Assembly (NCBI RefSeq): GCF_003003055.1
Contig: NZ_PVTV01000012.1
Span: 62,001 to 126,000 of the forward strand
Direction of reading: 5' to 3'
Length of the DNA: 64,000 nucleotides
Source of the DNA: Jezberella montanilacus
Lineage (GTDB): Bacteria > Pseudomonadota > Gammaproteobacteria > Burkholderiales > Burkholderiaceae_B
The notes under the pieces are model-generated. The model worked only from the letters and a program-made list of their open reading frames with translations, was not told the DNA's origin and ran no database searches. Position numbers and translations under genes: made by a program. Below are positions 1 to 64,000 of the stretch, piece by piece (within the stretch, counting starts at the first letter, position 1; each line of letters opens with the position of its first letter).

Positions 1-432
1 CAAGACACCTGCGAACGGTCCTAAACCAACAGCCACGACGAACAACATGGCAAAGACCATTTCATTAATCGCGCGACACGAATCCATCAAACGACGTACC
101 GGTTGATAACACCACCAGGGCACGAGGTTGGATGAAGCCAGCAAAGCCATCGGCACTGCACTGACTACTGCTAGGGCGGTACCCCACAGGGCAATCTCTA
201 AGGTGACGAGCATCTCATCAAGATACACTCGCCAGTCTGCAAATTTGGGCGGAAAAAAATCCGCCGCAAATTTTGCCATGTTGCCTGAATCCCGCCATAA
301 CTCAGCGGGACGCATATCGGCACCATGCCACGACGCAATCAACAAGATGCCAAGGATTGCCCAACCGAACTGTATCAACAGACTGCGGCGGGACAAGCTA
401 TCAGCGCTAGAGAGCATCGTGGCGGTAGACAT
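1..432 (-). CDS. phnE: Phosphonate ABC transporter permease PhnE (partial, cut by window edge)
   Basis: Inner-membrane permease of the PhnCDE phosphonate importer. The ATG at 432 lies 9 bases after the phnD stop, and 144 codons are visible before the left edge, so the C-terminal part with the ATPase-contacting EAA loop is not seen. Reading the minus strand gives three hydrophobic stretches: one near residues 12-28, one beginning with [14 protein letters not shown], and one containing [12 protein letters not shown]. This fits the binding-protein-dependent permease fold. The assignment rests mainly on position directly after phnC and phnD in the same orientation. It is not a pseudogene; truncation is due to the window. 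Confidence 0.85.
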
Positions 433-441
433 ATCAGTAAC

Positions 442-1398
442 TTACTTTTTCAACGCAGCGAGCTTGCCATCAATTTCAGCAATCGCTTTAGTTTTGTCAC
501 CTTCAGCCATCGTCGTGTCAGCTTCTAACTTAAGGCGCTTAGAGAACAAGTCGAGTTCACGAATCGGGATCAACTGATCATTGGTCGACGCCTTGAAGCC
601 AGACAGCTTAGCAACATCTTTCAACACCTGTTTTTCGCGATCATCCTTACCGTAGCCCAGGAAGAACTTCGTGATTTTCTCTTTGGTTGCGGCCGGTACA
701 TCTTTACGAATGACGAGAGGATCCGAAGGGATCAGCGGTGAAGTCCAGATGATTTTGATCTCTTTAGCCTTGTCTGGTGCATTGGCCTTCATGATCTCGA
801 ACTGCTCGCTATTGAAAGTCGCCACATCAACTTGCTTAGCAGAAACAGCTAAACCGTTGCTTTCATGATTGCCTGAACGCATGATTTTGAATGCAGTTTT
901 CGCGTCGACTTTATTTTTGGCGAACACGTAAAAACCTGGAACGAGATTGCCAGATGTTGAATTTGGGTCACCATTACTAAAGCTCAAAGTTTTGGCTGCT
1001 TTCAACATATCGTCAATGTTGTTGATGGGGCTGTCTTTGTTAACGATCATGTAAGAGTAATAACCCTTCGATCCATCAGCATTGACCATCTGGGCGAAAA
1101 TCTCACCTTCTGAGCGATCAACAGCTTCCATCGCTGATTTGTTGCCAAACCAACCCACTTGGACCTTGTTGAAACGCATCGCTTCGATCACACCAGCATA
1201 GTCAGGCGCGAAAAAAGGCTTGATGTCCAAACCTGTTTGCTTGACCATATCGTCGATCAAAGGCTGCCAGCGAGCTTTAAGTGCTTGCGTGGAGTCGGTC
1301 GAAATAATACCGAAGTTAATCTCTTGTGCTTGGGCGACAACAAACGCGCTGCTCAAGGCAAAGGCTGCAGCAGTCGTTGCAAGTAGCTTTTTAAACAT
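442..1398 (-). CDS. phnD: Phosphonate ABC transporter periplasmic binding protein PhnD
   Basis: Periplasmic receptor that captures alkylphosphonates (or related phosphorus compounds) for PhnCE. The ATG at 1398 is preferred over an upstream in-frame start at 1413 because the protein then opens with a clean signal peptide (MFKKLLATTAAAFALSSAF, cleavage near AQAQE). The mature part begins EINFGIISTDSTQALKARW and has the PhnD-typical segments for a ligand pocket (GWFGNKSAMEAVDR, SGNHESNGLAVSAKQVDVA). Length, 318 residues, is normal. It lies between phnC and phnE and is likely co-transcribed from the Pho-box promoter upstream of phnC. The ligand cannot be told from sequence; phosphite or 2-aminoethylphosphonate are possible. 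Confidence 0.93.
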   Translation of the reverse strand: MFKKLLATTAAAFALSSAFVVAQAQEINFGIISTDSTQALKARWQPLIDDMVKQTGLDIKPFFAPDYAGVIEAMRFNKVQVGWFGNKSAMEAVDRSEGEIFAQMVNADGSKGYYSYMIVNKDSPINNIDDMLKAAKTLSFSNGDPNSTSGNLVPGFYVFAKNKVDAKTAFKIMRSGNHESNGLAVSAKQVDVATFNSEQFEIMKANAPDKAKEIKIIWTSPLIPSDPLVIRKDVPAATKEKITKFFLGYGKDDREKQVLKDVAKLSGFKASTNDQLIPIRELDLFSKRLKLEADTTMAEGDKTKAIAEIDGKLAALKK

Positions 1399-1438
1399 GG
1401 GTTTTCCTATCATTAGGCCAGTGGGGAGGTCAAATCAA

Positions 1439-2302
1439 TCAAGCGGCTTGGGCAATCAACACAGCGTTAGTCTTGCCTTGACTAAACTGCGCACTACTTT
1501 GATGTGCATCATTCGTTGTTGATGAAAAGAGTTCATCAACTTGCACACCATATAAATCTTTTAGAAGCGTTGGGGTAAGCAACGATGAGGCACCGTCAAA
1601 AACGACGCGCCCCTGATGCAAAGCGATGGTTCGCGGGCAATACTTGATCGCCATCTCAACCTGGTGCAAAGATACGATTACGGTTGACCCATCTTCGCGA
1701 TTAATTCGTGTCAGGATCTCCATCACATTGCGCGATGATTCTGGATCCAGCGACGCGATGGGTTCATCTGCCAGAACAACCGTCGCACCTTGAACGAGCG
1801 TGCGAGCGATGGCGGCACGCTGTTGCTGGCCGCCAGACAATGTCGAGGCGCGCTGCGCTTGACATTGTGCGATCCCTACACGCGTGAGGGCTTGGATGGC
1901 CAGCTGCTTATGGGCGCTGGTAAACAGGCCCGTGATCCCCCGCCACCAGGCGATACGATGCAACAAGCCCACTAAGACATTGGTCACAACGGGCAGACGA
2001 TCCACCAAATTGAACTGCTGAAATACGAAACCGATATTTGCACGTGTGCGGCGAATATTGCGATCAATTTTGCCCCGCCGCTGTACGACCTGACCATCCA
2101 CCTCGATCAATGAATCGCTGGCTGCGTCGCCGGCGACAAGACCAGCAATGTGTCGAAGCAAGGTTGATTTACCAGACCCCGATGCACCAATCAATGCCAC
2201 CATCTCGCCTGGTTGCACGGACAGATTGATATTGATCAACGCATGCTTATCGCTGGAGAAGTGTTTATTGAGATTGGCAACGCGCAGGATAGAGGCGGTC
2301 AT
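1439..2302 (-). CDS. phnC: Phosphonate ABC transporter ATP-binding protein PhnC
   Basis: ATPase subunit that powers the PhnCDE importer at the cytoplasmic face of the inner membrane. The 287-residue protein has Walker A (GASGSGKST, about 39-47), the ABC signature LSGGQQ (155-160) and Walker B ending in LADE (177-180). The ATG at 2302 is chosen; the longer reading to 2326 would start with TTG and add a tail without conservation. It is the first gene of the phnCDE transcription unit and is separated from phnM by about 90 bases that carry a Pho box. The C-terminal extension after residue 255 is unremarkable. Confidence 0.93.
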
Positions 2303-2351
2303 GTGAGTACTCGATGGAGTTTTCAACTGAGACCGCTAGTGTGCTACACCC

Positions 2352-2373
2352 TTATGACAGATTTTTGACAGTC
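2352..2373 (-). promoter_or_regulatory. Pho box upstream of phnCDE
   Basis: On the minus strand two direct CTGTCA repeats occupy 2371-2366 and 2360-2355, spaced exactly 11 bases start to start, with an A/T-rich spacer (CTGTCAAAAATCTGTCATAA). This is close to the PhoB binding consensus CTGTCAT-N4-CTGTCAT. The site sits between the phnM stop (2395) and the phnC start (2302), about 50 bases from the start codon, where a PhoB-activated promoter would place it. A clear -10 hexamer was not found. PhoB activation under phosphate limitation is inferred. Confidence 0.8.
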
Positions 2374-2394
2374 AAGCCGCCTGACACCGCGAGC

Positions 2395-3552
2395 TCAAAT
2401 GACTTGTCTACCCTCGCGCCAAACCGAGCGGATAACGGCGTGTCGATGGTCGTTACCCAGCTGGACGAATCTGGTCCGGACCAAATCTGCCCGCAGGCCG
2501 ATCTCGATCTCACCGCGGTCAACTAAGCCAAGCGCCTGAGCAGGTGCCTTGGTGACGGTATTAACCGCGTCCGAGATTGATAAGATACCGTCATTGACGA
2601 GCCGCATGACCGCACCGATCAGACTGCCGGGCACGTAATCGGACGACAAGATATCTAGCAAGCCTAGCTTAGCCAGTTGGGATGCCGCAACGTTACCGGA
2701 GTGCGAGCCGCCGCGAACAACGTTTGGGCCTCCCATGACGGTGAGCAATCCCAGAGCATGGGCCGCTTGCGCGGATGTCAGCGTCGTTGGAAACTCGGAC
2801 ATGACCGCTCCCTCGTGATGAGCCTGCTCAACATGTTCGAGTGTGGTGTCGTCATGACTTGCCAAGCGAATATTGTGCGACTTGCAATAGTCGACAAAAT
2901 ATTTACGATGCGGGGCCGCGTACTCAGCTTGCAGCTTCTCGGCATGCAGCACTTTGTCATTGAATTTCTCTTGGCTCCAGCCCTTCTTGCCCACAAAGTA
3001 AATACGAGCCTGCTCAATATCTTCCCACTGCCGTTGCCCTGGTGTGTGATCCATTAAAGAAATCAACGAGAGTGTGGGATGCTCATGAAATGGCTCAAAC
3101 AATTCGATGGTGTTGGGCGCTGGCAACTCGCAACGAACATGCAAGTAATGATCGGCACGCAACAGATCCTGTTCATGACAAAGCCTAATTGCATTGAGCA
3201 CAGTACCCCAAGCACTGCCACGCAGGCTTTCCTTATCCGACTCGCCAACGCCTAAGGCATCCAGCACGGTCGTGATGCCGGCCGCAGCAATCTCGGCGTC
3301 GTGTGCCAACAGCGCTGGCACTTCGGCCCAGTGCACTTTTGGTCTTGGCATCAAATGTCTTTCGAAGTTATCGGTGTGAACTTCAATCATCCCGGGCATC
3401 AAATAATCACCACCAAAATCGATCGCTTCGGGTAAAGACGACACCCTGTGGTCAATCGATTGGATTTTTCCGTCCAACACATGAACTGTGCCGTCAATAA
3501 CCTCAGTTGGCAGAATGATCTTCGCGTTCGTAATCACCATTGTCCCGCTCAT
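2395..3552 (-). CDS. phnM: Alpha-D-ribose 1-methylphosphonate 5-triphosphate diphosphatase PhnM
   Basis: Metal-dependent amidohydrolase-fold enzyme of the C-P lyase pathway. It removes pyrophosphate from alkylphosphonate-ribose 5-triphosphate to give the 5-phosphate used by PhnJ. The 385-residue protein shows the family metal motif EVHTDN (57-62) after a beta-rich N-terminal domain, the later segment ASHDDTTLEH and the C-terminal SSDYVPGSL. The start overlaps the phnL stop by 4 bases, so translation is probably coupled. It is the last gene of the phnGHIJKLM unit; the phnCDE unit with its own Pho box follows. Confidence 0.95.
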   Translation of the reverse strand: MSGTMVITNAKIILPTEVIDGTVHVLDGKIQSIDHRVSSLPEAIDFGGDYLMPGMIEVHTDNFERHLMPRPKVHWAEVPALLAHDAEIAAAGITTVLDALGVGESDKESLRGSAWGTVLNAIRLCHEQDLLRADHYLHVRCELPAPNTIELFEPFHEHPTLSLISLMDHTPGQRQWEDIEQARIYFVGKKGWSQEKFNDKVLHAEKLQAEYAAPHRKYFVDYCKSHNIRLASHDDTTLEHVEQAHHEGAVMSEFPTTLTSAQAAHALGLLTVMGGPNVVRGGSHSGNVAASQLAKLGLLDILSSDYVPGSLIGAVMRLVNDGILSISDAVNTVTKAPAQALGLVDRGEIEIGLRADLVRTRFVQLGNDHRHAVIRSVWREGRQVI

Positions 3553-4277
3553 ACTATCCCCCTGAATTCACCTACATTGATTCTGCGTGTGGCCACTTTT
3601 TCTCCGACGTGGGCGTCGTGAAAAATGCCGATGATGGCAGAGCCTTGGTCACGTGCCTCTTTAATTAGTTCAACAACAGTCTCGCTATTACCTTGGTCAA
3701 GCGAGGCGGTGGGCTCATCGAGCAACATCAAGGGCCGCCGCTTAATCAGACCTCTCGCGATGTTGATGCGCTGTTGCTCCCCGCCTGAAAACGTTGCAGG
3801 TGGCAAATGCCAAAGCCTCTCGGGGATACGAAGTCGCCTAAGCAACTCGCTCGCCTGCTCTCGTGCCTGCTTGATTTTATCGCTATCGCTTGCCGCTGAA
3901 TCAACTAAGGGTTCGGCCACGACATCAAGCGCGCTCACTCTCGGTATCACCCGCAGAAACTGGCTGACGTAGCCAATTGTGTCGCGTCTGATCTGCAGCA
4001 ACTCTCTGGACGTTGCCTGTGTCATATCAATCAGAGGGCTGTGGGCATTTGGGTCACCACCGATGACCCATATCTGACCACTGCTCGCTTTGTAGTTTGC
4101 GTAAATCAGCTTGAGCAACGTACTTTTACCCATGCCTGAGGGGCCGTCAAGCACCACGCACTCCCCCGCTTCGACAGTCAACTCAACGTTCTGCAGCACT
4201 GGCAAGGTTGCGGCGCCTTGATTGTGCAACACAAAGCTTTTAGAAACGCCTTGTAGTTTAAGGATAGGAAGGCTCAT
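3549..4277 (-). CDS. phnL: C-P lyase complex ABC-type protein PhnL
   Basis: ABC ATPase homologue that acts with the C-P lyase core rather than as a transporter subunit; the family is required for coupling of phosphonate to ribose triphosphate. The 242-residue protein has Walker A GPSGMGKST (45-53), signature FSGGEQQR and Walker B LLDEPTA. It overlaps phnK by 4 bases and phnM by 4 bases, consistent with a tightly coupled operon. It is distinguished from phnK by its order and by the GPSGMGKST loop typical of PhnL. Confidence 0.94.
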   Translation of the reverse strand: MSLPILKLQGVSKSFVLHNQGAATLPVLQNVELTVEAGECVVLDGPSGMGKSTLLKLIYANYKASSGQIWVIGGDPNAHSPLIDMTQATSRELLQIRRDTIGYVSQFLRVIPRVSALDVVAEPLVDSAASDSDKIKQAREQASELLRRLRIPERLWHLPPATFSGGEQQRINIARGLIKRRPLMLLDEPTASLDQGNSETVVELIKEARDQGSAIIGIFHDAHVGEKVATRRINVGEFRGIV

Positions 4278-5056
4278 GGTTGCAGCACCGAAGATACCAA
4301 TAACTGTGTGTAGGGGTGATGAGGATCATCAAGGACTTGATCCGTTAAACCTGACTCGACCACTCTGCCCCGTTGCATCACCATCATGCGGTGCGCCAAT
4401 AGTCGAGCGACCGCGAGATCATGCGTCACGATGATGGCAGCTAATTGCATCTCTCTTGTCAGTTGCCTGAGCAGATCCAGCAACCGGGCTTGAACTGACA
4501 CATCGAGCCCCGAGGTTGGTTCATCCATAAATACCAACCGAGGTTTAGTCACGAGATTGCGGGCAATCTGCAAGCGCTGACGCATCCCACCCGAAAAGGT
4601 TCGAGGGATATCGTCTACTCGTTTGGCGTCGATCTCAACCCGCTGCAACCAGTCAATCGCCGTCGCACGCAACTTGCCATAATGCCTGTCGCCCATGCCC
4701 ATGAGTCGCTCACTGACATTGGCGCCTGCCGATACATCCATTCTTAAACCGTCGGCTGCATGCTGATGAACAAAGCCCCACTCAGTGCGTGAGAGCAGCC
4801 GTTGCTGTGCCTGGGTCATTTGATAGACATCGTGAAGTTCACCGTCAGTCGTACGGTAATGCACTGAGCCGCGATCGGGAGCAATCCTCGCTGCGACGGC
4901 GTTTAACAAGGTGGTCTTGCCCGAACCGGATTCACCGACGATGGCAAGCACTTCGCCCGGCCAGAGGTCAAAGCTTGCGTCGGTCAACGCCAAATGATCG
5001 CCATAACTTTTTTCGAGGTGTTGAACTCGAAGGATAGGTTGCTCAACAATACTCAT
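4274..5056 (-). CDS. phnK: C-P lyase complex ABC-type protein PhnK
   Basis: ABC-fold protein that binds the PhnGHIJ core complex. It resembles oligopeptide transporter ATPases but has no permease partner in this cluster. The 260-residue protein has Walker A GESGSGKTT (41-49), a modified signature FSGGMRQRLQIA and Walker B VFMDEPTSGLD. Its start overlaps phnJ by 4 bases and its end overlaps phnL by 4 bases. Length and residues look complete. Confidence 0.94.
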   Translation of the reverse strand: MSIVEQPILRVQHLEKSYGDHLALTDASFDLWPGEVLAIVGESGSGKTTLLNAVAARIAPDRGSVHYRTTDGELHDVYQMTQAQQRLLSRTEWGFVHQHAADGLRMDVSAGANVSERLMGMGDRHYGKLRATAIDWLQRVEIDAKRVDDIPRTFSGGMRQRLQIARNLVTKPRLVFMDEPTSGLDVSVQARLLDLLRQLTREMQLAAIIVTHDLAVARLLAHRMMVMQRGRVVESGLTDQVLDDPHHPYTQLLVSSVLQP

Positions 5057-5928
5057 GACGAGGTGTCCATCCCTGCTTCATTTTGCTCTTGCCGCTCTGC
5101 GCAGTAATCCGAATCCGAGCAGACATGCATTCGTGAGCCTTGATCATCAGTGATGACTTCATCGAGGAAGCTGTCAGTTGCCCCACACAAGGCACACGCG
5201 GCATCCCACCGCTGAACTTCAAAAGGATGATCCTCAAAGCCCAGACTTTCAACGCTGGTGTATGGCGGGACAGCATAAATCCGTTTCTCCCGGCCAGCGC
5301 CAAAGAGCTGCAGGGCCGGGTTCATATGCATCTTCGGATTATCGAATTTAGGAATCGGCGAAGGCGCCATGACATAGCGATTATTAACGAGGACCGGATA
5401 ATCGTAAGTCGTCGCAATATGACCATATCTGGCGATGTCCTCATAGAGCTCGACATGCATCAGCCCGTACTCTGCAAGACCGTGCAGCAGTCGCGTCTCA
5501 GTCTCCCGCGGCTCGAGTTGTTGCATCGGTTCAGGCTTAGGCACCTGATATACGATGATTTGATTCTCAGTCAGCGTCACCTCGGGGATTCTGTGACGCG
5601 TTTGAATGATCGTCGCCTGCGTCGTTTTCGTGGTGATCTCCACCCCAGTTGTACGCTGGAAAAATCGACGGATATTGACGGCATTGACGGTATCGTCTGA
5701 TCCCTGGTCAATTACTTTTAGGACATCAGCGGGCCCGATTACCGCGGCGGTGACTTGGATACCGCCGGTACCCCAACCATAGGGCAGCGGCATCTCGCGC
5801 GAGCCAAAGGGCACCTGATAGCCAGGTATCGTCACCGCTTTGAGGATAGCGCGACGAATCATGCGCTTGGTGCGCTCATCAAGATAGGCGAAATTAATAT
5901 CGCCATCCGTATGGACGGGGGTAGTCAT
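5053..5928 (-). CDS. phnJ: C-P lyase, radical SAM protein PhnJ
   Basis: Catalytic subunit that breaks the carbon-phosphorus bond of ribose 1-phosphonate 5-phosphate, releasing the alkane and 5-phosphoribosyl 1,2-cyclic phosphate. All four conserved cysteines are present with the family spacing C-x2-C-x21-C-x5-C at about 245, 248, 270 and 276; three of them hold the 4Fe-4S cluster in PhnJ. The glycine-rich N-terminal part (IPGYQVPFGSREMPLPYGW) that carries the radical glycine is intact. At 291 residues it is full length. It overlaps phnI and phnK by 4 bases each. Confidence 0.97.
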   Translation of the reverse strand: MTTPVHTDGDINFAYLDERTKRMIRRAILKAVTIPGYQVPFGSREMPLPYGWGTGGIQVTAAVIGPADVLKVIDQGSDDTVNAVNIRRFFQRTTGVEITTKTTQATIIQTRHRIPEVTLTENQIIVYQVPKPEPMQQLEPRETETRLLHGLAEYGLMHVELYEDIARYGHIATTYDYPVLVNNRYVMAPSPIPKFDNPKMHMNPALQLFGAGREKRIYAVPPYTSVESLGFEDHPFEVQRWDAACALCGATDSFLDEVITDDQGSRMHVCSDSDYCAERQEQNEAGMDTSS

Positions 5929-7061
5929 ACATTATCCTCATCAGTGATGCTTGGATTTGCCCGCATTTTTCTGACCAATTCAAGCTCAGACTGAAAATCA
6001 ACGTAGTGCGGCAACTTTAGATGCTGGACAAAGCCTGAGGCTTCAAGACTGTCACTATGCGATAAGACAAACTCTTGCATCTGGGCCGGCGCCTTGACGG
6101 TCTCGCCAAGTTCTTCAGCACGCAAGGCCCGGTCCACCAGACTCATCGCCATTGCTTTGCGCTCACTGTGCCCAAACGCTAAACCATACCCGCGTGTGAA
6201 TTTCGGTGGCTCAGTTTTGCTGCCAGCGAATTGATTAATCATTTCGCACTCAGTGACTTCGATATCGCCAATTGAAATTGTGAAATCCAACTCTTCAGGG
6301 GCAATTTCAATTTCGATCGCACCAAATCTGATCTCTCCCACGAAGGGATGCGAGTTAGCATAGCCACGCTGGGTGGAATAAGCCATTGCTAACAAAAAGC
6401 CTTCGTCACCACGGGCTAAATTTTGTAGTCGAGTTGCGCGATCGGCCGGAAACCTGAGCGGCTGACGGGTTAAATCTTTGGGTGCCGGATCACCTTCAGG
6501 TAAGGGTGCGGTTTCAATCAGGCCCTCATGATTGAGCAAGTCAACCACTCGCGGCGTGCTGTCAACGATGGGTTCCGATGCACTGTCAACCCTGCGTATC
6601 GGCGATTCCTTCGCTTTGTCGGGATGAAGATTTTGTTTTTTCTCATCGTAATCCTGTACAAGCAGACTGAAATCGAGCAAGCGTTGCGTGTAGTCATACG
6701 TTGGGCCAAGAACTTGTCCACCAGGCAGGTCTTTAAACGTCGCAGAGATTCGCCGATCAAGTTGCATGCGCGCCGTATCAAGGGCGACGGTTGTGCCTAA
6801 GCGCGGTAGAGTCGCCCGATAAGCACGCAACAAGAAAATTGCCTCAACCAGATCACCCGATGCTTGTTTGATTGCCAGCGCCGCGAGTTCGGGATCAAAG
6901 AGGGAGCCCTCCGTCATGACCCGATCTACTGCCAGCTTTAACTGCTGCTGTATCTGACTAATGCTGAGCTCAGCTTCGCCTGTATCGCCACGACGCTGTC
7001 GCGCGAGCAACTCATAACTATTGAGAATAGCTGTCTCGCCACCTTTAACTGCTACATACAT
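5925..7061 (-). CDS. phnI: C-P lyase core subunit PhnI
   Basis: Subunit of the PhnGHIJ core; in the known pathway PhnI swaps the adenine of ATP for the phosphonate (with PhnG, PhnH and PhnL). The 378-residue protein begins MYVAVKGGETAILNSYELL and carries the typical histidine-containing segment FGHSERKAMAMSLVDRAL near residues 297-314 and C-terminal HLKLPHYVDFQSEL. The start overlaps phnH by 10 bases, so translation is likely coupled. Confidence 0.95.
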   Translation of the reverse strand: MYVAVKGGETAILNSYELLARQRRGDTGEAELSISQIQQQLKLAVDRVMTEGSLFDPELAALAIKQASGDLVEAIFLLRAYRATLPRLGTTVALDTARMQLDRRISATFKDLPGGQVLGPTYDYTQRLLDFSLLVQDYDEKKQNLHPDKAKESPIRRVDSASEPIVDSTPRVVDLLNHEGLIETAPLPEGDPAPKDLTRQPLRFPADRATRLQNLARGDEGFLLAMAYSTQRGYANSHPFVGEIRFGAIEIEIAPEELDFTISIGDIEVTECEMINQFAGSKTEPPKFTRGYGLAFGHSERKAMAMSLVDRALRAEELGETVKAPAQMQEFVLSHSDSLEASGFVQHLKLPHYVDFQSELELVRKMRANPSITDEDNV

Positions 7062-7702
7062 GGCTTAACCCCTTGCTCGGTCAAAAGAAACGTCGTGCGA
7101 GCGAGGCCGGTTATCTGTGTCGGCTTGGTAAGCAACACATCGACGCCTCGCGGAAAGCTCAGCCTGTTTGCTTTGATACCGTTCAATAGCGTTTCAAAAG
7201 ATTCATCCTTCAGCCCATCAAGTGCCAACTCAATCTGGTCCTTGATGCCTGGCCCGGCTAGCAGCAGTGCTGGGCGCCGACTCGCTGTCTCTGGTTGCTC
7301 TGCCATATCGACCACGACCGTCGCAGAGTGATCAGGATAGCTCTCTGTCCCCAGCGAAAACTGACTGAAATCAATCAGCGCGTCATCTTGATGAAACCAA
7401 AGAAAATTCGCAACAGACGGATCATCTACCACTACACAACCCGTATGAAATCTCAACCACGTGGGTGCTGTACTTGCCAACAAACTAGGTGACAACCAAA
7501 GCTGGCAATCGGGATCAAGCAAGGCAAGCAGTAAGGCTGCAGAACTTGCGTGACCCTGCGGGGGTACTTCGGCATCATGCGTCAGAGCAACAGGCAGGCC
7601 AGGACGTGACAACGCCTCCAGCACTGCCCGAAACACTTGCTGACTACCGATCGATTCATTACTAAAGCCAGCACCGATTTCTTCCAGGTCAACTGTGTTC
7701 AT
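7052..7702 (-). CDS. phnH: C-P lyase core subunit PhnH
   Basis: Core subunit of the C-P lyase complex with a PLP-transferase-like fold and no known catalysis alone. The 216-residue protein matches the family in length and in segments such as FRAVLEALSRPGLP (24-37) and SFPRGVDVLLT near the C-terminus. It overlaps phnG by 4 bases and phnI by 10. The call rests on these segments and on fixed operon order. Confidence 0.93.
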   Translation of the reverse strand: MNTVDLEEIGAGFSNESIGSQQVFRAVLEALSRPGLPVALTHDAEVPPQGHASSAALLLALLDPDCQLWLSPSLLASTAPTWLRFHTGCVVVDDPSVANFLWFHQDDALIDFSQFSLGTESYPDHSATVVVDMAEQPETASRRPALLLAGPGIKDQIELALDGLKDESFETLLNGIKANRLSFPRGVDVLLTKPTQITGLARTTFLLTEQGVKPCM

Positions 7703-8202
7703 GCTTGATCCTCGTCTGCATCCGGAGAACTGGATTCTCGAGCCACGGTGAAAAACTCGACTTTGGTGCTTTCAGCCCGCTTGCGACGAGCCTCTCGCTG
7801 GCCTTCAAGAAATTGTTGGATAGGTGCTAGGATGGTTTCTCTGACGACCGAGCATGTCGTCTCATCTTGAAGCAAGGCGTCAGCCATCGCTGCAAGCTCT
7901 GCTTGTCGGTGAGCACGGCCCAACACATAAGAAACGCCAACAACTGTCTTGTTAGCAGACAACGTCAATTTAAGCGCGCATCGGGTGACGGTCACTTCAC
8001 CCAGGTTAAAACGCTCGCCTGTCGCACCGGCACGCCCTTGCACCATCATCAAACCAATTTCAGGCTTGCGTAACCACTGAGGTTTCGAATCAGCACAGAG
8101 CGGAGGTATTTTTTCCAGGAGATCCGAGGGCGCTCGCGATAAAAGCTTGAGCCAAGCTTGGCGATCGACCGCAACACTGGCATTGTCAACAGACTGAAAC
8201 AT
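7699..8202 (-). CDS. phnG: C-P lyase core subunit PhnG
   Basis: Small core subunit of the C-P lyase complex, needed with PhnI, PhnH and PhnL for phosphonate ribosylation. The ATG at 8202 is chosen over a longer in-frame reading to 8256, because the upstream residues lie in the phnF/phnG control region and would cover the operator. The 167-residue protein has the typical RQAWLKLLSRAP opening and the GEVTVTRCALKL segment. As first gene of phnGHIJKLM it is divergent from phnF, and its promoter is probably repressed by PhnF through the site at 8222-8233. Confidence 0.92.
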   Translation of the reverse strand: MFQSVDNASVAVDRQAWLKLLSRAPSDLLEKIPPLCADSKPQWLRKPEIGLMMVQGRAGATGERFNLGEVTVTRCALKLTLSANKTVVGVSYVLGRAHRQAELAAMADALLQDETTCSVVRETILAPIQQFLEGQREARRKRAESTKVEFFTVARESSSPDADEDQA

Positions 8203-8221
8203 TGAACGATTACCGTAATAT

Positions 8222-8233
8222 TTGTATAGACAA
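8222..8233. promoter_or_regulatory. Putative PhnF operator between phnG and phnF
   Basis: TTGTATAGACAA is an inverted repeat (TTGT/ACAA, 10 of 12 positions symmetric) in the 76-base divergent control region, 20 bases from the phnG start and 46 from the phnF start. It differs at only two positions from TGGTATAGACCA, the site I recall for mycobacterial PhnF. One site here could serve both the operon and autoregulation. Only one clear copy was seen. Binding is inferred. Confidence 0.65.
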
Positions 8234-8278
8234 CTTTTGGGATATGCGGATAGCATAACCTTTTTTCATTTCCCTTTT

Positions 8279-9022
8279 ATGACATCACCACTCGCTGCTG
8301 TGTCAACGTCGTCGCGCATCAGTGCCTGGGCGCGTATTGCCGAGACGCTCGCGCAGACGATTGCTACGGGTGGCTATCAACCAGGCCAACGTCTGCCATC
8401 CGAGCATGCGCTCGCCGTTGAATTTAGCGTCAACCGTCACACCATCCGACGCTCGCTCGATCACCTCAGCAGGCAAGGTTTGGTGAAAGTGCTTCGAGGC
8501 AGTGGAACCTATGTCGAAGATTTCGCAGTTGATCTGATGATCAAAAAGCAACCTAGCCAGCAAAACAGTCTGGCGATTGCTGGGTTGAAAGGCCGACTGG
8601 TCGTTTTGTCTAGCGGTACCTTGCGGGCAAATGCTGAGCACGCGCGCTTATTGAGGATCCCGTTGCGAAGCGCTGTTGTACGCCTGACCGTGCTGGGCGA
8701 AGCACAGGGCAGACCTTTACACGTGGGCGATCGCCTTTTCCCTTTGCCCCGTTTTGCGCAAATAGAAAAAATCGTGACAGAAACTGGCTCTATTTCCGCC
8801 GGCTTTCGCCATTGCGGCGTTGGGCAATACAGTCGCCTTGAAAGTCGGGTGGCCGCACAAATGCCAGAGCGAGAGATCGCCGACTATCTGCGACAACCTC
8901 AAAGCCGGCCCGTCCTCCGGGTTGAGAGTATCAATATCGATGAGCAGGGGTCGCCGATTGAATTCGCCACGACTTGGTTTGCCGGTGATCGGGTCAAACT
9001 GACGATCAGCCATATTGATTGA
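8279..9022 (+). CDS. phnF: GntR/HutC-family phosphonate regulator PhnF
   Basis: Transcriptional repressor of the phn genes. Residues about 15-90 form a GntR winged helix-turn-helix (QRLPSEHALAVEFSVNRHTIRR) ending in the wing VLRGSGTYVED. The rest is a UTRA/HutC effector-binding domain, ending in SPIEFATTWFAGDRVKL. The ATG at 8279 is chosen; an earlier TTG at 8222 would begin inside the operator. At 247 residues it has the usual size. It is divergent from phnG and followed after 18 bases by the DUF1045 gene, so the two are probably co-transcribed. The effector is not known from sequence. Confidence 0.92.
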   Translation: MTSPLAAVSTSSRISAWARIAETLAQTIATGGYQPGQRLPSEHALAVEFSVNRHTIRRSLDHLSRQGLVKVLRGSGTYVEDFAVDLMIKKQPSQQNSLAIAGLKGRLVVLSSGTLRANAEHARLLRIPLRSAVVRLTVLGEAQGRPLHVGDRLFPLPRFAQIEKIVTETGSISAGFRHCGVGQYSRLESRVAAQMPEREIADYLRQPQSRPVLRVESINIDEQGSPIEFATTWFAGDRVKLTISHID

Positions 9023-9040
9023 CTGCGAGATAACAAAGCC

Positions 9041-9754
9041 ATGAATACTTACGACGGCGCCTACCGATACGCGATTTACTTCTGCCCTGCGCCCGATAGC
9101 GCTTGGTGGCAAGCCGGCAGCAAGTGGCTAGGCCGTTGCGCCTGGACTGAGGAAGCCTACACCCAGCCCAAGATACCCGGACTGACTGCGAACGAGTTTG
9201 CAACCCGAACCGCAGATCCTCGACGCTATGGTTGGCACGCAACCTTGAAAGCACCTTTCAGTCTGAACACTGGAGTGAGCTTGCAAGACCTTCGAGCAGC
9301 CGTCGCTGGTTTAGCAGCGCGCTTAACTCAAATCAGTAACCTCAAACTACACCCCGTTAAATTGGGGCACTTCATCGCTTTAGTTCCAAAGCTTGCAGAT
9401 CAAGCAACCGAGATCCGCCTGATCGCGCAACAGACTGTCGAACATTTGCAACCGCTTGCGCGCCCTCTGTCTGACGATGACATTGCTCGTCGCCGTCAAA
9501 GCAGACTAACCCCCGAGCAAGACGCGTTGATGTTGCGCTGGGGCTATCCCTACGTCATGGATCAATTTAAATTCCACATGTCCTTGACGGATCGACTGGA
9601 TCAGCTGTCCGAGGCAGGCGTCGCGAATATTCTTGAGGCAGCGAGTCAGCATTTTGGACAATTGCCTGATTTAAACCTCGATGGTTTAGCGATTTTTGCT
9701 GAGCCCATCAAGGGTGGCGATTTCCGACTCGTCGAGATTCATAATTTGAGGTAA
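9041..9754 (+). CDS. DUF1045 phosphonate-operon 2H phosphoesterase
   Basis: Member of the DUF1045 family found in phn operons, part of the 2H phosphoesterase superfamily (related to 2'-5' RNA ligase-like cyclic phosphodiesterases). Both catalytic His motifs are visible: HATLKAPF at about 66-73 (H66, T68) and HMSLT at 179-183 (H179, S181), in a 237-residue protein. Since phnP is not seen near this operon, it may open 5-phosphoribosyl 1,2-cyclic phosphate, the product of PhnJ. That role is inferred from context and chemistry. It starts 18 bases after phnF. Confidence 0.85.
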   Translation: MNTYDGAYRYAIYFCPAPDSAWWQAGSKWLGRCAWTEEAYTQPKIPGLTANEFATRTADPRRYGWHATLKAPFSLNTGVSLQDLRAAVAGLAARLTQISNLKLHPVKLGHFIALVPKLADQATEIRLIAQQTVEHLQPLARPLSDDDIARRRQSRLTPEQDALMLRWGYPYVMDQFKFHMSLTDRLDQLSEAGVANILEAASQHFGQLPDLNLDGLAIFAEPIKGGDFRLVEIHNLR

Positions 9755-9796
9755 CGTGTGACGTATCACCAAAGACAAATCCCGTGAGATCGCACC

Positions 9797-10435
9797 ATGT
9801 ACTTACCTGCACACTTTGATCAGCAAGATCCCGAAGAATTAGCAGCACTGGTCAAGGCATATCCCCTGGCCACCATGGTAACCATGAACGGCGATGAGCT
9901 CGTTGCAAACCATATCCCCTACTTGTTAACCGGGCCTTTAGTGCCTGGTGCAACGCTTAAGGGGCACGTTGCGAAAAACAACGACGTCTGGCAACACGCC
10001 GACTCTGCCAAAGATATTCTTTTGGTATTTCAGGGATCAAGCGCCTACATCACGCCCAACTGGTATCCGTCAAAACAAGAGCACCACCAAGTTGTGCCGA
10101 CCTACAACTATGTCGTCGTACATGTTTACGGTAAGTTGTCGGTTTACCATGACCGACCAAGCAAACTGGCCATCGTTGATCACCTGACTCAGTCGATGGA
10201 AAAAACACGCTCCAGTACCTGGAAGGTAGGCGACGCGCCACCAGACTTCATCGAGAAAATGCTTGACGCGATTGTGGGTGTAGATGTCACGGTGACCCGT
10301 ATTCAGGCCAAATGGAAAATCAATCAAAATCGCTCCGCGACTGACCGCGAAGGGGTTGCAGACGGTTTAGAGCAGTCAGCGCTTTCTGATGCAGACAGGC
10401 AGATGAGTGAGCTGGTTCGCTGGGGCCAACACTGA
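9797..10435 (+). CDS. PaiB-like FMN-binding protein
   Basis: The 212-residue protein matches the PaiB family (FMN-binding split-barrel fold), named after a Bacillus regulator of sporulation and protease genes. The opening MYLPAHF is followed by LATMVTMNGDELVANHIPYLL, then LVFQGSSAYITPNWYPSK and VPTYNYVVVHVYG, all typical. No DNA-binding domain is visible, so a direct regulatory role is doubtful and an FMN-linked or detoxifying role is equally possible. It lies 42 bases after the DUF1045 gene on the same strand and may be read through from phnF, though its function does not suggest a phosphonate role. Confidence 0.85.
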   Translation: MYLPAHFDQQDPEELAALVKAYPLATMVTMNGDELVANHIPYLLTGPLVPGATLKGHVAKNNDVWQHADSAKDILLVFQGSSAYITPNWYPSKQEHHQVVPTYNYVVVHVYGKLSVYHDRPSKLAIVDHLTQSMEKTRSSTWKVGDAPPDFIEKMLDAIVGVDVTVTRIQAKWKINQNRSATDREGVADGLEQSALSDADRQMSELVRWGQH

Positions 10436-10453
10436 ACGTCTGACGCTAGTCGA

Positions 10454-11449
10454 TCAGCCCAGGCTGGCAATATTGATAAGCGTTTTGCGGTCATGCCAGC
10501 GCTGCAAATTATCAATAAAGACCTGCGCGACTCGAGCAACGATACCGTCTGAAAACCCCGCAGTATGCGGGCTGCAAATCACATTCTGCATGTCCCAGAG
10601 TGGTGATTCTTTTGGCAAGGGCTCCTGGGCAAAGACATCAAGAAACGCGCCTGCGAGTTTCCCACTGTTCAAGGCTGCAATCATCGCTGGCTCATCAATC
10701 ACCGCACCACGTGACACATTGATAACATGAGCAGTCGGCTTCATCTTGGCCAGAGCATGGGCACTCAACAGATTGGTAGTCTGTGCGGTGAGCGGACAGG
10801 CGAGAATTAGCCAATCAGTTGTCGGAAGGATCTCTTCAAATTTCTCAAACGCGACAAACTCAACACCACCCTCACGTTCTTGCGCAGTGCGACGAACCGC
10901 GACAATGTTTAGTCCGATTGCGCTTAACCACGCGCCCAATTTTTGGCCGATGGGCCCCCAGCCTACGATGGTCGCAGTTTGCCCCTCCAGCTCGGGTGGC
11001 ATGCTGGTTTTAATAAAAGGCATCCATTCGTGTGCACGTTGCGCCTCAGCCAACTGAGGAAACCGCCTTGCCAAACTCAGCAAACCCGTCAAGGCTGTTT
11101 GTGCAACCATCCCAGCGCTTGCGCCAGATGCAGTGGTAACCATCACTCCTTTGGCAAGCAAATCGAGAAAAACCTGACGATCAGCGCCGGCAGAATGGAT
11201 TTGCAGCCATTTCAATTCCTGAGCTTTGAGTAACGCATCGTAAAAAAACTGGGTAGCCGGCATGATGCGATGCTTGGTCGAATGACCCGTCACTTCCCGC
11301 GAAATAAACGCCACGTCAGGTGTTGCTGCACCTGAGTGAACGTCCTCGGCGGTCACGTGAGACCATCCCTCAAGTCCACAAATCGCACTGATTTTGACCC
11401 CGAGTTCGCGGGCGCTATGGTCAGACAGCAAGATCCTCAGCTTACTCAC
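10454..11449 (-). CDS. D-2-hydroxyacid dehydrogenase (NAD(P)-dependent, GhrA-like)
   Basis: Reduces a 2-oxo acid or oxidises a D-2-hydroxy acid with NAD(P)H. The 331-residue protein has the Rossmann loop GWGPIGQKLGAWL (about 165-177), the arginine segment NVSRGAVIDEPAM, and the catalytic Glu and His in FAQEPLPKESPLW and CSPHTAG. The start is GTG at 11449, overlapping the stop of the Bug receptor gene by 4 bases. It is the last of three co-directional genes with a class II aldolase, so it probably handles a product or substrate of that enzyme. The substrate cannot be named. Confidence 0.88.
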   Translation of the reverse strand: MSKLRILLSDHSARELGVKISAICGLEGWSHVTAEDVHSGAATPDVAFISREVTGHSTKHRIMPATQFFYDALLKAQELKWLQIHSAGADRQVFLDLLAKGVMVTTASGASAGMVAQTALTGLLSLARRFPQLAEAQRAHEWMPFIKTSMPPELEGQTATIVGWGPIGQKLGAWLSAIGLNIVAVRRTAQEREGGVEFVAFEKFEEILPTTDWLILACPLTAQTTNLLSAHALAKMKPTAHVINVSRGAVIDEPAMIAALNSGKLAGAFLDVFAQEPLPKESPLWDMQNVICSPHTAGFSDGIVARVAQVFIDNLQRWHDRKTLINIASLG

Positions 11450-12453
11450 TTTTCGCTTGCCCCTGAGCTTTCAACCACGGCCTTCCACTTCACATACTCC
11501 GCCTGAATAAAGGCCTTGAAAAATTCAGGGGACTTGCCAACCGGATCTGCTCCCTCTGACACGAAACGCTCCTCTAACCCGACCATCACTTCGTTCACAC
11601 TCTGGTTCAACTTAGTAATGATCTCTGGCGGTGTACCTGTCGGTGCAAGCATGCCAAACCATGAGCCCGACGAAAATCCTGGATAACCATTTTCAGCGAC
11701 GGTTGGCACATCGGGTAGCGAACGAGATCTGTTCAAGCTACTCACCACAAGCGGATTAAGCTTGCCAGCTTTAATTTGCCCAATCACAGAGGGGATCGTC
11801 GCGAACATAAAGTCGATTCGCCCAGCGATCAAATCATTGAGCGCCTCAGCCCCTTTGTAGGGGATATGCTGCGCGTCAACACCCAATAGATCCATCAACA
11901 TGACGCTCGACAAATGAGACGATGTACCTACCCCGGTCGACGAGTAGTTGATTTTGCCGTTCGCAGCCTTCGCGTAGGCAATAAATTCTTTGAAACTATG
12001 AACAGGCAATTTTGGACTGACCAGCAACACGTTCGGGACGTCTGCAATCAGAATCACGGGTGTCAATTCTGTCAGTGGGTTATAGCGAAGGTTTTTGAAA
12101 AGCGTCGGATTGACAGCGATGGGGCCAACCGAGGCTATCGTCAACGTGTAGCCGTCCGCTGCTGATCGGGCAACATACTCATTACCGATATTGCCGCCTG
12201 AGCCTGGTTTGTTCTCGACGATGAATGATTGTTTAAATTTTTCGGACAGTAATTGCCCAACGCTACGGGCAATTACGTCAGTTGTCCCACCTGCGGTGAA
12301 AGACACAACAATCTTGACAGGCTTAGTGGGATAGTCGTCCAGCCTGCTTTGTGCCTTGACGATCGTGGCTGGGCTCAGTAGTGCTAACGACACAAGCAAG
12401 ACGGACAGGGCGCCAGCGACACACCTTGCCCTCAATAGCCTAAGAGTCAGCAT
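11446..12453 (-). CDS. Bug/TctC-family tripartite tricarboxylate transporter receptor
   Basis: Periplasmic solute receptor of the large Bug family. ATG 12453 gives a signal peptide (about 1-34, hydrophobic VAGALSVLLVSLALLSPA, cleavage near VKAQS) followed by the family opening YPTKPVKIVVSFTAGGTTD and NKPGSGGNIGNEYVA. It is 335 residues long. No TctA or TctB membrane genes are near, so it is an orphan receptor, as is common in this order. It starts 4 bases after the class II aldolase stop and overlaps the dehydrogenase, so its ligand is probably the carboxylate used by those enzymes. Confidence 0.9.
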   Translation of the reverse strand: MLTLRLLRARCVAGALSVLLVSLALLSPATIVKAQSRLDDYPTKPVKIVVSFTAGGTTDVIARSVGQLLSEKFKQSFIVENKPGSGGNIGNEYVARSAADGYTLTIASVGPIAVNPTLFKNLRYNPLTELTPVILIADVPNVLLVSPKLPVHSFKEFIAYAKAANGKINYSSTGVGTSSHLSSVMLMDLLGVDAQHIPYKGAEALNDLIAGRIDFMFATIPSVIGQIKAGKLNPLVVSSLNRSRSLPDVPTVAENGYPGFSSGSWFGMLAPTGTPPEIITKLNQSVNEVMVGLEERFVSEGADPVGKSPEFFKAFIQAEYVKWKAVVESSGASEK

Positions 12454-12457
12454 ACTC

Positions 12458-13246
12458 TTAGTCTCGGTAAGAGGGGTCAAGCCGGTCAAGCTTGCGAAGC
12501 AAGGCTGGCCATTCCATGACACCATAGGGTCTGCGCGTACCCGGCTGATAATTGTTCCAGGTGTCTTCTAGCACAGGTTGAGACACCTTCATCAATGGCG
12601 TATTGCACGACAGGGATCCAATTTGCGCGCGACAAGCCAGCTCAAGCCTGTGCATCCAGTTAAACGCCTCACCAATGGTTCGCCCGACCGTCAGCGCGCC
12701 ATGGTTACGAAGGATCATTGCCTCGCCAGTCCCTAAATCTCGCACCAGCGACTCTTGTTCTGCCTCGTCAAGGACCACGCCTTCGTAATCGTGATAACTT
12801 ATTTTCAGAAACCGCATGGCTGTCTGCGTCAAAGGTAATAGACCACATTCAAGAGAAGAAATCGCCATTGAGGCCCAGCTGTGCGTATGAATCACGCAAC
12901 CGACTTCGGGGCGGGCATGGTGGACGGCACTATGAATCACAGCGCCCGCTTTATTAATCCCATAGTTCAATGAACCAAAATCAGGCTTGGTGAGAATGTT
13001 TCCGTGGTGATCCACCTTAAGCAAACTCGACGCAGTGATTTCTTCGTACATCATGCCATAGGCATTGATCAGATACGTGCCCTCTTCACCTGGCACCCGG
13101 GCTGAGATGTGGTTGGCCATCATGTCGGCCATGCCGTAGATCTCTACTAAGCGGTAACAAGCCGCCAGGTCTACTCGCGCTTGCCATTCAGCCTCAGAAA
13201 CCTTCCCTTTGAGCGATGGAATAGCCAAAATTCCTTGCTTGGTCAT
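12458..13246 (-). CDS. Class II aldolase/adducin family protein
   Basis: Zinc-dependent aldolase-fold protein of 262 residues. It shows NHISARVPG, the metal histidines in VIHTHSWASMAISSL (HTH) and a later RNHGALTVG. Family members cleave sugar phosphates (fuculose phosphate aldolase) or decarboxylate or epimerise related compounds; the substrate here is unknown. ATG 13246 has GGGAGA upstream and is preferred over GTG at 13273. It heads a three-gene unit with a Bug receptor and a 2-hydroxyacid dehydrogenase, which suggests use of a hydroxy or keto acid. Confidence 0.87.
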   Translation of the reverse strand: MTKQGILAIPSLKGKVSEAEWQARVDLAACYRLVEIYGMADMMANHISARVPGEEGTYLINAYGMMYEEITASSLLKVDHHGNILTKPDFGSLNYGINKAGAVIHSAVHHARPEVGCVIHTHSWASMAISSLECGLLPLTQTAMRFLKISYHDYEGVVLDEAEQESLVRDLGTGEAMILRNHGALTVGRTIGEAFNWMHRLELACRAQIGSLSCNTPLMKVSQPVLEDTWNNYQPGTRRPYGVMEWPALLRKLDRLDPSYRD

Positions 13247-13361
13247 GATGCTCGTCTCCCTTCTCGTTGGCACATCGTTCTTGCCAATTGGTTATGATTA
13301 ACAGTCGTCGTTGATTTGATCTAAATGGTTTTTAACTGCAGCGCCCGTAAGCGAGTGTAAA

Positions 13362-13715
13362 TTGACATCCAGAGCATTGTGCTTCTTCTTTGTGACAGTA
13401 GTCTTGACCTTGTCGGGCTGCGAGTCAAGTCATCTCTTTCAGCAATCCGCTGCCTTCTATCATCACGACCCTGCCCGACACGTTGCGGTGATTGACCGGC
13501 AAGAGATTAGCGTGATGCCTCGCAGCGAGAACACTTGGGAAGCCTACGGCGGTAATCCGGGTAAAGAAACCCAGCCAACCGGTAACGTACAGCAACGACA
13601 AATCAAAGCGATAGAGACCGTCTCACTTTGCAAGGTCGTTTCATCGGGATACGACGTCACACACGAAAAAGACCAGATGCTCTTGACAGCTCAAGTTGAC
13701 TGCTCGGCAAAATAG
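13362..13715 (+). CDS. Small putative lipoprotein of unknown function
   Basis: A 117-residue protein with a short hydrophobic N-terminus (ALCFFFVTVVLTLSGC) ending in a lipobox-like LSGC at residues 17-20, so it is probably a lipid-anchored periplasmic protein. The rest has no motif I recognise; two further cysteines occur near the C-terminus (SLCKVV, VDCSAK) and could form a disulfide. The start is TTG at 13362 with only a weak upstream ribosome site; TTG 13377 and GTG 13392 are alternatives. It stands alone, pointing toward the convergent transglutaminase gene. A real gene is likely but not certain. Confidence 0.55.
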   Translation: MTSRALCFFFVTVVLTLSGCESSHLFQQSAAFYHHDPARHVAVIDRQEISVMPRSENTWEAYGGNPGKETQPTGNVQQRQIKAIETVSLCKVVSSGYDVTHEKDQMLLTAQVDCSAK

Positions 13716-13733
13716 AGCTGATCGACCTCTGAT

Positions 13734-14624
13734 CTAAACGCCAATCTCCTCACAGGTCACGGCGATTTTTAATGCGTGATCGCCGCCCCCCCGGATGACG
13801 CCTCTTAAAGGTGAGACGTCGCCAAAATCCCGGCCAACTGCGAGCCGAACATGCTGATGTCTGGGGATCACGTTATTGGTGGGGTCCAACTCAAGCCAGC
13901 TGCCAGGGACACCAGGACAATAAACAGATACCCAAGCATGTGAAGCATCTGAGCCACGTAACTTGGTTTGTCCTGGGGCTGGCCGAGTAAGCAAATAGCC
14001 GCTGATATATTGCGCACTCAAACCGAGGGCCCGCAGACAACCGATCAAAATATGCGAAAAATCCTGGCAAACGCCTGCACGCTTGTTAAACGCCTCAGTG
14101 ATCGGAGTATCGACCGTCGTCGCAGTCGTTGAATAGGTGAAATCTTTATAGATGCGCTCATTAAGATCCAGGCAAGCCAATCCGATCGGACGCCCTCTTT
14201 TAAAGGACACCAGCGCATATTGTTTTAAAACCTCAAGCCTGGGCACATGAGGGCTTGAAAAGACGAACTCGGTTGCTGGCACATAGGGTCTATCAAGCAC
14301 GTAGCTCAATGATTCTGCCACCTCTTCCCAAGCGGGAGAATCATCCAAATTCAGGCTGATATAGCGATCCTCGATCTCTACTACCGATGATGCCCGCACC
14401 GACAAAGATGAATGAGGCGCGGCAATGGTAAAAAAAGTACGTATGTTGCCAAAAACATCTCGTCCCTCGGATCGATTGGTCGGATCGGGATCGACTGACA
14501 AGTCAGCACTGATGATTTTTTGCCATCGCGAGGTAAGCGGATGCAAATAGGCTAGATGATGTGCAAGCTCAACATCGGTTTGATAGCCATATATCGTCTC
14601 GTGTTCGATTTGTATGCGCGTCAT
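13734..14624 (-). CDS. Transglutaminase-like protein, amidoligase cluster
   Basis: Predicted cytoplasmic peptidase or amide-forming enzyme of the bacterial transglutaminase-like family (296 residues). An N-terminal beta domain (from MTRIQIEHETIYGY) precedes the papain-like core with Cys186 (AGVCQDFSH), His229 (ASHAWVSVY) and Asp247 (ELDPTN), so the triad is intact. Its start overlaps the stop of the ATP-grasp/alpha-E gene (ATGA). In related clusters these enzymes are thought to make or trim an amide-linked peptide together with the ATP-grasp enzyme; no substrate has been established. Confidence 0.9.
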   Translation of the reverse strand: MTRIQIEHETIYGYQTDVELAHHLAYLHPLTSRWQKIISADLSVDPDPTNRSEGRDVFGNIRTFFTIAAPHSSLSVRASSVVEIEDRYISLNLDDSPAWEEVAESLSYVLDRPYVPATEFVFSSPHVPRLEVLKQYALVSFKRGRPIGLACLDLNERIYKDFTYSTTATTVDTPITEAFNKRAGVCQDFSHILIGCLRALGLSAQYISGYLLTRPAPGQTKLRGSDASHAWVSVYCPGVPGSWLELDPTNNVIPRHQHVRLAVGRDFGDVSPLRGVIRGGGDHALKIAVTCEEIGV

Positions 14625-17203
14625 GATACGAAATGCCTATCTACGGCGTGTGCAAAAAACCGGTGGCTGATGCTGTCAGATAACTGCAGGGCAAAAAGCC
14701 CCAGTCCTTCAACACTTTGTACGATCTTAAGTACCTCCTCTTCTGAGGAGTCAATAGTCGGTATCGTCGACAAGATGCCTTCTGCATGCGGGATATGAGC
14801 GATCTCAGCGACGAGCTGATCAAGAATACAGACCAGAGCTCGAGGATTTGTCTGATCGTGCACGATCAAATCAATCAGAGCCAAAGTGTCTTGCTGCCGC
14901 TGATAGCGTCCACGGTAAGTAATCGAGCTATCAAAGAGGGTGAGCAGGCTATCAAATCCCCGAGGCGTATAAACCGCTGAGTGCTTGAAAAATGCCTTGA
15001 TCGTCGTGGTGAGGATAATCATGCGCTCGACTAACCTGCCCGCCGTCAGCATGTGCCAACCCAAATCACGAGTCATGCGATCAGATTGAAAGCCGACAAG
15101 CGCTGCTAACTGAACGCCAACAGCGTCGAGTAGCTCAATCGTATCAATGGCGGGCCTGTTCGCGAGGCTGATCGCTTTGCGCGCCTGCGCTCTCGTGTTG
15201 TTTTTCAGCGAGCCTTCGGCCCGAGGCACCATCAAATCAATGCCTAGTATTTTTTTCATCGCGTGCGCAATTTCCGCATGCTCGGCCGGCAATCTATCAC
15301 GCGCTGCTTTTAGTGTGAACTCAAGCAAGTCAATATGATCAGTCAACCCATTGTTACCGCGTAGGGTTAATCCACGAATGAGTGTCTTACCTAAGAGCGC
15401 GGCTGATCTGGTCAGATCTGGCGACACTGGCGGGATCATGCCGTGCTGTTCAAGCAGATCACTAACCGTATCGTTCAGCACAGGTAAACTATTTTGCTGA
15501 TCAGTGCTCATCAGCACTAACGCTTCTTTGGCTAAGCGCACCATGGACTCGCAACGCTCTGTATAACGCCCCAGCCAAAAGAGGTTTTCAGCCGAGCGGC
15601 TCGACACCAGTTGGTTAGACTCCGTCCATCGCGGCAGCTTGACTCGGCTCGGTAACATTGAATAGTCGTCAACAGACTGGTCCGTCATGACCCAGGTATC
15701 AAGCGTACTGCCCCCGCTTTGTATCGAGACGACATGAGGATCAACCGCTGCGATGCGGGTCATGCCTCCCGGTAAGGCTTCCCAGCCACCATTGCCATCC
15801 GCAATTAAATAGACACGCAGCATTGCCGTGCGAGGCGTCAGTTCCTGGCCGGACCAGGTTGGCGCTTGCGAAAAAGGTAAGTAACTCTGCGTCGTATATC
15901 TGTCTGGATCCAGATCAATGCGATCACGCAAATGTTGCAATTCTGGCGTATCGAGCAAACTGGCGATGACCGGAGGAAAGCCCTCTCGGCCATTGGTGCC
16001 AAAAGTCGGCTTCACAACCTGGGTATGCAGATCTTGTGAAATATCCTTCCAGGCGGCTCGCTCACCGCACCACCACGTGTGCAAGGAAGGCATCTTCAAT
16101 GGCTCACCCAAGAGATACTCGGATATCGATGGCAAAAAGCCCTGAACGGCGGGCGACTCGACGAATCGAGTGCCGAGGGCATTCGCCATCACAACATTGC
16201 CCGCGCGCACAGCTTGCAACAACCCGGGAACTCCCAGAGTCGAATCCGCCTTGAGTTCTAGTGGATCGCAATATTCGTCATCTATTCGTCTCAATAGTCC
16301 GTGTATTCGCTGCAAGCCATGCATCGTTTTTAAATACAGCTTGTCATCGCGCACAGTCAGATCAGCGCCTTCGACCAAAGCCAGGCCAAGGTAGCGCGCA
16401 AGGTAAGCATGTTCAAAATACGTGTCGCTTGACGGACCTGAGGTCAGCAAAGCGAGCCGAGCACCACCACCGGCGATTGCTGAGGCCGCCGTCCGTATCG
16501 AGTGAAGCAGTCGTTTGTAACTCGATGCCACATGCTGAATGCGCATCTCACGATAAGCCTCGGGAAACAACCCAGACGTAATCAAGCGATTCTCAAGCGT
16601 ATAACCGAGACCCGAAGGTGATTGGGTTCGCTGCCTGACCACCCACCATCTGCCATCAGGCCCCCGGGCAATATCGAAGGCAGCGACATGTAGATAGATA
16701 TCGCCCAGTGGTTTGACGTCTTTCATGCCTCGCAAATAGCCTGGATGGCCAAAGATCAGGGCTGCAGGCAGATAGCCCGCTTTGATCAACGTTTGTTCGC
16801 CGTAGATGTCATGAAGCATCAGATCCAGTAATTTCGCCCGCTGTGCGAGCGAACCAGCAATCAAGCGCCACTCTGGAGGAGTGATCAAAAGAGGCAGGGG
16901 ATTCAAAGACCAGGGACGCGTTTGACCTTTATTGTCGGCAAACACGTTGTAAGTCACGCCATTCTGCGCGATCAGGCGCGCAATGGTCTCGGCACTTTCG
17001 GGAAGTTGCTCGAGGCCATTTTGCCCAAGATATTGAAAAAAGGTTTTCCAGTGCGGCCGCAACTCATCTTGTAAATCACGGCATTCATCAAAGTGGCCGG
17101 TTTTGACAGCAGCAGTCAGCGCTAAAATATTTTTAATTAACTCATCTTGACCATTGGCATCAAGCTTTTCTGAGCCAAATTGAGAGGTCGATTGAAGCGA
17201 CAT
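14621..17203 (-). CDS. Circularly permuted ATP-grasp / alpha-E fusion protein
   Basis: An 860-residue fusion. Residues about 70-545 are a circularly permuted ATP-grasp domain (formerly DUF404/DUF407; segments NVFADNKGQTRPW, DLMLHDIYGEQTLI, LDLMLHDIYG). From about 555 (SAENLFWLGRYTERCESMVRL) to the end is an alpha-E helical domain. ATP-grasp members ligate carboxylates to amines through an acylphosphate; alpha-E has no known activity. The same two domains occur as separate genes at 20812 and 22290, so the window carries fused and split forms. It lies between two transglutaminase genes in one operon. Chemistry is inferred from fold. Confidence 0.9.
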   Translation of the reverse strand: MSLQSTSQFGSEKLDANGQDELIKNILALTAAVKTGHFDECRDLQDELRPHWKTFFQYLGQNGLEQLPESAETIARLIAQNGVTYNVFADNKGQTRPWSLNPLPLLITPPEWRLIAGSLAQRAKLLDLMLHDIYGEQTLIKAGYLPAALIFGHPGYLRGMKDVKPLGDIYLHVAAFDIARGPDGRWWVVRQRTQSPSGLGYTLENRLITSGLFPEAYREMRIQHVASSYKRLLHSIRTAASAIAGGGARLALLTSGPSSDTYFEHAYLARYLGLALVEGADLTVRDDKLYLKTMHGLQRIHGLLRRIDDEYCDPLELKADSTLGVPGLLQAVRAGNVVMANALGTRFVESPAVQGFLPSISEYLLGEPLKMPSLHTWWCGERAAWKDISQDLHTQVVKPTFGTNGREGFPPVIASLLDTPELQHLRDRIDLDPDRYTTQSYLPFSQAPTWSGQELTPRTAMLRVYLIADGNGGWEALPGGMTRIAAVDPHVVSIQSGGSTLDTWVMTDQSVDDYSMLPSRVKLPRWTESNQLVSSRSAENLFWLGRYTERCESMVRLAKEALVLMSTDQQNSLPVLNDTVSDLLEQHGMIPPVSPDLTRSAALLGKTLIRGLTLRGNNGLTDHIDLLEFTLKAARDRLPAEHAEIAHAMKKILGIDLMVPRAEGSLKNNTRAQARKAISLANRPAIDTIELLDAVGVQLAALVGFQSDRMTRDLGWHMLTAGRLVERMIILTTTIKAFFKHSAVYTPRGFDSLLTLFDSSITYRGRYQRQQDTLALIDLIVHDQTNPRALVCILDQLVAEIAHIPHAEGILSTIPTIDSSEEEVLKIVQSVEGLGLFALQLSDSISHRFFAHAVDRHFVS

Positions 17204-17221
17204 GTATGTAGAACTGTTGAA

Positions 17222-20200
17222 TTAGTTTCGTCTGAGGTCAAGTGTAAATGGAAATTCAATTCCCGTGGCTTGATGGGTCAGTTGCACAGCACCTGGTGTA
17301 TGTTGTTGTGGAAAAAATCTCGCCAGTCGACGGCTTTCAGCTTCGAAGGCGTTGATAGGTAGGGTGTCGTAATTGCGACCGCCAGGATGAGTGACATGGT
17401 AGCGGCACCCACCCAACGAGCGAGATAGCCAGTTATCGACCAAGTCGAATGACAGGGGGGCATGAGCGCCAATAGACGGATGCAAGGCCGACGGTGGCGC
17501 CCAGGCCTTGTAGCGAACGCCGATCACATATTCACCTTCTATCCCCGTCGGCTGTAAGCTCGGCACAACGCCGTTGACCGAGATGGCGTAGCGATTGTCT
17601 GTGTAGCCCGATACCTTGAGCTCGATCCGCTCAAGCGACGAATCGACATAACGGACTGTACCGCCCGCAGAACCTTCCTCACCCATCACATGCCAAGGTT
17701 CGAGTGCTGTGCGCAACGATAAACGCATCCCTCTGATGTCGACATGGCCAATTGCGGGAAAGCGGAACTCCATGTGCGGCTCAAACCATGACCGATCAAA
17801 CTTGAAACCTGCACGACCCAACTCAGTCAGTACATCTTCAAAATCCATCATGACAAAAGTCGGCAATAAAAATCGGTCATGCAGTTGAGTCCCCCACCGG
17901 GTCAACCTGGTTTTTGACGCAGGCTGATAAGGGGTTTTCCAGAACCAGGCCACCAAGGCACGGATTAACAACTGCTGAACCAGACTCATCCTCGCATGGG
18001 GCGGCATTTCGAACCCGCGCAACTCAAGCAAGCCGAGACGACCTGTCGGGCCATCTGGTGAATACAGCTTATCAATACTGAACTCGGCACGATGCGTGTT
18101 GCCGGTCACATCAGTCAAAATATTACGCAACGCGCGATCAACCATCCAGGGTGGACAATGCCCATTGGTCTCTAACTGACGTTCAATTTCGTTTAATGCA
18201 ATTTCAAGTTCAAAGACTTGATCATTGCGCGCTTCATCGACCCGCGGCGACTGGCTTGTCGGTCCGATGAACAAACCCGAGAACAAATAAGACATCGAGG
18301 GGTGGTTGTGCCAAAAAGCAAGCAAGCTGCCCAGAACATCCGGGCGCCTCAAAAAAGGGCTATCCGCTGTTGTCGCGCCACCCATTACAAAATGGTTGCC
18401 CCCACCTGTGCCGGTGTGACGCCCATCGTTCATAAATTTTTCGGTGCTCAGCTTGGTCTGATGCGCGGCCTCATACAGAAACTCAGTATTGGCAACCAAT
18501 TCATCCCAGCTATTTGCTGGATGAATATTGACCTCAATCACGCCCGGATCAGGCGTGACCTGCAAGACCGTCAGTCGCGGATCCCGCGGAGGTGGATAGC
18601 CTTCTATGACAATCTTGAATTTCAGCGTCGCAGCCGTCTCTTCTACTGCGTTGAGCAGCGCGAGATAGTCCTCTAGTGAGGTCAGTGGCGGCATAAACAC
18701 GTAAAGAACCGAACTCGCGCTGCCAGCGAATTCGATTGTCGGGCCATTCGCCCGCTTAGGGTTGCGAACCTCAACGACCAAAGCCGTTCTGATCAGCCCG
18801 GGCACAGACTCGTTCTTGGCAGGTGCAAGCGGCGTCCGCCCTTCATCGACAGAATCAGCCTTGGTCGTCGTCAGGCTTTCAGCCTTTATTTTCGCGGCTA
18901 CCGAATTAACACCCAGTGCAGCACCATCCCGATCGGAATATTGCCGCTTAAGTTCAGTCAGCGCAGGCAAGGCAGTGCGCGGTGCGTAGGGATCCTGATC
19001 GTAGGAGCGCAGCTGATCAGCTGCACTGGCCCAGGGCAAGGAGTCAAGGGGCAAGCGGTAACCCATCGCCGAATCGCCGGGAATGAGGTACATGCGATCA
19101 TCGCGAAAAAACCAAGGGCCAGATCGCCACTTGTTACTGCCAGTCGCTTCCTCCTCAGATAAAACTCTCAGGGGCAACGCATAACCTACGGGCGAATCAA
19201 GCTTCTGTTCAAACACTCGACGCAGCCGAGCTCTCTCCATTTCATCATCAAGTTTTGACTCGAAGGGATCAACGTTGACAGCCAGCTTTCTTTCACGCCA
19301 GAGGTAGTAAAAAACATCTTCAAACCCGGGCTTGATGAAAGCGCTCGACACACCCAGCTTGTCTGTCAACAAACGGATAAAGCTTTCGGCGTCGGCTTTG
19401 GTGTAGTGATGTGGATCTCTTTCGTCAGCAAACAACGTCGGATCAGTCCAGCAAGGCTTACCATCCTTGCGCCAGTATGCAGATAAAGACCAGCGAGGCA
19501 ACTGCTCACCCGGATACCATTTACCTTGACCAAAATGCAAAAAACCGCCTACTGCATAACGTGCCTGCAGCTTTTTCAGTAACTCAGTTCCCAAGCCTCG
19601 TTTGGTGGGACCCAATGCATCGATATTCCATTCAGCACCATCGCGGTCGAGCGCGGACACAAAGGTAGGCTCGCCCCCCATGGTCAAGCGCACGTCCATG
19701 CCTGCCAGGGAGTGATCAACTTTCTGACCCAGGTCGACAATGCCCTGCCAGTCTTTATCCTCGTAAGGCTTGGTCACCCGAGCAGACTCGTGTACCCGTT
19801 GAACCGACATCAGATGATCGAACTCCACCTCGCATTCATCAAGCCCGCCCGAAACGGGCGCGGCAGAAGACGGTTCTGGTGTACACGCAATGGGGATATG
19901 GCCTTCACCCGCAAGCAACCCTGAAGTGGGGTCCAAACCGACCCATCCCGCGCCTGGCAAATAAACCTCGCACCAAGCGTGCAGATCAGTGAAATCAGAC
20001 TGAGCGCCGCTCGGGCCATCAACCGCCTCAACGTCAGCCTTAAGCTGGATCAGGTAACCCGAAACAAAACGTGCCGCGAGGCCAAAATGCCTAAATATCT
20101 GGACTAATAACCACGCCGAATCCCGGCAGGATCCCGAAGCAAGCTCAAGCGTCTCTTCAGGCTCCTGCACGCCAGGCTCCATACGAACCGTGTAATCGAC

Positions 20201-20665
20201 CTGATCGCGCAGACGAGTATTGAGATCAACAATGAAATCGATCGTTCGTAGTTTGTCGTAATGAACCTTTGCGAGAAACTTGGCCAGCAAAGGGCCCGGC
20301 TTCTCGACACGCAGATAAGGGGCTAAATCATCGGCGAGCGCCGGATCGTAGGTAAACGGAAACTGCTCGGCATCTTCTTCGAGAAAGAAATCGAAAGGGT
20401 TGTAAACAGACATCTCGGCGACCAGATCAACCGTAATCTTGAATTCACGCGTTCGGCTCGGAAACATCAACCGCGCTTGATAATTCGAGAAGGGATCTTG
20501 CTGCCAGTTAATGAAATGCTCTGCTGGCTCGACGCGCATTGAGTACGACAGTATCTTGGTTCGGCAATGCGGAGCGGGGCGCAGGCGAACGACCTGCGGC
20601 CCCAAATTCACCAGCCGATCGTATTGATAGGTTGTAACGTGATGAAGTGCGACGTGGATGGCCAT
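17222..20665 (-). CDS. DUF2126 transglutaminase protein, amidoligase cluster
   Basis: A very large protein (1147 residues from ATG 20665; an earlier in-frame start at 20710 lies in the divergent promoter region). The N-terminal 260 residues are a transglutaminase-like domain with Cys180 (SGSCRDSAW), His229 (DLHAWCEVY) and Asp245 (GLDPTSG). The remaining 850 residues match DUF2126, including LTMGGEPTFVS, a glycine-rich GTGGGNHFVMGG and FEMPPHARMSL, with similarity in style to glutamine-synthetase/amidoligase folds. It ends 18 bases before the ATP-grasp fusion gene starts. A role in making an amide-linked product is inferred, not shown. Confidence 0.9.
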   Translation of the reverse strand: MAIHVALHHVTTYQYDRLVNLGPQVVRLRPAPHCRTKILSYSMRVEPAEHFINWQQDPFSNYQARLMFPSRTREFKITVDLVAEMSVYNPFDFFLEEDAEQFPFTYDPALADDLAPYLRVEKPGPLLAKFLAKVHYDKLRTIDFIVDLNTRLRDQVDYTVRMEPGVQEPEETLELASGSCRDSAWLLVQIFRHFGLAARFVSGYLIQLKADVEAVDGPSGAQSDFTDLHAWCEVYLPGAGWVGLDPTSGLLAGEGHIPIACTPEPSSAAPVSGGLDECEVEFDHLMSVQRVHESARVTKPYEDKDWQGIVDLGQKVDHSLAGMDVRLTMGGEPTFVSALDRDGAEWNIDALGPTKRGLGTELLKKLQARYAVGGFLHFGQGKWYPGEQLPRWSLSAYWRKDGKPCWTDPTLFADERDPHHYTKADAESFIRLLTDKLGVSSAFIKPGFEDVFYYLWRERKLAVNVDPFESKLDDEMERARLRRVFEQKLDSPVGYALPLRVLSEEEATGSNKWRSGPWFFRDDRMYLIPGDSAMGYRLPLDSLPWASAADQLRSYDQDPYAPRTALPALTELKRQYSDRDGAALGVNSVAAKIKAESLTTTKADSVDEGRTPLAPAKNESVPGLIRTALVVEVRNPKRANGPTIEFAGSASSVLYVFMPPLTSLEDYLALLNAVEETAATLKFKIVIEGYPPPRDPRLTVLQVTPDPGVIEVNIHPANSWDELVANTEFLYEAAHQTKLSTEKFMNDGRHTGTGGGNHFVMGGATTADSPFLRRPDVLGSLLAFWHNHPSMSYLFSGLFIGPTSQSPRVDEARNDQVFELEIALNEIERQLETNGHCPPWMVDRALRNILTDVTGNTHRAEFSIDKLYSPDGPTGRLGLLELRGFEMPPHARMSLVQQLLIRALVAWFWKTPYQPASKTRLTRWGTQLHDRFLLPTFVMMDFEDVLTELGRAGFKFDRSWFEPHMEFRFPAIGHVDIRGMRLSLRTALEPWHVMGEEGSAGGTVRYVDSSLERIELKVSGYTDNRYAISVNGVVPSLQPTGIEGEYVIGVRYKAWAPPSALHPSIGAHAPLSFDLVDNWLSRSLGGCRYHVTHPGGRNYDTLPINAFEAESRRLARFFPQQHTPGAVQLTHQATGIEFPFTLDLRRN

Positions 20666-20811
20666 GATCTCAATACTGCACTTTTTAGGTGCATAAAAGG
20701 TTAACTTCAATCCAAATTCTTATACTAACTTCATTAGTCCTCGAAGATATTGTCGAATTGAGATATATTTTTGAAAAGCGAGCTTGTGTCGTTTTTCTTA
20801 AAGGTATCTGC

Positions 20812-22278
20812 ATGCAACAACGAGTAGCCGCTTTTGACGAAATGATGAACGAAGTCAGACTGACCGATCAGGTTGGCGACGTCACGCACGCCAATCCACG
20901 GGCGCATTACAAAGCCTTCGCTGCCTGGCTGGCGCAACAACCCGATCACGTCTTGAACGCCCGCCGCGAGGAAGCCGAGCTTATCTTTCGCCGGGTTGGC
21001 ATTACCTTCGCGGTCTATGGGGACAATGACGGGACCGAGCGGACCATCCCCTTCGATATCGTGCCACGAGTGTTTCCGGCCAGTGAATGGGCGTTACTTG
21101 AAAAAGGCTTGATACAACGCGTTCGCGCGTTGAATATGTTTTTGCACGACGTCTATCACGACCAAAATATCCTTAAAGCAGGGATCGTACCGGCAGAGCA
21201 AGTCCTCAACAACGCTCAGTTTCGACCCGAAATGAAGGGCGTTCAAGTCCCCTTAGATATCTACGCTCACATCGCTGGCATTGACCTCGTGCGCGCAAAC
21301 TATGGTGATTCGTCAGGGCAGTTCTTTGTGCTCGAAGATAACCTGCGCGTGCCGTCTGGCGTGTCGTACATGCTTGAAAATCGCAAAATGATGATGCGGT
21401 TGTTTCCTGAGCTTTTTTCCCAGCACCGTGTCGCGCCAGTCGCACACTATCCGGATTTGCTGCTTGAGGCGCTGCGCAATGCGACGCCTGCGCACACCAG
21501 CATGCCCAACGTGGTCGTGTTGACGCCGGGGATGTATAACTCGGCCTATTTTGAACATGCGTTTCTCGCCCAGCAAATGGGCGTCGAGCTAGTTGAAGGC
21601 AAAGACCTCTTCGTCGACGACGACGTCCTTTACATGCGCACGACACAAGGGTCACGCAGGGTTGATGTCATCTACCGCCGCGTTGATGATGACTTTCTTG
21701 ACCCTGAGTCCTTCAAGGCAGATTCCACGCTTGGTGCTTCAGGCTTATTGCGCGCGTATCGGGCAGGCAATGTTGCAATTTGCAATGCAATCGGTACTGG
21801 GGTGGCGGACGATAAGTCCATCTATCCCTACGTACCCGACATGATCAAATTTTATTTAAGCGAAGAGCCACTCATCGCAAACGTACCCACTTACCTTTGC
21901 CGCAAAGCTTCAGAGCTCGATCATGTACTCAAAAACATGGCGCAGTTGGTCGTCAAAGAAGTTCACGGCGCTGGTGGCTATGGCATGCTGGTCGGACCCG
22001 CCTCAACGCAAGCCGAGATCGAAGACTTCAAACTGAGAGTGAAAGCAAATCCAAGCAACTATATCGCTCAACCAACGCTTGCGCTGTCGACCTGTCCGAC
22101 GTTTGTTGAGTCGGGCATCGCTCCTCGACATGTTGATCTGCGACCCTTCGTGCTGTCTGGCAATCACGTGCGCATGGTTCCCGGTGGACTGACACGCGTC
22201 GCACTGAAAGAAGGCTCTCTTGTGGTGAACTCATCGCAAGGCGGCGGCACCAAAGACACCTGGATTCTTGAGGAATAA
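20812..22278 (+). CDS. Circularly permuted ATP-grasp protein (stand-alone)
   Basis: A 488-residue circularly permuted ATP-grasp enzyme. ATG 20812 is chosen (MQQRVAAFDEM); an upstream start at 20689 would add a non-conserved tail across the promoter region. Typical segments are TFAVYGDNDGTERTIPFDIVPR-like N-terminal strands, NMFLHDVYHDQNILKAG, the acidic RRVDDDFLDPESFKADS and the C-terminal RVALKEGSLVVNSSQGGG. It is divergent from the DUF2126 gene and followed after 11 bases by an alpha-E gene. It is a paralogue of the N-terminal part of the fusion at 14621. Ligase activity is predicted from the fold. Confidence 0.9.
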   Translation: MQQRVAAFDEMMNEVRLTDQVGDVTHANPRAHYKAFAAWLAQQPDHVLNARREEAELIFRRVGITFAVYGDNDGTERTIPFDIVPRVFPASEWALLEKGLIQRVRALNMFLHDVYHDQNILKAGIVPAEQVLNNAQFRPEMKGVQVPLDIYAHIAGIDLVRANYGDSSGQFFVLEDNLRVPSGVSYMLENRKMMMRLFPELFSQHRVAPVAHYPDLLLEALRNATPAHTSMPNVVVLTPGMYNSAYFEHAFLAQQMGVELVEGKDLFVDDDVLYMRTTQGSRRVDVIYRRVDDDFLDPESFKADSTLGASGLLRAYRAGNVAICNAIGTGVADDKSIYPYVPDMIKFYLSEEPLIANVPTYLCRKASELDHVLKNMAQLVVKEVHGAGGYGMLVGPASTQAEIEDFKLRVKANPSNYIAQPTLALSTCPTFVESGIAPRHVDLRPFVLSGNHVRMVPGGLTRVALKEGSLVVNSSQGGGTKDTWILEE

Positions 22279-22289
22279 GGCTAAACATC

Positions 22290-23258
22290 ATGCTATCAAG
22301 AACCGCCGACCACGTTTACTGGATGTCCCGCTACACCGAGCGCGCTGAAAACACCGCGCGGATGCTGGACGTCAATTATCAAATGTCACTGCTGCCCCAA
22401 TCTGAAGAGGCAACCGAGCACGCCTGGCGAGCCATGCTTGAGATCTCTGAGCTAAGCGCGCAATACAACGCAGAGCAGTCGAAATATTTACCTGCTCCCG
22501 TCATCGCCTTCATGGTGAGCGACATGGATAATCCTTCGTCGATTATGCGCTGCTTGCAAGCCGCTCGCGAAAACGCTCGGGCCGTGCGCGGCTCGATCAC
22601 GACCGAGCTCTGGGAGACTATCAACACCACCTGGCTCGAAGCGCAAAGAATGATCAGCGACGAGGCGCTTACGCGCGCACCTGCACATTTCTTTGATTGG
22701 GTGAAGTTTCGCTCGCACCTGACGCGCGGGGTGCACAACGGCACCATGATGCGCAATGAGGTGTATGACTTTAGTCAGCTCGGTACATTTCTTGAACGAG
22801 CCGACAACACCGCGCGTTTGCTTGACGTCAAATTTTTAGCTGCCACTAAATACCGTCACGAAGACCCCAACGCAGTCGATGATTTCTATTATTGGACCGC
22901 TATTCTCCGGTCTGTATCTGCCTTTGAAAACTATCGCAGCCACTACAAGGACGTCATCACACCTGAGCGTATCGCTCAATTGCTGATCCTTAACCCCAGC
23001 ATGCCGCGGTCTTTGGCAGCAAGTGTGCAAGAGGTCTGCGAGACCCTGGTACGCGTTCGGAATCGGCAATCCGGCGGTACACAGCTGGCCGCCTTCGGTT
23101 TGTTGTCAGAACTGCAAGACTCCGTCATTGAAGAAATTCTGCAAAAAGGGCTTCATCCCTATTTAACTGAGTTTCTTGATCGCATTAACCGAATCGGTAG
23201 TGGGATCAGTCGGGATTTCTTGATGCCCTTGATTGAGCAGACTCAAACGCAGCAGTAA
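22290..23258 (+). CDS. Alpha-E domain protein (DUF403)
   Basis: A 322-residue, almost wholly helical protein of the alpha-E family, which accompanies circularly permuted ATP-grasp genes. It starts MLSRTADHVYWMSRYTERAENTARML, the family hallmark, repeated in diverged form as FLERADNTARLLD near residue 170. No enzymatic motif is visible; a scaffold role is the usual guess. It follows the ATP-grasp gene by 11 bases. In many bacteria a transglutaminase and the proteasome-like Anbu peptidase follow; here the next gene is an unrelated RNA helicase. Confidence 0.9.
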   Translation: MLSRTADHVYWMSRYTERAENTARMLDVNYQMSLLPQSEEATEHAWRAMLEISELSAQYNAEQSKYLPAPVIAFMVSDMDNPSSIMRCLQAARENARAVRGSITTELWETINTTWLEAQRMISDEALTRAPAHFFDWVKFRSHLTRGVHNGTMMRNEVYDFSQLGTFLERADNTARLLDVKFLAATKYRHEDPNAVDDFYYWTAILRSVSAFENYRSHYKDVITPERIAQLLILNPSMPRSLAASVQEVCETLVRVRNRQSGGTQLAAFGLLSELQDSVIEEILQKGLHPYLTEFLDRINRIGSGISRDFLMPLIEQTQTQQ

Positions 23259-23297
23259 CAGCAACTAGAAAAATCCGTCGGGTTAGCGTCGCTAGCG

Positions 23298-23303
23298 TAT
23301 AAT
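23298..23303 (+). promoter_or_regulatory. Candidate -10 element of the helicase gene
   Basis: TATAAT occurs 150 bases ahead of the TTG start of the RhlE-like helicase. A convincing -35 hexamer 16-18 bases upstream is not visible (CCGTCG-like), so the promoter is uncertain. If correct, the mRNA has a leader of roughly 140 bases with small GC hairpins, for example CGCC/GGCG at 23364-23376 followed by TTTT. Confidence 0.4.
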
Positions 23304-23452
23304 GCCTGCACGACACAACGTTCCAGTCCTCGTGTCTCGCTAAGCCCCGCTTCTGTGGGCGCCCGCCTCAACGGCGTTTTACTCCCTGTTCGTCTACCCC
23401 GATTGGAGCCTGCGGCGACCCCGCGAGCCGGTATGACGATGGAGCACTTTTC

Positions 23453-24847
23453 TTGTCTACCTCTACTACTTTTGCTGACCTCGGGTTAGCCGATTCCCTT
23501 ATGCGTGCCATTGCCGATGTCGGCTACACCACGCCCACCCCTATTCAAGCGCAAGCGATCCCCCGAGTCTTAGAAGGCCGTGATCTGTTAGCCGCTGCAC
23601 AAACCGGTACTGGCAAAACAGCTGGGTTCACGTTGCCAATTCTTCATCTGCTGCTATCCAAGCCTGCCGAATTACGCAAACCTGGCCGGCCACGCTGCCT
23701 GATTCTGACACCAACTCGCGAGCTAACTGCTCAAGTTGAAGAGTCCGTCAAAACCTATGGTGTGCACACCAATATTTCATCTATGGTGATGTTTGGTGGC
23801 GTCAATATCAATCCTCAAATCAATGCGCTACGCAAACCGCTGGATATCCTTGTCGCGACCCCTGGTCGTTTGCTCGATCATTGCGGTCAACGAACGGTTG
23901 ATTTGTCTGGCGTCGAAATCCTGGTGCTGGATGAGGCAGACCGAATGCTGGATATGGGCTTTATTCGCGACATTCGCAAAATCCTGGCGTTATTGCCCCG
24001 TCAACGACAAAATCTGTTGTTCTCGGCAACGTTCTCTGACGAAATCCGCGAGTTATCGAAAGGCGTTTTACGTGACGCGATTGAAGTATCGGTCGCTGCC
24101 CGCAACACAACAGTCGAGCGTATCGATCAAAGTGCGCACATGGTGCCACAAGCACACAAGCGCGATGTGCTCAGCCATATCATCCGTGAAAGCGGTTGGC
24201 ATCAAGTTCTGGTCTTTACTCGCACCAAGCATGGCGCAAACCGCCTTGCCGAAAAGCTCGTCAAAGACGGACTAAAATCTGCCGCGATTCATGGCAATAA
24301 GAGCCAGGCGGCTCGCACTCGTGCGCTGGATGATTTCAAAACAGGAAAAGTATCCGTATTGGTCGCAACGGATATTGCAGCGCGCGGCATTGATATCGAT
24401 CAACTTCCACAGGTCGTCAACTTTGAGTTGCCCAACGTGCCTGAAGACTACGTTCACCGCATTGGTCGCACTGCACGCGCGGGGGCAAATGGCTCGGCCT
24501 TGTCATTAATTGATAACGATGAACTTAAATATCTACGTGATATCGAGCGTTTAATTAAACGCAAAATCACTGTTTTGCCAGCTCCAACCGGTTGGACCGC
24601 CTCGCCCCCGTCAGCGCACGGTGCTGACGATGACGAAAGAGCCGCTGGCCGGCGTGAAGCGCCCCGGCGCCCAAGACCGCAAGGCAACGCCTCAGCGAAC
24701 GGCAATCGCCCAGCCTTTGCCCCCGGACGCTCTGGTCCACCACGCGCCCGCTCTGGTCCAAGCACTGGCCGTCCCGGCGCTGGCGCCTCAACCGGTGCGG
24801 CTGGGCAAGCGAACCGAGCTCGCCGCCCCTCCCCTTTGAGTAAATAA
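23453..24847 (+). CDS. DEAD-box ATP-dependent RNA helicase, RhlE-like
   Basis: Unwinds structured RNA in ribosome assembly and mRNA decay. The 464-residue protein has motif [10 protein letters not shown] (48-56), the DEAD box (160-163), SAT (FSATFSD) and the motif VI segment [10 protein letters not shown], then a basic, Arg/Pro/Gly-rich disordered tail after about residue 385, as in RhlE proteins of this order. The start is TTG at 23453 with GGAG about 10 bases upstream; ATG codons just upstream (for example 23433) are out of frame. prfC follows after 20 bases and may be co-transcribed. Confidence 0.92.
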
Positions 24848-24867
24848 CCCGACTAAATTCTCGCGCC

Positions 24868-26475
24868 ATGAGTATCCAAACTGAAGTCGCACGGCGTCGC
24901 ACATTCGCCATCATCTCGCACCCCGATGCGGGCAAGACAACCCTCACCGAAAAGCTTTTGCTTTTCGCGGGGGCGATTCAAATTGCCGGTAGTGTGAAGG
25001 CGCGAAAAGCGTCAAGACACGCATCCTCTGACTGGATGGAAATCGAAAAGCAGCGGGGTATTTCAGTTGCCTCCTCCGTTATGCAAATGGAATACCGCGA
25101 CTGTGTCATCAACTTGCTTGATACGCCCGGCCACCAGGACTTCTCCGAGGATACTTATCGCGTGCTGACGGCGGTTGATGCCGCTTTGATGGTAATTGAC
25201 GCTGCCAACGGTGTTGAGCCGCAAACGATCCGCTTGCTGCAGGTCTGTCGTGCACGAAACACGCCCATCATCACCTTCATCAACAAGATGGATCGCGAGG
25301 TCAAAGAACCTCTCGATCTTCTAGCCGAGATCGAAGAGCACATCGGTATGGATGCAGTCCCCATGTCATGGCCTGTCGGTATGGGTAAGGCTTTTGAGGG
25401 GGTATTTGATATCGCCCGCGACAAAATGCGTCTGTTTCGCCCGGGCCAGGAGCGTCGTGACGACAGCAAAGACGACGTCATCGACGGTCTGGATAATCCA
25501 GAGATCGCTAAACGATTCGGCGACGCTTTTACGAGCGCAAAAAACGATATCGAACTCATTCAGGCTGCTTCGCCCGTTTTTGACAGGGCTGAGTTTCTGG
25601 CTGGTCGGCAAACACCGGTGTTCTTCGGCTCTGCCATCAACAACTTTGGCGTTCAAGAGGTATTGGATGCCTTGGTAGAACAAGCGCCACCGCCCGGGGC
25701 GCGAACAGCCATGGAGAGACAGGTCAATCCTGAAGAACCCAAATTCACAGGTGTCGTTTTCAAAGTGCAGGCGAACATGGATCCGGCTCACCGAGATCGT
25801 GTTGCGTTTGTCCGCGTGAGTTCTGGCAAATTTAATCGCGGTATGCGTTTAAAAGTCTCGCGCAACGGTAAAGAGATTCGTCCTAATAATGTCGTGTCAT
25901 TTTTGTCACAACGTCGTGAGTTGGTCGATGAGGCCTACGCCGGCGATGTGATCGGCATCCCCAATCATGGCATTTTGCACCTGGGCGATGTGTTAACCGA
26001 AGGCGAATCCTTGCACTTCACCGGCTTACCATTTTTCGCCCCCGAGCTTTTTCAAGCTGTAGAAGTCAAAGATCCCTTGCGCATTAAGCAGTTGCGCACG
26101 GGTTTGGCTCAGTTAGGCGAAGAAGGGGCAATCCAGGTATTTCGTCCAATTGCTGCAGGTGGCGCATTACTGCTTGGTGCTGTGGGTCAATTGCAGTTTG
26201 AGGTCGTCGCGCATCGTCTCGCGGCAGAGTATGGTTGCGAAGCTCGCATGATGGCCTCTCGTTACAGTATGGCAAGATGGATCACCGCCGAAGACCCGAA
26301 AGAACTACGCAAATTTATCGACGCTAATGCCTCCCATATCGCCTATGATGTTGTCGAAGCGCCTGCGTTCTTGGTGACCTCAGGCGCGCAACTTCGTGTT
26401 GCAGAAGAGCGCTATCCGTCGATTCGCTTTCATGCCATGCGAGAACACGGTGCAGCCCCATCCGCTGCGCATTAA
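24868..26475 (+). CDS. prfC: Peptide chain release factor 3
   Basis: GTPase that recycles RF1 and RF2 from the ribosome after termination. The 535-residue protein has the P-loop SHPDAGKTT (17-25), the switch II DTPGHQDFSEDTYR, and the nucleotide motif FINKMDR, and then the RF3-type domains II and III with a normal end. It lies 20 bases after the helicase gene and 15 bases before a small membrane-anchored protein gene, so the three may share a transcript. Nothing unusual is visible. Confidence 0.96.
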   Translation: MSIQTEVARRRTFAIISHPDAGKTTLTEKLLLFAGAIQIAGSVKARKASRHASSDWMEIEKQRGISVASSVMQMEYRDCVINLLDTPGHQDFSEDTYRVLTAVDAALMVIDAANGVEPQTIRLLQVCRARNTPIITFINKMDREVKEPLDLLAEIEEHIGMDAVPMSWPVGMGKAFEGVFDIARDKMRLFRPGQERRDDSKDDVIDGLDNPEIAKRFGDAFTSAKNDIELIQAASPVFDRAEFLAGRQTPVFFGSAINNFGVQEVLDALVEQAPPPGARTAMERQVNPEEPKFTGVVFKVQANMDPAHRDRVAFVRVSSGKFNRGMRLKVSRNGKEIRPNNVVSFLSQRRELVDEAYAGDVIGIPNHGILHLGDVLTEGESLHFTGLPFFAPELFQAVEVKDPLRIKQLRTGLAQLGEEGAIQVFRPIAAGGALLLGAVGQLQFEVVAHRLAAEYGCEARMMASRYSMARWITAEDPKELRKFIDANASHIAYDVVEAPAFLVTSGAQLRVAEERYPSIRFHAMREHGAAPSAAH

Positions 26476-26490
26476 CTGAGACGAAAGACC

Positions 26491-27195
26491 ATGTCATGGC
26501 GCGTGTTGATCGGTTTTCTTGTGATTGTCGGCATTGGTTGCTGGCAAGGCGGTATCAGGCTTGGTGAGTGGCTTGTCAATAAAGCACCCGCGACTATCTC
26601 AGCTGGCAACGACGCAAAAAACCAAGCTGCGCTAGACGATAAAAGCAAGCTGACACTGGCGCAACCCCCGCAGCCACGAATTGACGGCACCCTGGGTGTA
26701 CCAAAGGAAATTCCGCCAGTCGAATGGTCTGTTCTGGCGATGAGCGTTGACGGTATCGTGCGTGACCCTGATGAGATGATCCGCATCGATATCCCCAAAG
26801 CAGAGGCCGATATGCCGAGTCGAGAACTCTCTACTGGGGGTAGCCAACTATCGCAAGGCCCTTCGGATATTGTCACGATCGACGCTCCTCGAGCGTCCGG
26901 TCAATCCCCTATGGTCGTCGCCAGCATTCCGCAAACGCCTGCGATGCCTGCTATACCCGCAATACCCGCAAGGCCGGCAGAACCCCTTAAGCCAGCCAAA
27001 CCCAACAGCCCGATGCTTAGTTGGCAGCAAGCTCTCAAAAACGATCTCGATCAGTGCAATAAGCTCAGATTTCTTGACCGCCCCCGGTGTGTAGAACAAG
27101 CGCAACGCAAGTTCTGCGAGCCAAACCGTGGTTGGGGCCAAACTGCCAATTGCCCGGACATTGCAGGAACTTCGAACCGGACAGCGGGCGGTTAA
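26491..27195 (+). CDS. Membrane-anchored proline-rich protein with a cysteine-rich end
   Basis: I do not recognise this 234-residue protein. It has one N-terminal transmembrane segment (about 3-20, VLIGFLVIVGIGCW), a low-complexity middle with a PAIPAIPARPAEPLKPAKP stretch near 150-170, and a C-terminal domain of about 55 residues with four cysteines (DQCNKL, PRCVEQ, KFCEPN, ANCPD). It is probably a periplasmic domain on a flexible linker, with two disulfides possible. It starts 15 bases after prfC and converges on rpoN with only 6 bases between. The Pro/Ala linker suggests it spans part of the envelope. Confidence 0.7.
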   Translation: MSWRVLIGFLVIVGIGCWQGGIRLGEWLVNKAPATISAGNDAKNQAALDDKSKLTLAQPPQPRIDGTLGVPKEIPPVEWSVLAMSVDGIVRDPDEMIRIDIPKAEADMPSRELSTGGSQLSQGPSDIVTIDAPRASGQSPMVVASIPQTPAMPAIPAIPARPAEPLKPAKPNSPMLSWQQALKNDLDQCNKLRFLDRPRCVEQAQRKFCEPNRGWGQTANCPDIAGTSNRTAGG

Positions 27196-27201
27196 CAACC
27201 C

Positions 27202-28710
27202 TTAGTTAGCCTGCGCTTGAGACCTTCTCAGTGGTGCAGTGGGAATACGCAATAACTCACGATACTTAGCCACCGTGCGCCGAGCAACAGTTATGCCGTC
27301 TTTATCAAGTAGCGTCACCAACTGACTATCCGATAAGGGCTTGTGCCTATCTTCAGAGGCGATCAATGCCTTGATTCGAGTTTGAATCGACGTAGCCGAC
27401 GTTGCTTCGCCCCCATCGGTTGATGCCAACCCAGTGCTAAAAAAACGTTTAAGCTCAACAGTGCCAAAAGGCGTGAGAATATATTTTTGCGTCGTGGCTC
27501 TTGAGATCGTCGACTCGTGCATGCCGAGTTCACCTGCGATGTCTTTAAGTGTCAACGGCCTGATTGCTTGCCAACCTTTGAAGAAAAATGCTTGTTGATA
27601 ACTGACGATGATCTCTGCGACTCGCCGAATCGTGTCAAAGCGTTGAACAACGTTGCGGATCAACCATCTGGCTTCTTGCAACTTCCCGTGCAGGTCTGCA
27701 TTCGAACCCGACCGCGCAGTACCTAGCGCCTTGGCATACATTTCGTTGATGCGCAGTTTGGGCATCACTGCGTCGTTAAGAAACACCCGCCAACCCTCAT
27801 CGGTCTTGCGAACAATCACGTCAGGTACTGCGAACTCCGCAGCGGGACGCGTCCAATTAGAGGCGGGTCTTGGATTTAGCTTTAAGATCAGCGCGTGAGC
27901 CCTCTTTAGTTGCGCAGTATCGCAACCCAACATTTCGCGCAATTTGATCATGTTGCCAGTCGCGAGCGTCGGTAAGCCTGTGCGGCAAAGCTCTCGAGCC
28001 AAAGCGAGTGTCTTCTGATCTCTGGCCTCAGGCAATTGATCCAGGTCTGCGTATTGAAGCTGTAAATCGAGGCATTCAGAAAGATCGCGAGCACCGATGC
28101 CTGGCGGGTCAAACGAGTGCAACAGATTCAGCGCAACAACAAAATCATCAACCGTGAGGCCCAGAGAAGGATCCATCCACGTGACGATCTCTTCGACGGA
28201 CGACGCGAGCAAACCATCATCATTTAATTCTTCAATCAATATCTCGACCAGCGCTGCATCTCTTGTAGAAAAACGAGTGGTGTTCAACTGATCCAGCAAA
28301 TAATCCCGCAAACTCCCTTGAACTGCCGTTTCTGGCCGAACATCCTGATCATCATCGCTCGAGTCTCGTGCCGACTTGAAGTCGACCGACAAGGTACCCG
28401 AACCGTAATCCGGATCGGTGTTCAGTGGCTCTGTTGCAGCTGCGTTCACTTCACTGCTCTGACCATTATCAGTCTGCGCAGTCGATGTTTCGTATCGGTT
28501 TAGGGCGAGTCCTGTCTCACCAGAACTAGGTTTTTCATCAGACTCAACGTCCTGCGCTTGGGACTCTAAGAGCGGATTTTCTGCCAGCGCACGTGCCACT
28601 TCAGCCTCGAGATCAAGAGTAGATAACTGCAAAATCCGCAAAGATTGTTGCAAAGCTGGGGTCAACGTCAGTTGCTGGCCCGTTCTCAGTTCGAGTAGTT
28701 GTCGGCTCAT
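27202..28710 (-). CDS. rpoN: RNA polymerase sigma-54 factor RpoN
   Basis: Sigma factor for -24/-12 promoters that need enhancer-binding ATPases. The 502-residue protein starts with the glutamine-rich activator region (SRQLLELRTGQQLTLTPALQQ), followed by an acidic linker (about 55-120), the core-binding domain and the C-terminal DNA-binding part with the RpoN box ARRTVAKYRE near the end. ATG 28710 matches the family start; an in-frame ATG at 28728 and earlier codons are alternatives. Unusually it is not next to lptB, hpf or ptsN, and its start region overlaps that of a divergent gene. Confidence 0.95.
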   Translation of the reverse strand: MSRQLLELRTGQQLTLTPALQQSLRILQLSTLDLEAEVARALAENPLLESQAQDVESDEKPSSGETGLALNRYETSTAQTDNGQSSEVNAAATEPLNTDPDYGSGTLSVDFKSARDSSDDDQDVRPETAVQGSLRDYLLDQLNTTRFSTRDAALVEILIEELNDDGLLASSVEEIVTWMDPSLGLTVDDFVVALNLLHSFDPPGIGARDLSECLDLQLQYADLDQLPEARDQKTLALARELCRTGLPTLATGNMIKLREMLGCDTAQLKRAHALILKLNPRPASNWTRPAAEFAVPDVIVRKTDEGWRVFLNDAVMPKLRINEMYAKALGTARSGSNADLHGKLQEARWLIRNVVQRFDTIRRVAEIIVSYQQAFFFKGWQAIRPLTLKDIAGELGMHESTISRATTQKYILTPFGTVELKRFFSTGLASTDGGEATSATSIQTRIKALIASEDRHKPLSDSQLVTLLDKDGITVARRTVAKYRELLRIPTAPLRRSQAQAN

Positions 28711-28713
28711 ATA

Positions 28714-28719
28714 TATAAT
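28714..28719 (+). promoter_or_regulatory. Candidate -10 element between rpoN and the divergent gene
   Basis: TATAAT lies inside an AT-run 8 bases before the ATG at 28727. If used as a -10 box, transcription would start at or next to that ATG and give a leaderless mRNA. The -35 match (TTCGAG at 28690-28695, spacer 18) is weak. The element sits within the rpoN 5' region, so the two genes share control DNA. Confidence 0.3.
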
Positions 28720-28726
28720 ATTGTGC

Positions 28727-29332
28727 ATGATCATCCCACTCAGTGCCAAAAATCGCCGTCAAGACTCGCGTTTATTGCAAAATATCTGCCTTAGACTAGC
28801 GTGGTTGCCCGTCTTGATTCGGGTCTTAGTGGTTGGCATCGTTGCTGTCGCTTGGTACTCGGTCTGCATCAGCGTTCTCAAAAGAACGGATGGTTTGCGA
28901 TATGAGAGCTTCAGCTGGCTAAGCATTCTCGGCCCGCAGGTGCTTGACTTTCTGAATCGCATCAACTGGTATATCTGGGCGGGGTTGCTACTCATCATCA
29001 CCTTATTTATTCTGGGCGGGATTAGAAGTTACCTCATTCAAAGCATGGCGACCGGGCGCAATGCTTTAGTGCCCCTGGAGATCATCCAGGAGTTATCCGA
29101 GCAACTTTCCCCTGAAGCACTTGATGTACTGCGGTGGGTCTGGAAAGACAAAGAAGTGCCTATTAACTACGGCAATATGCGGATGGCTTTAAGACAGCTT
29201 CGGTCTGGTCGCGCCAGAAAACTGGCACTTGCGCGCGAACAAAAGGCAGTCATTGATGCAGCACTAGCAGCCAATGCGGCGGCTAGTACCGTGCCCACAG
29301 AAACCCCTGCTCAGGCACCGCGTTCCCGCTGA
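28727..29332 (+). CDS. Membrane protein of unknown function
   Basis: A 201-residue protein that I do not recognise. Two hydrophobic segments (around 28-47, PVLIRVLVVGIVAVAWY, and about 83-102, WAGLLLIITLFILGGI) are followed by a basic, mainly helical cytoplasmic tail (LSPEALDVLRWVWKD, ALRQLRSGRARKLALAREQK) ending in a low-complexity Ala/Pro stretch. ATG 28727 is taken as start; no ribosome site is visible in front, and TTG 28721 is possible. It is divergent from rpoN with overlapping control sequence. Confidence 0.65.
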   Translation: MIIPLSAKNRRQDSRLLQNICLRLAWLPVLIRVLVVGIVAVAWYSVCISVLKRTDGLRYESFSWLSILGPQVLDFLNRINWYIWAGLLLIITLFILGGIRSYLIQSMATGRNALVPLEIIQELSEQLSPEALDVLRWVWKDKEVPINYGNMRMALRQLRSGRARKLALAREQKAVIDAALAANAAASTVPTETPAQAPRSR

Positions 29333-29676
29333 CTGGTTTAGCTCGCGTTTGCATTTCTCGTCAATTTATGTTCGACTTACGGTATGAAAGTAATTTTTAC
29401 GGCTAGCCGTCGTAACTTCTCCCCAAAGACAACCCGTGTCAACCTGAGTGTTGAGCGCGCGTGTTCGCCCGCCATGTCTGGCGAGCAATCTACCTTTGCG
29501 CTACCGCTACTACTAGCGATCGGTTGCCGGGCCTAGCGCCCCGTGGCAGTCCGGCAGCCATCCGCCACCCACTGATTCAAAACCTGGCGCAATCCAGTCA
29601 GGTCAACATGCTAAAAAGTAAAAAAACTCTCTTGAATTCAATCTTTAAGGGATATTTGTCATGATTCGAGGTCATT
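29333..29676. other. Long leader region upstream of leuA
   Basis: This 344-base gap holds the leucine-rich leader peptide at 29474-29536 and, overlapping its end, a GC-rich inverted repeat (TGCCGG at 29525-29530 with CCGGCA at about 29551-29556). An AT-rich stretch with ACTCTC follows before the leuA start. No clear uridine tract follows the repeat, so it is not a simple terminator. I saw no convincing promoter. Confidence 0.5.
29474..29536 (+). CDS. Putative leucine-rich leader peptide of leuA
   Basis: A 20-codon open frame, MSGEQSTFALPLLLAIGCRA, has four CTA leucine codons (CTA CCG CTA CTA CTA) about 140 bases ahead of leuA. CTA is rarely used in genes nearby, so ribosome stalling when leucyl-tRNA is low is plausible. 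A hairpin-forming sequence follows the Leu run at once, as expected in attenuation control. The ribosome site is weak (GAG well upstream), so this call is based mainly on codon content and position. Confidence 0.6.
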   Translation: MSGEQSTFALPLLLAIGCRA

Positions 29677-31347
29677 ATGCTTTCCAACCCAGCAAGTAAA
29701 TACGTTCCATTCAAGCCCTTCGAACACGATTTTGTCGAGAGAACCTGGCCAACCAAGCGTATTACCCAGCCGCCTGTCTGGATGAGTACCGATCTGCGCG
29801 ATGGCAATCAGTCGCTCATTGAACCCATGAGTGTCGAGCGTAAATTGCGCTTCTTCGACATGCTCATCAAAATCGGTTTTAAAGAAATCGAAGTTGGATT
29901 TCCCTCTGCCTCGCAAACTGATTTTGATTTCGTGCGCAAGTTAGTCGATGACAAGCTGATCCCTGACGACGTCACCATCATTGCGTTGACGCAAGCGCGG
30001 CCCGAGTTGATCGCTCGCACGGTCGAGTCCGCAGCCGGTGCGAAACGAGCCATGATCCATTTGTATAACGCTTGTGCGCCAGGCTTTCGTCGGATCGTGT
30101 TCAACATGAACCGCGACGAAGTCAAACAAGTCGCCATTGATGGCACCCGCAGTGTGATGGCCGAGATGGCCAAATACCCACAGACCGACTGGCTCTACGA
30201 ATACAGTCCCGAAGTATTCAGCACGACCGAACCCGACTTTGCGCTCGAAGTCTGCAACGCGGTCACTGAAGTGTGGCAGCCGACGCCTGAGAAAAAAATC
30301 GTCTACAACTTACCGGCGACGATCGAGGCGACGACGCCCAACATGTATGCCGATCAAATCGAATACATGCACAAAAACCTGAAGTGCCGCGACAGTATTA
30401 TTGTCAGCCTGCATCCGCACAATGACCGTGGTACAGCAGTTGCCGCTGCAGAGCTCGGTTTGATGGCAGGCGCAGATCGCGTCGAAGGTTGCTTATTCGG
30501 CAGTGGCGAACGCACGGGCAACGTCGATCTGGTGACCCTGGCGTTGAACCTCTATACACAAGGCATCCACCCCGGTCTGGATTTTTCGGATATCGATGAA
30601 GTAAGACGCTGTGTTGAGTATTGCAACCAGCTGCCCGTCCACCCACGGCATCCTTACGTGGGCGATTTAGTGTTTACCGCCTTCTCTGGCTCACATCAGG
30701 ACGCGATTAAAAAAGGCTTTGCGGTTCAAAATCCAAACGGCGTCTGGGAAGTCCCCTACTTGCCTATCGATCCCGCTGATCTGGGTCGCAGCTACGATGC
30801 CGTGATTCGGGTCAACAGCCAGTCAGGTAAAGGCGGCGTGTCCTATTTGCTAGAGCAAGAGCATGGTCTGGTGTTACCTCGTCGGTTACAAATCGAATTC
30901 AGCCGAGCCATTCAGCGGGTGACAGATGAAACCGGACGCGAGGTCACTGCAGATGATGTTCACTCGGTATTCAAGTCAGAATATCTGACCTTGAACAAAC
31001 CTTGGCGCCTGATCAAACACAGTATCACTGGTAACCCAACAGCTGCTGCGGGTCAGAGCTTTACGATCGAAGCAGAGTTTGAGGTTGATGGTGAGCGCCG
31101 TACCTTGAACGGCAGTGGTGATGGTGCAATATCAGCCTTTGTGGATTGTCTGGGCGTGCCAGTTCGGATTGTTGATTATCATGAGCATGCAATTGGTACG
31201 GGTACCGATACACGCGCAGCGTGTTATGTTGAAGCGCGCATTGATGACGGCAACACCGGTTTTGGTGTCGGGATCGATCGAGATATCGTGACAGCCTCGT
31301 TTAACGCGGTTTTAAGCGCAGTTAACCGTCACCTGAGTGTCAATTAG
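29677..31347 (+). CDS. leuA: 2-isopropylmalate synthase LeuA
   Basis: First committed enzyme of leucine synthesis; condenses acetyl-CoA with 2-oxoisovalerate. The 556-residue protein belongs to the longer LeuA type: DRE-TIM barrel motif [11 protein letters not shown] (37-47), metal histidines in [17 protein letters not shown], and a C-terminal regulatory LeuA dimer domain (from about 430) that normally senses leucine. An upstream leucine-rich leader suggests a second, transcriptional layer of leucine control. It stands alone: leuB, leuC and leuD are not in the window. Confidence 0.96.
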
Positions 31348-31383
31348 CCAAACAACCTCAGGGCGGCCTACGCACGTAAAAAC

Positions 31384-32163
31384 TTACGTCCCCAGAGCCG
31401 TCAACTCGGCCTCTTCAAACCCCGCAGCACGTCGTGCTTCGAGATTGAAGGGGCCTTTCAACGTCGGTGCGCGATAAGTTCTCGATAAATCACGATAGGT
31501 GGTGATGGGATCCAATCCACGCTGATCGCACACGTAGCGATACCATTTGTTGCCGATCGCCACGTGACCGATTTCATCTCGCAAAATGAGATCAACAATC
31601 TCAGCCGCAGCTTTGTCTCCCCCACTGGCTAGCTTGTGGCGGACAAGCGGTGACGCGTCTAAGCCTCTTGCCTCCAGGGTTCGCGGCACGAGCGCGAGTC
31701 TGGCTAAAACATCCCCTTGCGTACGTTCAGCCATTTCCCATAAGCCATCGTGACAAGCGAAGTCCCCGTAGGCATAGCCCAGCCGCTTGAGATGATCATG
31801 GAGCAGACTAAAGTGCAGAGACTCTTCTTGCGCGACCGTTAGCCAGTCACGATAAAACGCCTCGGGCATATCAGCAAATCGCCACAACACATCTAAAGCC
31901 AGGTTAATTGCATTGAATTCAATATGAGCAAGCGAGTGGATCAAGCCTGCTCTGCCCTCATGGGTACTGACACTTCTCTGTGGCAATTGGCTCGGCGCCA
32001 CTAAACTCAGCACGGGTCGTCCCGGGATACCCTCAGCCGCGACTAAACTTGCCCTAAAATCAATTGGACTGGTCCTGTCGATTTGCGACAAAATATGCGC
32101 CTTGCCATGCCAGTCGCTCTGCGTAAGCGCCTCAAGTGCAAGATGTCTCAGCTCATTCTTCAT
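31384..32163 (-). CDS. DUF455 ferritin-like protein
   Basis: A 259-residue helical protein of the DUF455 family, which has a ferritin-like four-helix core. Metal-ligand type residues appear in AHIEFNAINLALD (residues about 85-97), EESLHFSLLHDHL and LRDEIGHVAIGNKW, giving the E...ExxH pattern of a di-iron or di-manganese site. The reaction is unknown; relatives in this superfamily are oxygenases or oxidases. It converges with leuA and is divergent from a DUF3429 gene. Confidence 0.87.
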   Translation of the reverse strand: MKNELRHLALEALTQSDWHGKAHILSQIDRTSPIDFRASLVAAEGIPGRPVLSLVAPSQLPQRSVSTHEGRAGLIHSLAHIEFNAINLALDVLWRFADMPEAFYRDWLTVAQEESLHFSLLHDHLKRLGYAYGDFACHDGLWEMAERTQGDVLARLALVPRTLEARGLDASPLVRHKLASGGDKAAAEIVDLILRDEIGHVAIGNKWYRYVCDQRGLDPITTYRDLSRTYRAPTLKGPFNLEARRAAGFEEAELTALGT

Positions 32164-32200
32164 CCGCTCATGTTACTGATATTTTTGTGAACAAACTACG

Positions 32201-32689
32201 ATGCCATTTAAAACTGTAACCAATCTCCGTGGCATCCCGCTGGCTGCACTCCTCCCCGGTTTGATGGGTCTCATCCCCTTTTGGTTTTTTGCCGTTGCGT
32301 CGAATCACGATATCGGGCTTGACCCAATCACCGCTTTGCTCGCTTTGTTGGGCTACGGTGCTGTGATTCTGAGTTTTGTCGGCGCAATCTGGTGGGGAAT
32401 CGCTGCCCATACCGAATCAGGAACGAGACGAAACGCGATGTTTCTCTGGAGCGTATTCCCTGCTCTGATCGGCTGGTTCGCGATGGTGGTTACGCCAGAT
32501 GTCGGATTGATCATGCTGATGGCGGGTCTTGGCCTTCAGTGGCTGTTGGACTTGATGTTGCACAAGCGTATGCCGCTCGTGGTAACCACCTGGATGCTTC
32601 AGTTGCGTACCTTGTTAACTGTGGGGGCTTGTACTGCCTTGGTATACGGCTGGTACGGTTTGCGGCACGCGATAGGGCTTGCGAACTAA
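32201..32689 (+). CDS. DUF3429 membrane protein
   Basis: A 162-residue inner-membrane protein of unknown function, matching the DUF3429 family by its pattern of four to five hydrophobic helices and the segment GYGAVILSFVGAIWWGIAA near residues 51-69. Loops are short and no catalytic motif is visible. Its stop codon directly abuts the stop of the convergent SET-domain gene with no base between. Confidence 0.8.
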   Translation: MPFKTVTNLRGIPLAALLPGLMGLIPFWFFAVASNHDIGLDPITALLALLGYGAVILSFVGAIWWGIAAHTESGTRRNAMFLWSVFPALIGWFAMVVTPDVGLIMLMAGLGLQWLLDLMLHKRMPLVVTTWMLQLRTLLTVGACTALVYGWYGLRHAIGLAN

Positions 32690-33178
32690 CTAGTCGACCT
32701 TTTTACTGACTTTCTTCTTGGGTAGTGCAAGCATCGTCCCTCGACAATCTGGCGCGCCACAACGACAGGCGTATTGCCCCTTGAGCGTCTTAGTTAACTT
32801 TTCGTCGATGACTAGGCCATAGTCATAATTCAGTTCTTCGCCACGAGCGATATCTTTTTTTGCTTCGATATAGACCCGTTTACCGCCCTTGCCCTCACTG
32901 CTCTCACAATTGGGGCTGCAAGCGTGGTTGATCCACCGCGCGTCGTTACCATTTTCGTTGCCGTCGATAACCTTGCCAGAACTCAAAGCAAAAAAGAAAG
33001 TATGAAACGGATCATCAGGATTAGTGGGATGCCTGCGATCTGCTTCTTTTGCACTGATGGTAGCCCCGAGATACTCGATGATTCGGGTGCCTGCCGGGAT
33101 CTTGCGGGCGGCAAACACCCCACTGCCATGCACTTTAGATTGACGGACAACGTGCCAGGGCTTTTCAGTTTTGCTCAT
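32690..33178 (-). CDS. SET-domain protein (putative lysine methyltransferase)
   Basis: A 162-residue bacterial SET-domain protein. The N-terminal SET strands are seen in VVRQSKVHGSGVFAARKIPAGTRIIEYLG, the AdoMet and lysine pocket motif in DARWINHACSPNCES, the catalytic tyrosine in ELNYDYGL, and a post-SET cysteine cluster CRCGAPDCRGTM close to the end. The C-terminus is lysine-rich. In bacteria the target is usually unknown; ribosomal or DNA-binding proteins are possible. It follows panB on the same strand by about 40 bases and may share its transcript. Confidence 0.9.
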   Translation of the reverse strand: MSKTEKPWHVVRQSKVHGSGVFAARKIPAGTRIIEYLGATISAKEADRRHPTNPDDPFHTFFFALSSGKVIDGNENGNDARWINHACSPNCESSEGKGGKRVYIEAKKDIARGEELNYDYGLVIDEKLTKTLKGQYACRCGAPDCRGTMLALPKKKVSKKVD

Positions 33179-33217
33179 GAATCAAGTGCATCGTTCAGCT
33201 TTGAAGGGGAAGTCGAT

Positions 33218-34039
33218 TTAGTCTTTTTTGACTGCAAAACAATGTTGCAATTCAGGAAACTTAGACGATCGTACCTCATCGGCGTAGCGTTCAACAGCCT
33301 GACGCATTTCATTTTCAAGATTGGCATAACGCTTCACGAATTTCGGTACTCGCGAACCGCTCAAACCGAGCATGTCTTCGGTGACTAAAATTTGACCATC
33401 ACAAGAAACTGACGCACCGATACCGATGGTCAAAGCCGATACAGCCGAACTGATGTTGGCTGCCACCGCCTCGGCTAAACCTTCTAGCACGATGCCGAAG
33501 GCCCCTGCGGCTTCGAGTGCCTTAGCATCGTCCATCACCCGCTTGGCAGATTCTTCTGTGCGACCCTGAGCAAGATAGCCACCCATCGTATTCACGTATT
33601 GTGGCATCAAACCGATATGCGCCAACACAGGTATTCCGCGAGAAACGAGATACTCGACGGTTGTTGCCATCACAGAACCGCCTTCAAGCTTGATCGCATC
33701 AGCGCCATGCTCAAGCAGGTAGGCGGCGCTTCTAAATGCTTGGGCGGGTGACTCTTGATAACTACCAAACGGCATGTCAGCGATAACGCAGGCTCTTTGC
33801 GTACCTCTCACGACAGCCGCCGTATGTTGAGCGATCTGCTCTAGTGTGATCGACAACGTATTCGGTAACCCATAAGCAACCATCGCCGTCGAGTCTCCAA
33901 TCAGAATAAAGTCGACGTAGTCATCGAGAATCCTGGCCGTGGATACGTTATGCGCCGTCAGGGCCACGACTTTACGATGACCTTTGCATGCCAGCAGTTG
34001 CGGCACGGTCATACGTCTTACGTCTGGGTGTACGCTCAC
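33218..34039 (-). CDS. panB: 3-methyl-2-oxobutanoate hydroxymethyltransferase PanB
   Basis: First enzyme of pantothenate synthesis; transfers a hydroxymethyl group from methylene-tetrahydrofolate to 2-oxoisovalerate. The 273-residue protein shows FILIGDSTAMVAYG (41-54), the ADMPFGSY motif, KLEGG, the catalytic VLEG(L) and AHIGLMPQYVNTMGG. The start is GTG at 34039 with AAGG seven bases before it; ATG 34012 would trim the conserved N-terminus. panC is not adjacent. It lies between topB and the SET gene on the same strand. Confidence 0.95.
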   Translation of the reverse strand: MSVHPDVRRMTVPQLLACKGHRKVVALTAHNVSTARILDDYVDFILIGDSTAMVAYGLPNTLSITLEQIAQHTAAVVRGTQRACVIADMPFGSYQESPAQAFRSAAYLLEHGADAIKLEGGSVMATTVEYLVSRGIPVLAHIGLMPQYVNTMGGYLAQGRTEESAKRVMDDAKALEAAGAFGIVLEGLAEAVAANISSAVSALTIGIGASVSCDGQILVTEDMLGLSGSRVPKFVKRYANLENEMRQAVERYADEVRSSKFPELQHCFAVKKD

Positions 34040-34052
34040 GTTTTAGCCTTTT

Positions 34053-36743
34053 TTAGTCATCACTGCCGGCGGTCTCAACTGTTATAGCTACCTTCTTTGC
34101 TGCTTTTTTTACCGCTTTTTTCGCGGGAGCCTTTTTTGCTGCCGCCTTCTTAGGCGTTGCCTTCTTCACTGCCGTTTTGGTTGCAGTCTTGGTTGCAGTC
34201 TTGGTTGCAGTCTTGGTTGCGGTTTTCGTTGCGGTTTTAGCAGCTAGCTTTTTGGCCGCCGCACCACCCGCCGTTTTACGCGCTGGTCTATCGGGTCGAG
34301 CCTCAAACTCGAAGCTCACCTTGCCGTCAGCTCCCCGCGACAAATACGCCTTGAACTTACGATTCGTTCGGCTTGAGACAAAGCCCTCGAGCAAATCCGT
34401 TTTACCCGTTTCAAGCAGCTTGCTCATCTGCTCTGCGCTGACTTCTTGCTGCAAAATAACCTTACCCGACTTGAAGTCGCATGTCCGAGCCGGACCAACC
34501 GCTTTCTCACACAAATAGCTCATGCCGTGCTCAAACACGCGGGCACTGCATTTGGGACAAGTCCCGAGCGCCTGATGTCCTGAAAAATCAACTGGCTCGG
34601 CGTTGTCATCATCATTTTGACCGAAATCGAACGCTAACTTGCACTCACCATCCAGCGTAAGGATCGCAGCGAACGGGCGCCCCATCTTGCTAATGAAACC
34701 TTGCATCGGGCCAATCTGCTTGTCGTGCAGCAAGGTTTCGACTTCAGCCGGTTCGAAGGTTCTGCCTCCTGGGTGCTTGCTGATCGAGAAATCGCATTGC
34801 GTGCAAGCATACCGGCGATAGTTTTCTTTCACGACCGCGCCGCACTTCGGGCAAGGGGTGGTCAGGGTAATGTAATCGCCAGGCACTGTATCGCGGTCAT
34901 ACTCTTTCGCGCGCTTAACAATGACCTGCGTCATCTGGGCGATCTCGCGCATGAACACCTCGCGCGCCAATTGTCCTTGCTCCATTTGCTTGAGCTTGTG
35001 CTCCCACTCACCTGTTAATTCGGGAGAGGTAAGCTCTTGCACATCCAGGCCTTTCAGCAAAGTCATCAGCTGGCGTGTTTTGGCGGTGGGCACCAAATCA
35101 CGGCCTTCACGTCGCAGGTAGACCTCATTGATCAACCCCTCGATAATCGATGCACGCGTCGCCGGCGTGCCCAGGCCTCGCTCAGACATTGCTTCTCTGA
35201 GTTCGTCATCCTCAATATCCTTGCCAGCTTTTTCCATGGCTGACAACAAGGTGCCTTCGTTATACCGAGCTGGTGGTTTAGTCACCAAGGCGACAACAGC
35301 GATTTCTTCGGTACGAACGTTTTCTTTGTCGGCTACCGCAACCAGATTGGCATCTTCTTCTTGCGCCTCTTTGCCATAGACCTCAAGCCAACCAGGGGCA
35401 GTCAACACTTTGCCTTTGGTTTGAAAATGATGACCGGATACGACTGTGATCCGCATGGTTTCGCTATATTGCGCTGGGGGGAAAAACACCGCCAGAAAAC
35501 GCTTGACCACAAGATCGTAAAGTTTGGCCTCGGCCTCGCTCAATTCTTTAGGGATTTGCAAGGTTGGGATAATGGCAAAGTGATCCGATACCTTGGTGTT
35601 ATCAAAGATTCGTTTGTTCGGTTTGATCCAACCATTTTTGGTAATTTTGGAAGCATGGGGGGCTAGGGCACGTGCTACGCCCTCCCCTTGAGACAAGGCA
35701 CCAACCGTCTCAATCACTGTCGGGATGTAATCCTCGGGCAGATGTTTAGAGTCTGTTCTGGGATACGTGAGTGCTTTATGCCGCTCGTATAACGACTGAG
35801 CCAGCGCCAGGGTCGTTTTTGCCGAGAAGCCAAAACGGCCATTGGCGGCCCGCTGTAACGACGTCAAGTCAAACAAGGCATCGGCCCCGCGGCTCGTCGG
35901 TTTGGCTTCTTCTGTCACCACGCCATTTTGGCCACGGCAAGCCACAACGATTGTTTTCGCAGCAGTTTCTGTCCAGAGCCGGGATTCGACCTGCTCTTTA
36001 TCGTCAGGATCGGTCTTTGCAAACTTGGGATAGAACCAGCGCCCCTCATAGAAACCAGCTGCCGCAACAAAGCTTGCACGAACTTCCCAGTAATCGCGCG
36101 AAACGAAATGCCGAATTTGCTCTTCGCGTCTGGCAACGATGGCCAGAGTGGGCGTTTGCACACGACCAACCGGGGTCTTGAAAAAACCCCCATCCTTACT
36201 ATTGAATGCGGTCATGGCCCGAGTGCCATTAATACCGACCAGCCAGTCGGCCTCAGCTCGTGATCGTGCGGCGGCTTCTAATGGTTTGAGAGATTCGTCG
36301 GTGCGTAGCTCAGTAAACGCTTTACGAATCGCATCTTGAGTCATCGACTGCAGCCACAGCCGCTGCACTGGCTTATTCTGGCCAGAGTACTGTTGGATGT
36401 ATCTGAAAATCAACTCACCTTCACGCCCGGCATCACAGGCGTTGATCAAAGCGCTGACATCTTTGCGTTTAATTAACCGCACCAGCATCTTGAGACGCTC
36501 GGTGGTCTTTTTATCCGAAGGATTCAATTCGAACTGCGGTGGGATCACGGGTAAATGAGCGAAGCTCCATTTACCTTTGACTGGGTCATTGGGCGCAATC
36601 AAGCTCAAAAGGTGGCCAACGCTGGACGAAAGCACGTATTGCTCGCTCTCGAAGTAGTCGCCTTCACGCGTAAAGCCGCCAAGCGCTCTTGAAATATCAA
36701 GGGCTACTGAGGGTTTTTCGGCAATGATCAATGTTTTAGTCAT
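34053..36743 (-). CDS. topB: DNA topoisomerase III TopB
   Basis: Type IA topoisomerase that separates linked DNA strands. The 896-residue protein has an N-terminal TOPRIM domain with DAGREGELIFR (104-114), the catalytic tyrosine Y327 in TYPRTDS, and C-terminal four-cysteine zinc ribbons (CPKCGAVVKENYRRYACTQC, then CPKCSARVFEHG). The end is a lysine/alanine/threonine-rich tail with five tandem 4-residue TATK-like units, encoded by a 12-base repeat. Such basic tails are common in this order and probably bind DNA. Confidence 0.96.
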   Translation of the reverse strand: MTKTLIIAEKPSVALDISRALGGFTREGDYFESEQYVLSSSVGHLLSLIAPNDPVKGKWSFAHLPVIPPQFELNPSDKKTTERLKMLVRLIKRKDVSALINACDAGREGELIFRYIQQYSGQNKPVQRLWLQSMTQDAIRKAFTELRTDESLKPLEAAARSRAEADWLVGINGTRAMTAFNSKDGGFFKTPVGRVQTPTLAIVARREEQIRHFVSRDYWEVRASFVAAAGFYEGRWFYPKFAKTDPDDKEQVESRLWTETAAKTIVVACRGQNGVVTEEAKPTSRGADALFDLTSLQRAANGRFGFSAKTTLALAQSLYERHKALTYPRTDSKHLPEDYIPTVIETVGALSQGEGVARALAPHASKITKNGWIKPNKRIFDNTKVSDHFAIIPTLQIPKELSEAEAKLYDLVVKRFLAVFFPPAQYSETMRITVVSGHHFQTKGKVLTAPGWLEVYGKEAQEEDANLVAVADKENVRTEEIAVVALVTKPPARYNEGTLLSAMEKAGKDIEDDELREAMSERGLGTPATRASIIEGLINEVYLRREGRDLVPTAKTRQLMTLLKGLDVQELTSPELTGEWEHKLKQMEQGQLAREVFMREIAQMTQVIVKRAKEYDRDTVPGDYITLTTPCPKCGAVVKENYRRYACTQCDFSISKHPGGRTFEPAEVETLLHDKQIGPMQGFISKMGRPFAAILTLDGECKLAFDFGQNDDDNAEPVDFSGHQALGTCPKCSARVFEHGMSYLCEKAVGPARTCDFKSGKVILQQEVSAEQMSKLLETGKTDLLEGFVSSRTNRKFKAYLSRGADGKVSFEFEARPDRPARKTAGGAAAKKLAAKTATKTATKTATKTATKTATKTAVKKATPKKAAAKKAPAKKAVKKAAKKVAITVETAGSDD
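34174..34233 (-). repeat. Five tandem 12-base units in the topB tail
   Basis: Five direct repeats of 12 bases (plus-strand consensus GTCTTGGTTGCA) run head to tail and encode ATKT units in the TopB C-terminus. The three middle copies are almost identical, so copy number may change by slippage without breaking the frame. Confidence 0.85.
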
Positions 36744-36835
36744 GTCTATCCAGATACACCGATGAGCACGGCACGCATTAAGGCACGCTTAACCACAATA
36801 GGTCAAGACACCGCAAGCGCATCATAAGTGCGTTA

Positions 36836-37726
36836 TCAACAGGCGTGCAAGTTAGCACGTTGTGCTGCCTGATCCCAAATCCGAATGGCTTCCCGCCAAA
36901 AAAGGGTGAGGTCGCTGGCAGGAATGCGCTCGAATCCTAAGAGTTTCCACGTTTTTTGTAAGGTTTCAAGCGGATTGGTCAAGTCGAGCGCGGGCGCTCC
37001 GTTCTGTTTTGAGAGCTTCAACCCCAATTCATCTGTGACAACCGGTACATGCCAGACTGTCGGTTGCGGGTAGCCTAAAAACTGATTCAGCAGTCGCTGC
37101 CTGGCCGTACTACTCAGTAAATCCTCACCCCGGACAATATCGGTGACACCCTGCGCCGCATCGTCAACGACCACTGCTAGCTGATAGGCCCAGATCCCAT
37201 CCGCCCGTTTCAGCACAAAATCGCCCACAGCCTGGGCGACATCCTGTTGCAGGGAACCCAAACGTCTGTCTGTAAACGCAACGACTCCCTCAGGCACCCT
37301 AAAGCGCCACGAGAGCGCTTGTCGGCCCGCAGGTAGGCCCTGGCGGCAGGTGCCCGGATAGGGCCGCTCACCGTCCGGAAACTGGCCCTGTTGCCGCAAG
37401 ACCGAATCGGCAATCTCGCGCCGGGTGCAACCGCAGGGATAGACGCATTGTTGGGCAAGCAAACGATCAAAGGCAGCCTGATAGTGGGGGAGTCTGGTCG
37501 ACTGGTACCAGACGTCACCGTCCCAATTCATGCCTAAAGCCTTGAGTTGCTTAAGTATTGTTCGGTCAGCGCCGGCTACATTGCGGGGAGAATCGAGATC
37601 TTCAAAGCGAACAATCCACCTGCCCTGGCTCGCATGAGCATCAAGGAAGCTAGCCACCGCAGCCACTGCAGACCCTTCATGCAAGGGCCCGCTGGGGCTG
37701 GGAGCAAAACGTCCGACGTACGACAA
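36836..37726 (-). CDS. gluQ: Glutamyl-Q tRNA(Asp) synthetase GluQ
   Basis: Adds glutamate to queuosine in tRNA(Asp); resembles the catalytic half of GluRS without an anticodon domain. The 296-residue protein begins with [22 protein letters not shown] (the HIGH-like region, here LHEGS rather than the usual LHFGS), carries zinc-type cysteines in [12 protein letters not shown] (about 95-106) with a later CRQGL, and the KMSKS-like KLSKQNG near residue 245. It lies between smg and topB on the same strand. Confidence 0.92.
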
Positions 37727-37743
37727 ACCAATCAGTGCAGCAT

Positions 37744-38202
37744 CTAGTGCAGCAGTCGGTCTTCGTCGTCGCGCAGCAGCTCTTCAAGGATCAAATGATC
37801 GACTTCTGCTTCTTGGCTCCAGAGAACCATCAGCGCGATGATCTTGATTTTCTCGAGCGAGACAGGTGCTTCGGCCGTTGCCATGGCACGATCAATCACT
37901 ATTTCTCTCAACGCAGGCGATAAAGCCTCGGTCGCTTCAAGAAAGGTGATGAATCCTATTGAGTCAGAGCCAAGATGGCTGTGCTCACTGTCGGCATAGA
38001 CCCGGGTACCGCTTCCGGGTGATTGTGCCAATTCGACACACTGTTCAGTGGTCTCGGCCAATCCCATCAACCAGCCCAGGGCATCGTCGATGTCTTCATG
38101 CTCAAACCCCGCTGCGGCTAACCGCTTAGCCAGTACATCCGCTGATGGACAAGCTTCTGGGGTGTAATAGTTTTCGAACAGGTACACCAGAATGTCAAAC
38201 AT
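37744..38202 (-). CDS. smg: Smg family protein (DUF494)
   Basis: A 152-residue protein of the Smg/DUF494 family, first noted near dprA and topoisomerase genes in enteric and betaproteobacteria; its function is not established. It starts [14 protein letters not shown], the family hallmark, and is acidic and helical ([17 protein letters not shown]). The usual dprA partner is not seen here, and gluQ and topB follow within 2 kb. Confidence 0.9.
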
Positions 38203-38213
38203 AAGGTCGCCTA

Positions 38214-38246
38214 TTTAAAAACCGGGAGCCGGATTGGACTCCCGCT
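38214..38246 (-). terminator. Rho-independent terminator after mccA
   Basis: On the minus strand CGGGAG and CTCCCG form a 6-base-pair stem with a 10-base loop (38224-38243 core), followed by a run GGTTTTT. It lies about 70 bases beyond the mccA stop and 12 bases before smg, so it most likely ends the ivd-mccB-mccA transcript. Confidence 0.7.
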
Positions 38247-38315
38247 GTTGTGATTTCACTTTACGCTCAAAACTAACTTGCGACAACGTCTAACGCAAAT
38301 ATATTTTACGCGTGG

Positions 38316-40343
38316 TTAAGATGCCACATTGAAATTTTGCTCGGACTGCACGCTCAGCAACTCAACTCCCTCAGCAACCTGATCACCCACCGCGAAATAC
38401 ACCTCTCCGACCACTCCATCTGTCGCCGCAGAAATCGTGTGCTCCATCTTCATCGCCTCCATGACCAAGAGGGCATCACCCCGTTTAACCGACGCGCCAG
38501 ACTTAACGTAAACAGCAATAACCTTACCTGGCATTGGGGCAGTCATTCCGCCCGCATTCGTGTGCGTGCCCTGCTCTGCTTGTGCCAGAGGATCCGTCAA
38601 GATCAAACTTGTTTGCCTGGATGGCTCAAACACCTGAATCGCTGTACCGTCCCGAAGCACGGTTGCCTGATGCTGTTGACCCAGGATGGAGAGACAAACC
38701 TGCATCGCCAAAGCTTGAGGATCAGATTGAGTAGTCCAGCTGACCAACAGTTTTCGGCCTTCTAACTCAAAAGTACGAGTGTGCCCGTCACCGGTCACCA
38801 GAATAGTTCGGACACTCTCGCCATCGACCAGCATGACCTGGCGAGCAGCTAAACCCGCCAAACGCCAAGTGCTCTGATCACGCCACGGGTCGCTCCACAA
38901 ACGTGACTGTGCTCCTTGCTCTGTTAGCACTGCAATCGTTGCCAAGACCAAGGCCTGGTCAGTCGCGCGAACCGCGGCGGGCAATAACGTATCACGGTGT
39001 TGCTCAATGAGCCCGGTATCCAGGTCCCCTTCGGCAAAGGCCTGATTCGTCATCAATCGGCGTAAAAACGCGACATTGGTGTGCACGCCAACAATGCGGG
39101 TGTGCTCGAGAGCCTGCACCATGCGCGCTCGAGCTTGATCCCTATCCTCGCCATGGACAATCAGCTTTGCAATCATGGGATCGTAATAGGTCGAGATCGC
39201 GTCACCGGCTCTAATTCCTCCGTCTATGCGAACAGGGCCATTTAGAAACGCGGTGCTCTCAGGGAAATCAAGGTATTGAAGCGTCCCAACAGATGGCAGA
39301 AATCCATTATCGGGGTTTTCTGCATAAATACGAACTTCAATTGAGTGGCCTTTGAATTGCAGCTGCTCTTGCGTCAGGGGCAGAGGCTGGCCGGCAGCAA
39401 TCCGTAACTGCCACTCGACCAAGTCCAGTCCAGTGATCATCTCGGTAACCGGGTGCTCTACCTGCAAACGGGTATTCATTTCCATGAAATAGAAACGACC
39501 ATCGGGTTCAACAATAAACTCGACTGTCCCAGCGCCAACATAGTTAACGGCTTTGGCGGCCGCGACAGCAGCTTCACCCATCGCCTGACGACGTGCTGCC
39601 GTCATCCCTGGAGCGGGGGCTTCTTCAATGACTTTTTGATGACGGCGCTGAACCGAGCAATCTCGTTCGAACAAATAAATGCAATTGCCGTGTTGATCTG
39701 CAAAGACCTGAATTTCGATATGCCGCGGTTTTTGCAGATAACGCTCGATCAAAACCTTGTCATCACCAAAGCTGGACAGGGCTTCTCGCTTGCACGAGCC
39801 AAGCGCATCCTGAAAGGCATCGCGGCTAGTGACCACTCGCATTCCCTTACCACCGCCACCTGAACTGGCTTTAATGAGCACCGGATAACCAATGGAGTCT
39901 GCTTGTTGCAACAAAAAATTCGGGTCTTGCTGCTCGCCGTGATAACCCGGCACCAACGGAACGCCTGCTTTGTCCATCAAGGTTTTAGCGGCCGATTTGC
40001 TACCCATGGCAGCAATCGCTGAGGCCGGTGGGCCAACAAAGACAATCCCTGCCTTAACGCACGCTTCTGCAAACGCCTCGTTCTCGGATAAAAACCCATA
40101 ACCGGGATGCACGGCCTGCGCGCCCGTTTCAAGCGCGGCACGGAGGATAGCATCGCTCAGTAAGTAGCTTTCTCTCGCTGGCGCAGCACCAACACGAACT
40201 GCAGCATCACAACTTGCCACATGCTTGGCATTCGCGTCAACATCCGAATACACCGCAACGGTCTTGATACCTAAACGACGGGCAGTCGCTGCGACACGGC
40301 ACGCAATCTCACCGCGGTTTGCAATCAATAGGGTATGAAACAT
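38316..40343 (-). CDS. mccA: Methylcrotonyl-CoA carboxylase biotin-containing alpha subunit
   Basis: Biotin carboxylase subunit that charges biotin with CO2 for 3-methylcrotonyl-CoA carboxylase in leucine catabolism. The 675-residue protein begins with MFHTLLIANRGEIACRVAATARR, has the ATP-grasp glycine loop KASSGGGGKGMRVV (about 158-171), MEMNTRLQVEHPVTE, and a C-terminal biotinyl domain with Lys632 in EAMKMEH. It is 22 bases after mccB. The same protein type serves acetyl- or propionyl-CoA carboxylases; the ivd neighbour makes methylcrotonyl the best call. Confidence 0.9.
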   Translation of the reverse strand: MFHTLLIANRGEIACRVAATARRLGIKTVAVYSDVDANAKHVASCDAAVRVGAAPARESYLLSDAILRAALETGAQAVHPGYGFLSENEAFAEACVKAGIVFVGPPASAIAAMGSKSAAKTLMDKAGVPLVPGYHGEQQDPNFLLQQADSIGYPVLIKASSGGGGKGMRVVTSRDAFQDALGSCKREALSSFGDDKVLIERYLQKPRHIEIQVFADQHGNCIYLFERDCSVQRRHQKVIEEAPAPGMTAARRQAMGEAAVAAAKAVNYVGAGTVEFIVEPDGRFYFMEMNTRLQVEHPVTEMITGLDLVEWQLRIAAGQPLPLTQEQLQFKGHSIEVRIYAENPDNGFLPSVGTLQYLDFPESTAFLNGPVRIDGGIRAGDAISTYYDPMIAKLIVHGEDRDQARARMVQALEHTRIVGVHTNVAFLRRLMTNQAFAEGDLDTGLIEQHRDTLLPAAVRATDQALVLATIAVLTEQGAQSRLWSDPWRDQSTWRLAGLAARQVMLVDGESVRTILVTGDGHTRTFELEGRKLLVSWTTQSDPQALAMQVCLSILGQQHQATVLRDGTAIQVFEPSRQTSLILTDPLAQAEQGTHTNAGGMTAPMPGKVIAVYVKSGASVKRGDALLVMEAMKMEHTISAATDGVVGEVYFAVGDQVAEGVELLSVQSEQNFNVAS

Positions 40344-40364
40344 TTTTTGTCCTTGCTAGACCGA

Positions 40365-41972
40365 TTACATCCGGAACACGCCAAAGCGCGTTTCACCAAT
40401 CGGTGCGTTCAACGCCGCCGACAAACCCAAGCCCAGTACTCTGCGCGTATCGGCCGGCACAATCACGCCGTCATCCCAAAGCCTCGCAGTCGCATGATAG
40501 GGATGGCCCTCGCGTTCGTACTGCTCTCGCACAGGGGCTTTAAACGCCTCTTCCTCCTCGGGCGACCACGCTCCACCCTTGGACTCAATACCATCGCGTT
40601 TGACGGTGGCCAAGACACTCGCAGCCTGCTCACCGCCCATCACCGATATTCTCGCGTTGGGCCACATCAACAGTAACCTTGGACCAAACGCCCGACCACA
40701 CATGCCGTAATTACCGGCACCAAACGAGCCGCCGATCAAGACGGTGAATTTGGGAACGGCAGCCGTCGCGACCGCAGTGACCATTTTTGCGCCATGGCGC
40801 GCAATCCCTTCGTTCTCGTATTTGCGACCGACCATGAAGCCCGTAATATTCTGCAGAAACACCAGTGGGATTTTGCGTTGTGCGCAAAGCTCAATAAAGT
40901 GTGCGCCCTTCTGTGCAGACTCTGAAAACAGAATGCCGTTATTCGCGACAATACCGACCGGCATGCCGTGGATATGAGCGAAGCCTGTAACGAGTGTTGT
41001 GCCAAATCGTGCTTTGAATTCGTCGAACTCAGAACCATCAACAATACGAGCAATGATTTCACGAACGTCATAAGGCTTGCGCGTATCCGACGGGATAATC
41101 CCGTTAATTTCTTGTGGGTCGTACTTTGGTGGAACAACCTCGCGCAATACCTGTTGCTGGGGTTTCTGGCGATTCAATCTGGCGATGGCGTTGCGCGCCA
41201 ACAAGAGGGCATGCTGATCATTGGCGGCGAGATGATCCACGACACCAGAGAGCCTGGTGTGAACATCCCCACCACCCAAATCTTCTGCGGTAACGACCTC
41301 GCCCGTCGCTGCGCGAACCAGTGGGGGTCCACCCAAAAAAATGGTGCCCTGATTTTGCACAATAATGGATTCGTCGCTCATGGCGGGCACATACGCCCCC
41401 CCCGCCGTGCACGAGCCCATCACCACTGCTATTTGCGCAATTCCCTTGGCCGACATGTTGGCCTGGTTATAAAAAATACGCCCGAAGTGGTCCCGGTCGG
41501 GGAAAACCTCTTCTTGCTGAGGCAAGTTGGCACCACCCGAGTCAACCAGATAAATACAGGGCAGATTATTTTGCTCGGCGATCTCTTGCGCGCGCAGGTG
41601 TTTCTTCACTGTTAACGGGTAGTACGTCCCGCCCTTGACTGTCGCATCGTTGCACACAATCACGCACTGATTGCCTGAAACCTGACCGATGCCCGTGATG
41701 ATGCCGGCTCCCGGCGCGTCACCGTTATACATGCCGTGCGCTGCCAGGGGTGACAGTTCAAGAAACGGTGAGCCAGGATCAATCAATTGCTGAACACGGT
41801 CGCGCGGCAACAACTTGCCTCGCCCGATATGCTTCGCTCGAGCTTCCTCAGATCCGCCCTTGGCCGTTTGATCGAGCTTCTGCTTGAGATCGTCGAGCTG
41901 AGACTGAAGATTCTTGGCGTTCTCAATGAACTCCGCCGAGCGGGTATTAATCTTTGATTCTATCTGGGGCAT
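40365..41972 (-). CDS. mccB: Methylcrotonyl-CoA carboxylase carboxyltransferase beta subunit
   Basis: Transfers the carboxyl group from biotin to 3-methylcrotonyl-CoA. The 535-residue protein has the crotonase-type carboxyltransferase fold with segments [57 protein letters not shown] and the conserved [15 protein letters not shown] near residue 430. Length and residues are typical. It lies between ivd and mccA on the same strand with about 50 bases to ivd. Confidence 0.92.
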
Positions 41973-42021
41973 GTTAACCAGCCTTTATTTGCAAACATCA
42001 GTCATCCGTTTTTTAGATGGA

Positions 42022-43200
42022 TTACATCGTCTCATTGAACAACTCACGACCGATCAACATCCGGCGAATTTCGCTGGTGCCCGCGCCGATCTCATAGAGC
42101 TTCGCGTCACGCCAGAAGCGCCCAAGCGGGTATTCGCTGATATAGCCATTACCACCAAAAATCTGTATCCCTTCGCCAGCCAACCACGTTGCTTTTTCAG
42201 CGCAATACAAAATGACTGCCGCGCAGTCTTTGCGGATCTGTCTGACATGCAGAACGCCTAGCTGATCCAAATTTTTTCCAACCGTGTAGCAAAACGCCCG
42301 GCAAGCCTGAAGCGTCGTGTACATATCTGCTACCTTGCCCTGTATCAATTGAAATTCACCAATGGACTGGCCGAACTGCTTACGATCGTGAATATAGGGG
42401 ATGACCTGATCCATCACGGCCTGCATAATGCCCAGCGGACCCCCGGTGAGCACAGCCCGCTCGTAATCGAGACCACTCATCAGCACTTTGACGCCGCCAT
42501 TGACTTCACCGAGCACATGATCGCCGGGTATCAGACAGTTCTCAAACACTAATTCACCGGTATGGCTACCGCGCATGCCTAGCTTATCCAGCTTTTGAGC
42601 GATGCTGAACCCGGGCATCCCTTTTTCGACCAAAAAAGCAGTGACACCTCTCGCGTTAGCCTCAGGATTCGTCTTGGCGTAAACCACCAGTGTGTCCGCA
42701 TCCGGGCCATTGGTGATCCACATTTTCGTGCCGTTCAACACGTAGTCAGCTCCCTTGGGATCTGCTCGCAGTTTCATACTAACCACGTCCGACCCGGCAC
42801 CCGGCTCGCTCATGGCTAAAGCGCCAACATGCTCGCCCGATATCAGTTGGGGCAGGTATTTGCGCTTCTGCGCTTCGGTTCCGTTGCGATGAATCTGATT
42901 CACACACAAATTAGAGTGCGCACCATAAGACAAGCCAATTGCACCACTCGCACGAGATATTTCTTCCATGGCAACCATATGGGCGAGGTAGCCCATGTTG
43001 GCGCCCCCGTACTCTTCGCTCACCGTCAGCCCCAAAACGCCTACATCGCCCATTTTGCGCCATAGCTGCATCGGAAATTGATCATCCTTGTCCGCCGCAG
43101 CGGCTAATGGGGCAATCTCCTTGTCAGAAAAGTCCCGGATCGCCTCGCGCAACATGTCGATGTCTTGTCCGAGTTCAAAATTCAGGCCTGGCAATTGCAT
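42022..43200 (-). CDS. ivd: Isovaleryl-CoA dehydrogenase
   Basis: FAD-dependent acyl-CoA dehydrogenase that oxidises isovaleryl-CoA to 3-methylcrotonyl-CoA. The 392-residue protein shows [14 protein letters not shown] (about 94-107), [53 protein letters not shown] (catalytic Glu in DYERA) and the C-terminal QIFGGNGY...[10 protein letters not shown]. The first gene of the ivd-mccB-mccA unit; the hydratase and HMG-CoA lyase of the full leucine pathway are not here. Confidence 0.92.
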
Positions 43201-43307
43201 ATCAGTCTCCTCACGTTTTTAATTGGGGCAAGCGTTGGTATAGTTAGACTTCGACATAAAACTCGCGTGGTCAAGCCACCAGATCCAGCACAGAGACAAA
43301 CAAGCTC

Positions 43308-44366
43308 ATGAATCTACTCGAAAGCAGATTACATTACCCCTTAGGCGACACCTTGCCCCAACCTGCAACAACCATTGAGGTCGCGCCAGGTGTTCGCTGG
43401 ATCAGAATGCCGCTTCCTTTTGTACTCGATCATATCAACTTGTGGCTGTTACGGGACAATATCGAAGGCGTAGAAGGATGGACGGTCGTCGATTGCGGTA
43501 TTGGTCGAGACGAGGTCAAAGCGCTCTGGCAACAAATTTTTGATACCCAACTTGAAGGACTGCCCGTGCTGCGAGTGATCTGCACACACATGCATCCGGA
43601 CCACGTGGGTTTAGCCGACTGGATCTGCAAGCACTGGGGCGTGCCCCTGTTCATGAGTATGACTGATTACATGACAGCCAAACACTGGAGCTCGCACACC
43701 AACGGCGCCGGCACGGGTGGGGCGACTGCCGTTGCACACTTTGCTAGTCACGGCCTGCGCGATCAAGAAGCCTTAGCTCAGCTGGGTGCCCGATCAACTT
43801 ATTACAGTGGCTTGGTGCCCAGCGTGCCCGAGTCCTATATTCGCATGCTTGATGGCGACATCATCAGGATTGGTGACCACAACTGGCAGACCATTGTCGG
43901 ATACGGCCATGCTCCTGAACATATGGCGCTGTTTTGCCAAGACCTTAAAGTACTGATATCAGGCGACATGCTGCTGCCGCGAATATCAACCAATATCAGC
44001 GTCTTTGACATCGAACCAATGAGCAACCCTCTGCCGCTGTATTTGCGCTCGATCGCCTCGTTCAATCCGCTTCCCGAAGATACGCTCATCCTGCCCTCGC
44101 ACGGCAAACCGTTTACCGGCCTGCACGAGCGCGTCAATCAACAACAAGAACATCATCGTGACCGGCTGGCAGAGGTACTGGAGGCGTGTGCGACGCCGCA
44201 GAGCACGCACGATATCTTGCCCGTGCTCTTCAAGCGCAAGCTAGACTTGCACCAAACCACGTTTGCGATGGGTGAAGCGACTGCTCACTTACACGCCCTC
44301 TATTACGACGGCAAGCTATCCCGGACAGTCGGCGAAGATGGCATCATTAGATTTACATGCGTTTAA
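43308..44366 (+). CDS. MBL-fold metallohydrolase
   Basis: A 352-residue metallo-beta-lactamase-fold hydrolase with the metal motif THMHPDHVG (H94, H96, D98, H99), a further metal histidine in GYGHAPEHM and a later SHGKPF. A C-terminal helical domain of about 90 residues (HRDRLAEVLEACATPQSTHDI) resembles that of LACTB2-like and acyl-CoA-linked members. The substrate is unknown. It is divergent from ivd with about 105 bases between, and metC follows after 33 bases. Confidence 0.88.
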   Translation: MNLLESRLHYPLGDTLPQPATTIEVAPGVRWIRMPLPFVLDHINLWLLRDNIEGVEGWTVVDCGIGRDEVKALWQQIFDTQLEGLPVLRVICTHMHPDHVGLADWICKHWGVPLFMSMTDYMTAKHWSSHTNGAGTGGATAVAHFASHGLRDQEALAQLGARSTYYSGLVPSVPESYIRMLDGDIIRIGDHNWQTIVGYGHAPEHMALFCQDLKVLISGDMLLPRISTNISVFDIEPMSNPLPLYLRSIASFNPLPEDTLILPSHGKPFTGLHERVNQQQEHHRDRLAEVLEACATPQSTHDILPVLFKRKLDLHQTTFAMGEATAHLHALYYDGKLSRTVGEDGIIRFTCV

Positions 44367-44399
44367 CCGAACGGCTGCCACCACAATTAAGGATTTTTT

Positions 44400-45593
44400 G
44401 TGAACCACGACCTCGATACTCGTTTGCTACATATTGGCAGTGCCCCCTTTGACCCTGTAACGGGTACTGCCCCCGTTAACCTGCCCTCGATGCGCACCAG
44501 TACGGTCAGATTTGAGAATCTCGATCGATTACAAGAAACCGTTGCACGTCGCATGAAAGGTGAGCGTCCGATTACCTACGGTCGATCGGGCATGGATACC
44601 CATCGCGCGCTCGAAGAGGTATTTAACGCGCTCGAAGGCGGTTGCTACACTTGCCTGGCGCCGTCTGGCTTAGCAGCAATCAACATCCTGTTCATGACCG
44701 TTTTGCAAGCCGGCGATCACGTGCTGATTTCCGACAGTGTTTATGCCCCCGTCCGCAACCTCAACAACGCTTTGTTGAGTCGTTTGGGGATCTCGGCATC
44801 GTATTTCTCGGTTGGCCATGATGATGTCGCCGCGCTAATACAAGCCAATACCAAAATGATTTACGTCGAGTCGCCAGGTTCCTTACTGTTCGAGATGATC
44901 GATATCCCCGCCTTAGCCAAAATCGCCAATGCAAGGGGCCTCGTTTTAGCCGCTGACAACACTTGGGGCTCCGGATACATCTACAAGCCACTGGATTTGG
45001 GCGCTCATATCTCTGTGATCGCCGGGACCAAATACGTCGTGGGGCACTCTGATGTGATGCTGGGTGCTGTGGTGACCAATGACGAGGCCTTAGCTAGGCG
45101 GATTTTTCAGACCCAGTATGCAATGGGTAATTCGATTAGCGCGGACGACGTATGGCTTGCATTACGTGGCGTCAAAACCATCGCTGTTCGTATGCCGCAA
45201 CACGCTAAAAATACGCTTGAAATTTGTCAGTTTTTTGACTCACGCAAAGAAGTCGCACGGGTGTTTCATCCGGCATGGCACAAAGACCCAGGCCATGCGC
45301 TATGGCAGCGCGATGCGACGGGATCAAACGGCATGCTTTCGATCGAGCTTAACTGCAGCCCAGAGGCTGCCAAGCCTTTCGTCAACGCGCTCACGCTCTT
45401 TGGAATTGGGTTCTCTTGGGGTGGCTATGAAAGCCTGGTGCAATGGGTTGAGCCCGGCTCATTAGCGCCACACACCTACTGGGCCAACAATCCACACGCG
45501 GTGATCCGATTGCACATCGGCCTCGAATCAACGGTGGATCTGATTGAGGACTTAACTCAGGCGTTGGGCAAGATCCAAAACTGGGATCTTTAA
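44400..45593 (+). CDS. metC: Cystathionine beta-lyase-like PLP enzyme
   Basis: PLP-dependent enzyme of the Cys/Met metabolism family; MetC-type members cleave cystathionine to homocysteine. The 397-residue protein has the PLP-phosphate segment SMDTH-type region (RSGMDTHRALEEVFNALEGG), AADNTWGSGYIYKPLDLGAHISV and the PLP lysine K211 in AGTKYVVGHSD. The start is GTG at 44400 behind a good AAGGA site. It follows the MBL-fold gene by 33 bases and converges with dsbA (10 bases between). Cystathionine gamma-synthase or alliinase-like activity is less likely. Confidence 0.85.
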   Translation: MNHDLDTRLLHIGSAPFDPVTGTAPVNLPSMRTSTVRFENLDRLQETVARRMKGERPITYGRSGMDTHRALEEVFNALEGGCYTCLAPSGLAAINILFMTVLQAGDHVLISDSVYAPVRNLNNALLSRLGISASYFSVGHDDVAALIQANTKMIYVESPGSLLFEMIDIPALAKIANARGLVLAADNTWGSGYIYKPLDLGAHISVIAGTKYVVGHSDVMLGAVVTNDEALARRIFQTQYAMGNSISADDVWLALRGVKTIAVRMPQHAKNTLEICQFFDSRKEVARVFHPAWHKDPGHALWQRDATGSNGMLSIELNCSPEAAKPFVNALTLFGIGFSWGGYESLVQWVEPGSLAPHTYWANNPHAVIRLHIGLESTVDLIEDLTQALGKIQNWDL

Positions 45594-45603
45594 TCGCATT
45601 TAA

Positions 45604-46239
45604 CTAGTTGCCTCTCACTTTCTTGACCAATGCGTCTGCAACGTCAATGGTTTGCTGATACCCGCCAGCTTCGGATGGCGAGGTAAGGTATTTACCCGCC
45701 ACGGCCATTGATGGAGTGCCCTCCACGTTGTAGGCCTTAGACAGCTGATTGGCTCTCTCGGTTTTCGACAACACACCAAACGAGTCGAACACCCCTTCGA
45801 ATTTAGCCTTGTCGACGCCCTGACTCGCCACCCAGTCTGACATCTCTGCTTTGGTGAAGATACGCTTATGCTCTTCGTGAATTGCTTTGAATACTAACCC
45901 GTGCAGATCCAGCCGATTTAATGCCTCAAGAGAGAAGTACAGTTGTGCAAGGGGCTTATACGCCGCGCTGAAGACGACAGGCACCTGGGTCACCACCACA
46001 TCAGAGGGCAAGGTCTTTGCCCAGGACTGCAACATCGGATCAAGAACTGCACAATGGGGGCATGAGTAGGCGAAAAACTCGAGGACTTCTATTTTGCCAG
46101 GCTCAGTTCTTTGGGGTGGGTCAATTGCTTTATATTTAGCTGAGGACACGTCTTGAGCGGCAACCGCTGAGGCACTCACGAAGGTCGTCATAGCGACTGC
46201 ACAGACGGCCAGCGCTCGCAAAAACATATTTGACTTCAT
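45604..46239 (-). CDS. dsbA: Thiol:disulfide interchange protein DsbA
   Basis: Periplasmic oxidase that forms disulfide bonds in exported proteins. The 211-residue protein has a signal peptide (about 1-28, AVCAVAMTTFVSASAVAAQ) and the active site CPHC (C60-C63) within FFAYSCPHCAVLDP, followed by the helical insert and a cis-proline loop in VEGTPSMAVAGKY. It is the last of argS, SPOR and dsbA, an order conserved in Burkholderiales. Confidence 0.95.
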   Translation of the reverse strand: MKSNMFLRALAVCAVAMTTFVSASAVAAQDVSSAKYKAIDPPQRTEPGKIEVLEFFAYSCPHCAVLDPMLQSWAKTLPSDVVVTQVPVVFSAAYKPLAQLYFSLEALNRLDLHGLVFKAIHEEHKRIFTKAEMSDWVASQGVDKAKFEGVFDSFGVLSKTERANQLSKAYNVEGTPSMAVAGKYLTSPSEAGGYQQTIDVADALVKKVRGN

Positions 46240-46265
46240 TTTCGGCTACCTGATGATTTAAAAAA

Positions 46266-46991
46266 TTATTGTCTGACGACAACTGCTGGGATCTTCTCTT
46301 CACCTAACCGGGCTCGTACACGATTCATTTCGTCCAGACGGCTAAACGGACCGACTCGCACTCTATGAACTTGACCACCGCCCACTTCGGCTTGCTGTAT
46401 CTCTGACGATATCCCCATCAAAATAAGCTTGGCACGCAAGGTCTCTGCATCTGACCTTGCTTTAAATGAGCCCACTTGAAGGTAATAAGTACCGCCCGAA
46501 GCGCCCGCAGCGCTGTCACCCGATTTACCGGTCTCGGACTTATTTGCCTCGGGCTTTGGAACATCGATTTTAGCGGCAGAATCTTTCGCCACTGAGGGCG
46601 CTGTTTGCGATCGGGAGGAAGACGGCGAAACAGGCTGCAGCGTCGCGATTAAGTCGCCCAAGTCATCTTTCATGTCACCCGGCTTGTTCGCAGCCGACGA
46701 TGTCGCCGCGCCAGGTTGCTCTGAGACTTTCGGTACGTCAACAAGAGGCCCATCGGGATTACTTCCCGTTCGATTACCAAACGCAGCGTTTGGATCGGGC
46801 GCGTCAGTCACGGAGCCCGAGGGCAGCGTCTTATCGGGTGAGCGGCTGACCTTATCAACAAAAGGCAGGGGCGATTTCTTCAGGTAATAGGCGACTGAAG
46901 CCGCGATCATCAAACCAATCAACAATCCAGCCAGCACACCGTAGACGATGCCACCAATACCACCACCGCCTGAAGATTTACGTTTAGCCAT
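46266..46991 (-). CDS. SPOR-domain inner-membrane protein
   Basis: A 241-residue bitopic protein: cytoplasmic basic start, one transmembrane helix (about 15-35, YGVLAGLLIGLMIAASVAYYL), a long low-complexity periplasmic linker (about 45-165) and a C-terminal SPOR domain (YYLQVGSFKARSDAETLRAKL to the end). SPOR domains bind denuded peptidoglycan at the division site, so a role in division or cell-wall work is likely. It follows argS by 9 bases and precedes dsbA. Confidence 0.9.
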   Translation of the reverse strand: MAKRKSSGGGGIGGIVYGVLAGLLIGLMIAASVAYYLKKSPLPFVDKVSRSPDKTLPSGSVTDAPDPNAAFGNRTGSNPDGPLVDVPKVSEQPGAATSSAANKPGDMKDDLGDLIATLQPVSPSSSRSQTAPSVAKDSAAKIDVPKPEANKSETGKSGDSAAGASGGTYYLQVGSFKARSDAETLRAKLILMGISSEIQQAEVGGGQVHRVRVGPFSRLDEMNRVRARLGEEKIPAVVVRQ

Positions 46992-47000
46992 ACCTCAATC

Positions 47001-48704
47001 TTACATCCGTTCAGGTGCCGACACACCCAACAAATCCAGGCCATTTGCCAATATCTGGCGGGTTGCGTCTGCCAGACGCAAACGCACGCATTTCAGTTCA
47101 ACATCATCAACGAGCACTCTTTCGGCGTTATAGAACGCATGAAAATCAGATGCACAGTCACGCAACCAAAACGCCAGTAAATGGGGAGATAATTCTTGCC
47201 CTGCCTGCTCAATCAACGCAGGGAACTCGGCAAGACGTTGCAGCAACGAGAGCTCCGTCGGCGCACTCAAGAGGCTTAACGGTGCCAAAGTTCGTGCTGC
47301 CTCATTGGTGCCAGACTGGGCAAGCATTGAGCAGATACGCGCGTGGGCATATTGAATGTAATAAACGGGATTCTCTTCACTTTGCGAACGAGCAAGATCT
47401 ACGTCAAACACAAACTCAGTATCAGCCCGACGCTGAATCAGAAAGAATCGAACGGCATCGCGCCCAACCCAATCAATCAAGTCGCGCAGGGTGACATAAC
47501 TGCCTGCGCGCTTTGAGATTTTGACCTCTTCACCCGCGCGCATTACCTTGACCATCTTATGCAGAATATATGAAGGGAAATCCTTCGGGATTCCCATTTC
47601 CAATGCCTGGAGGCCTGCGCGAACACGCGCGACCGTGCCATGGTGATCGCTACCCTGGATGTTGATGGCGTGGGCAAATCCACGATCCCATTTCGTCACG
47701 TGATAGGCCACATCAGGCACAAAGTAGGTGTAACCACCCTCAGATTTGCGCATCACGCGGTCTTTGTCGTCGCCCGTACCGAGCTCGGTCGTGCGCAGCC
47801 ACAAAGCGCCTTCACTTTCATACGTGTTGCCGCTCGCCACCAACTTGGTCACGGTTTCTTCAACACGACCGCTCGTATACAGAGAGCTTTCAAGATAATA
47901 GTTATCAAAAGCCAGGCCAAACGCCTGCAGATCCAAGTCTTGCTCGCGGCGCAGATACGCAACGGCGAAACGGCGGATATTATCCAAATCATTGAGATCA
48001 CCGTTTGCGGTGACAGGTAGACCGTCGCTCGCGGTAACGGTCTTTTTGGCGATGAAATCGCGGGCAATATCGGCAATGTATTCACCGCGATAGCCATCCT
48101 CCGGCCATTCAGGATGGCCAGGCTCATCGCCAATGCCTGGGTTCACCCCACGGCCGCGCGCCTGAACACTAATCGCCAGATTATGAATCTGGTTACCCGC
48201 GTCGTTGTAATAGAACTCGCGACTTACCTCGTAACCACTGGCATCAAAGATGCGACAAAGGGCATCGCCAAGCGCGGCTTGACGCGCGTGGCCGACGTGC
48301 AAAGGTCCTGTTGGGTTTGCCGAAACAAATTCAACCATTACTTTTTCAGCTTTACGAGAGGCTCGCCCATAAGACTCGCCTTGCTCTGTAATAGCCGTCA
48401 ACACGGCCACACGTGCCTGATGCGTCAAACGAAAATTGATAAACCCGGGCCCGGCCAATTCGGCAGACTCGATCATGGCGCGGGCGCTTTCGTCAGCCAT
48501 CAGGGCATCAACCACTTTTTGAGCTAACTCGCGTGGGTTCAATTTGGCTGGCTTCGCCAGTTGCATCGCCACGTTTGTCGCCAAATCCCCGTGCGAGGCA
48601 ATTTTTGGGCGCTCAAGTAGGACATTGGGATTGGCGTCGGGCAACACGCTTTTAACGGCTGCCTGAAGGCTTTTTATTAAGTTTTGTTTTTGCTCGGGGA
48701 GCAT
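47001..48704 (-). CDS. argS: Arginyl-tRNA synthetase
   Basis: Charges tRNA(Arg) with arginine. The 567-residue protein has the Arg-specific N-terminal domain, the class I signature HVGH (136-139) in [18 protein letters not shown], the KMSK-like region [11 protein letters not shown] and a C-terminal anticodon-binding helical domain ending in [15 protein letters not shown]. It begins the argS/SPOR/dsbA group and is divergent from a DUF1840 gene by about 100 bases. Confidence 0.97.
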
Positions 48705-48805
48705 GGTGTGTGGCTGCGCAATGGGAAGCTTGAAATAATAGCCTGAATTGGTTTTAGAAACTTCTGACCGCTTTGGTGTATGGTTAGTTCAACTAGGAGA
48801 AAAAA

Positions 48806-49135
48806 ATGCTAGTGACATTCAGCAGCAAAGCCGGCGGAGACGTTTTAATGCTTGGCGAACATGCCAAACCCATCTTGCTATTGGCGGGTAAAATCGCCGA
48901 AAACCCTTTCCCCGTTCGCGGCGTTTTTAGCATTGAACAGTTACCCGAAGCGATCCAACGGCTTGAAGGCGGGGTGGCAAGCGAAGTCCCAGCCGAAGTA
49001 GATGAAGAGACCATTCCCAGCCCCTTTTTGTTACCGGTAAGTTTGAGGCAAAGGGCCTTCCCCTTGCTTGACCTGATGCGCAAAGCTCAGAAGAGCGGCA
49101 AGCCTGTCTTATGGGAGACAGGCTCCGGTTGGTAA
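48806..49135 (+). CDS. DUF1840 domain-containing protein
   Basis: A 109-residue protein of the DUF1840 family, of unknown function, restricted mainly to beta- and some gammaproteobacteria. It opens MLVTFSSKAGGDVLMLGEHAKPILLL and has RGVFSIEQLPEAIQRLEGG (about 45-63) and a leucine/basic C-terminal end. A strong AGGAG ribosome site sits six bases before the ATG. It is monocistronic and divergent from argS. Confidence 0.88.
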   Translation: MLVTFSSKAGGDVLMLGEHAKPILLLAGKIAENPFPVRGVFSIEQLPEAIQRLEGGVASEVPAEVDEETIPSPFLLPVSLRQRAFPLLDLMRKAQKSGKPVLWETGSGW

Positions 49136-49174
49136 GGTCTAATCTTGACTGACGTAGGGGTTAAAACTTTTGAC

Positions 49175-50215
49175 TCAAGCTTTGAACGACTTATTCCAAT
49201 AATCCAAAACGACTGATTTCTGTGTAATGAGTTTTTTGGCATCATAGGCAAAGACTCGCTTCATTTCGTCATCCGTAAAACTGACGCGCGCACGCAAATC
49301 AGCTGGAAGGTCGGCATTACGAACCGTTGGCGCATAGCCCATCGCCCTAGCGAACTCGACTTGCCCCTTAGGATCTAGCATTGCGTTAAGAAATTTAGCG
49401 GCACCTTCCTTGTTTCGCGAACTCTTAGGCACAGCACCCTCAAAAGTCACCGCCACCGCACCCTCTTGCGGCACGACAAAACCAAGCGGCAAACCGTCGT
49501 TCTGCCATTGCAGAGCGCGGGCCTTCCACATGCAACTGATCCAGATCTCACCCGACTTGAAGGCAGCGGCAACCGCTTCGTTTGAGGGAAACACCTTGGG
49601 ATCGTTTTGTTTTAGTTTCGATAAAAACTGAGTCCCCGCATCGTAGCTACCCATATTTCCGCCATTAGCCAAACCCGCAAAAAGCGTGCTTGCCGCAAAG
49701 AGGATGTCGGAAAAACCTACCCGACTCCTGTACTTTGGATCTAGTGCATCGTTAAAAGATTGGGGCGGCGTTGAAATTTTTTCTTTGTTGTAGACCAGCA
49801 CCATGGCACTAAAAATATGGGGGATCGAATATGCAGTTTTAAATTGATCATGGACGTGCACGAGATTAGGGATCGTTTTGTCACTAAGCGCTTCGAGCGT
49901 GCCGGCTTGTGAAGCGTCGTACATATCCAGATCTTGTAACAGGGCAACATCCATCGAACCCCGACGCGCATTCACCTCTGTTCGCAACTTCGTCAATCGC
50001 GCTTCGGCGCTGCCGGTATCAAACACAACAGGCACACCAGAAACAGGATTAACGATTTTCAGCAATAGGTTCTGGTAGTCGCCCCCCCACGTTCCGACCA
50101 CGACATCAGTGCCTTCAGCCATTGCCTTTTTTGCTAGCAGTGGTGCAGTTGGCAGCAATAAGAGCCCCGAAGCAGTTTTCAGTAATTGACGTCTGGTCGT
50201 ATTTGGCGATGACAT
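49175..50215 (-). CDS. PotD-type ABC transporter substrate-binding protein
   Basis: Periplasmic receptor of the spermidine/putrescine-like class (extracellular solute-binding family 1). The 346-residue protein has a twin-arginine-type signal (TTRRQLLKTASGLLLLPTAP, cleavage near AMAEG) and mature segments VVGTWGGDYQNLLLKI and LRTEVNARRGSMDVALLQDLD. The start is ATG 50215. It lies at the far end of a run with two amidohydrolases, a CobW GTPase, two permeases and an ATPase, so its ligand is probably a compound cleaved by the hydrolases. A peptide-like, opine-like or polyamine conjugate is possible. Confidence 0.88.
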   Translation of the reverse strand: MSSPNTTRRQLLKTASGLLLLPTAPLLAKKAMAEGTDVVVGTWGGDYQNLLLKIVNPVSGVPVVFDTGSAEARLTKLRTEVNARRGSMDVALLQDLDMYDASQAGTLEALSDKTIPNLVHVHDQFKTAYSIPHIFSAMVLVYNKEKISTPPQSFNDALDPKYRSRVGFSDILFAASTLFAGLANGGNMGSYDAGTQFLSKLKQNDPKVFPSNEAVAAAFKSGEIWISCMWKARALQWQNDGLPLGFVVPQEGAVAVTFEGAVPKSSRNKEGAAKFLNAMLDPKGQVEFARAMGYAPTVRNADLPADLRARVSFTDDEMKRVFAYDAKKLITQKSVVLDYWNKSFKA

Positions 50216-50235
50216 AAGCGATCCTGATTGCGTAG

Positions 50236-51285
50236 TTAATGAGAAACAACGTTGAACAACGGCTGTGGGGCATTGGTCGGCATTAAGGCATTTGAGAGAC
50301 AGATAATCCCATCCGCCAACTCATTCATAATACTAATAGCATCCAGATCCATTGTCATCACCACAATAACATCAGCCTCAGTCAGAAATTTCGTCAATCG
50401 TCTTGGCATTGAATAGGTCGTGCCAACGCTTTGTATGAGTATCGGCTCGGCGCAATCAGAGACATGCACAAGCAACTTTGTGCGCAAAAGTCTATCCCCA
50501 CAGAATCCCGCTAAGTCGTCCAACCATTGCGCGACATCTTCCCAATAAAGCGCTCGCGTCGCGATCCCTTTCAAGACATGAATTCTGGGATGGGCTGCGG
50601 TCGTTGAGAGGTCTCTCATCGTCAGTTGCTGTTGCCATTCATCTTGATTTTGCTCCATTTCGTAGCACTGAAATGCTTTCTCGACCAGGATGCGTCGGTC
50701 GGTGTCGGCAACGATCTGCGCCAAAGGATTGATCGAGCTCACATAGTTAATTCGACGGGGTAGCAAGGTTTCATCAACACAATCAAGCTTGGTGAAAACA
50801 ATCCGCTGTGCAGCGCTGAGCTGCGCGACGGCCTCGTCAAAACGTTCACTGTTCAGTTCACCAACTTGGGCATCAAAGGTGCTCACGACCAACACGCGCA
50901 GACGTCTGACGACCAAGGCAGGATCCGCTAACGAAGCAAGAATCGGGCTGGGCTTGGACACCCCGCTAGTTTCAAGCACAATCCTGCGCAAAGGCGGCGA
51001 ACCTGAGGGACGTGGCGCCTCCAACAATTGCTCGACGGTGTAAACCAGACTGCTACGCAAAGAACAACAAACACACCCGTTTGATAATAGGGTGAACGGC
51101 ACCTCAGTCGTTTCTTCCTGAACCAACACACCGTCAATACCGATTTCGCCAGCTTCATTAATAATGACAGCCGTGTCGTTCAAATCATTCTGGGCCAGAA
51201 AATCAACAACCAGAGACGTTTTGCCACTACCCAGAAATCCGCAAAGCAGAATAAGCTCAACGCCCTGATGGTCGGTCACTGTCAT
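50236..51285 (-). CDS. CobW/COG0523-family GTPase (putative metallochaperone)
   Basis: A 349-residue G3E GTPase of the COG0523 family, members of which move zinc, cobalt or iron to target enzymes. The P-loop is GFLGSGKTS (16-24), the metal-binding CxCC motif is CVCC (71-74) in SNGCVCCSLR, and TKLD occupies the usual NKxD position. A long C-terminal domain follows. ATG 51285 is preferred over TTG at 51306; it overlaps the stop of the amidohydrolase gene at 51257 by 29 bases. Placement next to two metal-dependent amidohydrolases suggests it loads their metal. Confidence 0.88.
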   Translation of the reverse strand: MTVTDHQGVELILLCGFLGSGKTSLVVDFLAQNDLNDTAVIINEAGEIGIDGVLVQEETTEVPFTLLSNGCVCCSLRSSLVYTVEQLLEAPRPSGSPPLRRIVLETSGVSKPSPILASLADPALVVRRLRVLVVSTFDAQVGELNSERFDEAVAQLSAAQRIVFTKLDCVDETLLPRRINYVSSINPLAQIVADTDRRILVEKAFQCYEMEQNQDEWQQQLTMRDLSTTAAHPRIHVLKGIATRALYWEDVAQWLDDLAGFCGDRLLRTKLLVHVSDCAEPILIQSVGTTYSMPRRLTKFLTEADVIVVMTMDLDAISIMNELADGIICLSNALMPTNAPQPLFNVVSH

Positions 51286-52870
51286 CACCCTCCCAGCTTG
51301 AATCAACTAACGCACGCACATCTGCGAGCAATTCTTCAACGTCATAAACAACGCCTGCACGGATCGTGTATTGCAGGGACTTTTTCCATTCGGTCGCAGC
51401 AGTAGCGTCATTTAGTCGAAGCGCTCCAGTGCCATACATCTGTTTAAAGTCCTCGAGAGGATTGCACTGATGCACCAACAGATCCGCTCGTTTCCCCAAA
51501 TCAATTGATCCCGTATCTTCATCGATACCTAAGAGCGCAGCACCTTGAGACGTCGCAGCACGTAATACCTCCAGAGGATTGAATCCTGCTTCTTGCAGTA
51601 GCTCGAGTTCACGAATTAGCCCAAAGCCGTAAATCTGATAGATAAAGCCAGAGTCACTTCCGGTACACACTCGGCCGCCCCGGTTTTTATAGTCATTAAC
51701 AAACTGCATCCAAAGCGCATAGTTTTGTTTCCACTCAATTTCGTTCTGCGTGCTCCAGCGATACCAATAAGCGCCATGCCCACCTCGTTGCGGCTGGAAA
51801 TACTTCCAGATCGACTTCCAGGTGTAGGCGCCATGCCAATCCGCACGACGAGCTCGCATCAAATCGCGATTGGCGTCGTAAATATTAAAAGTCGGCACAA
51901 ACGTATGATCCAGCTCTAAAAACTGATCAAGCACGTCATTCCATTTTTGACTACCAGGCGCTGCAGCCTGCATAAACATCTGTCCAGCCACAGAAAAGCG
52001 CATGTACTCATCGCCGTAGTTGTAATCGGCCGGGAAGTTTTGCACGACTCGTTTTTCAAACAACGCCTCTGGAATACCGTAATAATGTTCAGAACTGGTC
52101 AACCCCCATTTCGCAGAGCTTAATGCGTTCACACGCGTCACGCTCATTTGTGCGTGATGGCAACCGCTCTTGAGACCAAGTCGATTGGCCTCATCCAAAG
52201 CAGCCTGCATGATCAAAGGCGGTGCGCCAAAGAATTTAACGCCATCAGCACCCCGTGCTTTAATGCGCCGCACCCACTCGCGCGCCTGCTCCGGCGTGAA
52301 GATCGTTTTAATTCTGTCGTTAACAGCCGGGAAGTAGCTGTGACAAATCATTCTGGGTGCCGCTATCTCGTTGCGCTCAGCCGCCTCACGTTGCTGCAAC
52401 ATGTATCCCAAACCATTGATACTGCCCATCTCACGCACGGTTGTCACGCCATGTGCCAGCCACAGCTTGTAGACATAGTCTGCTGGTGGCACCGACCCAC
52501 TCATGCCATGATATGGCGTACCCACGTGACCATGGCAATCAATTAATCCCGGCGTAACGAATTTGCCGTGACAATCGATTTCGTGATCACCCGCTGCTGG
52601 TCGTCGCCCAGGTTTAATGGCAACCTGCGGGGTGCCCACATTAACCAGACCGGTGATGCGTCCAGCTTCAACAACAAGATCCACTGGTCCCCAAGGTGGT
52701 GCGCCGGTACCATCGATAATGGTCGCGCCACGCAAAATAAGGCGTTTGAACGGCCCCGCGCCACGATCGCGCTGGGTAGCCGCCGTTGCCGGAAACATTC
52801 CCTTAGGCTCGTTAATTAAACGGCTTTCTTCGCCGCAATCGAAATCCTTAATGATGCTGGTATCAATCAT
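51257..52870 (-). CDS. Amidohydrolase-family protein 1 (537 aa)
   Basis: A metal-dependent hydrolase of the amidohydrolase superfamily, larger than its neighbour. It has the metal pair DCHGHVG (HxH, about residue 117-119), later histidines in SGCHHAQMSV and the acidic GSDSGF near residue 410. The substrate is unknown; imidazolonepropionase- or Xaa-Pro dipeptidase-type enzymes are the nearest classes. ATG 52870 follows AGAGG, two bases after the stop of the upstream gene; an alternative GTG is at 52876. It shares an operon with a CobW GTPase and a PotABCD-like importer. Confidence 0.85.
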   Translation of the reverse strand: MIDTSIIKDFDCGEESRLINEPKGMFPATAATQRDRGAGPFKRLILRGATIIDGTGAPPWGPVDLVVEAGRITGLVNVGTPQVAIKPGRRPAAGDHEIDCHGKFVTPGLIDCHGHVGTPYHGMSGSVPPADYVYKLWLAHGVTTVREMGSINGLGYMLQQREAAERNEIAAPRMICHSYFPAVNDRIKTIFTPEQAREWVRRIKARGADGVKFFGAPPLIMQAALDEANRLGLKSGCHHAQMSVTRVNALSSAKWGLTSSEHYYGIPEALFEKRVVQNFPADYNYGDEYMRFSVAGQMFMQAAAPGSQKWNDVLDQFLELDHTFVPTFNIYDANRDLMRARRADWHGAYTWKSIWKYFQPQRGGHGAYWYRWSTQNEIEWKQNYALWMQFVNDYKNRGGRVCTGSDSGFIYQIYGFGLIRELELLQEAGFNPLEVLRAATSQGAALLGIDEDTGSIDLGKRADLLVHQCNPLEDFKQMYGTGALRLNDATAATEWKKSLQYTIRAGVVYDVEELLADVRALVDSSWEGDDSDRPSGR

Positions 52871-52872
52871 GC

Positions 52873-54111
52873 TCACCTCTGCGCGTAAATTTTCCCTGCT
52901 TTCATGACGAGGTCAATGTGATCGCCTTGTCCAAGCAAGCAAGTAATATCTTCGTAAGGATTGCCATCGACAATCAATATGTCGGCAAAAGCGCCTTCTT
53001 GAAGCCGACCCAATTTTCCAACTTGGTTGAGTACTTCTGCACCAATCACTGTTGCACTTTGAATCACCTCAAAATTGCTCATTATCTGTGTGCGGATTTT
53101 GAATTCATCACTTTGCAACCTTTGGGTCGCGCCGAGCAAGTCACTTCCGTAAGCAATCTTGACGCCTGCTTTTTTAAGTAGCGCCAGGGCAGTCAACCCG
53201 GCCTGACGAACCACTTCTATCTTGGCGACACTATCCACCGGAAAACCCAAGGCCGCGCCTTCTTTCGCTAATGCCTCATAAGTCACCAGCGTTGGCACTG
53301 CATAAGCACCTTTCTGAGCCATCAATTGCGCAGTCGACTCATCAATCAGGTTTCCGTGCTCAATCGTGCGAACGCCTAAATTAACAGCCCGTGCAATCGC
53401 CTCAGCGGTGTACGCATGCGCCATCACATACGTTTGCCGACCATTTGCCTCGGCCACAATAGCGGATATTTCATCATCCGAATAACCCCAGGCACCAATG
53501 GGATCTGTTGGCGATGCGACACCACCCGAAGCCATGATTTTGATATGATCCGCACCCATTTGAAACTCTTCGCGCACGGCTTTACGAACTGCATCAACAC
53601 CATCAGCGACACGGCCAATGTCACCTGCGCGAAAACAGCAGCCACAAAAGCTCATGGGCTTTAGATGGTCTGACCGAGGCCGGGGGTCTCCGTGGCCGCC
53701 CGTCTGGCTTAACGCACGGCCGGCGGTAAATAGGCGCGGCCCATCTATTGTCCCCTCTTCAATTGCACACTTCAGCCCCCACCCTGCACCGCCGGCATCT
53801 CTGACGGTTGTGAAACCACGGCGCAACATCGCCTCCATAATCGGCACTGCACGCATCATCACCAGTGCATCGGGTAAGACCCCTTGCGTGCTGAGATTCA
53901 ACTGCGTTGCCATGACATGCACGTGACAATCGATTAAACCCGGCATCAGCGTCTTACCCTTGACATCGATCACTTGGTCAACCTGCGTCGGGATGGGCGT
54001 ATCTGACACCTTTGCAATCCGATCATCGACGACAAGCACGTCGTGCTGCTTCAAAAGGTTTGGCACAAGCGGATCAAGCAGTGCACAGTTCTTAAACAAA
54101 ACCGAGGCCAT
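52873..54111 (-). CDS. Amidohydrolase-family protein 2 (Xaa-Pro dipeptidase-like)
   Basis: A 412-residue amidohydrolase-superfamily enzyme with an N-terminal beta domain, the metal pair DCHVHV (about 62-67), the family segment TTVRDAGGAGWGLK, later metal residues in MAHAYTAEAI and EHGN, and the acidic GSDLLG. Sequence style matches COG1228 imidazolonepropionase-like enzymes, which include dipeptidases that cut prolyl-type and aryl amides. ATG 54111 lies behind GGGAG; an alternative GTG is at 54114. It is paired with the 537-residue amidohydrolase, starting two bases after it, which suggests sequential hydrolysis. Confidence 0.86.
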   Translation of the reverse strand: MASVLFKNCALLDPLVPNLLKQHDVLVVDDRIAKVSDTPIPTQVDQVIDVKGKTLMPGLIDCHVHVMATQLNLSTQGVLPDALVMMRAVPIMEAMLRRGFTTVRDAGGAGWGLKCAIEEGTIDGPRLFTAGRALSQTGGHGDPRPRSDHLKPMSFCGCCFRAGDIGRVADGVDAVRKAVREEFQMGADHIKIMASGGVASPTDPIGAWGYSDDEISAIVAEANGRQTYVMAHAYTAEAIARAVNLGVRTIEHGNLIDESTAQLMAQKGAYAVPTLVTYEALAKEGAALGFPVDSVAKIEVVRQAGLTALALLKKAGVKIAYGSDLLGATQRLQSDEFKIRTQIMSNFEVIQSATVIGAEVLNQVGKLGRLQEGAFADILIVDGNPYEDITCLLGQGDHIDLVMKAGKIYAQR

Positions 54112-54135
54112 CACAACTCCCTTACAAGTTATAAA

Positions 54136-55017
54136 TCACGAAACCATCGTCTTCTGATAACGGCGATGTATCAGCCAATTTGCACACAAAGAAACCAACA
54201 AACTAGTCATCAGCAAAATCATTGCCATTGCCGACCCCATTGGCCAATTCGATGCCCGAGAAATCTGCGCATAAATACTTGGCGCCATCATGGTGATGCC
54301 GCTCCCACCCAGCAAAACAGGCGTCGCATAAGCATTCATGCATAAAATAAATACCAACATCGTGCCAGCAGCAACGCCTGGTGCGATCAGGGGAAATACG
54401 ATTCGGCGAAGTGTTGTGAATGCGCTTGCACCAAGATTTTGAGCTGCCTCTTCGAGCGAAAAGTCGATTCCTTCCAAGACGCTCTGCAGTGTCAAAATCA
54501 TGTAGGGCAATACAACCGCAGTTGTGCCAATGACAACCGCCACGGGCGTATAAAGCAACTTGAGTGGGTGGTCAATTATGCCTAACCAGTGCAACAGTGC
54601 ATTGACTGCCCCCGCGTTACCCAGCACCACCATCCATCCAGCAGCTCTGACGACATTGCCGACCATCAGCGGGAAAATCAACAGAATAATTAAAAAGCTT
54701 TTGTAATTCGTTTTTGTTTTTGCCAAAAAATAAGCAACTGGAAATCCAAGTATCAAAGACAACACCGTGCAAATGGCAGCCACTTGCAGGGTGCTCACGA
54801 ACACTTGACGGTAATAAGGATCCGTAAAAAAACTGATGTAGTTACTCAGGCTCAATGCAGCCTTCATCACTTGACCTGGCACGAACTGGTTCAAACTATA
54901 TCTTGCCACCAAGAGCATCGGCACAACAATAATCAGCAAGACAACAAGCGAGGCTGGGAACGCCAAGCTGGGTCCTGATAATTTTTTTACTTGTTGGGGT
55001 GCGGGAGATAAGTTCAT
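54136..55017 (-). CDS. ABC transporter permease, PotB-like
   Basis: Inner-membrane permease of a polyamine-type importer. The 293-residue protein has six predicted transmembrane helices (for example VVLLIIVVPMLLVARY near the start) and the EAA loop EAAQNLGASAFTTLRRIVFPL (about 195-215). It precedes the amidohydrolase genes by 24 bases and follows the ATPase gene by 15 bases, all leftward. The partner permease is at 56091-56891. Confidence 0.9.
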   Translation of the reverse strand: MNLSPAPQQVKKLSGPSLAFPASLVVLLIIVVPMLLVARYSLNQFVPGQVMKAALSLSNYISFFTDPYYRQVFVSTLQVAAICTVLSLILGFPVAYFLAKTKTNYKSFLIILLIFPLMVGNVVRAAGWMVVLGNAGAVNALLHWLGIIDHPLKLLYTPVAVVIGTTAVVLPYMILTLQSVLEGIDFSLEEAAQNLGASAFTTLRRIVFPLIAPGVAAGTMLVFILCMNAYATPVLLGGSGITMMAPSIYAQISRASNWPMGSAMAMILLMTSLLVSLCANWLIHRRYQKTMVS

Positions 55018-55032
55018 GCTCAGTTGCTGAAC

Positions 55033-56088
55033 CTATGAATCACAAAAGACTGCGTTGTCGTCTGCGCGCCAATTAACAAACACCTCAGCGCCCGACTGAA
55101 AGACCTGGGTATCTATCCCTGCGGCATTGCTCAGTTGGCAGCGGATTAATTCATTTCCGGCGTCCATTAAGGTAACTTCAATTTGAGGACCTAAATAAGC
55201 AACGCTAGTCACTTTGACCTGAATGCTGTTGTCTAACTGCGGTTGGCTAGACAACAACATCCGTTCGGGACGCACACCCACGCACTGAGTGTCGGCTCTC
55301 AAGGCAGCTACGGACAACACAGTGCCGGTCGCTGTCAAAAAAGCGTGGTCAGCAATTGGTCGGCCGCGAAAGAAATTCATCTTTCCCAGGAAATCTGCAA
55401 CAAGCAAATTGACTGGTTGTTCATAGACGTCGCTTGGCTTGCCAACCTGTTGCACGGTTCCCTTATGCATGATGACCATTCGATCGGACATAGCCAAAGC
55501 TTCTTCTTGATCATGCGTGACAAAAACGGTAGTCAAGCCTAAGCTTTGTTGCAACTCACGTATCTCTTCTCTCACCGCCTGTCTTAGCCTGGCATCGAGA
55601 TTAGATAACGGTTCATCAAGCAGAAAAACTTGAGGTTGAATCGCCAGTGCACGTGCAATGGCAACTCGCTGTTGTTGGCCACCTGACAGTTGTCTGGGAT
55701 ATCGATCTTTAAAACCAGTCATCCGGACCATATCCAGAACAGTCGCGACCCTTTGCTTACGCGCTGCCGGCGGGACTTTGTGCATCTCGAGACCAAATGC
55801 AATATTTTCTGCAACGGTCATGTGAGGAAATAACGCGTACCGCTGAAACACCATACCCGTGTTTCTTTTATGCGGTCGGGTCTGCGTTACGTCTTCTCCA
55901 TCAATCAGTATTTTTCCGTGAGTCGGTGCAACAAAGCCCGCAATCATTCTTAAAGTCGTGGTTTTACCGCAACCGCTCGGGCCAAGGAAGGTGACAAGCT
56001 CACCATCCTCAATTTCAAGAGAGAAATCGTCGACGGCCACAGAAGAGTCAAATTGCTTTCTTAGATGAACAAGTGAGACCTTTGCCAT
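55033..56088 (-). CDS. ABC transporter ATP-binding protein, PotA-like
   Basis: ATPase of the importer. The 351-residue protein has Walker A GPSGCGKTT (about 36-44), the Q-loop, signature [15 protein letters not shown], Walker B FLLDEPLSNLDARL and a C-terminal TOBE domain (from about 250) typical of PotA/FbpC-type ATPases. ATG 56088 is taken; a TTG at 56094 is possible. It lies between two permease genes, three bases from the stop of the upstream one. Confidence 0.93.
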   Translation of the reverse strand: MAKVSLVHLRKQFDSSVAVDDFSLEIEDGELVTFLGPSGCGKTTTLRMIAGFVAPTHGKILIDGEDVTQTRPHKRNTGMVFQRYALFPHMTVAENIAFGLEMHKVPPAARKQRVATVLDMVRMTGFKDRYPRQLSGGQQQRVAIARALAIQPQVFLLDEPLSNLDARLRQAVREEIRELQQSLGLTTVFVTHDQEEALAMSDRMVIMHKGTVQQVGKPSDVYEQPVNLLVADFLGKMNFFRGRPIADHAFLTATGTVLSVAALRADTQCVGVRPERMLLSSQPQLDNSIQVKVTSVAYLGPQIEVTLMDAGNELIRCQLSNAAGIDTQVFQSGAEVFVNWRADDNAVFCDS

Positions 56089-56090
56089 GC

Positions 56091-56891
56091 TCAAACCACC
56101 TGACTAAGTTTAACGAACCGATCAGTGATCAACATGATGGCTCCTAATAAAGCAATTTGTACCGTCGCCACGGCGGCAATCGTCGGATCAAGATTGAACT
56201 CAAGATACTGCATCACTGCGATCGGTAAAGTGGTTCTGCCAGGCGACACGAGCGACAAGGAAACCTCTAGGTTTTCAAATGACACGATAAAACTGAATAA
56301 CATCGCAGCGACCATTGCGGGGCGCAACATAGGTATGGTTACGCGCCAGAAAACGCTGACCGCGTTTGCGCCCAGATTGGAGGCCGCCTCCTCAATCGAT
56401 GGATCCAAACCATGCAAACTGGCAGATACCATTCTGACAGTCCAAGGAATGGTTAGGCAAACGTGCGCAAGAACCAGACTAGCCGTTGTGCCAACGATAT
56501 CTTTATCAACGAGATTCTCTGCCTGAATATAAAAAATATAGATGGCGATCCCGGCAACAATGCCTGGCATCAATAAAGGCGACAACAATAAAGTGTTAAC
56601 GACGCTTTTTCCTTTGAAGGGATTTCGAATGATCCCGATAGCCGCTGCAACGCCCACTAATACGCCAACTACCGCGGAAAATATTGCCACCTGCACGCTG
56701 AAAACAAAACCATTGACGAAGGATTTGTTCGCCCACGCATTGACGTACCAGGCGAGCGAATAACCAGATGGGGGGAAATAAAGAATCGCGTCTTTAAAAA
56801 AACTAAGCCAAACAACAAAAAATAGCGGGCACAACATCACGCCATAAATGACTACAACGAATAGCCTCAACATAACCTTGCTCAATTGCAT
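56091..56891 (-). CDS. ABC transporter permease, PotC-like
   Basis: Second permease of the importer (266 residues). It has hydrophobic helices (VVVIYGVMLCPLFFVVWLSFF near the start) and an EAA loop EAASNLGANAVSVFWRVTIPML (about 175-196). It is the first gene of the unit seen in the direction of transcription after the upstream operon, with an 80-base gap in front. It probably pairs with the PotB-like permease at 54136. Confidence 0.9.
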   Translation of the reverse strand: MQLSKVMLRLFVVVIYGVMLCPLFFVVWLSFFKDAILYFPPSGYSLAWYVNAWANKSFVNGFVFSVQVAIFSAVVGVLVGVAAAIGIIRNPFKGKSVVNTLLLSPLLMPGIVAGIAIYIFYIQAENLVDKDIVGTTASLVLAHVCLTIPWTVRMVSASLHGLDPSIEEAASNLGANAVSVFWRVTIPMLRPAMVAAMLFSFIVSFENLEVSLSLVSPGRTTLPIAVMQYLEFNLDPTIAAVATVQIALLGAIMLITDRFVKLSQVV

Positions 56892-56973
56892 ACTCGCAGT
56901 ATTCTCATCCTGATTATCAATCGGCTAATGAATTTCTATCATAAGCCATGTTGAATCAGCGTAACTGCCCGCA

Positions 56974-57366
56974 TCACTCTGGTTTTGAAGCTATTTCAAA
57001 TCGCAGCAACACCTGTCCATCGTGTTCAAAGTAGTGCGCCACCACTCGGTCACCAATCACAACACCATTCCTGGTGTGCCCCATGAGCTTAAATCCCTCA
57101 TCAAGCGAAACGATAGCAAGAGCATAAGGTACAAGCGCCTTAAATGATTCCGACGGTGCGCGTCCCACTTGAGTGACGCTGTACACCTTGCCGTTGCCCT
57201 TCGATTCGTACCAACGGAGCGTCTCAGTCCCACAAAACTGACAGGCGTATCGCGCCAGGGTTTGTGCCTTTGCACAAACTTCACAACGCTGAAACATCAA
57301 CTGTCGTTTACTCAAGCCATCCACAAAGGGCTGGGCTAACGGCGACGAAGACGGTTTCTCAAACAT
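56974..57366 (-). CDS. DUF35 Zn-ribbon/OB-fold protein
   Basis: A 130-residue protein with an N-terminal zinc ribbon (CEVC...CQFC, about residues 28-45) and an OB fold (YSVTQVGRAP to LRFEIASKP). This Zn-OB type pairs with thiolase-fold proteins: in archaeal HMG-CoA synthesis and in the Ltp2-DUF35 aldolases of steroid side-chain breakdown. The gene lies 3 bases after the thiolase-fold gene, so the two probably form one complex. Confidence 0.9.
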   Translation of the reverse strand: MFEKPSSSPLAQPFVDGLSKRQLMFQRCEVCAKAQTLARYACQFCGTETLRWYESKGNGKVYSVTQVGRAPSESFKALVPYALAIVSLDEGFKLMGHTRNGVVIGDRVVAHYFEHDGQVLLRFEIASKPE

Positions 57367-57369
57367 GAC

Positions 57370-58512
57370 TCAGCCCTCTCGCGCCAAAATCAAACTCACG
57401 TGCGACGACATCACGCCACCATCAGCATGGATAAACGCATGCTTAGGTGACTTAACTTGCCTCGTGCCAGCCAGCCCATTGAATTGTCGCCATGCTTCGG
57501 CCGTATGTGCCAACCCGCCGGCCACCCCGCAATGCCCAAAAGATAACAACCCACCATGCGTATTCAACGGCTGATTACCATGTTGTGAGAAATCCCCCGC
57601 GCGTAATCTCTTAACGGCACCAGCCCGTGGTGCAAAACCTATCTCCTCTAACAACATCACCAAGGTGATAGTGAAAGAATCGTAAATACCCAGATAATCC
57701 ATGTCAGCAGCCGAGAGGTTTGCTTGTTCAAACGCTTGCTTTGCCGCATGCGCAGCGCCTGTATTCAGCACATCAACCATGGCAGTCAGATGTTGATGAA
57801 AATGCCCCTGTCCTGCACCCGCAATTCGAACAGGAACGCCAGATCTAGGCTCGGCCGAAACGACCAACGCCATCGCCCCATCAGATATGGGACAACAGTC
57901 CATCAATCTCAATGGCGCGGCAATGGTTTTTGACGCCAGCACATCTGCCACTGTTATCGGATCGCGCAAATGTGCATCAGGATGCCTTGCGGCGTTCCCC
58001 CGCATCAAGACCGCAAACTCTGCCAAGTCCTCTGAGGTAACACCGGTCTCGTGCAGATACCGCGAGGCCATCAACCCATAATAGGCTGGCACTGAAGCAC
58101 CGTTCGGCACTTCAAAATCCGCATCCCCCACTTGTGCCAAGGTTTGTATTGAGCTGTCGCGTGTCTGCCCAGTCAAACGGTTTTCGCCTGCGACAACCAA
58201 CACGTGACGACAGCGGCCACTCACCACAAGCTCTCTTGCAAGCATCAACATGGCCGCGCCCGTCGCACCACCCACCTGCATGCCGTGACAATAATTCGGC
58301 CGTAAAGAAAACTTTTCGCAGAACAAAGTCGACAACATAAGGTGCGGCAGCGTCGTCGCGTAGCCACATAAGACACCGTCGATTTCTTGTCTACTTAACT
58401 GCGCAGCAGTCAAGGCAGCACTCGCCGCACGCGCCATCAAATCTATCGAACTGAATCCTTCTAACCGACCAAACGGGGTATTACCAACACCGGCAATATA
58501 AGCATGACTCAT
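57370..58512 (-). CDS. Thiolase-fold protein lacking the nucleophilic Cys (possible Ltp2-type aldolase)
   Basis: A 380-residue thiolase-superfamily protein of the SCP-x/lipid-transfer branch. At the position of the active-site cysteine the sequence reads VGGATGAAMLMLA (81-86 GGATGA), so the nucleophile is absent. The C-terminal loop is FGHCGVAGGLAHTAEAWRQF, resembling Ltp2-like proteins, which cleave a C-C bond by retro-aldol chemistry with a DUF35 partner. ATG 58512 is used; a TTG at 58518 is possible. It precedes the DUF35 gene by 3 bases. Function as an aldolase or CoA-ester binding enzyme is inferred; classical thiolysis is unlikely. Confidence 0.82.
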   Translation of the reverse strand: MSHAYIAGVGNTPFGRLEGFSSIDLMARAASAALTAAQLSRQEIDGVLCGYATTLPHLMLSTLFCEKFSLRPNYCHGMQVGGATGAAMLMLARELVVSGRCRHVLVVAGENRLTGQTRDSSIQTLAQVGDADFEVPNGASVPAYYGLMASRYLHETGVTSEDLAEFAVLMRGNAARHPDAHLRDPITVADVLASKTIAAPLRLMDCCPISDGAMALVVSAEPRSGVPVRIAGAGQGHFHQHLTAMVDVLNTGAAHAAKQAFEQANLSAADMDYLGIYDSFTITLVMLLEEIGFAPRAGAVKRLRAGDFSQHGNQPLNTHGGLLSFGHCGVAGGLAHTAEAWRQFNGLAGTRQVKSPKHAFIHADGGVMSSHVSLILAREG

Positions 58513-58514
58513 GC

Positions 58515-59477
58515 TCAATTCAGCTTGATGTGATTGGCTCGCGCAAGCTTATCCCACTTGTCACGCTCACTAATCAAAAATGTTTGAAACGCTTGCGACG
58601 TATTACCCACGGGCTCTGCGCCCTGCTCGTAAAAAAGCCTCTCAATCTCGGGAGTCTTTAGTGCAGCAACGGCTGCCCCATTAAGGGCATCGATCGTTAC
58701 CTGAGGAGTGCCTGCAGGTGCCATCAAACCAAACCAGGCCGATACTTCGTATCCAGGGACACCCGCCTCTGCCATGGTTGGGATGTCCGGCGCACCGGGC
58801 CACCGCTTCGCTGTCGTCACCGCTAATGCCTTGACCTTACCTGACTTAATGTAAGTCATGGAAGAAGGCAAATTATCAAATCCTATGGGTATCTGTCCTC
58901 CCATCAGATCGATCAGCATGGGCGAACCCCCTTTATACGGGACGTGCGTTAAGTCAATGCCCGTCATCAGCTTCAGCAGTTCACCGCTCATATGCGGAGA
59001 GCCTCCGTGACTGGTCGAACCAAAATTGATTTTGCCCGGATTTTGTTTTGCCATAACAATCAAATCCTTAACCGTCTTTGCTGCAAAGTCCGGATTTGCC
59101 ATCAAAACATTAGGCGTATTCGCAACCAGCGTAATCGCTGCAAAATCTTTCACTGCGTCATAGGGAGGTGGTTCTTGCAGTGCTGGGATGATTCCATGCG
59201 ACGCAATGCTCACAAACACCAGCGTTAATCCGTCGGGTGCTGACTTAGCGACCTGCTGCGCACCAATCACACCACCTGCACCGGCCTTATTTTCAATCAC
59301 TACTGTCTGACCTAAGCGTTCACTCATTTTGGGCGCAATCGCACGCGCAAGCAAATCCGTCGTACCTCCAGCGGGATAGGGCACAATCAACCGGATCGGC
59401 TTGTCGCTGGTTTGCGCCTGCGCGGGATTGATCAAGCTACTCGCAATCGACAACAAAATAGCAAAAGCTGCTCGCAT
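58515..59477 (-). CDS. Bug/TctC-family receptor, catabolic operon
   Basis: A 320-residue periplasmic receptor with signal peptide (AAFAILLSIASSLINPAQAQ, about 3-22) and the family opening KPIRLIVPYPAGGTTDLLARAIA, NKAGAGGVIGAQQVA. No TctAB genes are adjacent. It sits between the thiolase-fold gene (3 bases) and the PRISE-like reductase gene (3 bases), so it should bind the substrate or a related acid of that pathway. Confidence 0.9.
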   Translation of the reverse strand: MRAAFAILLSIASSLINPAQAQTSDKPIRLIVPYPAGGTTDLLARAIAPKMSERLGQTVVIENKAGAGGVIGAQQVAKSAPDGLTLVFVSIASHGIIPALQEPPPYDAVKDFAAITLVANTPNVLMANPDFAAKTVKDLIVMAKQNPGKINFGSTSHGGSPHMSGELLKLMTGIDLTHVPYKGGSPMLIDLMGGQIPIGFDNLPSSMTYIKSGKVKALAVTTAKRWPGAPDIPTMAEAGVPGYEVSAWFGLMAPAGTPQVTIDALNGAAVAALKTPEIERLFYEQGAEPVGNTSQAFQTFLISERDKWDKLARANHIKLN

Positions 59478-59480
59478 GAT

Positions 59481-60563
59481 TTACCTCGGCAAAAGCCGTT
59501 GTGATTGCATTTTCTCTAACCAAAATCCAAGCGAATCTTCAGTATCAATACACCCCGCAAAACCATGCTGACGCAGTTTTACGCCACTCAACACCGCATT
59601 AGCTGGATGCGCTAAACCATGCCCGAGGGTCCGATCCGTGAACTCCCAGGAGCTATTAGCCAATTGCTCGAGCGTCAGCGGTTTTAGTCCATGCTTAGCA
59701 ACGATCCTTGACCACACGGCCTCGTATTTAGGCATCTCATCTTTTAAACACAAAGGCTCGTGTCCGCCAAGCGGCATACCGAAGCGTTCAGCGACACTGG
59801 GCCAAAGGTCCCGCCACACCAAACCGTCGCCATTGACCACGTTATAGGTTTCGTTCGCAGCGATTTCATGAACCGCCGCAAAATGTGCGGCTTGCGCAAT
59901 CAAACGACTATCGCTTGCGCCGTTCACGTAATCACCCCCACCCGGGAAGGTCAACGGTAAGCCTTGTTCCCGCAAAATCGCCGCAAACGCACCGATGGCA
60001 ATCATCACATTCATCGGACTTGCCACGGCGTAGCCCAAAACCACCTGAGGCCGCAATATCGTGAAAGTCCAAGCAGCTTGTGCTTGTCTGGCGCGAATAA
60101 AATCCTCTTGCAACCAGTAAAAATTTTGATGATTGTGGCGAGGCCATCTTTCTTTACAGGGAACAGGGGCCGGCTCGACATGACCGCCATACGCCTTCGT
60201 ACCTTGTAAGAACGAAACATGCCGCAAGCCTTTGGCAACGGGCTCAATCGCATCGAGCAAATTGCGCAGCATCGCTTCATTAATCGACATCTGTCTTGGG
60301 TCGCGCCAGCCTGACACCAAATCAGGCAATTCAAACAAGGCTGCGTACAAAATATGCGTCACATGCGAAAGTTCGGTGGCTGCTTTTTGACACGCAACCG
60401 GATCGGTCAAATCAACACGAAGCTGCTTCACACCTTCGGGCAAATCCAGCGGTCGGCGCGCTAAGGCAAGAACCTCAAAGTCTGGTTGGGCAGAAAAATG
60501 GTCAACCGCGGCTGCACCAACAACACCCCCTGCGCCTGCTATTAATATTCTATGTTTTTTCAC
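59481..60563 (-). CDS. PRISE-type NAD(P)-dependent enone reductase-like SDR
   Basis: A 360-residue short-chain dehydrogenase-like protein with the nucleotide loop GAGGVVG (10-16), the PRISE motifs LQGTKAY (119-125, Lys123) and NFYWLQED (147-154, Tyr149 in the Tyr position of NFYYxxED). PRISE enzymes (progesterone 5-beta-reductase / iridoid synthase-like) reduce C=C of enones. Start GTG 60563 has GGGGA five bases ahead and is preferred over TTG at 60587. It lies between AtuA C-terminal and Bug genes. A bacterial role in reducing an unsaturated ketone or acid is inferred. Confidence 0.85.
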   Translation of the reverse strand: MKKHRILIAGAGGVVGAAAVDHFSAQPDFEVLALARRPLDLPEGVKQLRVDLTDPVACQKAATELSHVTHILYAALFELPDLVSGWRDPRQMSINEAMLRNLLDAIEPVAKGLRHVSFLQGTKAYGGHVEPAPVPCKERWPRHNHQNFYWLQEDFIRARQAQAAWTFTILRPQVVLGYAVASPMNVMIAIGAFAAILREQGLPLTFPGGGDYVNGASDSRLIAQAAHFAAVHEIAANETYNVVNGDGLVWRDLWPSVAERFGMPLGGHEPLCLKDEMPKYEAVWSRIVAKHGLKPLTLEQLANSSWEFTDRTLGHGLAHPANAVLSGVKLRQHGFAGCIDTEDSLGFWLEKMQSQRLLPR

Positions 60564-60579
60564 AGCATCCCCGAATCGG

Positions 60580-60936
60580 TCATGCAAGCAAATGCTGGCC
60601 TTGCAGTTTGGTCTTTAAGTGCTCAGGTACTTCTATTTCAAAGCCAAGGATGGCGGCTGACAAAGCTTTGCCATAATTATCCAGACAAAGGCTACGCGAT
60701 ACACCACCGCCCAACGCACCCTGGCAAACAAAGTTCAGTGCATCGATATTATCGGCCTCATAACGAGTAACGACCCCTTTGATCGCACCTGCATAAAACG
60801 CTTTTAGGCGATCAGCCGTCAACTGTTCTTTCAGCAAAGGATAAAACTCTGGTTGGTAGGCAAAGACCGCAATGTTTGACGTATCACCCTTGTCGCCCGA
60901 TCTCGCGTGCGCAACATGTTGAAGTTTGACTTTCAT
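60580..60936 (-). CDS. AtuA C-terminal-like small subunit
   Basis: A 118-residue protein matching the C-terminal domain found fused in Pseudomonas AtuA (acyclic terpene utilisation), encoded here as a separate gene. It opens MKVKLQHVAHARSGDKGDTSNIAVF and contains NFVCQGALGGGVSRSLCLDNYGKAL. ATG 60936 is taken; the longer reading to 61002 overlaps the AtuA gene without conserved residues. It begins 5 bases after the AtuA stop, so both products may form one enzyme. Activity is unknown. Confidence 0.85.
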   Translation of the reverse strand: MKVKLQHVAHARSGDKGDTSNIAVFAYQPEFYPLLKEQLTADRLKAFYAGAIKGVVTRYEADNIDALNFVCQGALGGGVSRSLCLDNYGKALSAAILGFEIEVPEHLKTKLQGQHLLA

Positions 60937-60941
60937 TTTGT

Positions 60942-62297
60942 TCAGCTCTCGAAATAACGAACAGTCGGGGCAAGCTGAGTGCGATCCACAAGCCCAGACC
61001 ACACACCAATCACTTCACGGGTTCTATCCTGATGCGGCACGCGCTTGCCCGTGTGGGCAATCCCAGAGACCGCCATACCATCGATCTCCCGACCAACCTT
61101 AGCAGCTTCCTCTCGTGTCTTAGTTCGTGCCGCAACTCGAACTGCTATCTCATACGGCTCTGGCGCGCTGCCTGGTGTCGCGTCCCCATGAATCGCGTTT
61201 AAGCCTAAGTAGTCGATCCGAACATCCTCTGCGTCAAGCTTGACGATCTTGAAACGTTCTTCAAGAATCTTTTTAGCCAACTGTGCCCGTCTTAACGCAC
61301 CGGGCCCCGCATAAAAAAACATATCCTCACCGATGAAGCCTTCCGTGCATCCCATTGACACCTTGAAGGTCGGTGTACGGGGCTTGCCTCCAATGTTTGA
61401 GACGCGAACGCGATCAGGGCCCACCACCTCGATCTTTGCAGTAGTGAAGTCCACGACCACATCAGGGGTCAAATAATTGGCTGGATCATGCACTTCGTAA
61501 AGCATTTGCTCTTTAACCGTCTGCAAAGTAATCGCACCGCCCGTGCCCGCAACTTTACTCAGCACAGTTGAACCATCTGGCGAAACCTCTGCAATCGGGA
61601 AACCGAAGTTCCACGGCTCAGGCACATCCTTGAAGCCGGGATCTGAAAAATATCCACCAGTCACCTGAGCACCGCATTCAAGCAGGTGGCCAATGCCAGT
61701 CCCTTGTCCAAGCTTCACATGGTCGAGGGGATCCCATCCAAACTCATACATCATCGGGGCCAGGAAAATCGACGGGTCAGCAACGCGGCCTGTGATGACG
61801 ATCTGCGCACCACCCTTTAACGCTTCGACAATAGGCTCTGCACCCAGGTAGGCTTCCGCCGAAATCAATGTTGATTTCAAGGTCGACGTGGGTTTGCCGT
61901 TTTCTAGAATCGTATCGGTCAGCTCCAAGACGCGCTCTGTAATCAAGCTGCCATTAACCGACGCAACCTTGACGCCCGTGAAGCCAAATTCCTGCAGCCA
62001 GTAAACAACTCGCTCAGCCGCAGCGTCAGGATTGATCCAGCCTTGATTGGTAATGATCTTGGTCCCGCGTTTCATACACGCTGGCAGGACTGCACGCATC
62101 CTATCGTCAAGATAGGTGTCGTAGCCGGGGAAACTTGGATCGCGGCGCGCCCGCACTTGTGCAGCCGAAACCGTCGCCTCAGCCATGGTTTCAAAGCACA
62201 AGTAATCAAGATCGCCTTTCTCTGCATTCAAGGCTGCAGGTTCGACGCGGTCACCCCACCAGGCCGCGCCTGAGCCAATTCGGATGCTGCTCTTCAT
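60942..62297 (-). CDS. AtuA-family protein (acyclic terpene utilisation type)
   Basis: A 451-residue protein of the AtuA family (formerly DUF1446), named after a gene needed for growth of Pseudomonas on citronellol and geraniol. Typical segments are IRIGSGAAWWGDRVEPA at the start, LCFETMAEATV, GAQIVITGRVADPSIFLAPMMYEFGW and GTGIGHLLECGAQVTGGYF. The biochemical step is not known. It starts 6 bases after the cyclase-family gene, and its C-terminal domain is encoded by the next gene. Confidence 0.88.
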   Translation of the reverse strand: MKSSIRIGSGAAWWGDRVEPAALNAEKGDLDYLCFETMAEATVSAAQVRARRDPSFPGYDTYLDDRMRAVLPACMKRGTKIITNQGWINPDAAAERVVYWLQEFGFTGVKVASVNGSLITERVLELTDTILENGKPTSTLKSTLISAEAYLGAEPIVEALKGGAQIVITGRVADPSIFLAPMMYEFGWDPLDHVKLGQGTGIGHLLECGAQVTGGYFSDPGFKDVPEPWNFGFPIAEVSPDGSTVLSKVAGTGGAITLQTVKEQMLYEVHDPANYLTPDVVVDFTTAKIEVVGPDRVRVSNIGGKPRTPTFKVSMGCTEGFIGEDMFFYAGPGALRRAQLAKKILEERFKIVKLDAEDVRIDYLGLNAIHGDATPGSAPEPYEIAVRVAARTKTREEAAKVGREIDGMAVSGIAHTGKRVPHQDRTREVIGVWSGLVDRTQLAPTVRYFES

Positions 62298-62303
62298 GAG
62301 CGC

Positions 62304-63356
62304 TTAGACGGTTGCGACCGCTGACGACGGTGATCCCACGGCACCGGGCAAACGCAATGGCGGCGCGGTCAACAAGAAACGATTACGGCCATGCGCTCTT
62401 AGCCAGTTAGCCAGCTCAGTCAGATAGAACATCTCACCGAGATGAATACCTTGCTTGAACAAACAATGCTCATGCAATGGCAGGATAGCGCAGCAGCCAA
62501 TGTGGCTTGTTGCTGGATGCGCTTCGACTGCGTAATTGTCTGCAATCAATGCAACGAGACCGCTATCCGTGATCCACTTTAATAACTTCTGATCACGGCC
62601 ATCGAGCGCTGCATAACTGTTTTCAAGTTTATGTCCGTCAGGATTACCCTTCATGTCAATCAAGGCTTGAGCAAAACCGGTATGCAGGCAAACCATGTCG
62701 CCCTTTTCAATCACGACCTTGTCCTTCTCAAGGATACGCATCATGTCGTCGTAACCAACATTTGTGCGCGCGTCACCCAAGTTGGCGCGCAAATCGATCA
62801 TGACGCCGCGACCCTGTACGCAAGTCTCTGCCATGTTCTGGATACCTAGCGCTTTTGCGTAGGAGGTGCTGACTTGACTACCTGCACCAGCATAACCAGC
62901 ATCTTCTGCTTTTTCTGGTCCAACAACATCGGTACCTGCGCGGTAACCGTTGTAATAAACCGCTTCGGGGATACCATCGCCATTCGCGTCAAACATCGAG
63001 CCGACGTGAGCCAAGCTATCCCACTGCGTTGAATATTGCAAATGCATCACAACCAGGTCATCACTGACTACGTCGGTTTGATCTTTGTTGAAGTCAAACA
63101 ATTTGACGTTCATGTTCGGGCGACCTTCACGCAGCGTCGGACGAAGAACTGGCGGATAACGACGGGGGTTCAACACATTGCCACCAGGCAAATCAAGGGG
63201 CAATGAAAGCATGAATGCTTTGCCTACTTTAACCTCCGCGACGCCCTGCATGACTTTTTCCGGCGTCAAGAGATTCATCTTGCCGCGCTGGTCATCGTCG
63301 CCAAAATCACCCCAGCTCGAACCTTCAGGGCGATTAGCCCAACGTTTTGTTGCCAT
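62304..63356 (-). CDS. Cyclase-family hydrolase (kynurenine formamidase-like)
   Basis: A 350-residue protein of the cyclase superfamily, which contains metal-dependent amide or lactone hydrolases. It has the metal and active-site region VVMHLQYSTQWDSLAHVGSMFDA (H-x-x-x-x-x-D-x-x-x-H pattern) and a later KGDMVCLHTGFAQAL and HEHCLFKQGIHLGEM. A lactone or cyclic amide ring opening is plausible. It has a GGAGA ribosome site before ATG 63356 and appears to begin the operon that runs to 56974. Confidence 0.85.
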   Translation of the reverse strand: MATKRWANRPEGSSWGDFGDDDQRGKMNLLTPEKVMQGVAEVKVGKAFMLSLPLDLPGGNVLNPRRYPPVLRPTLREGRPNMNVKLFDFNKDQTDVVSDDLVVMHLQYSTQWDSLAHVGSMFDANGDGIPEAVYYNGYRAGTDVVGPEKAEDAGYAGAGSQVSTSYAKALGIQNMAETCVQGRGVMIDLRANLGDARTNVGYDDMMRILEKDKVVIEKGDMVCLHTGFAQALIDMKGNPDGHKLENSYAALDGRDQKLLKWITDSGLVALIADNYAVEAHPATSHIGCCAILPLHEHCLFKQGIHLGEMFYLTELANWLRAHGRNRFLLTAPPLRLPGAVGSPSSAVATV

Positions 63357-63443
63357 GTTTATGTCTCCGTGTTTTTGTTTGATTTTATAGTTAGATATTC
63401 GTGGTTTATTGACGTTGCGTCAACTGTGCTAAGAGAAAACAGC

Positions 63444-63484
63444 AAAAAAAAACGCTAAGCCGCCGAAACGCTTAGCGCTTTTTT
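63444..63484. terminator. Bidirectional terminator after gyrB
   Basis: A perfect 8-base-pair inverted repeat (CGCTAAGC at 63453-63460, GCTTAGCG at 63470-63477, loop of 9) lies between an A-run (63444-63452) and a T-run (63479-63484). It fits a rho-independent terminator in either direction. It is 16 bases after the gyrB stop and about 90 bases before the cyclase gene, which is on the same strand. Confidence 0.85.
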
Positions 63485-63499
63485 CACCAACTCAATTCA

Positions 63500-64000
63500 C
63501 TACACGTCAATATTCGCGGCCTGTAACGCATGCGTCTCGATAAACGCGCGTCTTGGTTCGACGTTATCGCCCATCAACGTAGTGAAAATCGCATCTGCAG
63601 CAATCGCATCTTCAATTTGTACACGCAATAAGCGGCGCACTTTAGGATCCATCGTGGTCTCCCAGAGTTGCTCTGGATTCATCTCACCCAGACCCTTATA
63701 GCGTTGCTTGGTCACGTTACGCTCAGCTTCGCCACGCAACCATTGCATGGCATCGCGGAAGTCGCCGATCATCGATTCTTTGCGCTTCTCGCCTTCACCG
63801 CGAGCAACCGTTGCACCCTTACCGATCAAGCCCTGGAAAGTCGCCGCAGCTCGAGCCAACACGCCATAATCTGCGCCATCCACAAAATCGTTGTCAAGCA
63901 CCGTTGCCCGAACATTGCCATGATGCTTGCGACGAATCACCAGTCTATTCGCTTCGCTCGCTACATGGTATTCAGCTGTCACTTCAACCTGATTCGGCAG
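63500..64000 (-). CDS. gyrB: DNA gyrase subunit B, C-terminal part (cut by window edge)
   Basis: The last 167 codons of GyrB, ending ALQAANIDV. The visible part includes the conserved C-terminal [28 protein letters not shown], which lies in the TOPRIM-following domain of gyrase B. The N-terminal ATPase and TOPRIM domains are outside the window. GyrB is preferred over ParE because of this C-terminal motif and its ending. A strong terminator follows its stop. Confidence 0.92.

Follow-up and report, generated by a model that had tools for sequence, protein, structure and literature searches.

Two-subunit citramalate lyase, CmlA/CmlB (PDB 9erq and 9evf), has a subunit A that is named there as an AtuA family protein. 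The AtuA of the acyclic-terpene (Atu) pathway in Pseudomonas and Thauera presumably belongs to the same Pfam family as the AtuA dealt with below, and the AtuA family was formerly called DUF1446. In one paper on the Atu pathway, the step given to AtuA also releases acetate, a tertiary 3-hydroxy acid being the proposed source, and the Thauera AtuA is a 615-amino-acid protein with geranyl-CoA carboxylase in its region (PMC4847356); a review ascribes the acetate-lyase step to LiuE instead (PMC4097962). Two other sources report a DUF1446 gene downstream of methylaspartate ammonia-lyase in enterobacteria for which, as of 2015, no enzyme that cleaves citramalate was known (PMC4682846), and a Prevotella methylaspartate ammonia-lyase listed beside two AtuA-family loci (PMC10434189). 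Thiolase-fold enzymes partnered by DUF35 proteins include the steroid side-chain aldolases Ltp2-ChsH2 and Sal-Shy; Y294 of Ltp2 and Tyr302 of Sal are catalytic and Gly occupies the nucleophile position of Sal (PMC12329534), and Shy carries a MaoC hydratase domain (PMC11321319). Plant PRISE enzymes work in the biosynthesis or metabolism of cardenolides and iridoids. One of them has K147 and Y179 as catalytic residues, with K147 mutants inactive, and was assayed with 8-oxogeranial, citral and progesterone (PMC6172241).

In the window, the whole 64,000-nucleotide stretch of Jezberella montanilacus DNA that was analysed, seven open reading frames follow one another on the minus strand between 56974 and 63356. 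They specify a cyclase-family hydrolase (CYC), AtuA, the AtuA small subunit (AtuS), a PRISE reductase, a Bug receptor, a thiolase-fold protein (THIO) and a DUF35 protein. If the most probable start codons are taken (AtuS, ATG 60936; PRISE, GTG 60563; THIO, ATG 58512), starts and stops are in frame and the intergenic gaps, in gene order, are 6, 5, 16, 3, 2 and 3 bases. The preliminary description had placed the seven genes in this interval with gaps of 0-20 bases, and this holds, each protein exceeding the curated Pfam cut-off of its named family. Between the window genes and seven relatives the proportion of differences is 0.50-0.70 at codon position 3 and 0.10-0.41 at position 1 (a ratio of differences of about 1.7 to 5.6), and since this third-position excess is joined by identical gene order in eight of 80 related loci, the cluster is not due to chance. 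That it is one operon, catabolic in character, is likewise supported, and its genes are probably co-transcribed. Promoter and terminator scans gave counts at chance level (14 versus 13.4 and 18 versus 17.5), and the composition of the cluster carries no clear sign of recent transfer. Downstream, beyond an 82-base gap, lie a polyamine-type ABC transporter and two amidohydrolases; these were left out of the pathway because of that gap and because only the ABC ATPase among them clustered with genes of the relatives.

The set is a variant built from enzyme families already known. No description of it was found in the open-access literature, in agreement with the earlier remark that no known pathway has this exact set, and open-access papers on citramalate lyase with AtuA, on citramalate lyase since 2020 and on an ATP-dependent citramalate route described neither the operon nor 9evf as far as they were searched. 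In our estimate there is about an even chance that the operon serves the uptake and breakdown of a branched and/or cyclic carboxylic acid with the use of two C-C lyases.

The 80 AtuA loci used for comparison were scored for matches at E 1e-10 on either strand; 33 of them are shorter than 19 kb and some are therefore cut. Eight have the identical seven genes in identical order (the contig of L065 stops within the first gene), and in each of the eight an ADP-forming acyl-CoA ligase comes after the set. The presence of the same set among these loci rules out an operon private to this genome. Further Burkholderiales, and Skermanella among the Alphaproteobacteria, have rearranged versions, with the order shuffled in the Rhizobacter, Ideonella and Skermanella records, and the persistence of the set in rearranged order argues for functional coupling. 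Sheuella amnicola NBD-18 (L057) has six of the seven genes together with the ligase and an IclR regulator. The operon in the window is without either of the latter two, which relatives add; the best ligase relative elsewhere in this genome has 33% identity and a stop inside the match. Of ten other neighbours scanned against Pfam, one is an acyl-CoA dehydrogenase and one a CoA-transferase; six seem to be unrelated genes and two are open reading frames without a match.

THIO at 50% identity or more is present in 37 of the 80 loci, where its partners are DUF35 (36), ligase (36), CYC (23), PRISE (23) and IclR (22). Around THIO relatives chosen first (19 regions), DUF35 is present in 19, ligase in 15, IclR in 11, AtuA in 9, CYC in 7 and PRISE in none; three of these regions duplicate DNA already represented in the 80 loci, and without them (n=16) the figures are 16, 12, 9, 6, 4 and 0. 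That the AtuA pair with its Bug receptor and the group of THIO, DUF35 and ligase act on different substrates and are mere neighbours, sharing an operon in some lineages, would fit the ten THIO-first regions without AtuA, the lack of PRISE from all 19, and the 43 of 80 loci, some of them cut, in which AtuA-AtuS occurs without THIO at that identity. It is nevertheless improbable in our judgement, given the co-location in shuffled orders in Beta- and Alphaproteobacteria and the co-occurrence of THIO and PRISE relatives in 36 genomes (7 expected) and 14 genera (3.2 expected), figures that include distant relatives, were obtained with unequal cut-offs and come from lineages that lack independence. 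Around other PRISE relatives (18 regions, L037-L054, chosen from a longer list) the mapping was by tblastn. None of the 18 has THIO above 35% identity, which, like the absence of PRISE from the THIO-first regions, tells against the favoured reading; two regions have THIO at 25% and 35%, and one has DUF35 at 31%. L042 contains an AtuA-AtuS pair (37% and 41%), and L039 a ligase (63%) with IclR (50%). Among the same-family genomes listed, none of 12 has PRISE at E 1e-30.

AtuA (60942-62297; 477 bits, cut-off 22.8) and AtuS (60580-60936; AtuA_ferredoxin, about 106-107 bits, cut-off 27) are both above the curated cut-offs in the family test (PF07287 and PF23544). The small gene accompanies AtuA in 79 of the 80 loci, which rules out a split or broken AtuA gene: the preliminary description was right that two genes are present, but its wording, AtuA in two genes, misleads, as this is the normal two-subunit form. 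The subunits were modelled separately and each model was matched to the PDB with Foldseek. For AtuA (mean pLDDT 75, a model of moderate quality) the best match is 9evf chain A, at E 5.1e-19 and TM 0.58 with a loose superposition (rmsd 11.6), the runner-up being at E 1.8e-2; for AtuS (mean pLDDT 88) it is 9evf chain B, at E 7.5e-5, TM 0.63/0.70 and rmsd 3.6, with the runner-up at E 2.8e-2. A chain of 9evf, a ‘Citramalate lyase - ADP - pyruvate complex’, is thus the sole PDB match below E 0.001 for each subunit. Because both model best onto one solved citramalate lyase, the name AtuA is by itself no pointer to terpenes. By sequence, the AtuA likeness to 9erq/9evf is short (residues 142-219, E 0.0022 for the single sequence; residues 149-186 only, E 1.4e-4, for a profile; aligned lengths 38-78 residues), and no solved chain was found in the PDB for AtuS. 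The pair shares with CmlA/CmlB its two-subunit form and, in AtuA, a Gly-Arg-x-x-Asp-Pro stretch, but identity over the structural alignment is only 16% (A) and 23% (B), and the window pair sits in an operon with a hydrolase, a reductase and a thiolase-fold protein.

The fold match of both subunits would also suit a plain citramalate (or 3-hydroxy-3-methylglutarate) lyase, in an operon that degrades C5/C6 branched dicarboxylates or their lactones and whose other enzymes feed that acid. The methylaspartate ammonia-lyase neighbourhoods in enterobacteria (PMC4682846) and Prevotella (PMC10434189) point the same way, as do ten of the 80 loci where AtuA-AtuS has only Bug and LysR among the scored partners, which fits a short pathway whose substrate is a tricarboxylate-like acid. 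However, the sequence likeness to the solved enzyme is so short, mesaconase and the ammonia-lyase are absent from the operon, and a short acid does not account for CYC, PRISE and the aldolase; we regard such a plain lyase as unlikely. For a branched or cyclic acid with two C-C cleavages, the other lyase would be THIO with its partner.

THIO (57370-58512, start open to TTG 58518, from which its residues are numbered; Thiolase_C_1, 153 bits, cut-off 28) has G84 at the thiolase nucleophile position, where 7yvy and 7pxp have Cys, and G84, Y279-D-S-F and H329 are invariant in 15/15 aligned sequences, the window included. With Gly84 in all 15 in place of the nucleophilic Cys, a true thiolase is rejected, and as a statement of chemistry the earlier word thiolase is probably wrong; a thiolase-fold/DUF35 pair that cleaves C-C bonds, as had been proposed, is supported. 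Y279 aligns with Y294 of Ltp2. As the nucleophile Cys is replaced by Gly and the Tyr base of Ltp2 and Sal is kept, THIO is predicted from its residues to be a DUF35-dependent retro-aldolase and not a thiolase. It resembles Ltp2-ChsH2 and Sal-Shy in combining a thiolase fold and DUF35 with a Tyr base in a YDxF/Y motif, and Sal in its nucleophile-position Gly. However, Ser281 and His329 correspond to His296 and Tyr344 of Ltp2 and to Cys304 and Gln352 of Sal, the catalytic acid of neither (Tyr344 or Cys304) being kept in the 6ok1 and 9myr alignments, and YDSF plus His329 differs from the YDHF/Tyr344 or YDCY/Gln352 of these two aldolases. The best PDB match, 4u4e, has YDSF and His as well and is annotated merely ‘Thiolase’. 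DUF35 (56974-57366), the OB-fold/zinc-ribbon partner of THIO (PF01796, OB_ChsH2_C, 46 bits, cut-off 27.1), has 9myr chain B and 6ok1 chain B as relatives, and its translation contains a Cys-x2-Cys-x10-Cys-x2-Cys zinc motif, like the C4 motif of ChsH2 (PMC12329534). Unlike Shy with its hydratase domain, it stands in an operon without a hydratase.

The reductase (59481-60563, start open to TTG 60587, from which its residues are numbered; PF22917, 57 bits, cut-off 27) matches 5mlh over its full length at E 6.6e-43. K131 and Y157, aligned to the Lys and Tyr of plant enzymes, are invariant in 13/13 aligned sequences including that of the window. From the Lys-Tyr spacing, K131 is probably the equivalent of plant K147. 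The claim of a PRISE-like reductase is borne out by the family match and these retained catalytic residues, in a protein that is bacterial, unlike the plant enzymes of cardenolide and iridoid metabolism.

The plant assay substrates (PMC6172241) and the steroid side-chain aldolases among the PDB relatives of THIO/DUF35 are what would favour a variant Atu or isoprenoid-acid pathway. In it AtuA would cut an intermediate of 3-hydroxy-3-alkylglutaryl type, PRISE would reduce a terpenoid enone and THIO/DUF35 would shorten the side chain. However, carboxylase, enoyl-CoA hydratase and acyl-CoA dehydrogenase are all absent from the genes of the operon, and Pfam scans of all 14 genes that lie on this strand in 49175-63356 gave neither geranyl-CoA carboxylase AtuC/AtuF nor hydratase AtuE. 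Biotin carboxylase, carboxyltransferase and acyl-CoA dehydrogenase adjoin a different AtuA copy, at C4; the carboxylase context belongs to that copy, and a terpene pathway is rejected as the default reading. The window AtuA shares 63-89% identity with ten selected relatives but 40% and 33% with the genome's other two AtuA copies, and, whereas the Thauera protein is one long chain near a carboxylase, it is made with its partner from two separate genes. The ascription of the acetate-lyase step to LiuE (PMC4097962) likewise tells against it. The isoprenoid-like substrate of the preliminary description rested on the AtuA name, and with citramalate lyase the sole solved relative found for both subunits and the Atu carboxylase, hydratase and dehydrogenase not in the operon, it was not upheld; we hold a terpene variant to be doubtful.

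A branched or cyclic carboxylic acid is the preferred substrate class, and the first and fifth genes are considered here from that side. CYC (62304-63356) is a PF04199 long-form hydrolase (43 bits, cut-off 23.1), a family with the canonical metal motif HxGTHxDxPxH. This motif is absent from CYC, which has STQWDSLAH in the region; its closest solved protein, 5ibz (E 3.7e-37), has STQWDALSH and is an ‘uncharacterized protein’. The Bug protein (58515-59477; PF03401, 247 bits, cut-off 27) is a periplasmic receptor of TctC type, from the tripartite tricarboxylate systems, and the TctA permease has one match elsewhere in the genome (C3:5813-7069). Receptors of the Bug and TRAP DctP/DctM types usually bind carboxylates, and TRAP DctP/DctM is present in one relative (L125). 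Some relatives adjoin Liv-type and Dpp-type ABC transporters, which do not indicate a single substrate class.

In the route that we favour, Bug would capture the acid in the periplasm, CYC would open a ring or ester, and PRISE with NAD(P)H would reduce a conjugated double bond or carbonyl. An acyl-CoA ligase, whose gene is part of the operon in relatives and presumably lies elsewhere in this genome, would make the CoA thioester. THIO with DUF35 would then cut a beta-hydroxyacyl-CoA by retro-aldol cleavage, not thiolysis, and AtuA with AtuS may cut a second C-C bond, of a hydroxy-acid, to give acetate or an activated acetyl unit, ATP or ADP probably taking part. More tentatively, and with somewhat less than an even chance, this would be an undescribed pathway of Burkholderiales and some Alphaproteobacteria that joins a nucleotide-using AtuA-AtuS lyase of citramalate-lyase type to a DUF35-dependent aldolase whose active site (YDSF + His) would be of a third kind, for two C-C cuts in one branched or alicyclic carboxylic acid.

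The terpene name of the AtuA family rests on thin evidence. Through the link to citramalate lyase, with its bound ADP and pyruvate, ‘AtuA’ is predicted instead to denote a family of lyases with two subunits and hydroxy-acids as substrates, and the active-site pattern of THIO departs from both characterised DUF35-partnered aldolases. The conserved operon, present in relatives that include the named strain Sheuella amnicola NBD-18, is a setting in which the substrate may be found.

The seven open reading frames on the minus strand at 56974-63356 match, all above the cut-offs, the Pfam families Cyclase (here CYC), AtuA, AtuA_ferredoxin (the small subunit, AtuS), PRISE, TctC (Bug), thiolase (THIO) and OB_ChsH2_C (DUF35). 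With the likely starts, the gaps between them are 6, 5, 16, 3, 2 and 3 bases. Codon-position divergence from seven relatives indicates protein-level selection on all seven genes; conservation is highest in AtuA (88-89% identity) and lowest in DUF35 (47-58%). The end of a gene read as gyrB is 143 bases upstream on the same strand. Downstream, beyond a gap of 82 bases, lies what seems to be a separate operon for uptake and hydrolysis (49175-56891, minus strand). Its genes, arranged head to tail, encode a polyamine-type ABC transporter (two permeases and an ATPase with TOBE_2), two amidohydrolases, a CobW-family GTPase and a binding protein.

The seven-gene cluster is real and conserved. An AtuA search of genome contigs gave 261 matching stretches; 236 of these are relatives, and the best 80 of the 236 were taken as loci. 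Since 33 of the 80 are shorter than 19 kb, partner counts (with identity thresholds applied) are lower bounds: Bug is present in at least 57, THIO and an ADP-forming acyl-CoA ligase each in at least 37, DUF35 in at least 36, CYC in at least 30, PRISE in at least 27 and an IclR regulator in at least 22. Eight of the 80 (L061, L064-L069 and L110) have all seven genes in the window's order; the ligase comes next in every one, and IclR follows CYC in three (L061, L066 and L110). The nearest named isolates in this search, in which the window's own species is possibly absent, include Sheuella and Zwartia. Sheuella amnicola (Alcaligenaceae; L057) has all the operon genes except Bug, and a Skermanella record (Alphaproteobacteria; L130) has the same genes split over two divergent groups, PRISE being present twice. 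Four metagenome-assembled genomes titled Bordetella parapertussis (L059, L069, L103 and L104) carry the whole operon or parts only; the label looks doubtful, because their AtuA, 80-89% identical to the window's, is like that of Sheuella or other environmental Burkholderiales.

When THIO is the starting point, matches at E 1e-60 occur in 53 of 399 genomes of the order. From 66 listed places outside the source genome 20 regions were chosen (the 17 best and three lower), and 19 were mapped, a contig of 3.1 kb being left out. DUF35 is present in all 19 (in two it does not directly adjoin THIO on its strand), the ligase in 15, IclR in 11, AtuA in 9, CYC in 7 and PRISE in none. Three regions (L174, L177 and L180) represent DNA already counted as L108, L098 and L103; the 16 remaining give DUF35 16, ligase 12, IclR 9, AtuA 6, CYC 4 and PRISE 0. 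By these counts the tightest core is THIO, DUF35, ligase and IclR, with AtuA, CYC and PRISE as looser partners. PRISE relatives also occur in 53 of the 399 genomes, and THIO and PRISE relatives are together in 36 genomes (7 expected), or 14 by genus (3.2 expected), a co-occurrence that is supporting only, because genomes are not independent. Around 18 other PRISE relatives there is no THIO above 35% identity. One genome, G102, has at one place (L039, G102:C1:1578000-1597000), without THIO or AtuA, a PRISE relative at 47% together with a ligase and an IclR regulator that are 63% and 50% identical to those of the operon's relatives, and CYC-THIO-DUF35-AtuA-AtuS elsewhere (L183). Two others of the order (G055 and G140) have four PRISE relatives apiece, 33-39% identical to the window's.

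PRISE can be aligned along its length with plant progesterone 5-beta-reductases, and its Lys131 and Tyr157 are kept in 13 of 13 aligned sequences. CYC is of a long form; the solved relative of that form, 5ibz, is an uncharacterised protein. Transport genes vary among relatives (Bug, Liv-type ABC, Dpp-type ABC or TRAP). In L125 (13026-16014) the TRAP genes DctP and DctM, identified by Pfam and separated by a 187-aa ORF, occupy the place between CYC and PRISE that in other relatives is taken by Bug or ABC systems. Ligands of Bug and TRAP receptors are usually carboxylates.

The strongest functional lead is that AtuA and AtuS, modelled separately, match both chains of one complex. By sequence, AtuA has a weak match to a single solved member of its family, named as citramalate lyase subunit A (9erq/9evf; E 0.0022, by profile 1.4e-4). 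In Foldseek searches of the PDB, the AtuA model (38 sequences, pLDDT 75) found 9evf chain A (E 5.1e-19, TM 0.58, rmsd 11.6; next 1.8e-2), and the AtuS model (15 sequences, pLDDT 88) found chain B (E 7.5e-5, TM 0.63/0.70; next 2.8e-2). The 9evf title names ADP and pyruvate. Excerpts of PMC4682846 place an enterobacterial DUF1446 gene downstream of methylaspartate ammonia-lyase, the citramalate-cleaving enzyme not having been found in 2015; we infer that this gene encodes the solved lyase. The Atu-pathway reaction credited to AtuA likewise releases acetate (PMC4847356, in part), though a review credits LiuE with it (PMC4097962, in part). The preliminary description, noting AtuA's tie to acyclic terpene use, had proposed an isoprenoid-like or branched unsaturated acid as substrate; the isoprenoid reading is possible, but not favoured.

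The source genome has an Atu-like cluster elsewhere (L035, G000:C4:138000-157000), where a fused AtuA of 599 aa adjoins biotin carboxylase, carboxyltransferase, acyl-CoA dehydrogenase, Bug and a CaiB-type CoA-transferase. Its third AtuA/AtuS pair (L036, G000:C1:560000-579500) is with Bug, a 2-hydroxyacid dehydrogenase, two enoyl-CoA hydratases, an AMP ligase, an acyl-CoA dehydrogenase and a 3-hydroxyacyl-CoA dehydrogenase. At L172:145-5130 and L169:15348-19110 AtuA-AtuS is followed by an SDR and an acyl-CoA dehydrogenase, with an APH-type kinase additionally in the former, a set reminiscent of 4-hydroxyacid/levulinate degradation.

The second candidate lyase is THIO/DUF35, for which retro-aldol cleavage is predicted from active-site residues. 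THIO Gly84 aligns with the cysteine position of 7yvy and 7pxp, and Y279 with Y294 of Ltp2, which like Sal is a DUF35-partnered steroid side-chain aldolase; Gly84, Y279, S281 and H329 are invariant in all 15 aligned THIO sequences, the window's included. In excerpts of PMC12329534, the nucleophile position of Sal is likewise occupied by Gly, Sal is incapable of thiolysis, and the catalytic acid is Tyr344 in Ltp2 and Cys304 in Sal; 'YDSF' occurs nowhere in the text of the paper. PDB chain 4u4e, called only 'Thiolase', has the active-site pattern of THIO. Shy, the partner of Sal, is described as having a MaoC hydratase domain, whereas the window operon has none, so the beta-hydroxy acid may derive from CYC or PRISE.

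A pathway can be proposed in which a carboxylate would be imported, opened by CYC, reduced by PRISE, activated via a ligase and cleaved in retro-aldol fashion by THIO/DUF35, AtuA/AtuS then cleaving a hydroxy-acid; the step order, substrate and nucleotide role are all putative. Counted against it, the window operon has neither ligase nor regulator. The best ligase relative in the source genome is 33% identical with a TAA within the match, so CoA activation here would need another enzyme. Most likely the cluster is an uncharacterised catabolic operon that draws its proteins from known families and includes two unusual C-C lyases.
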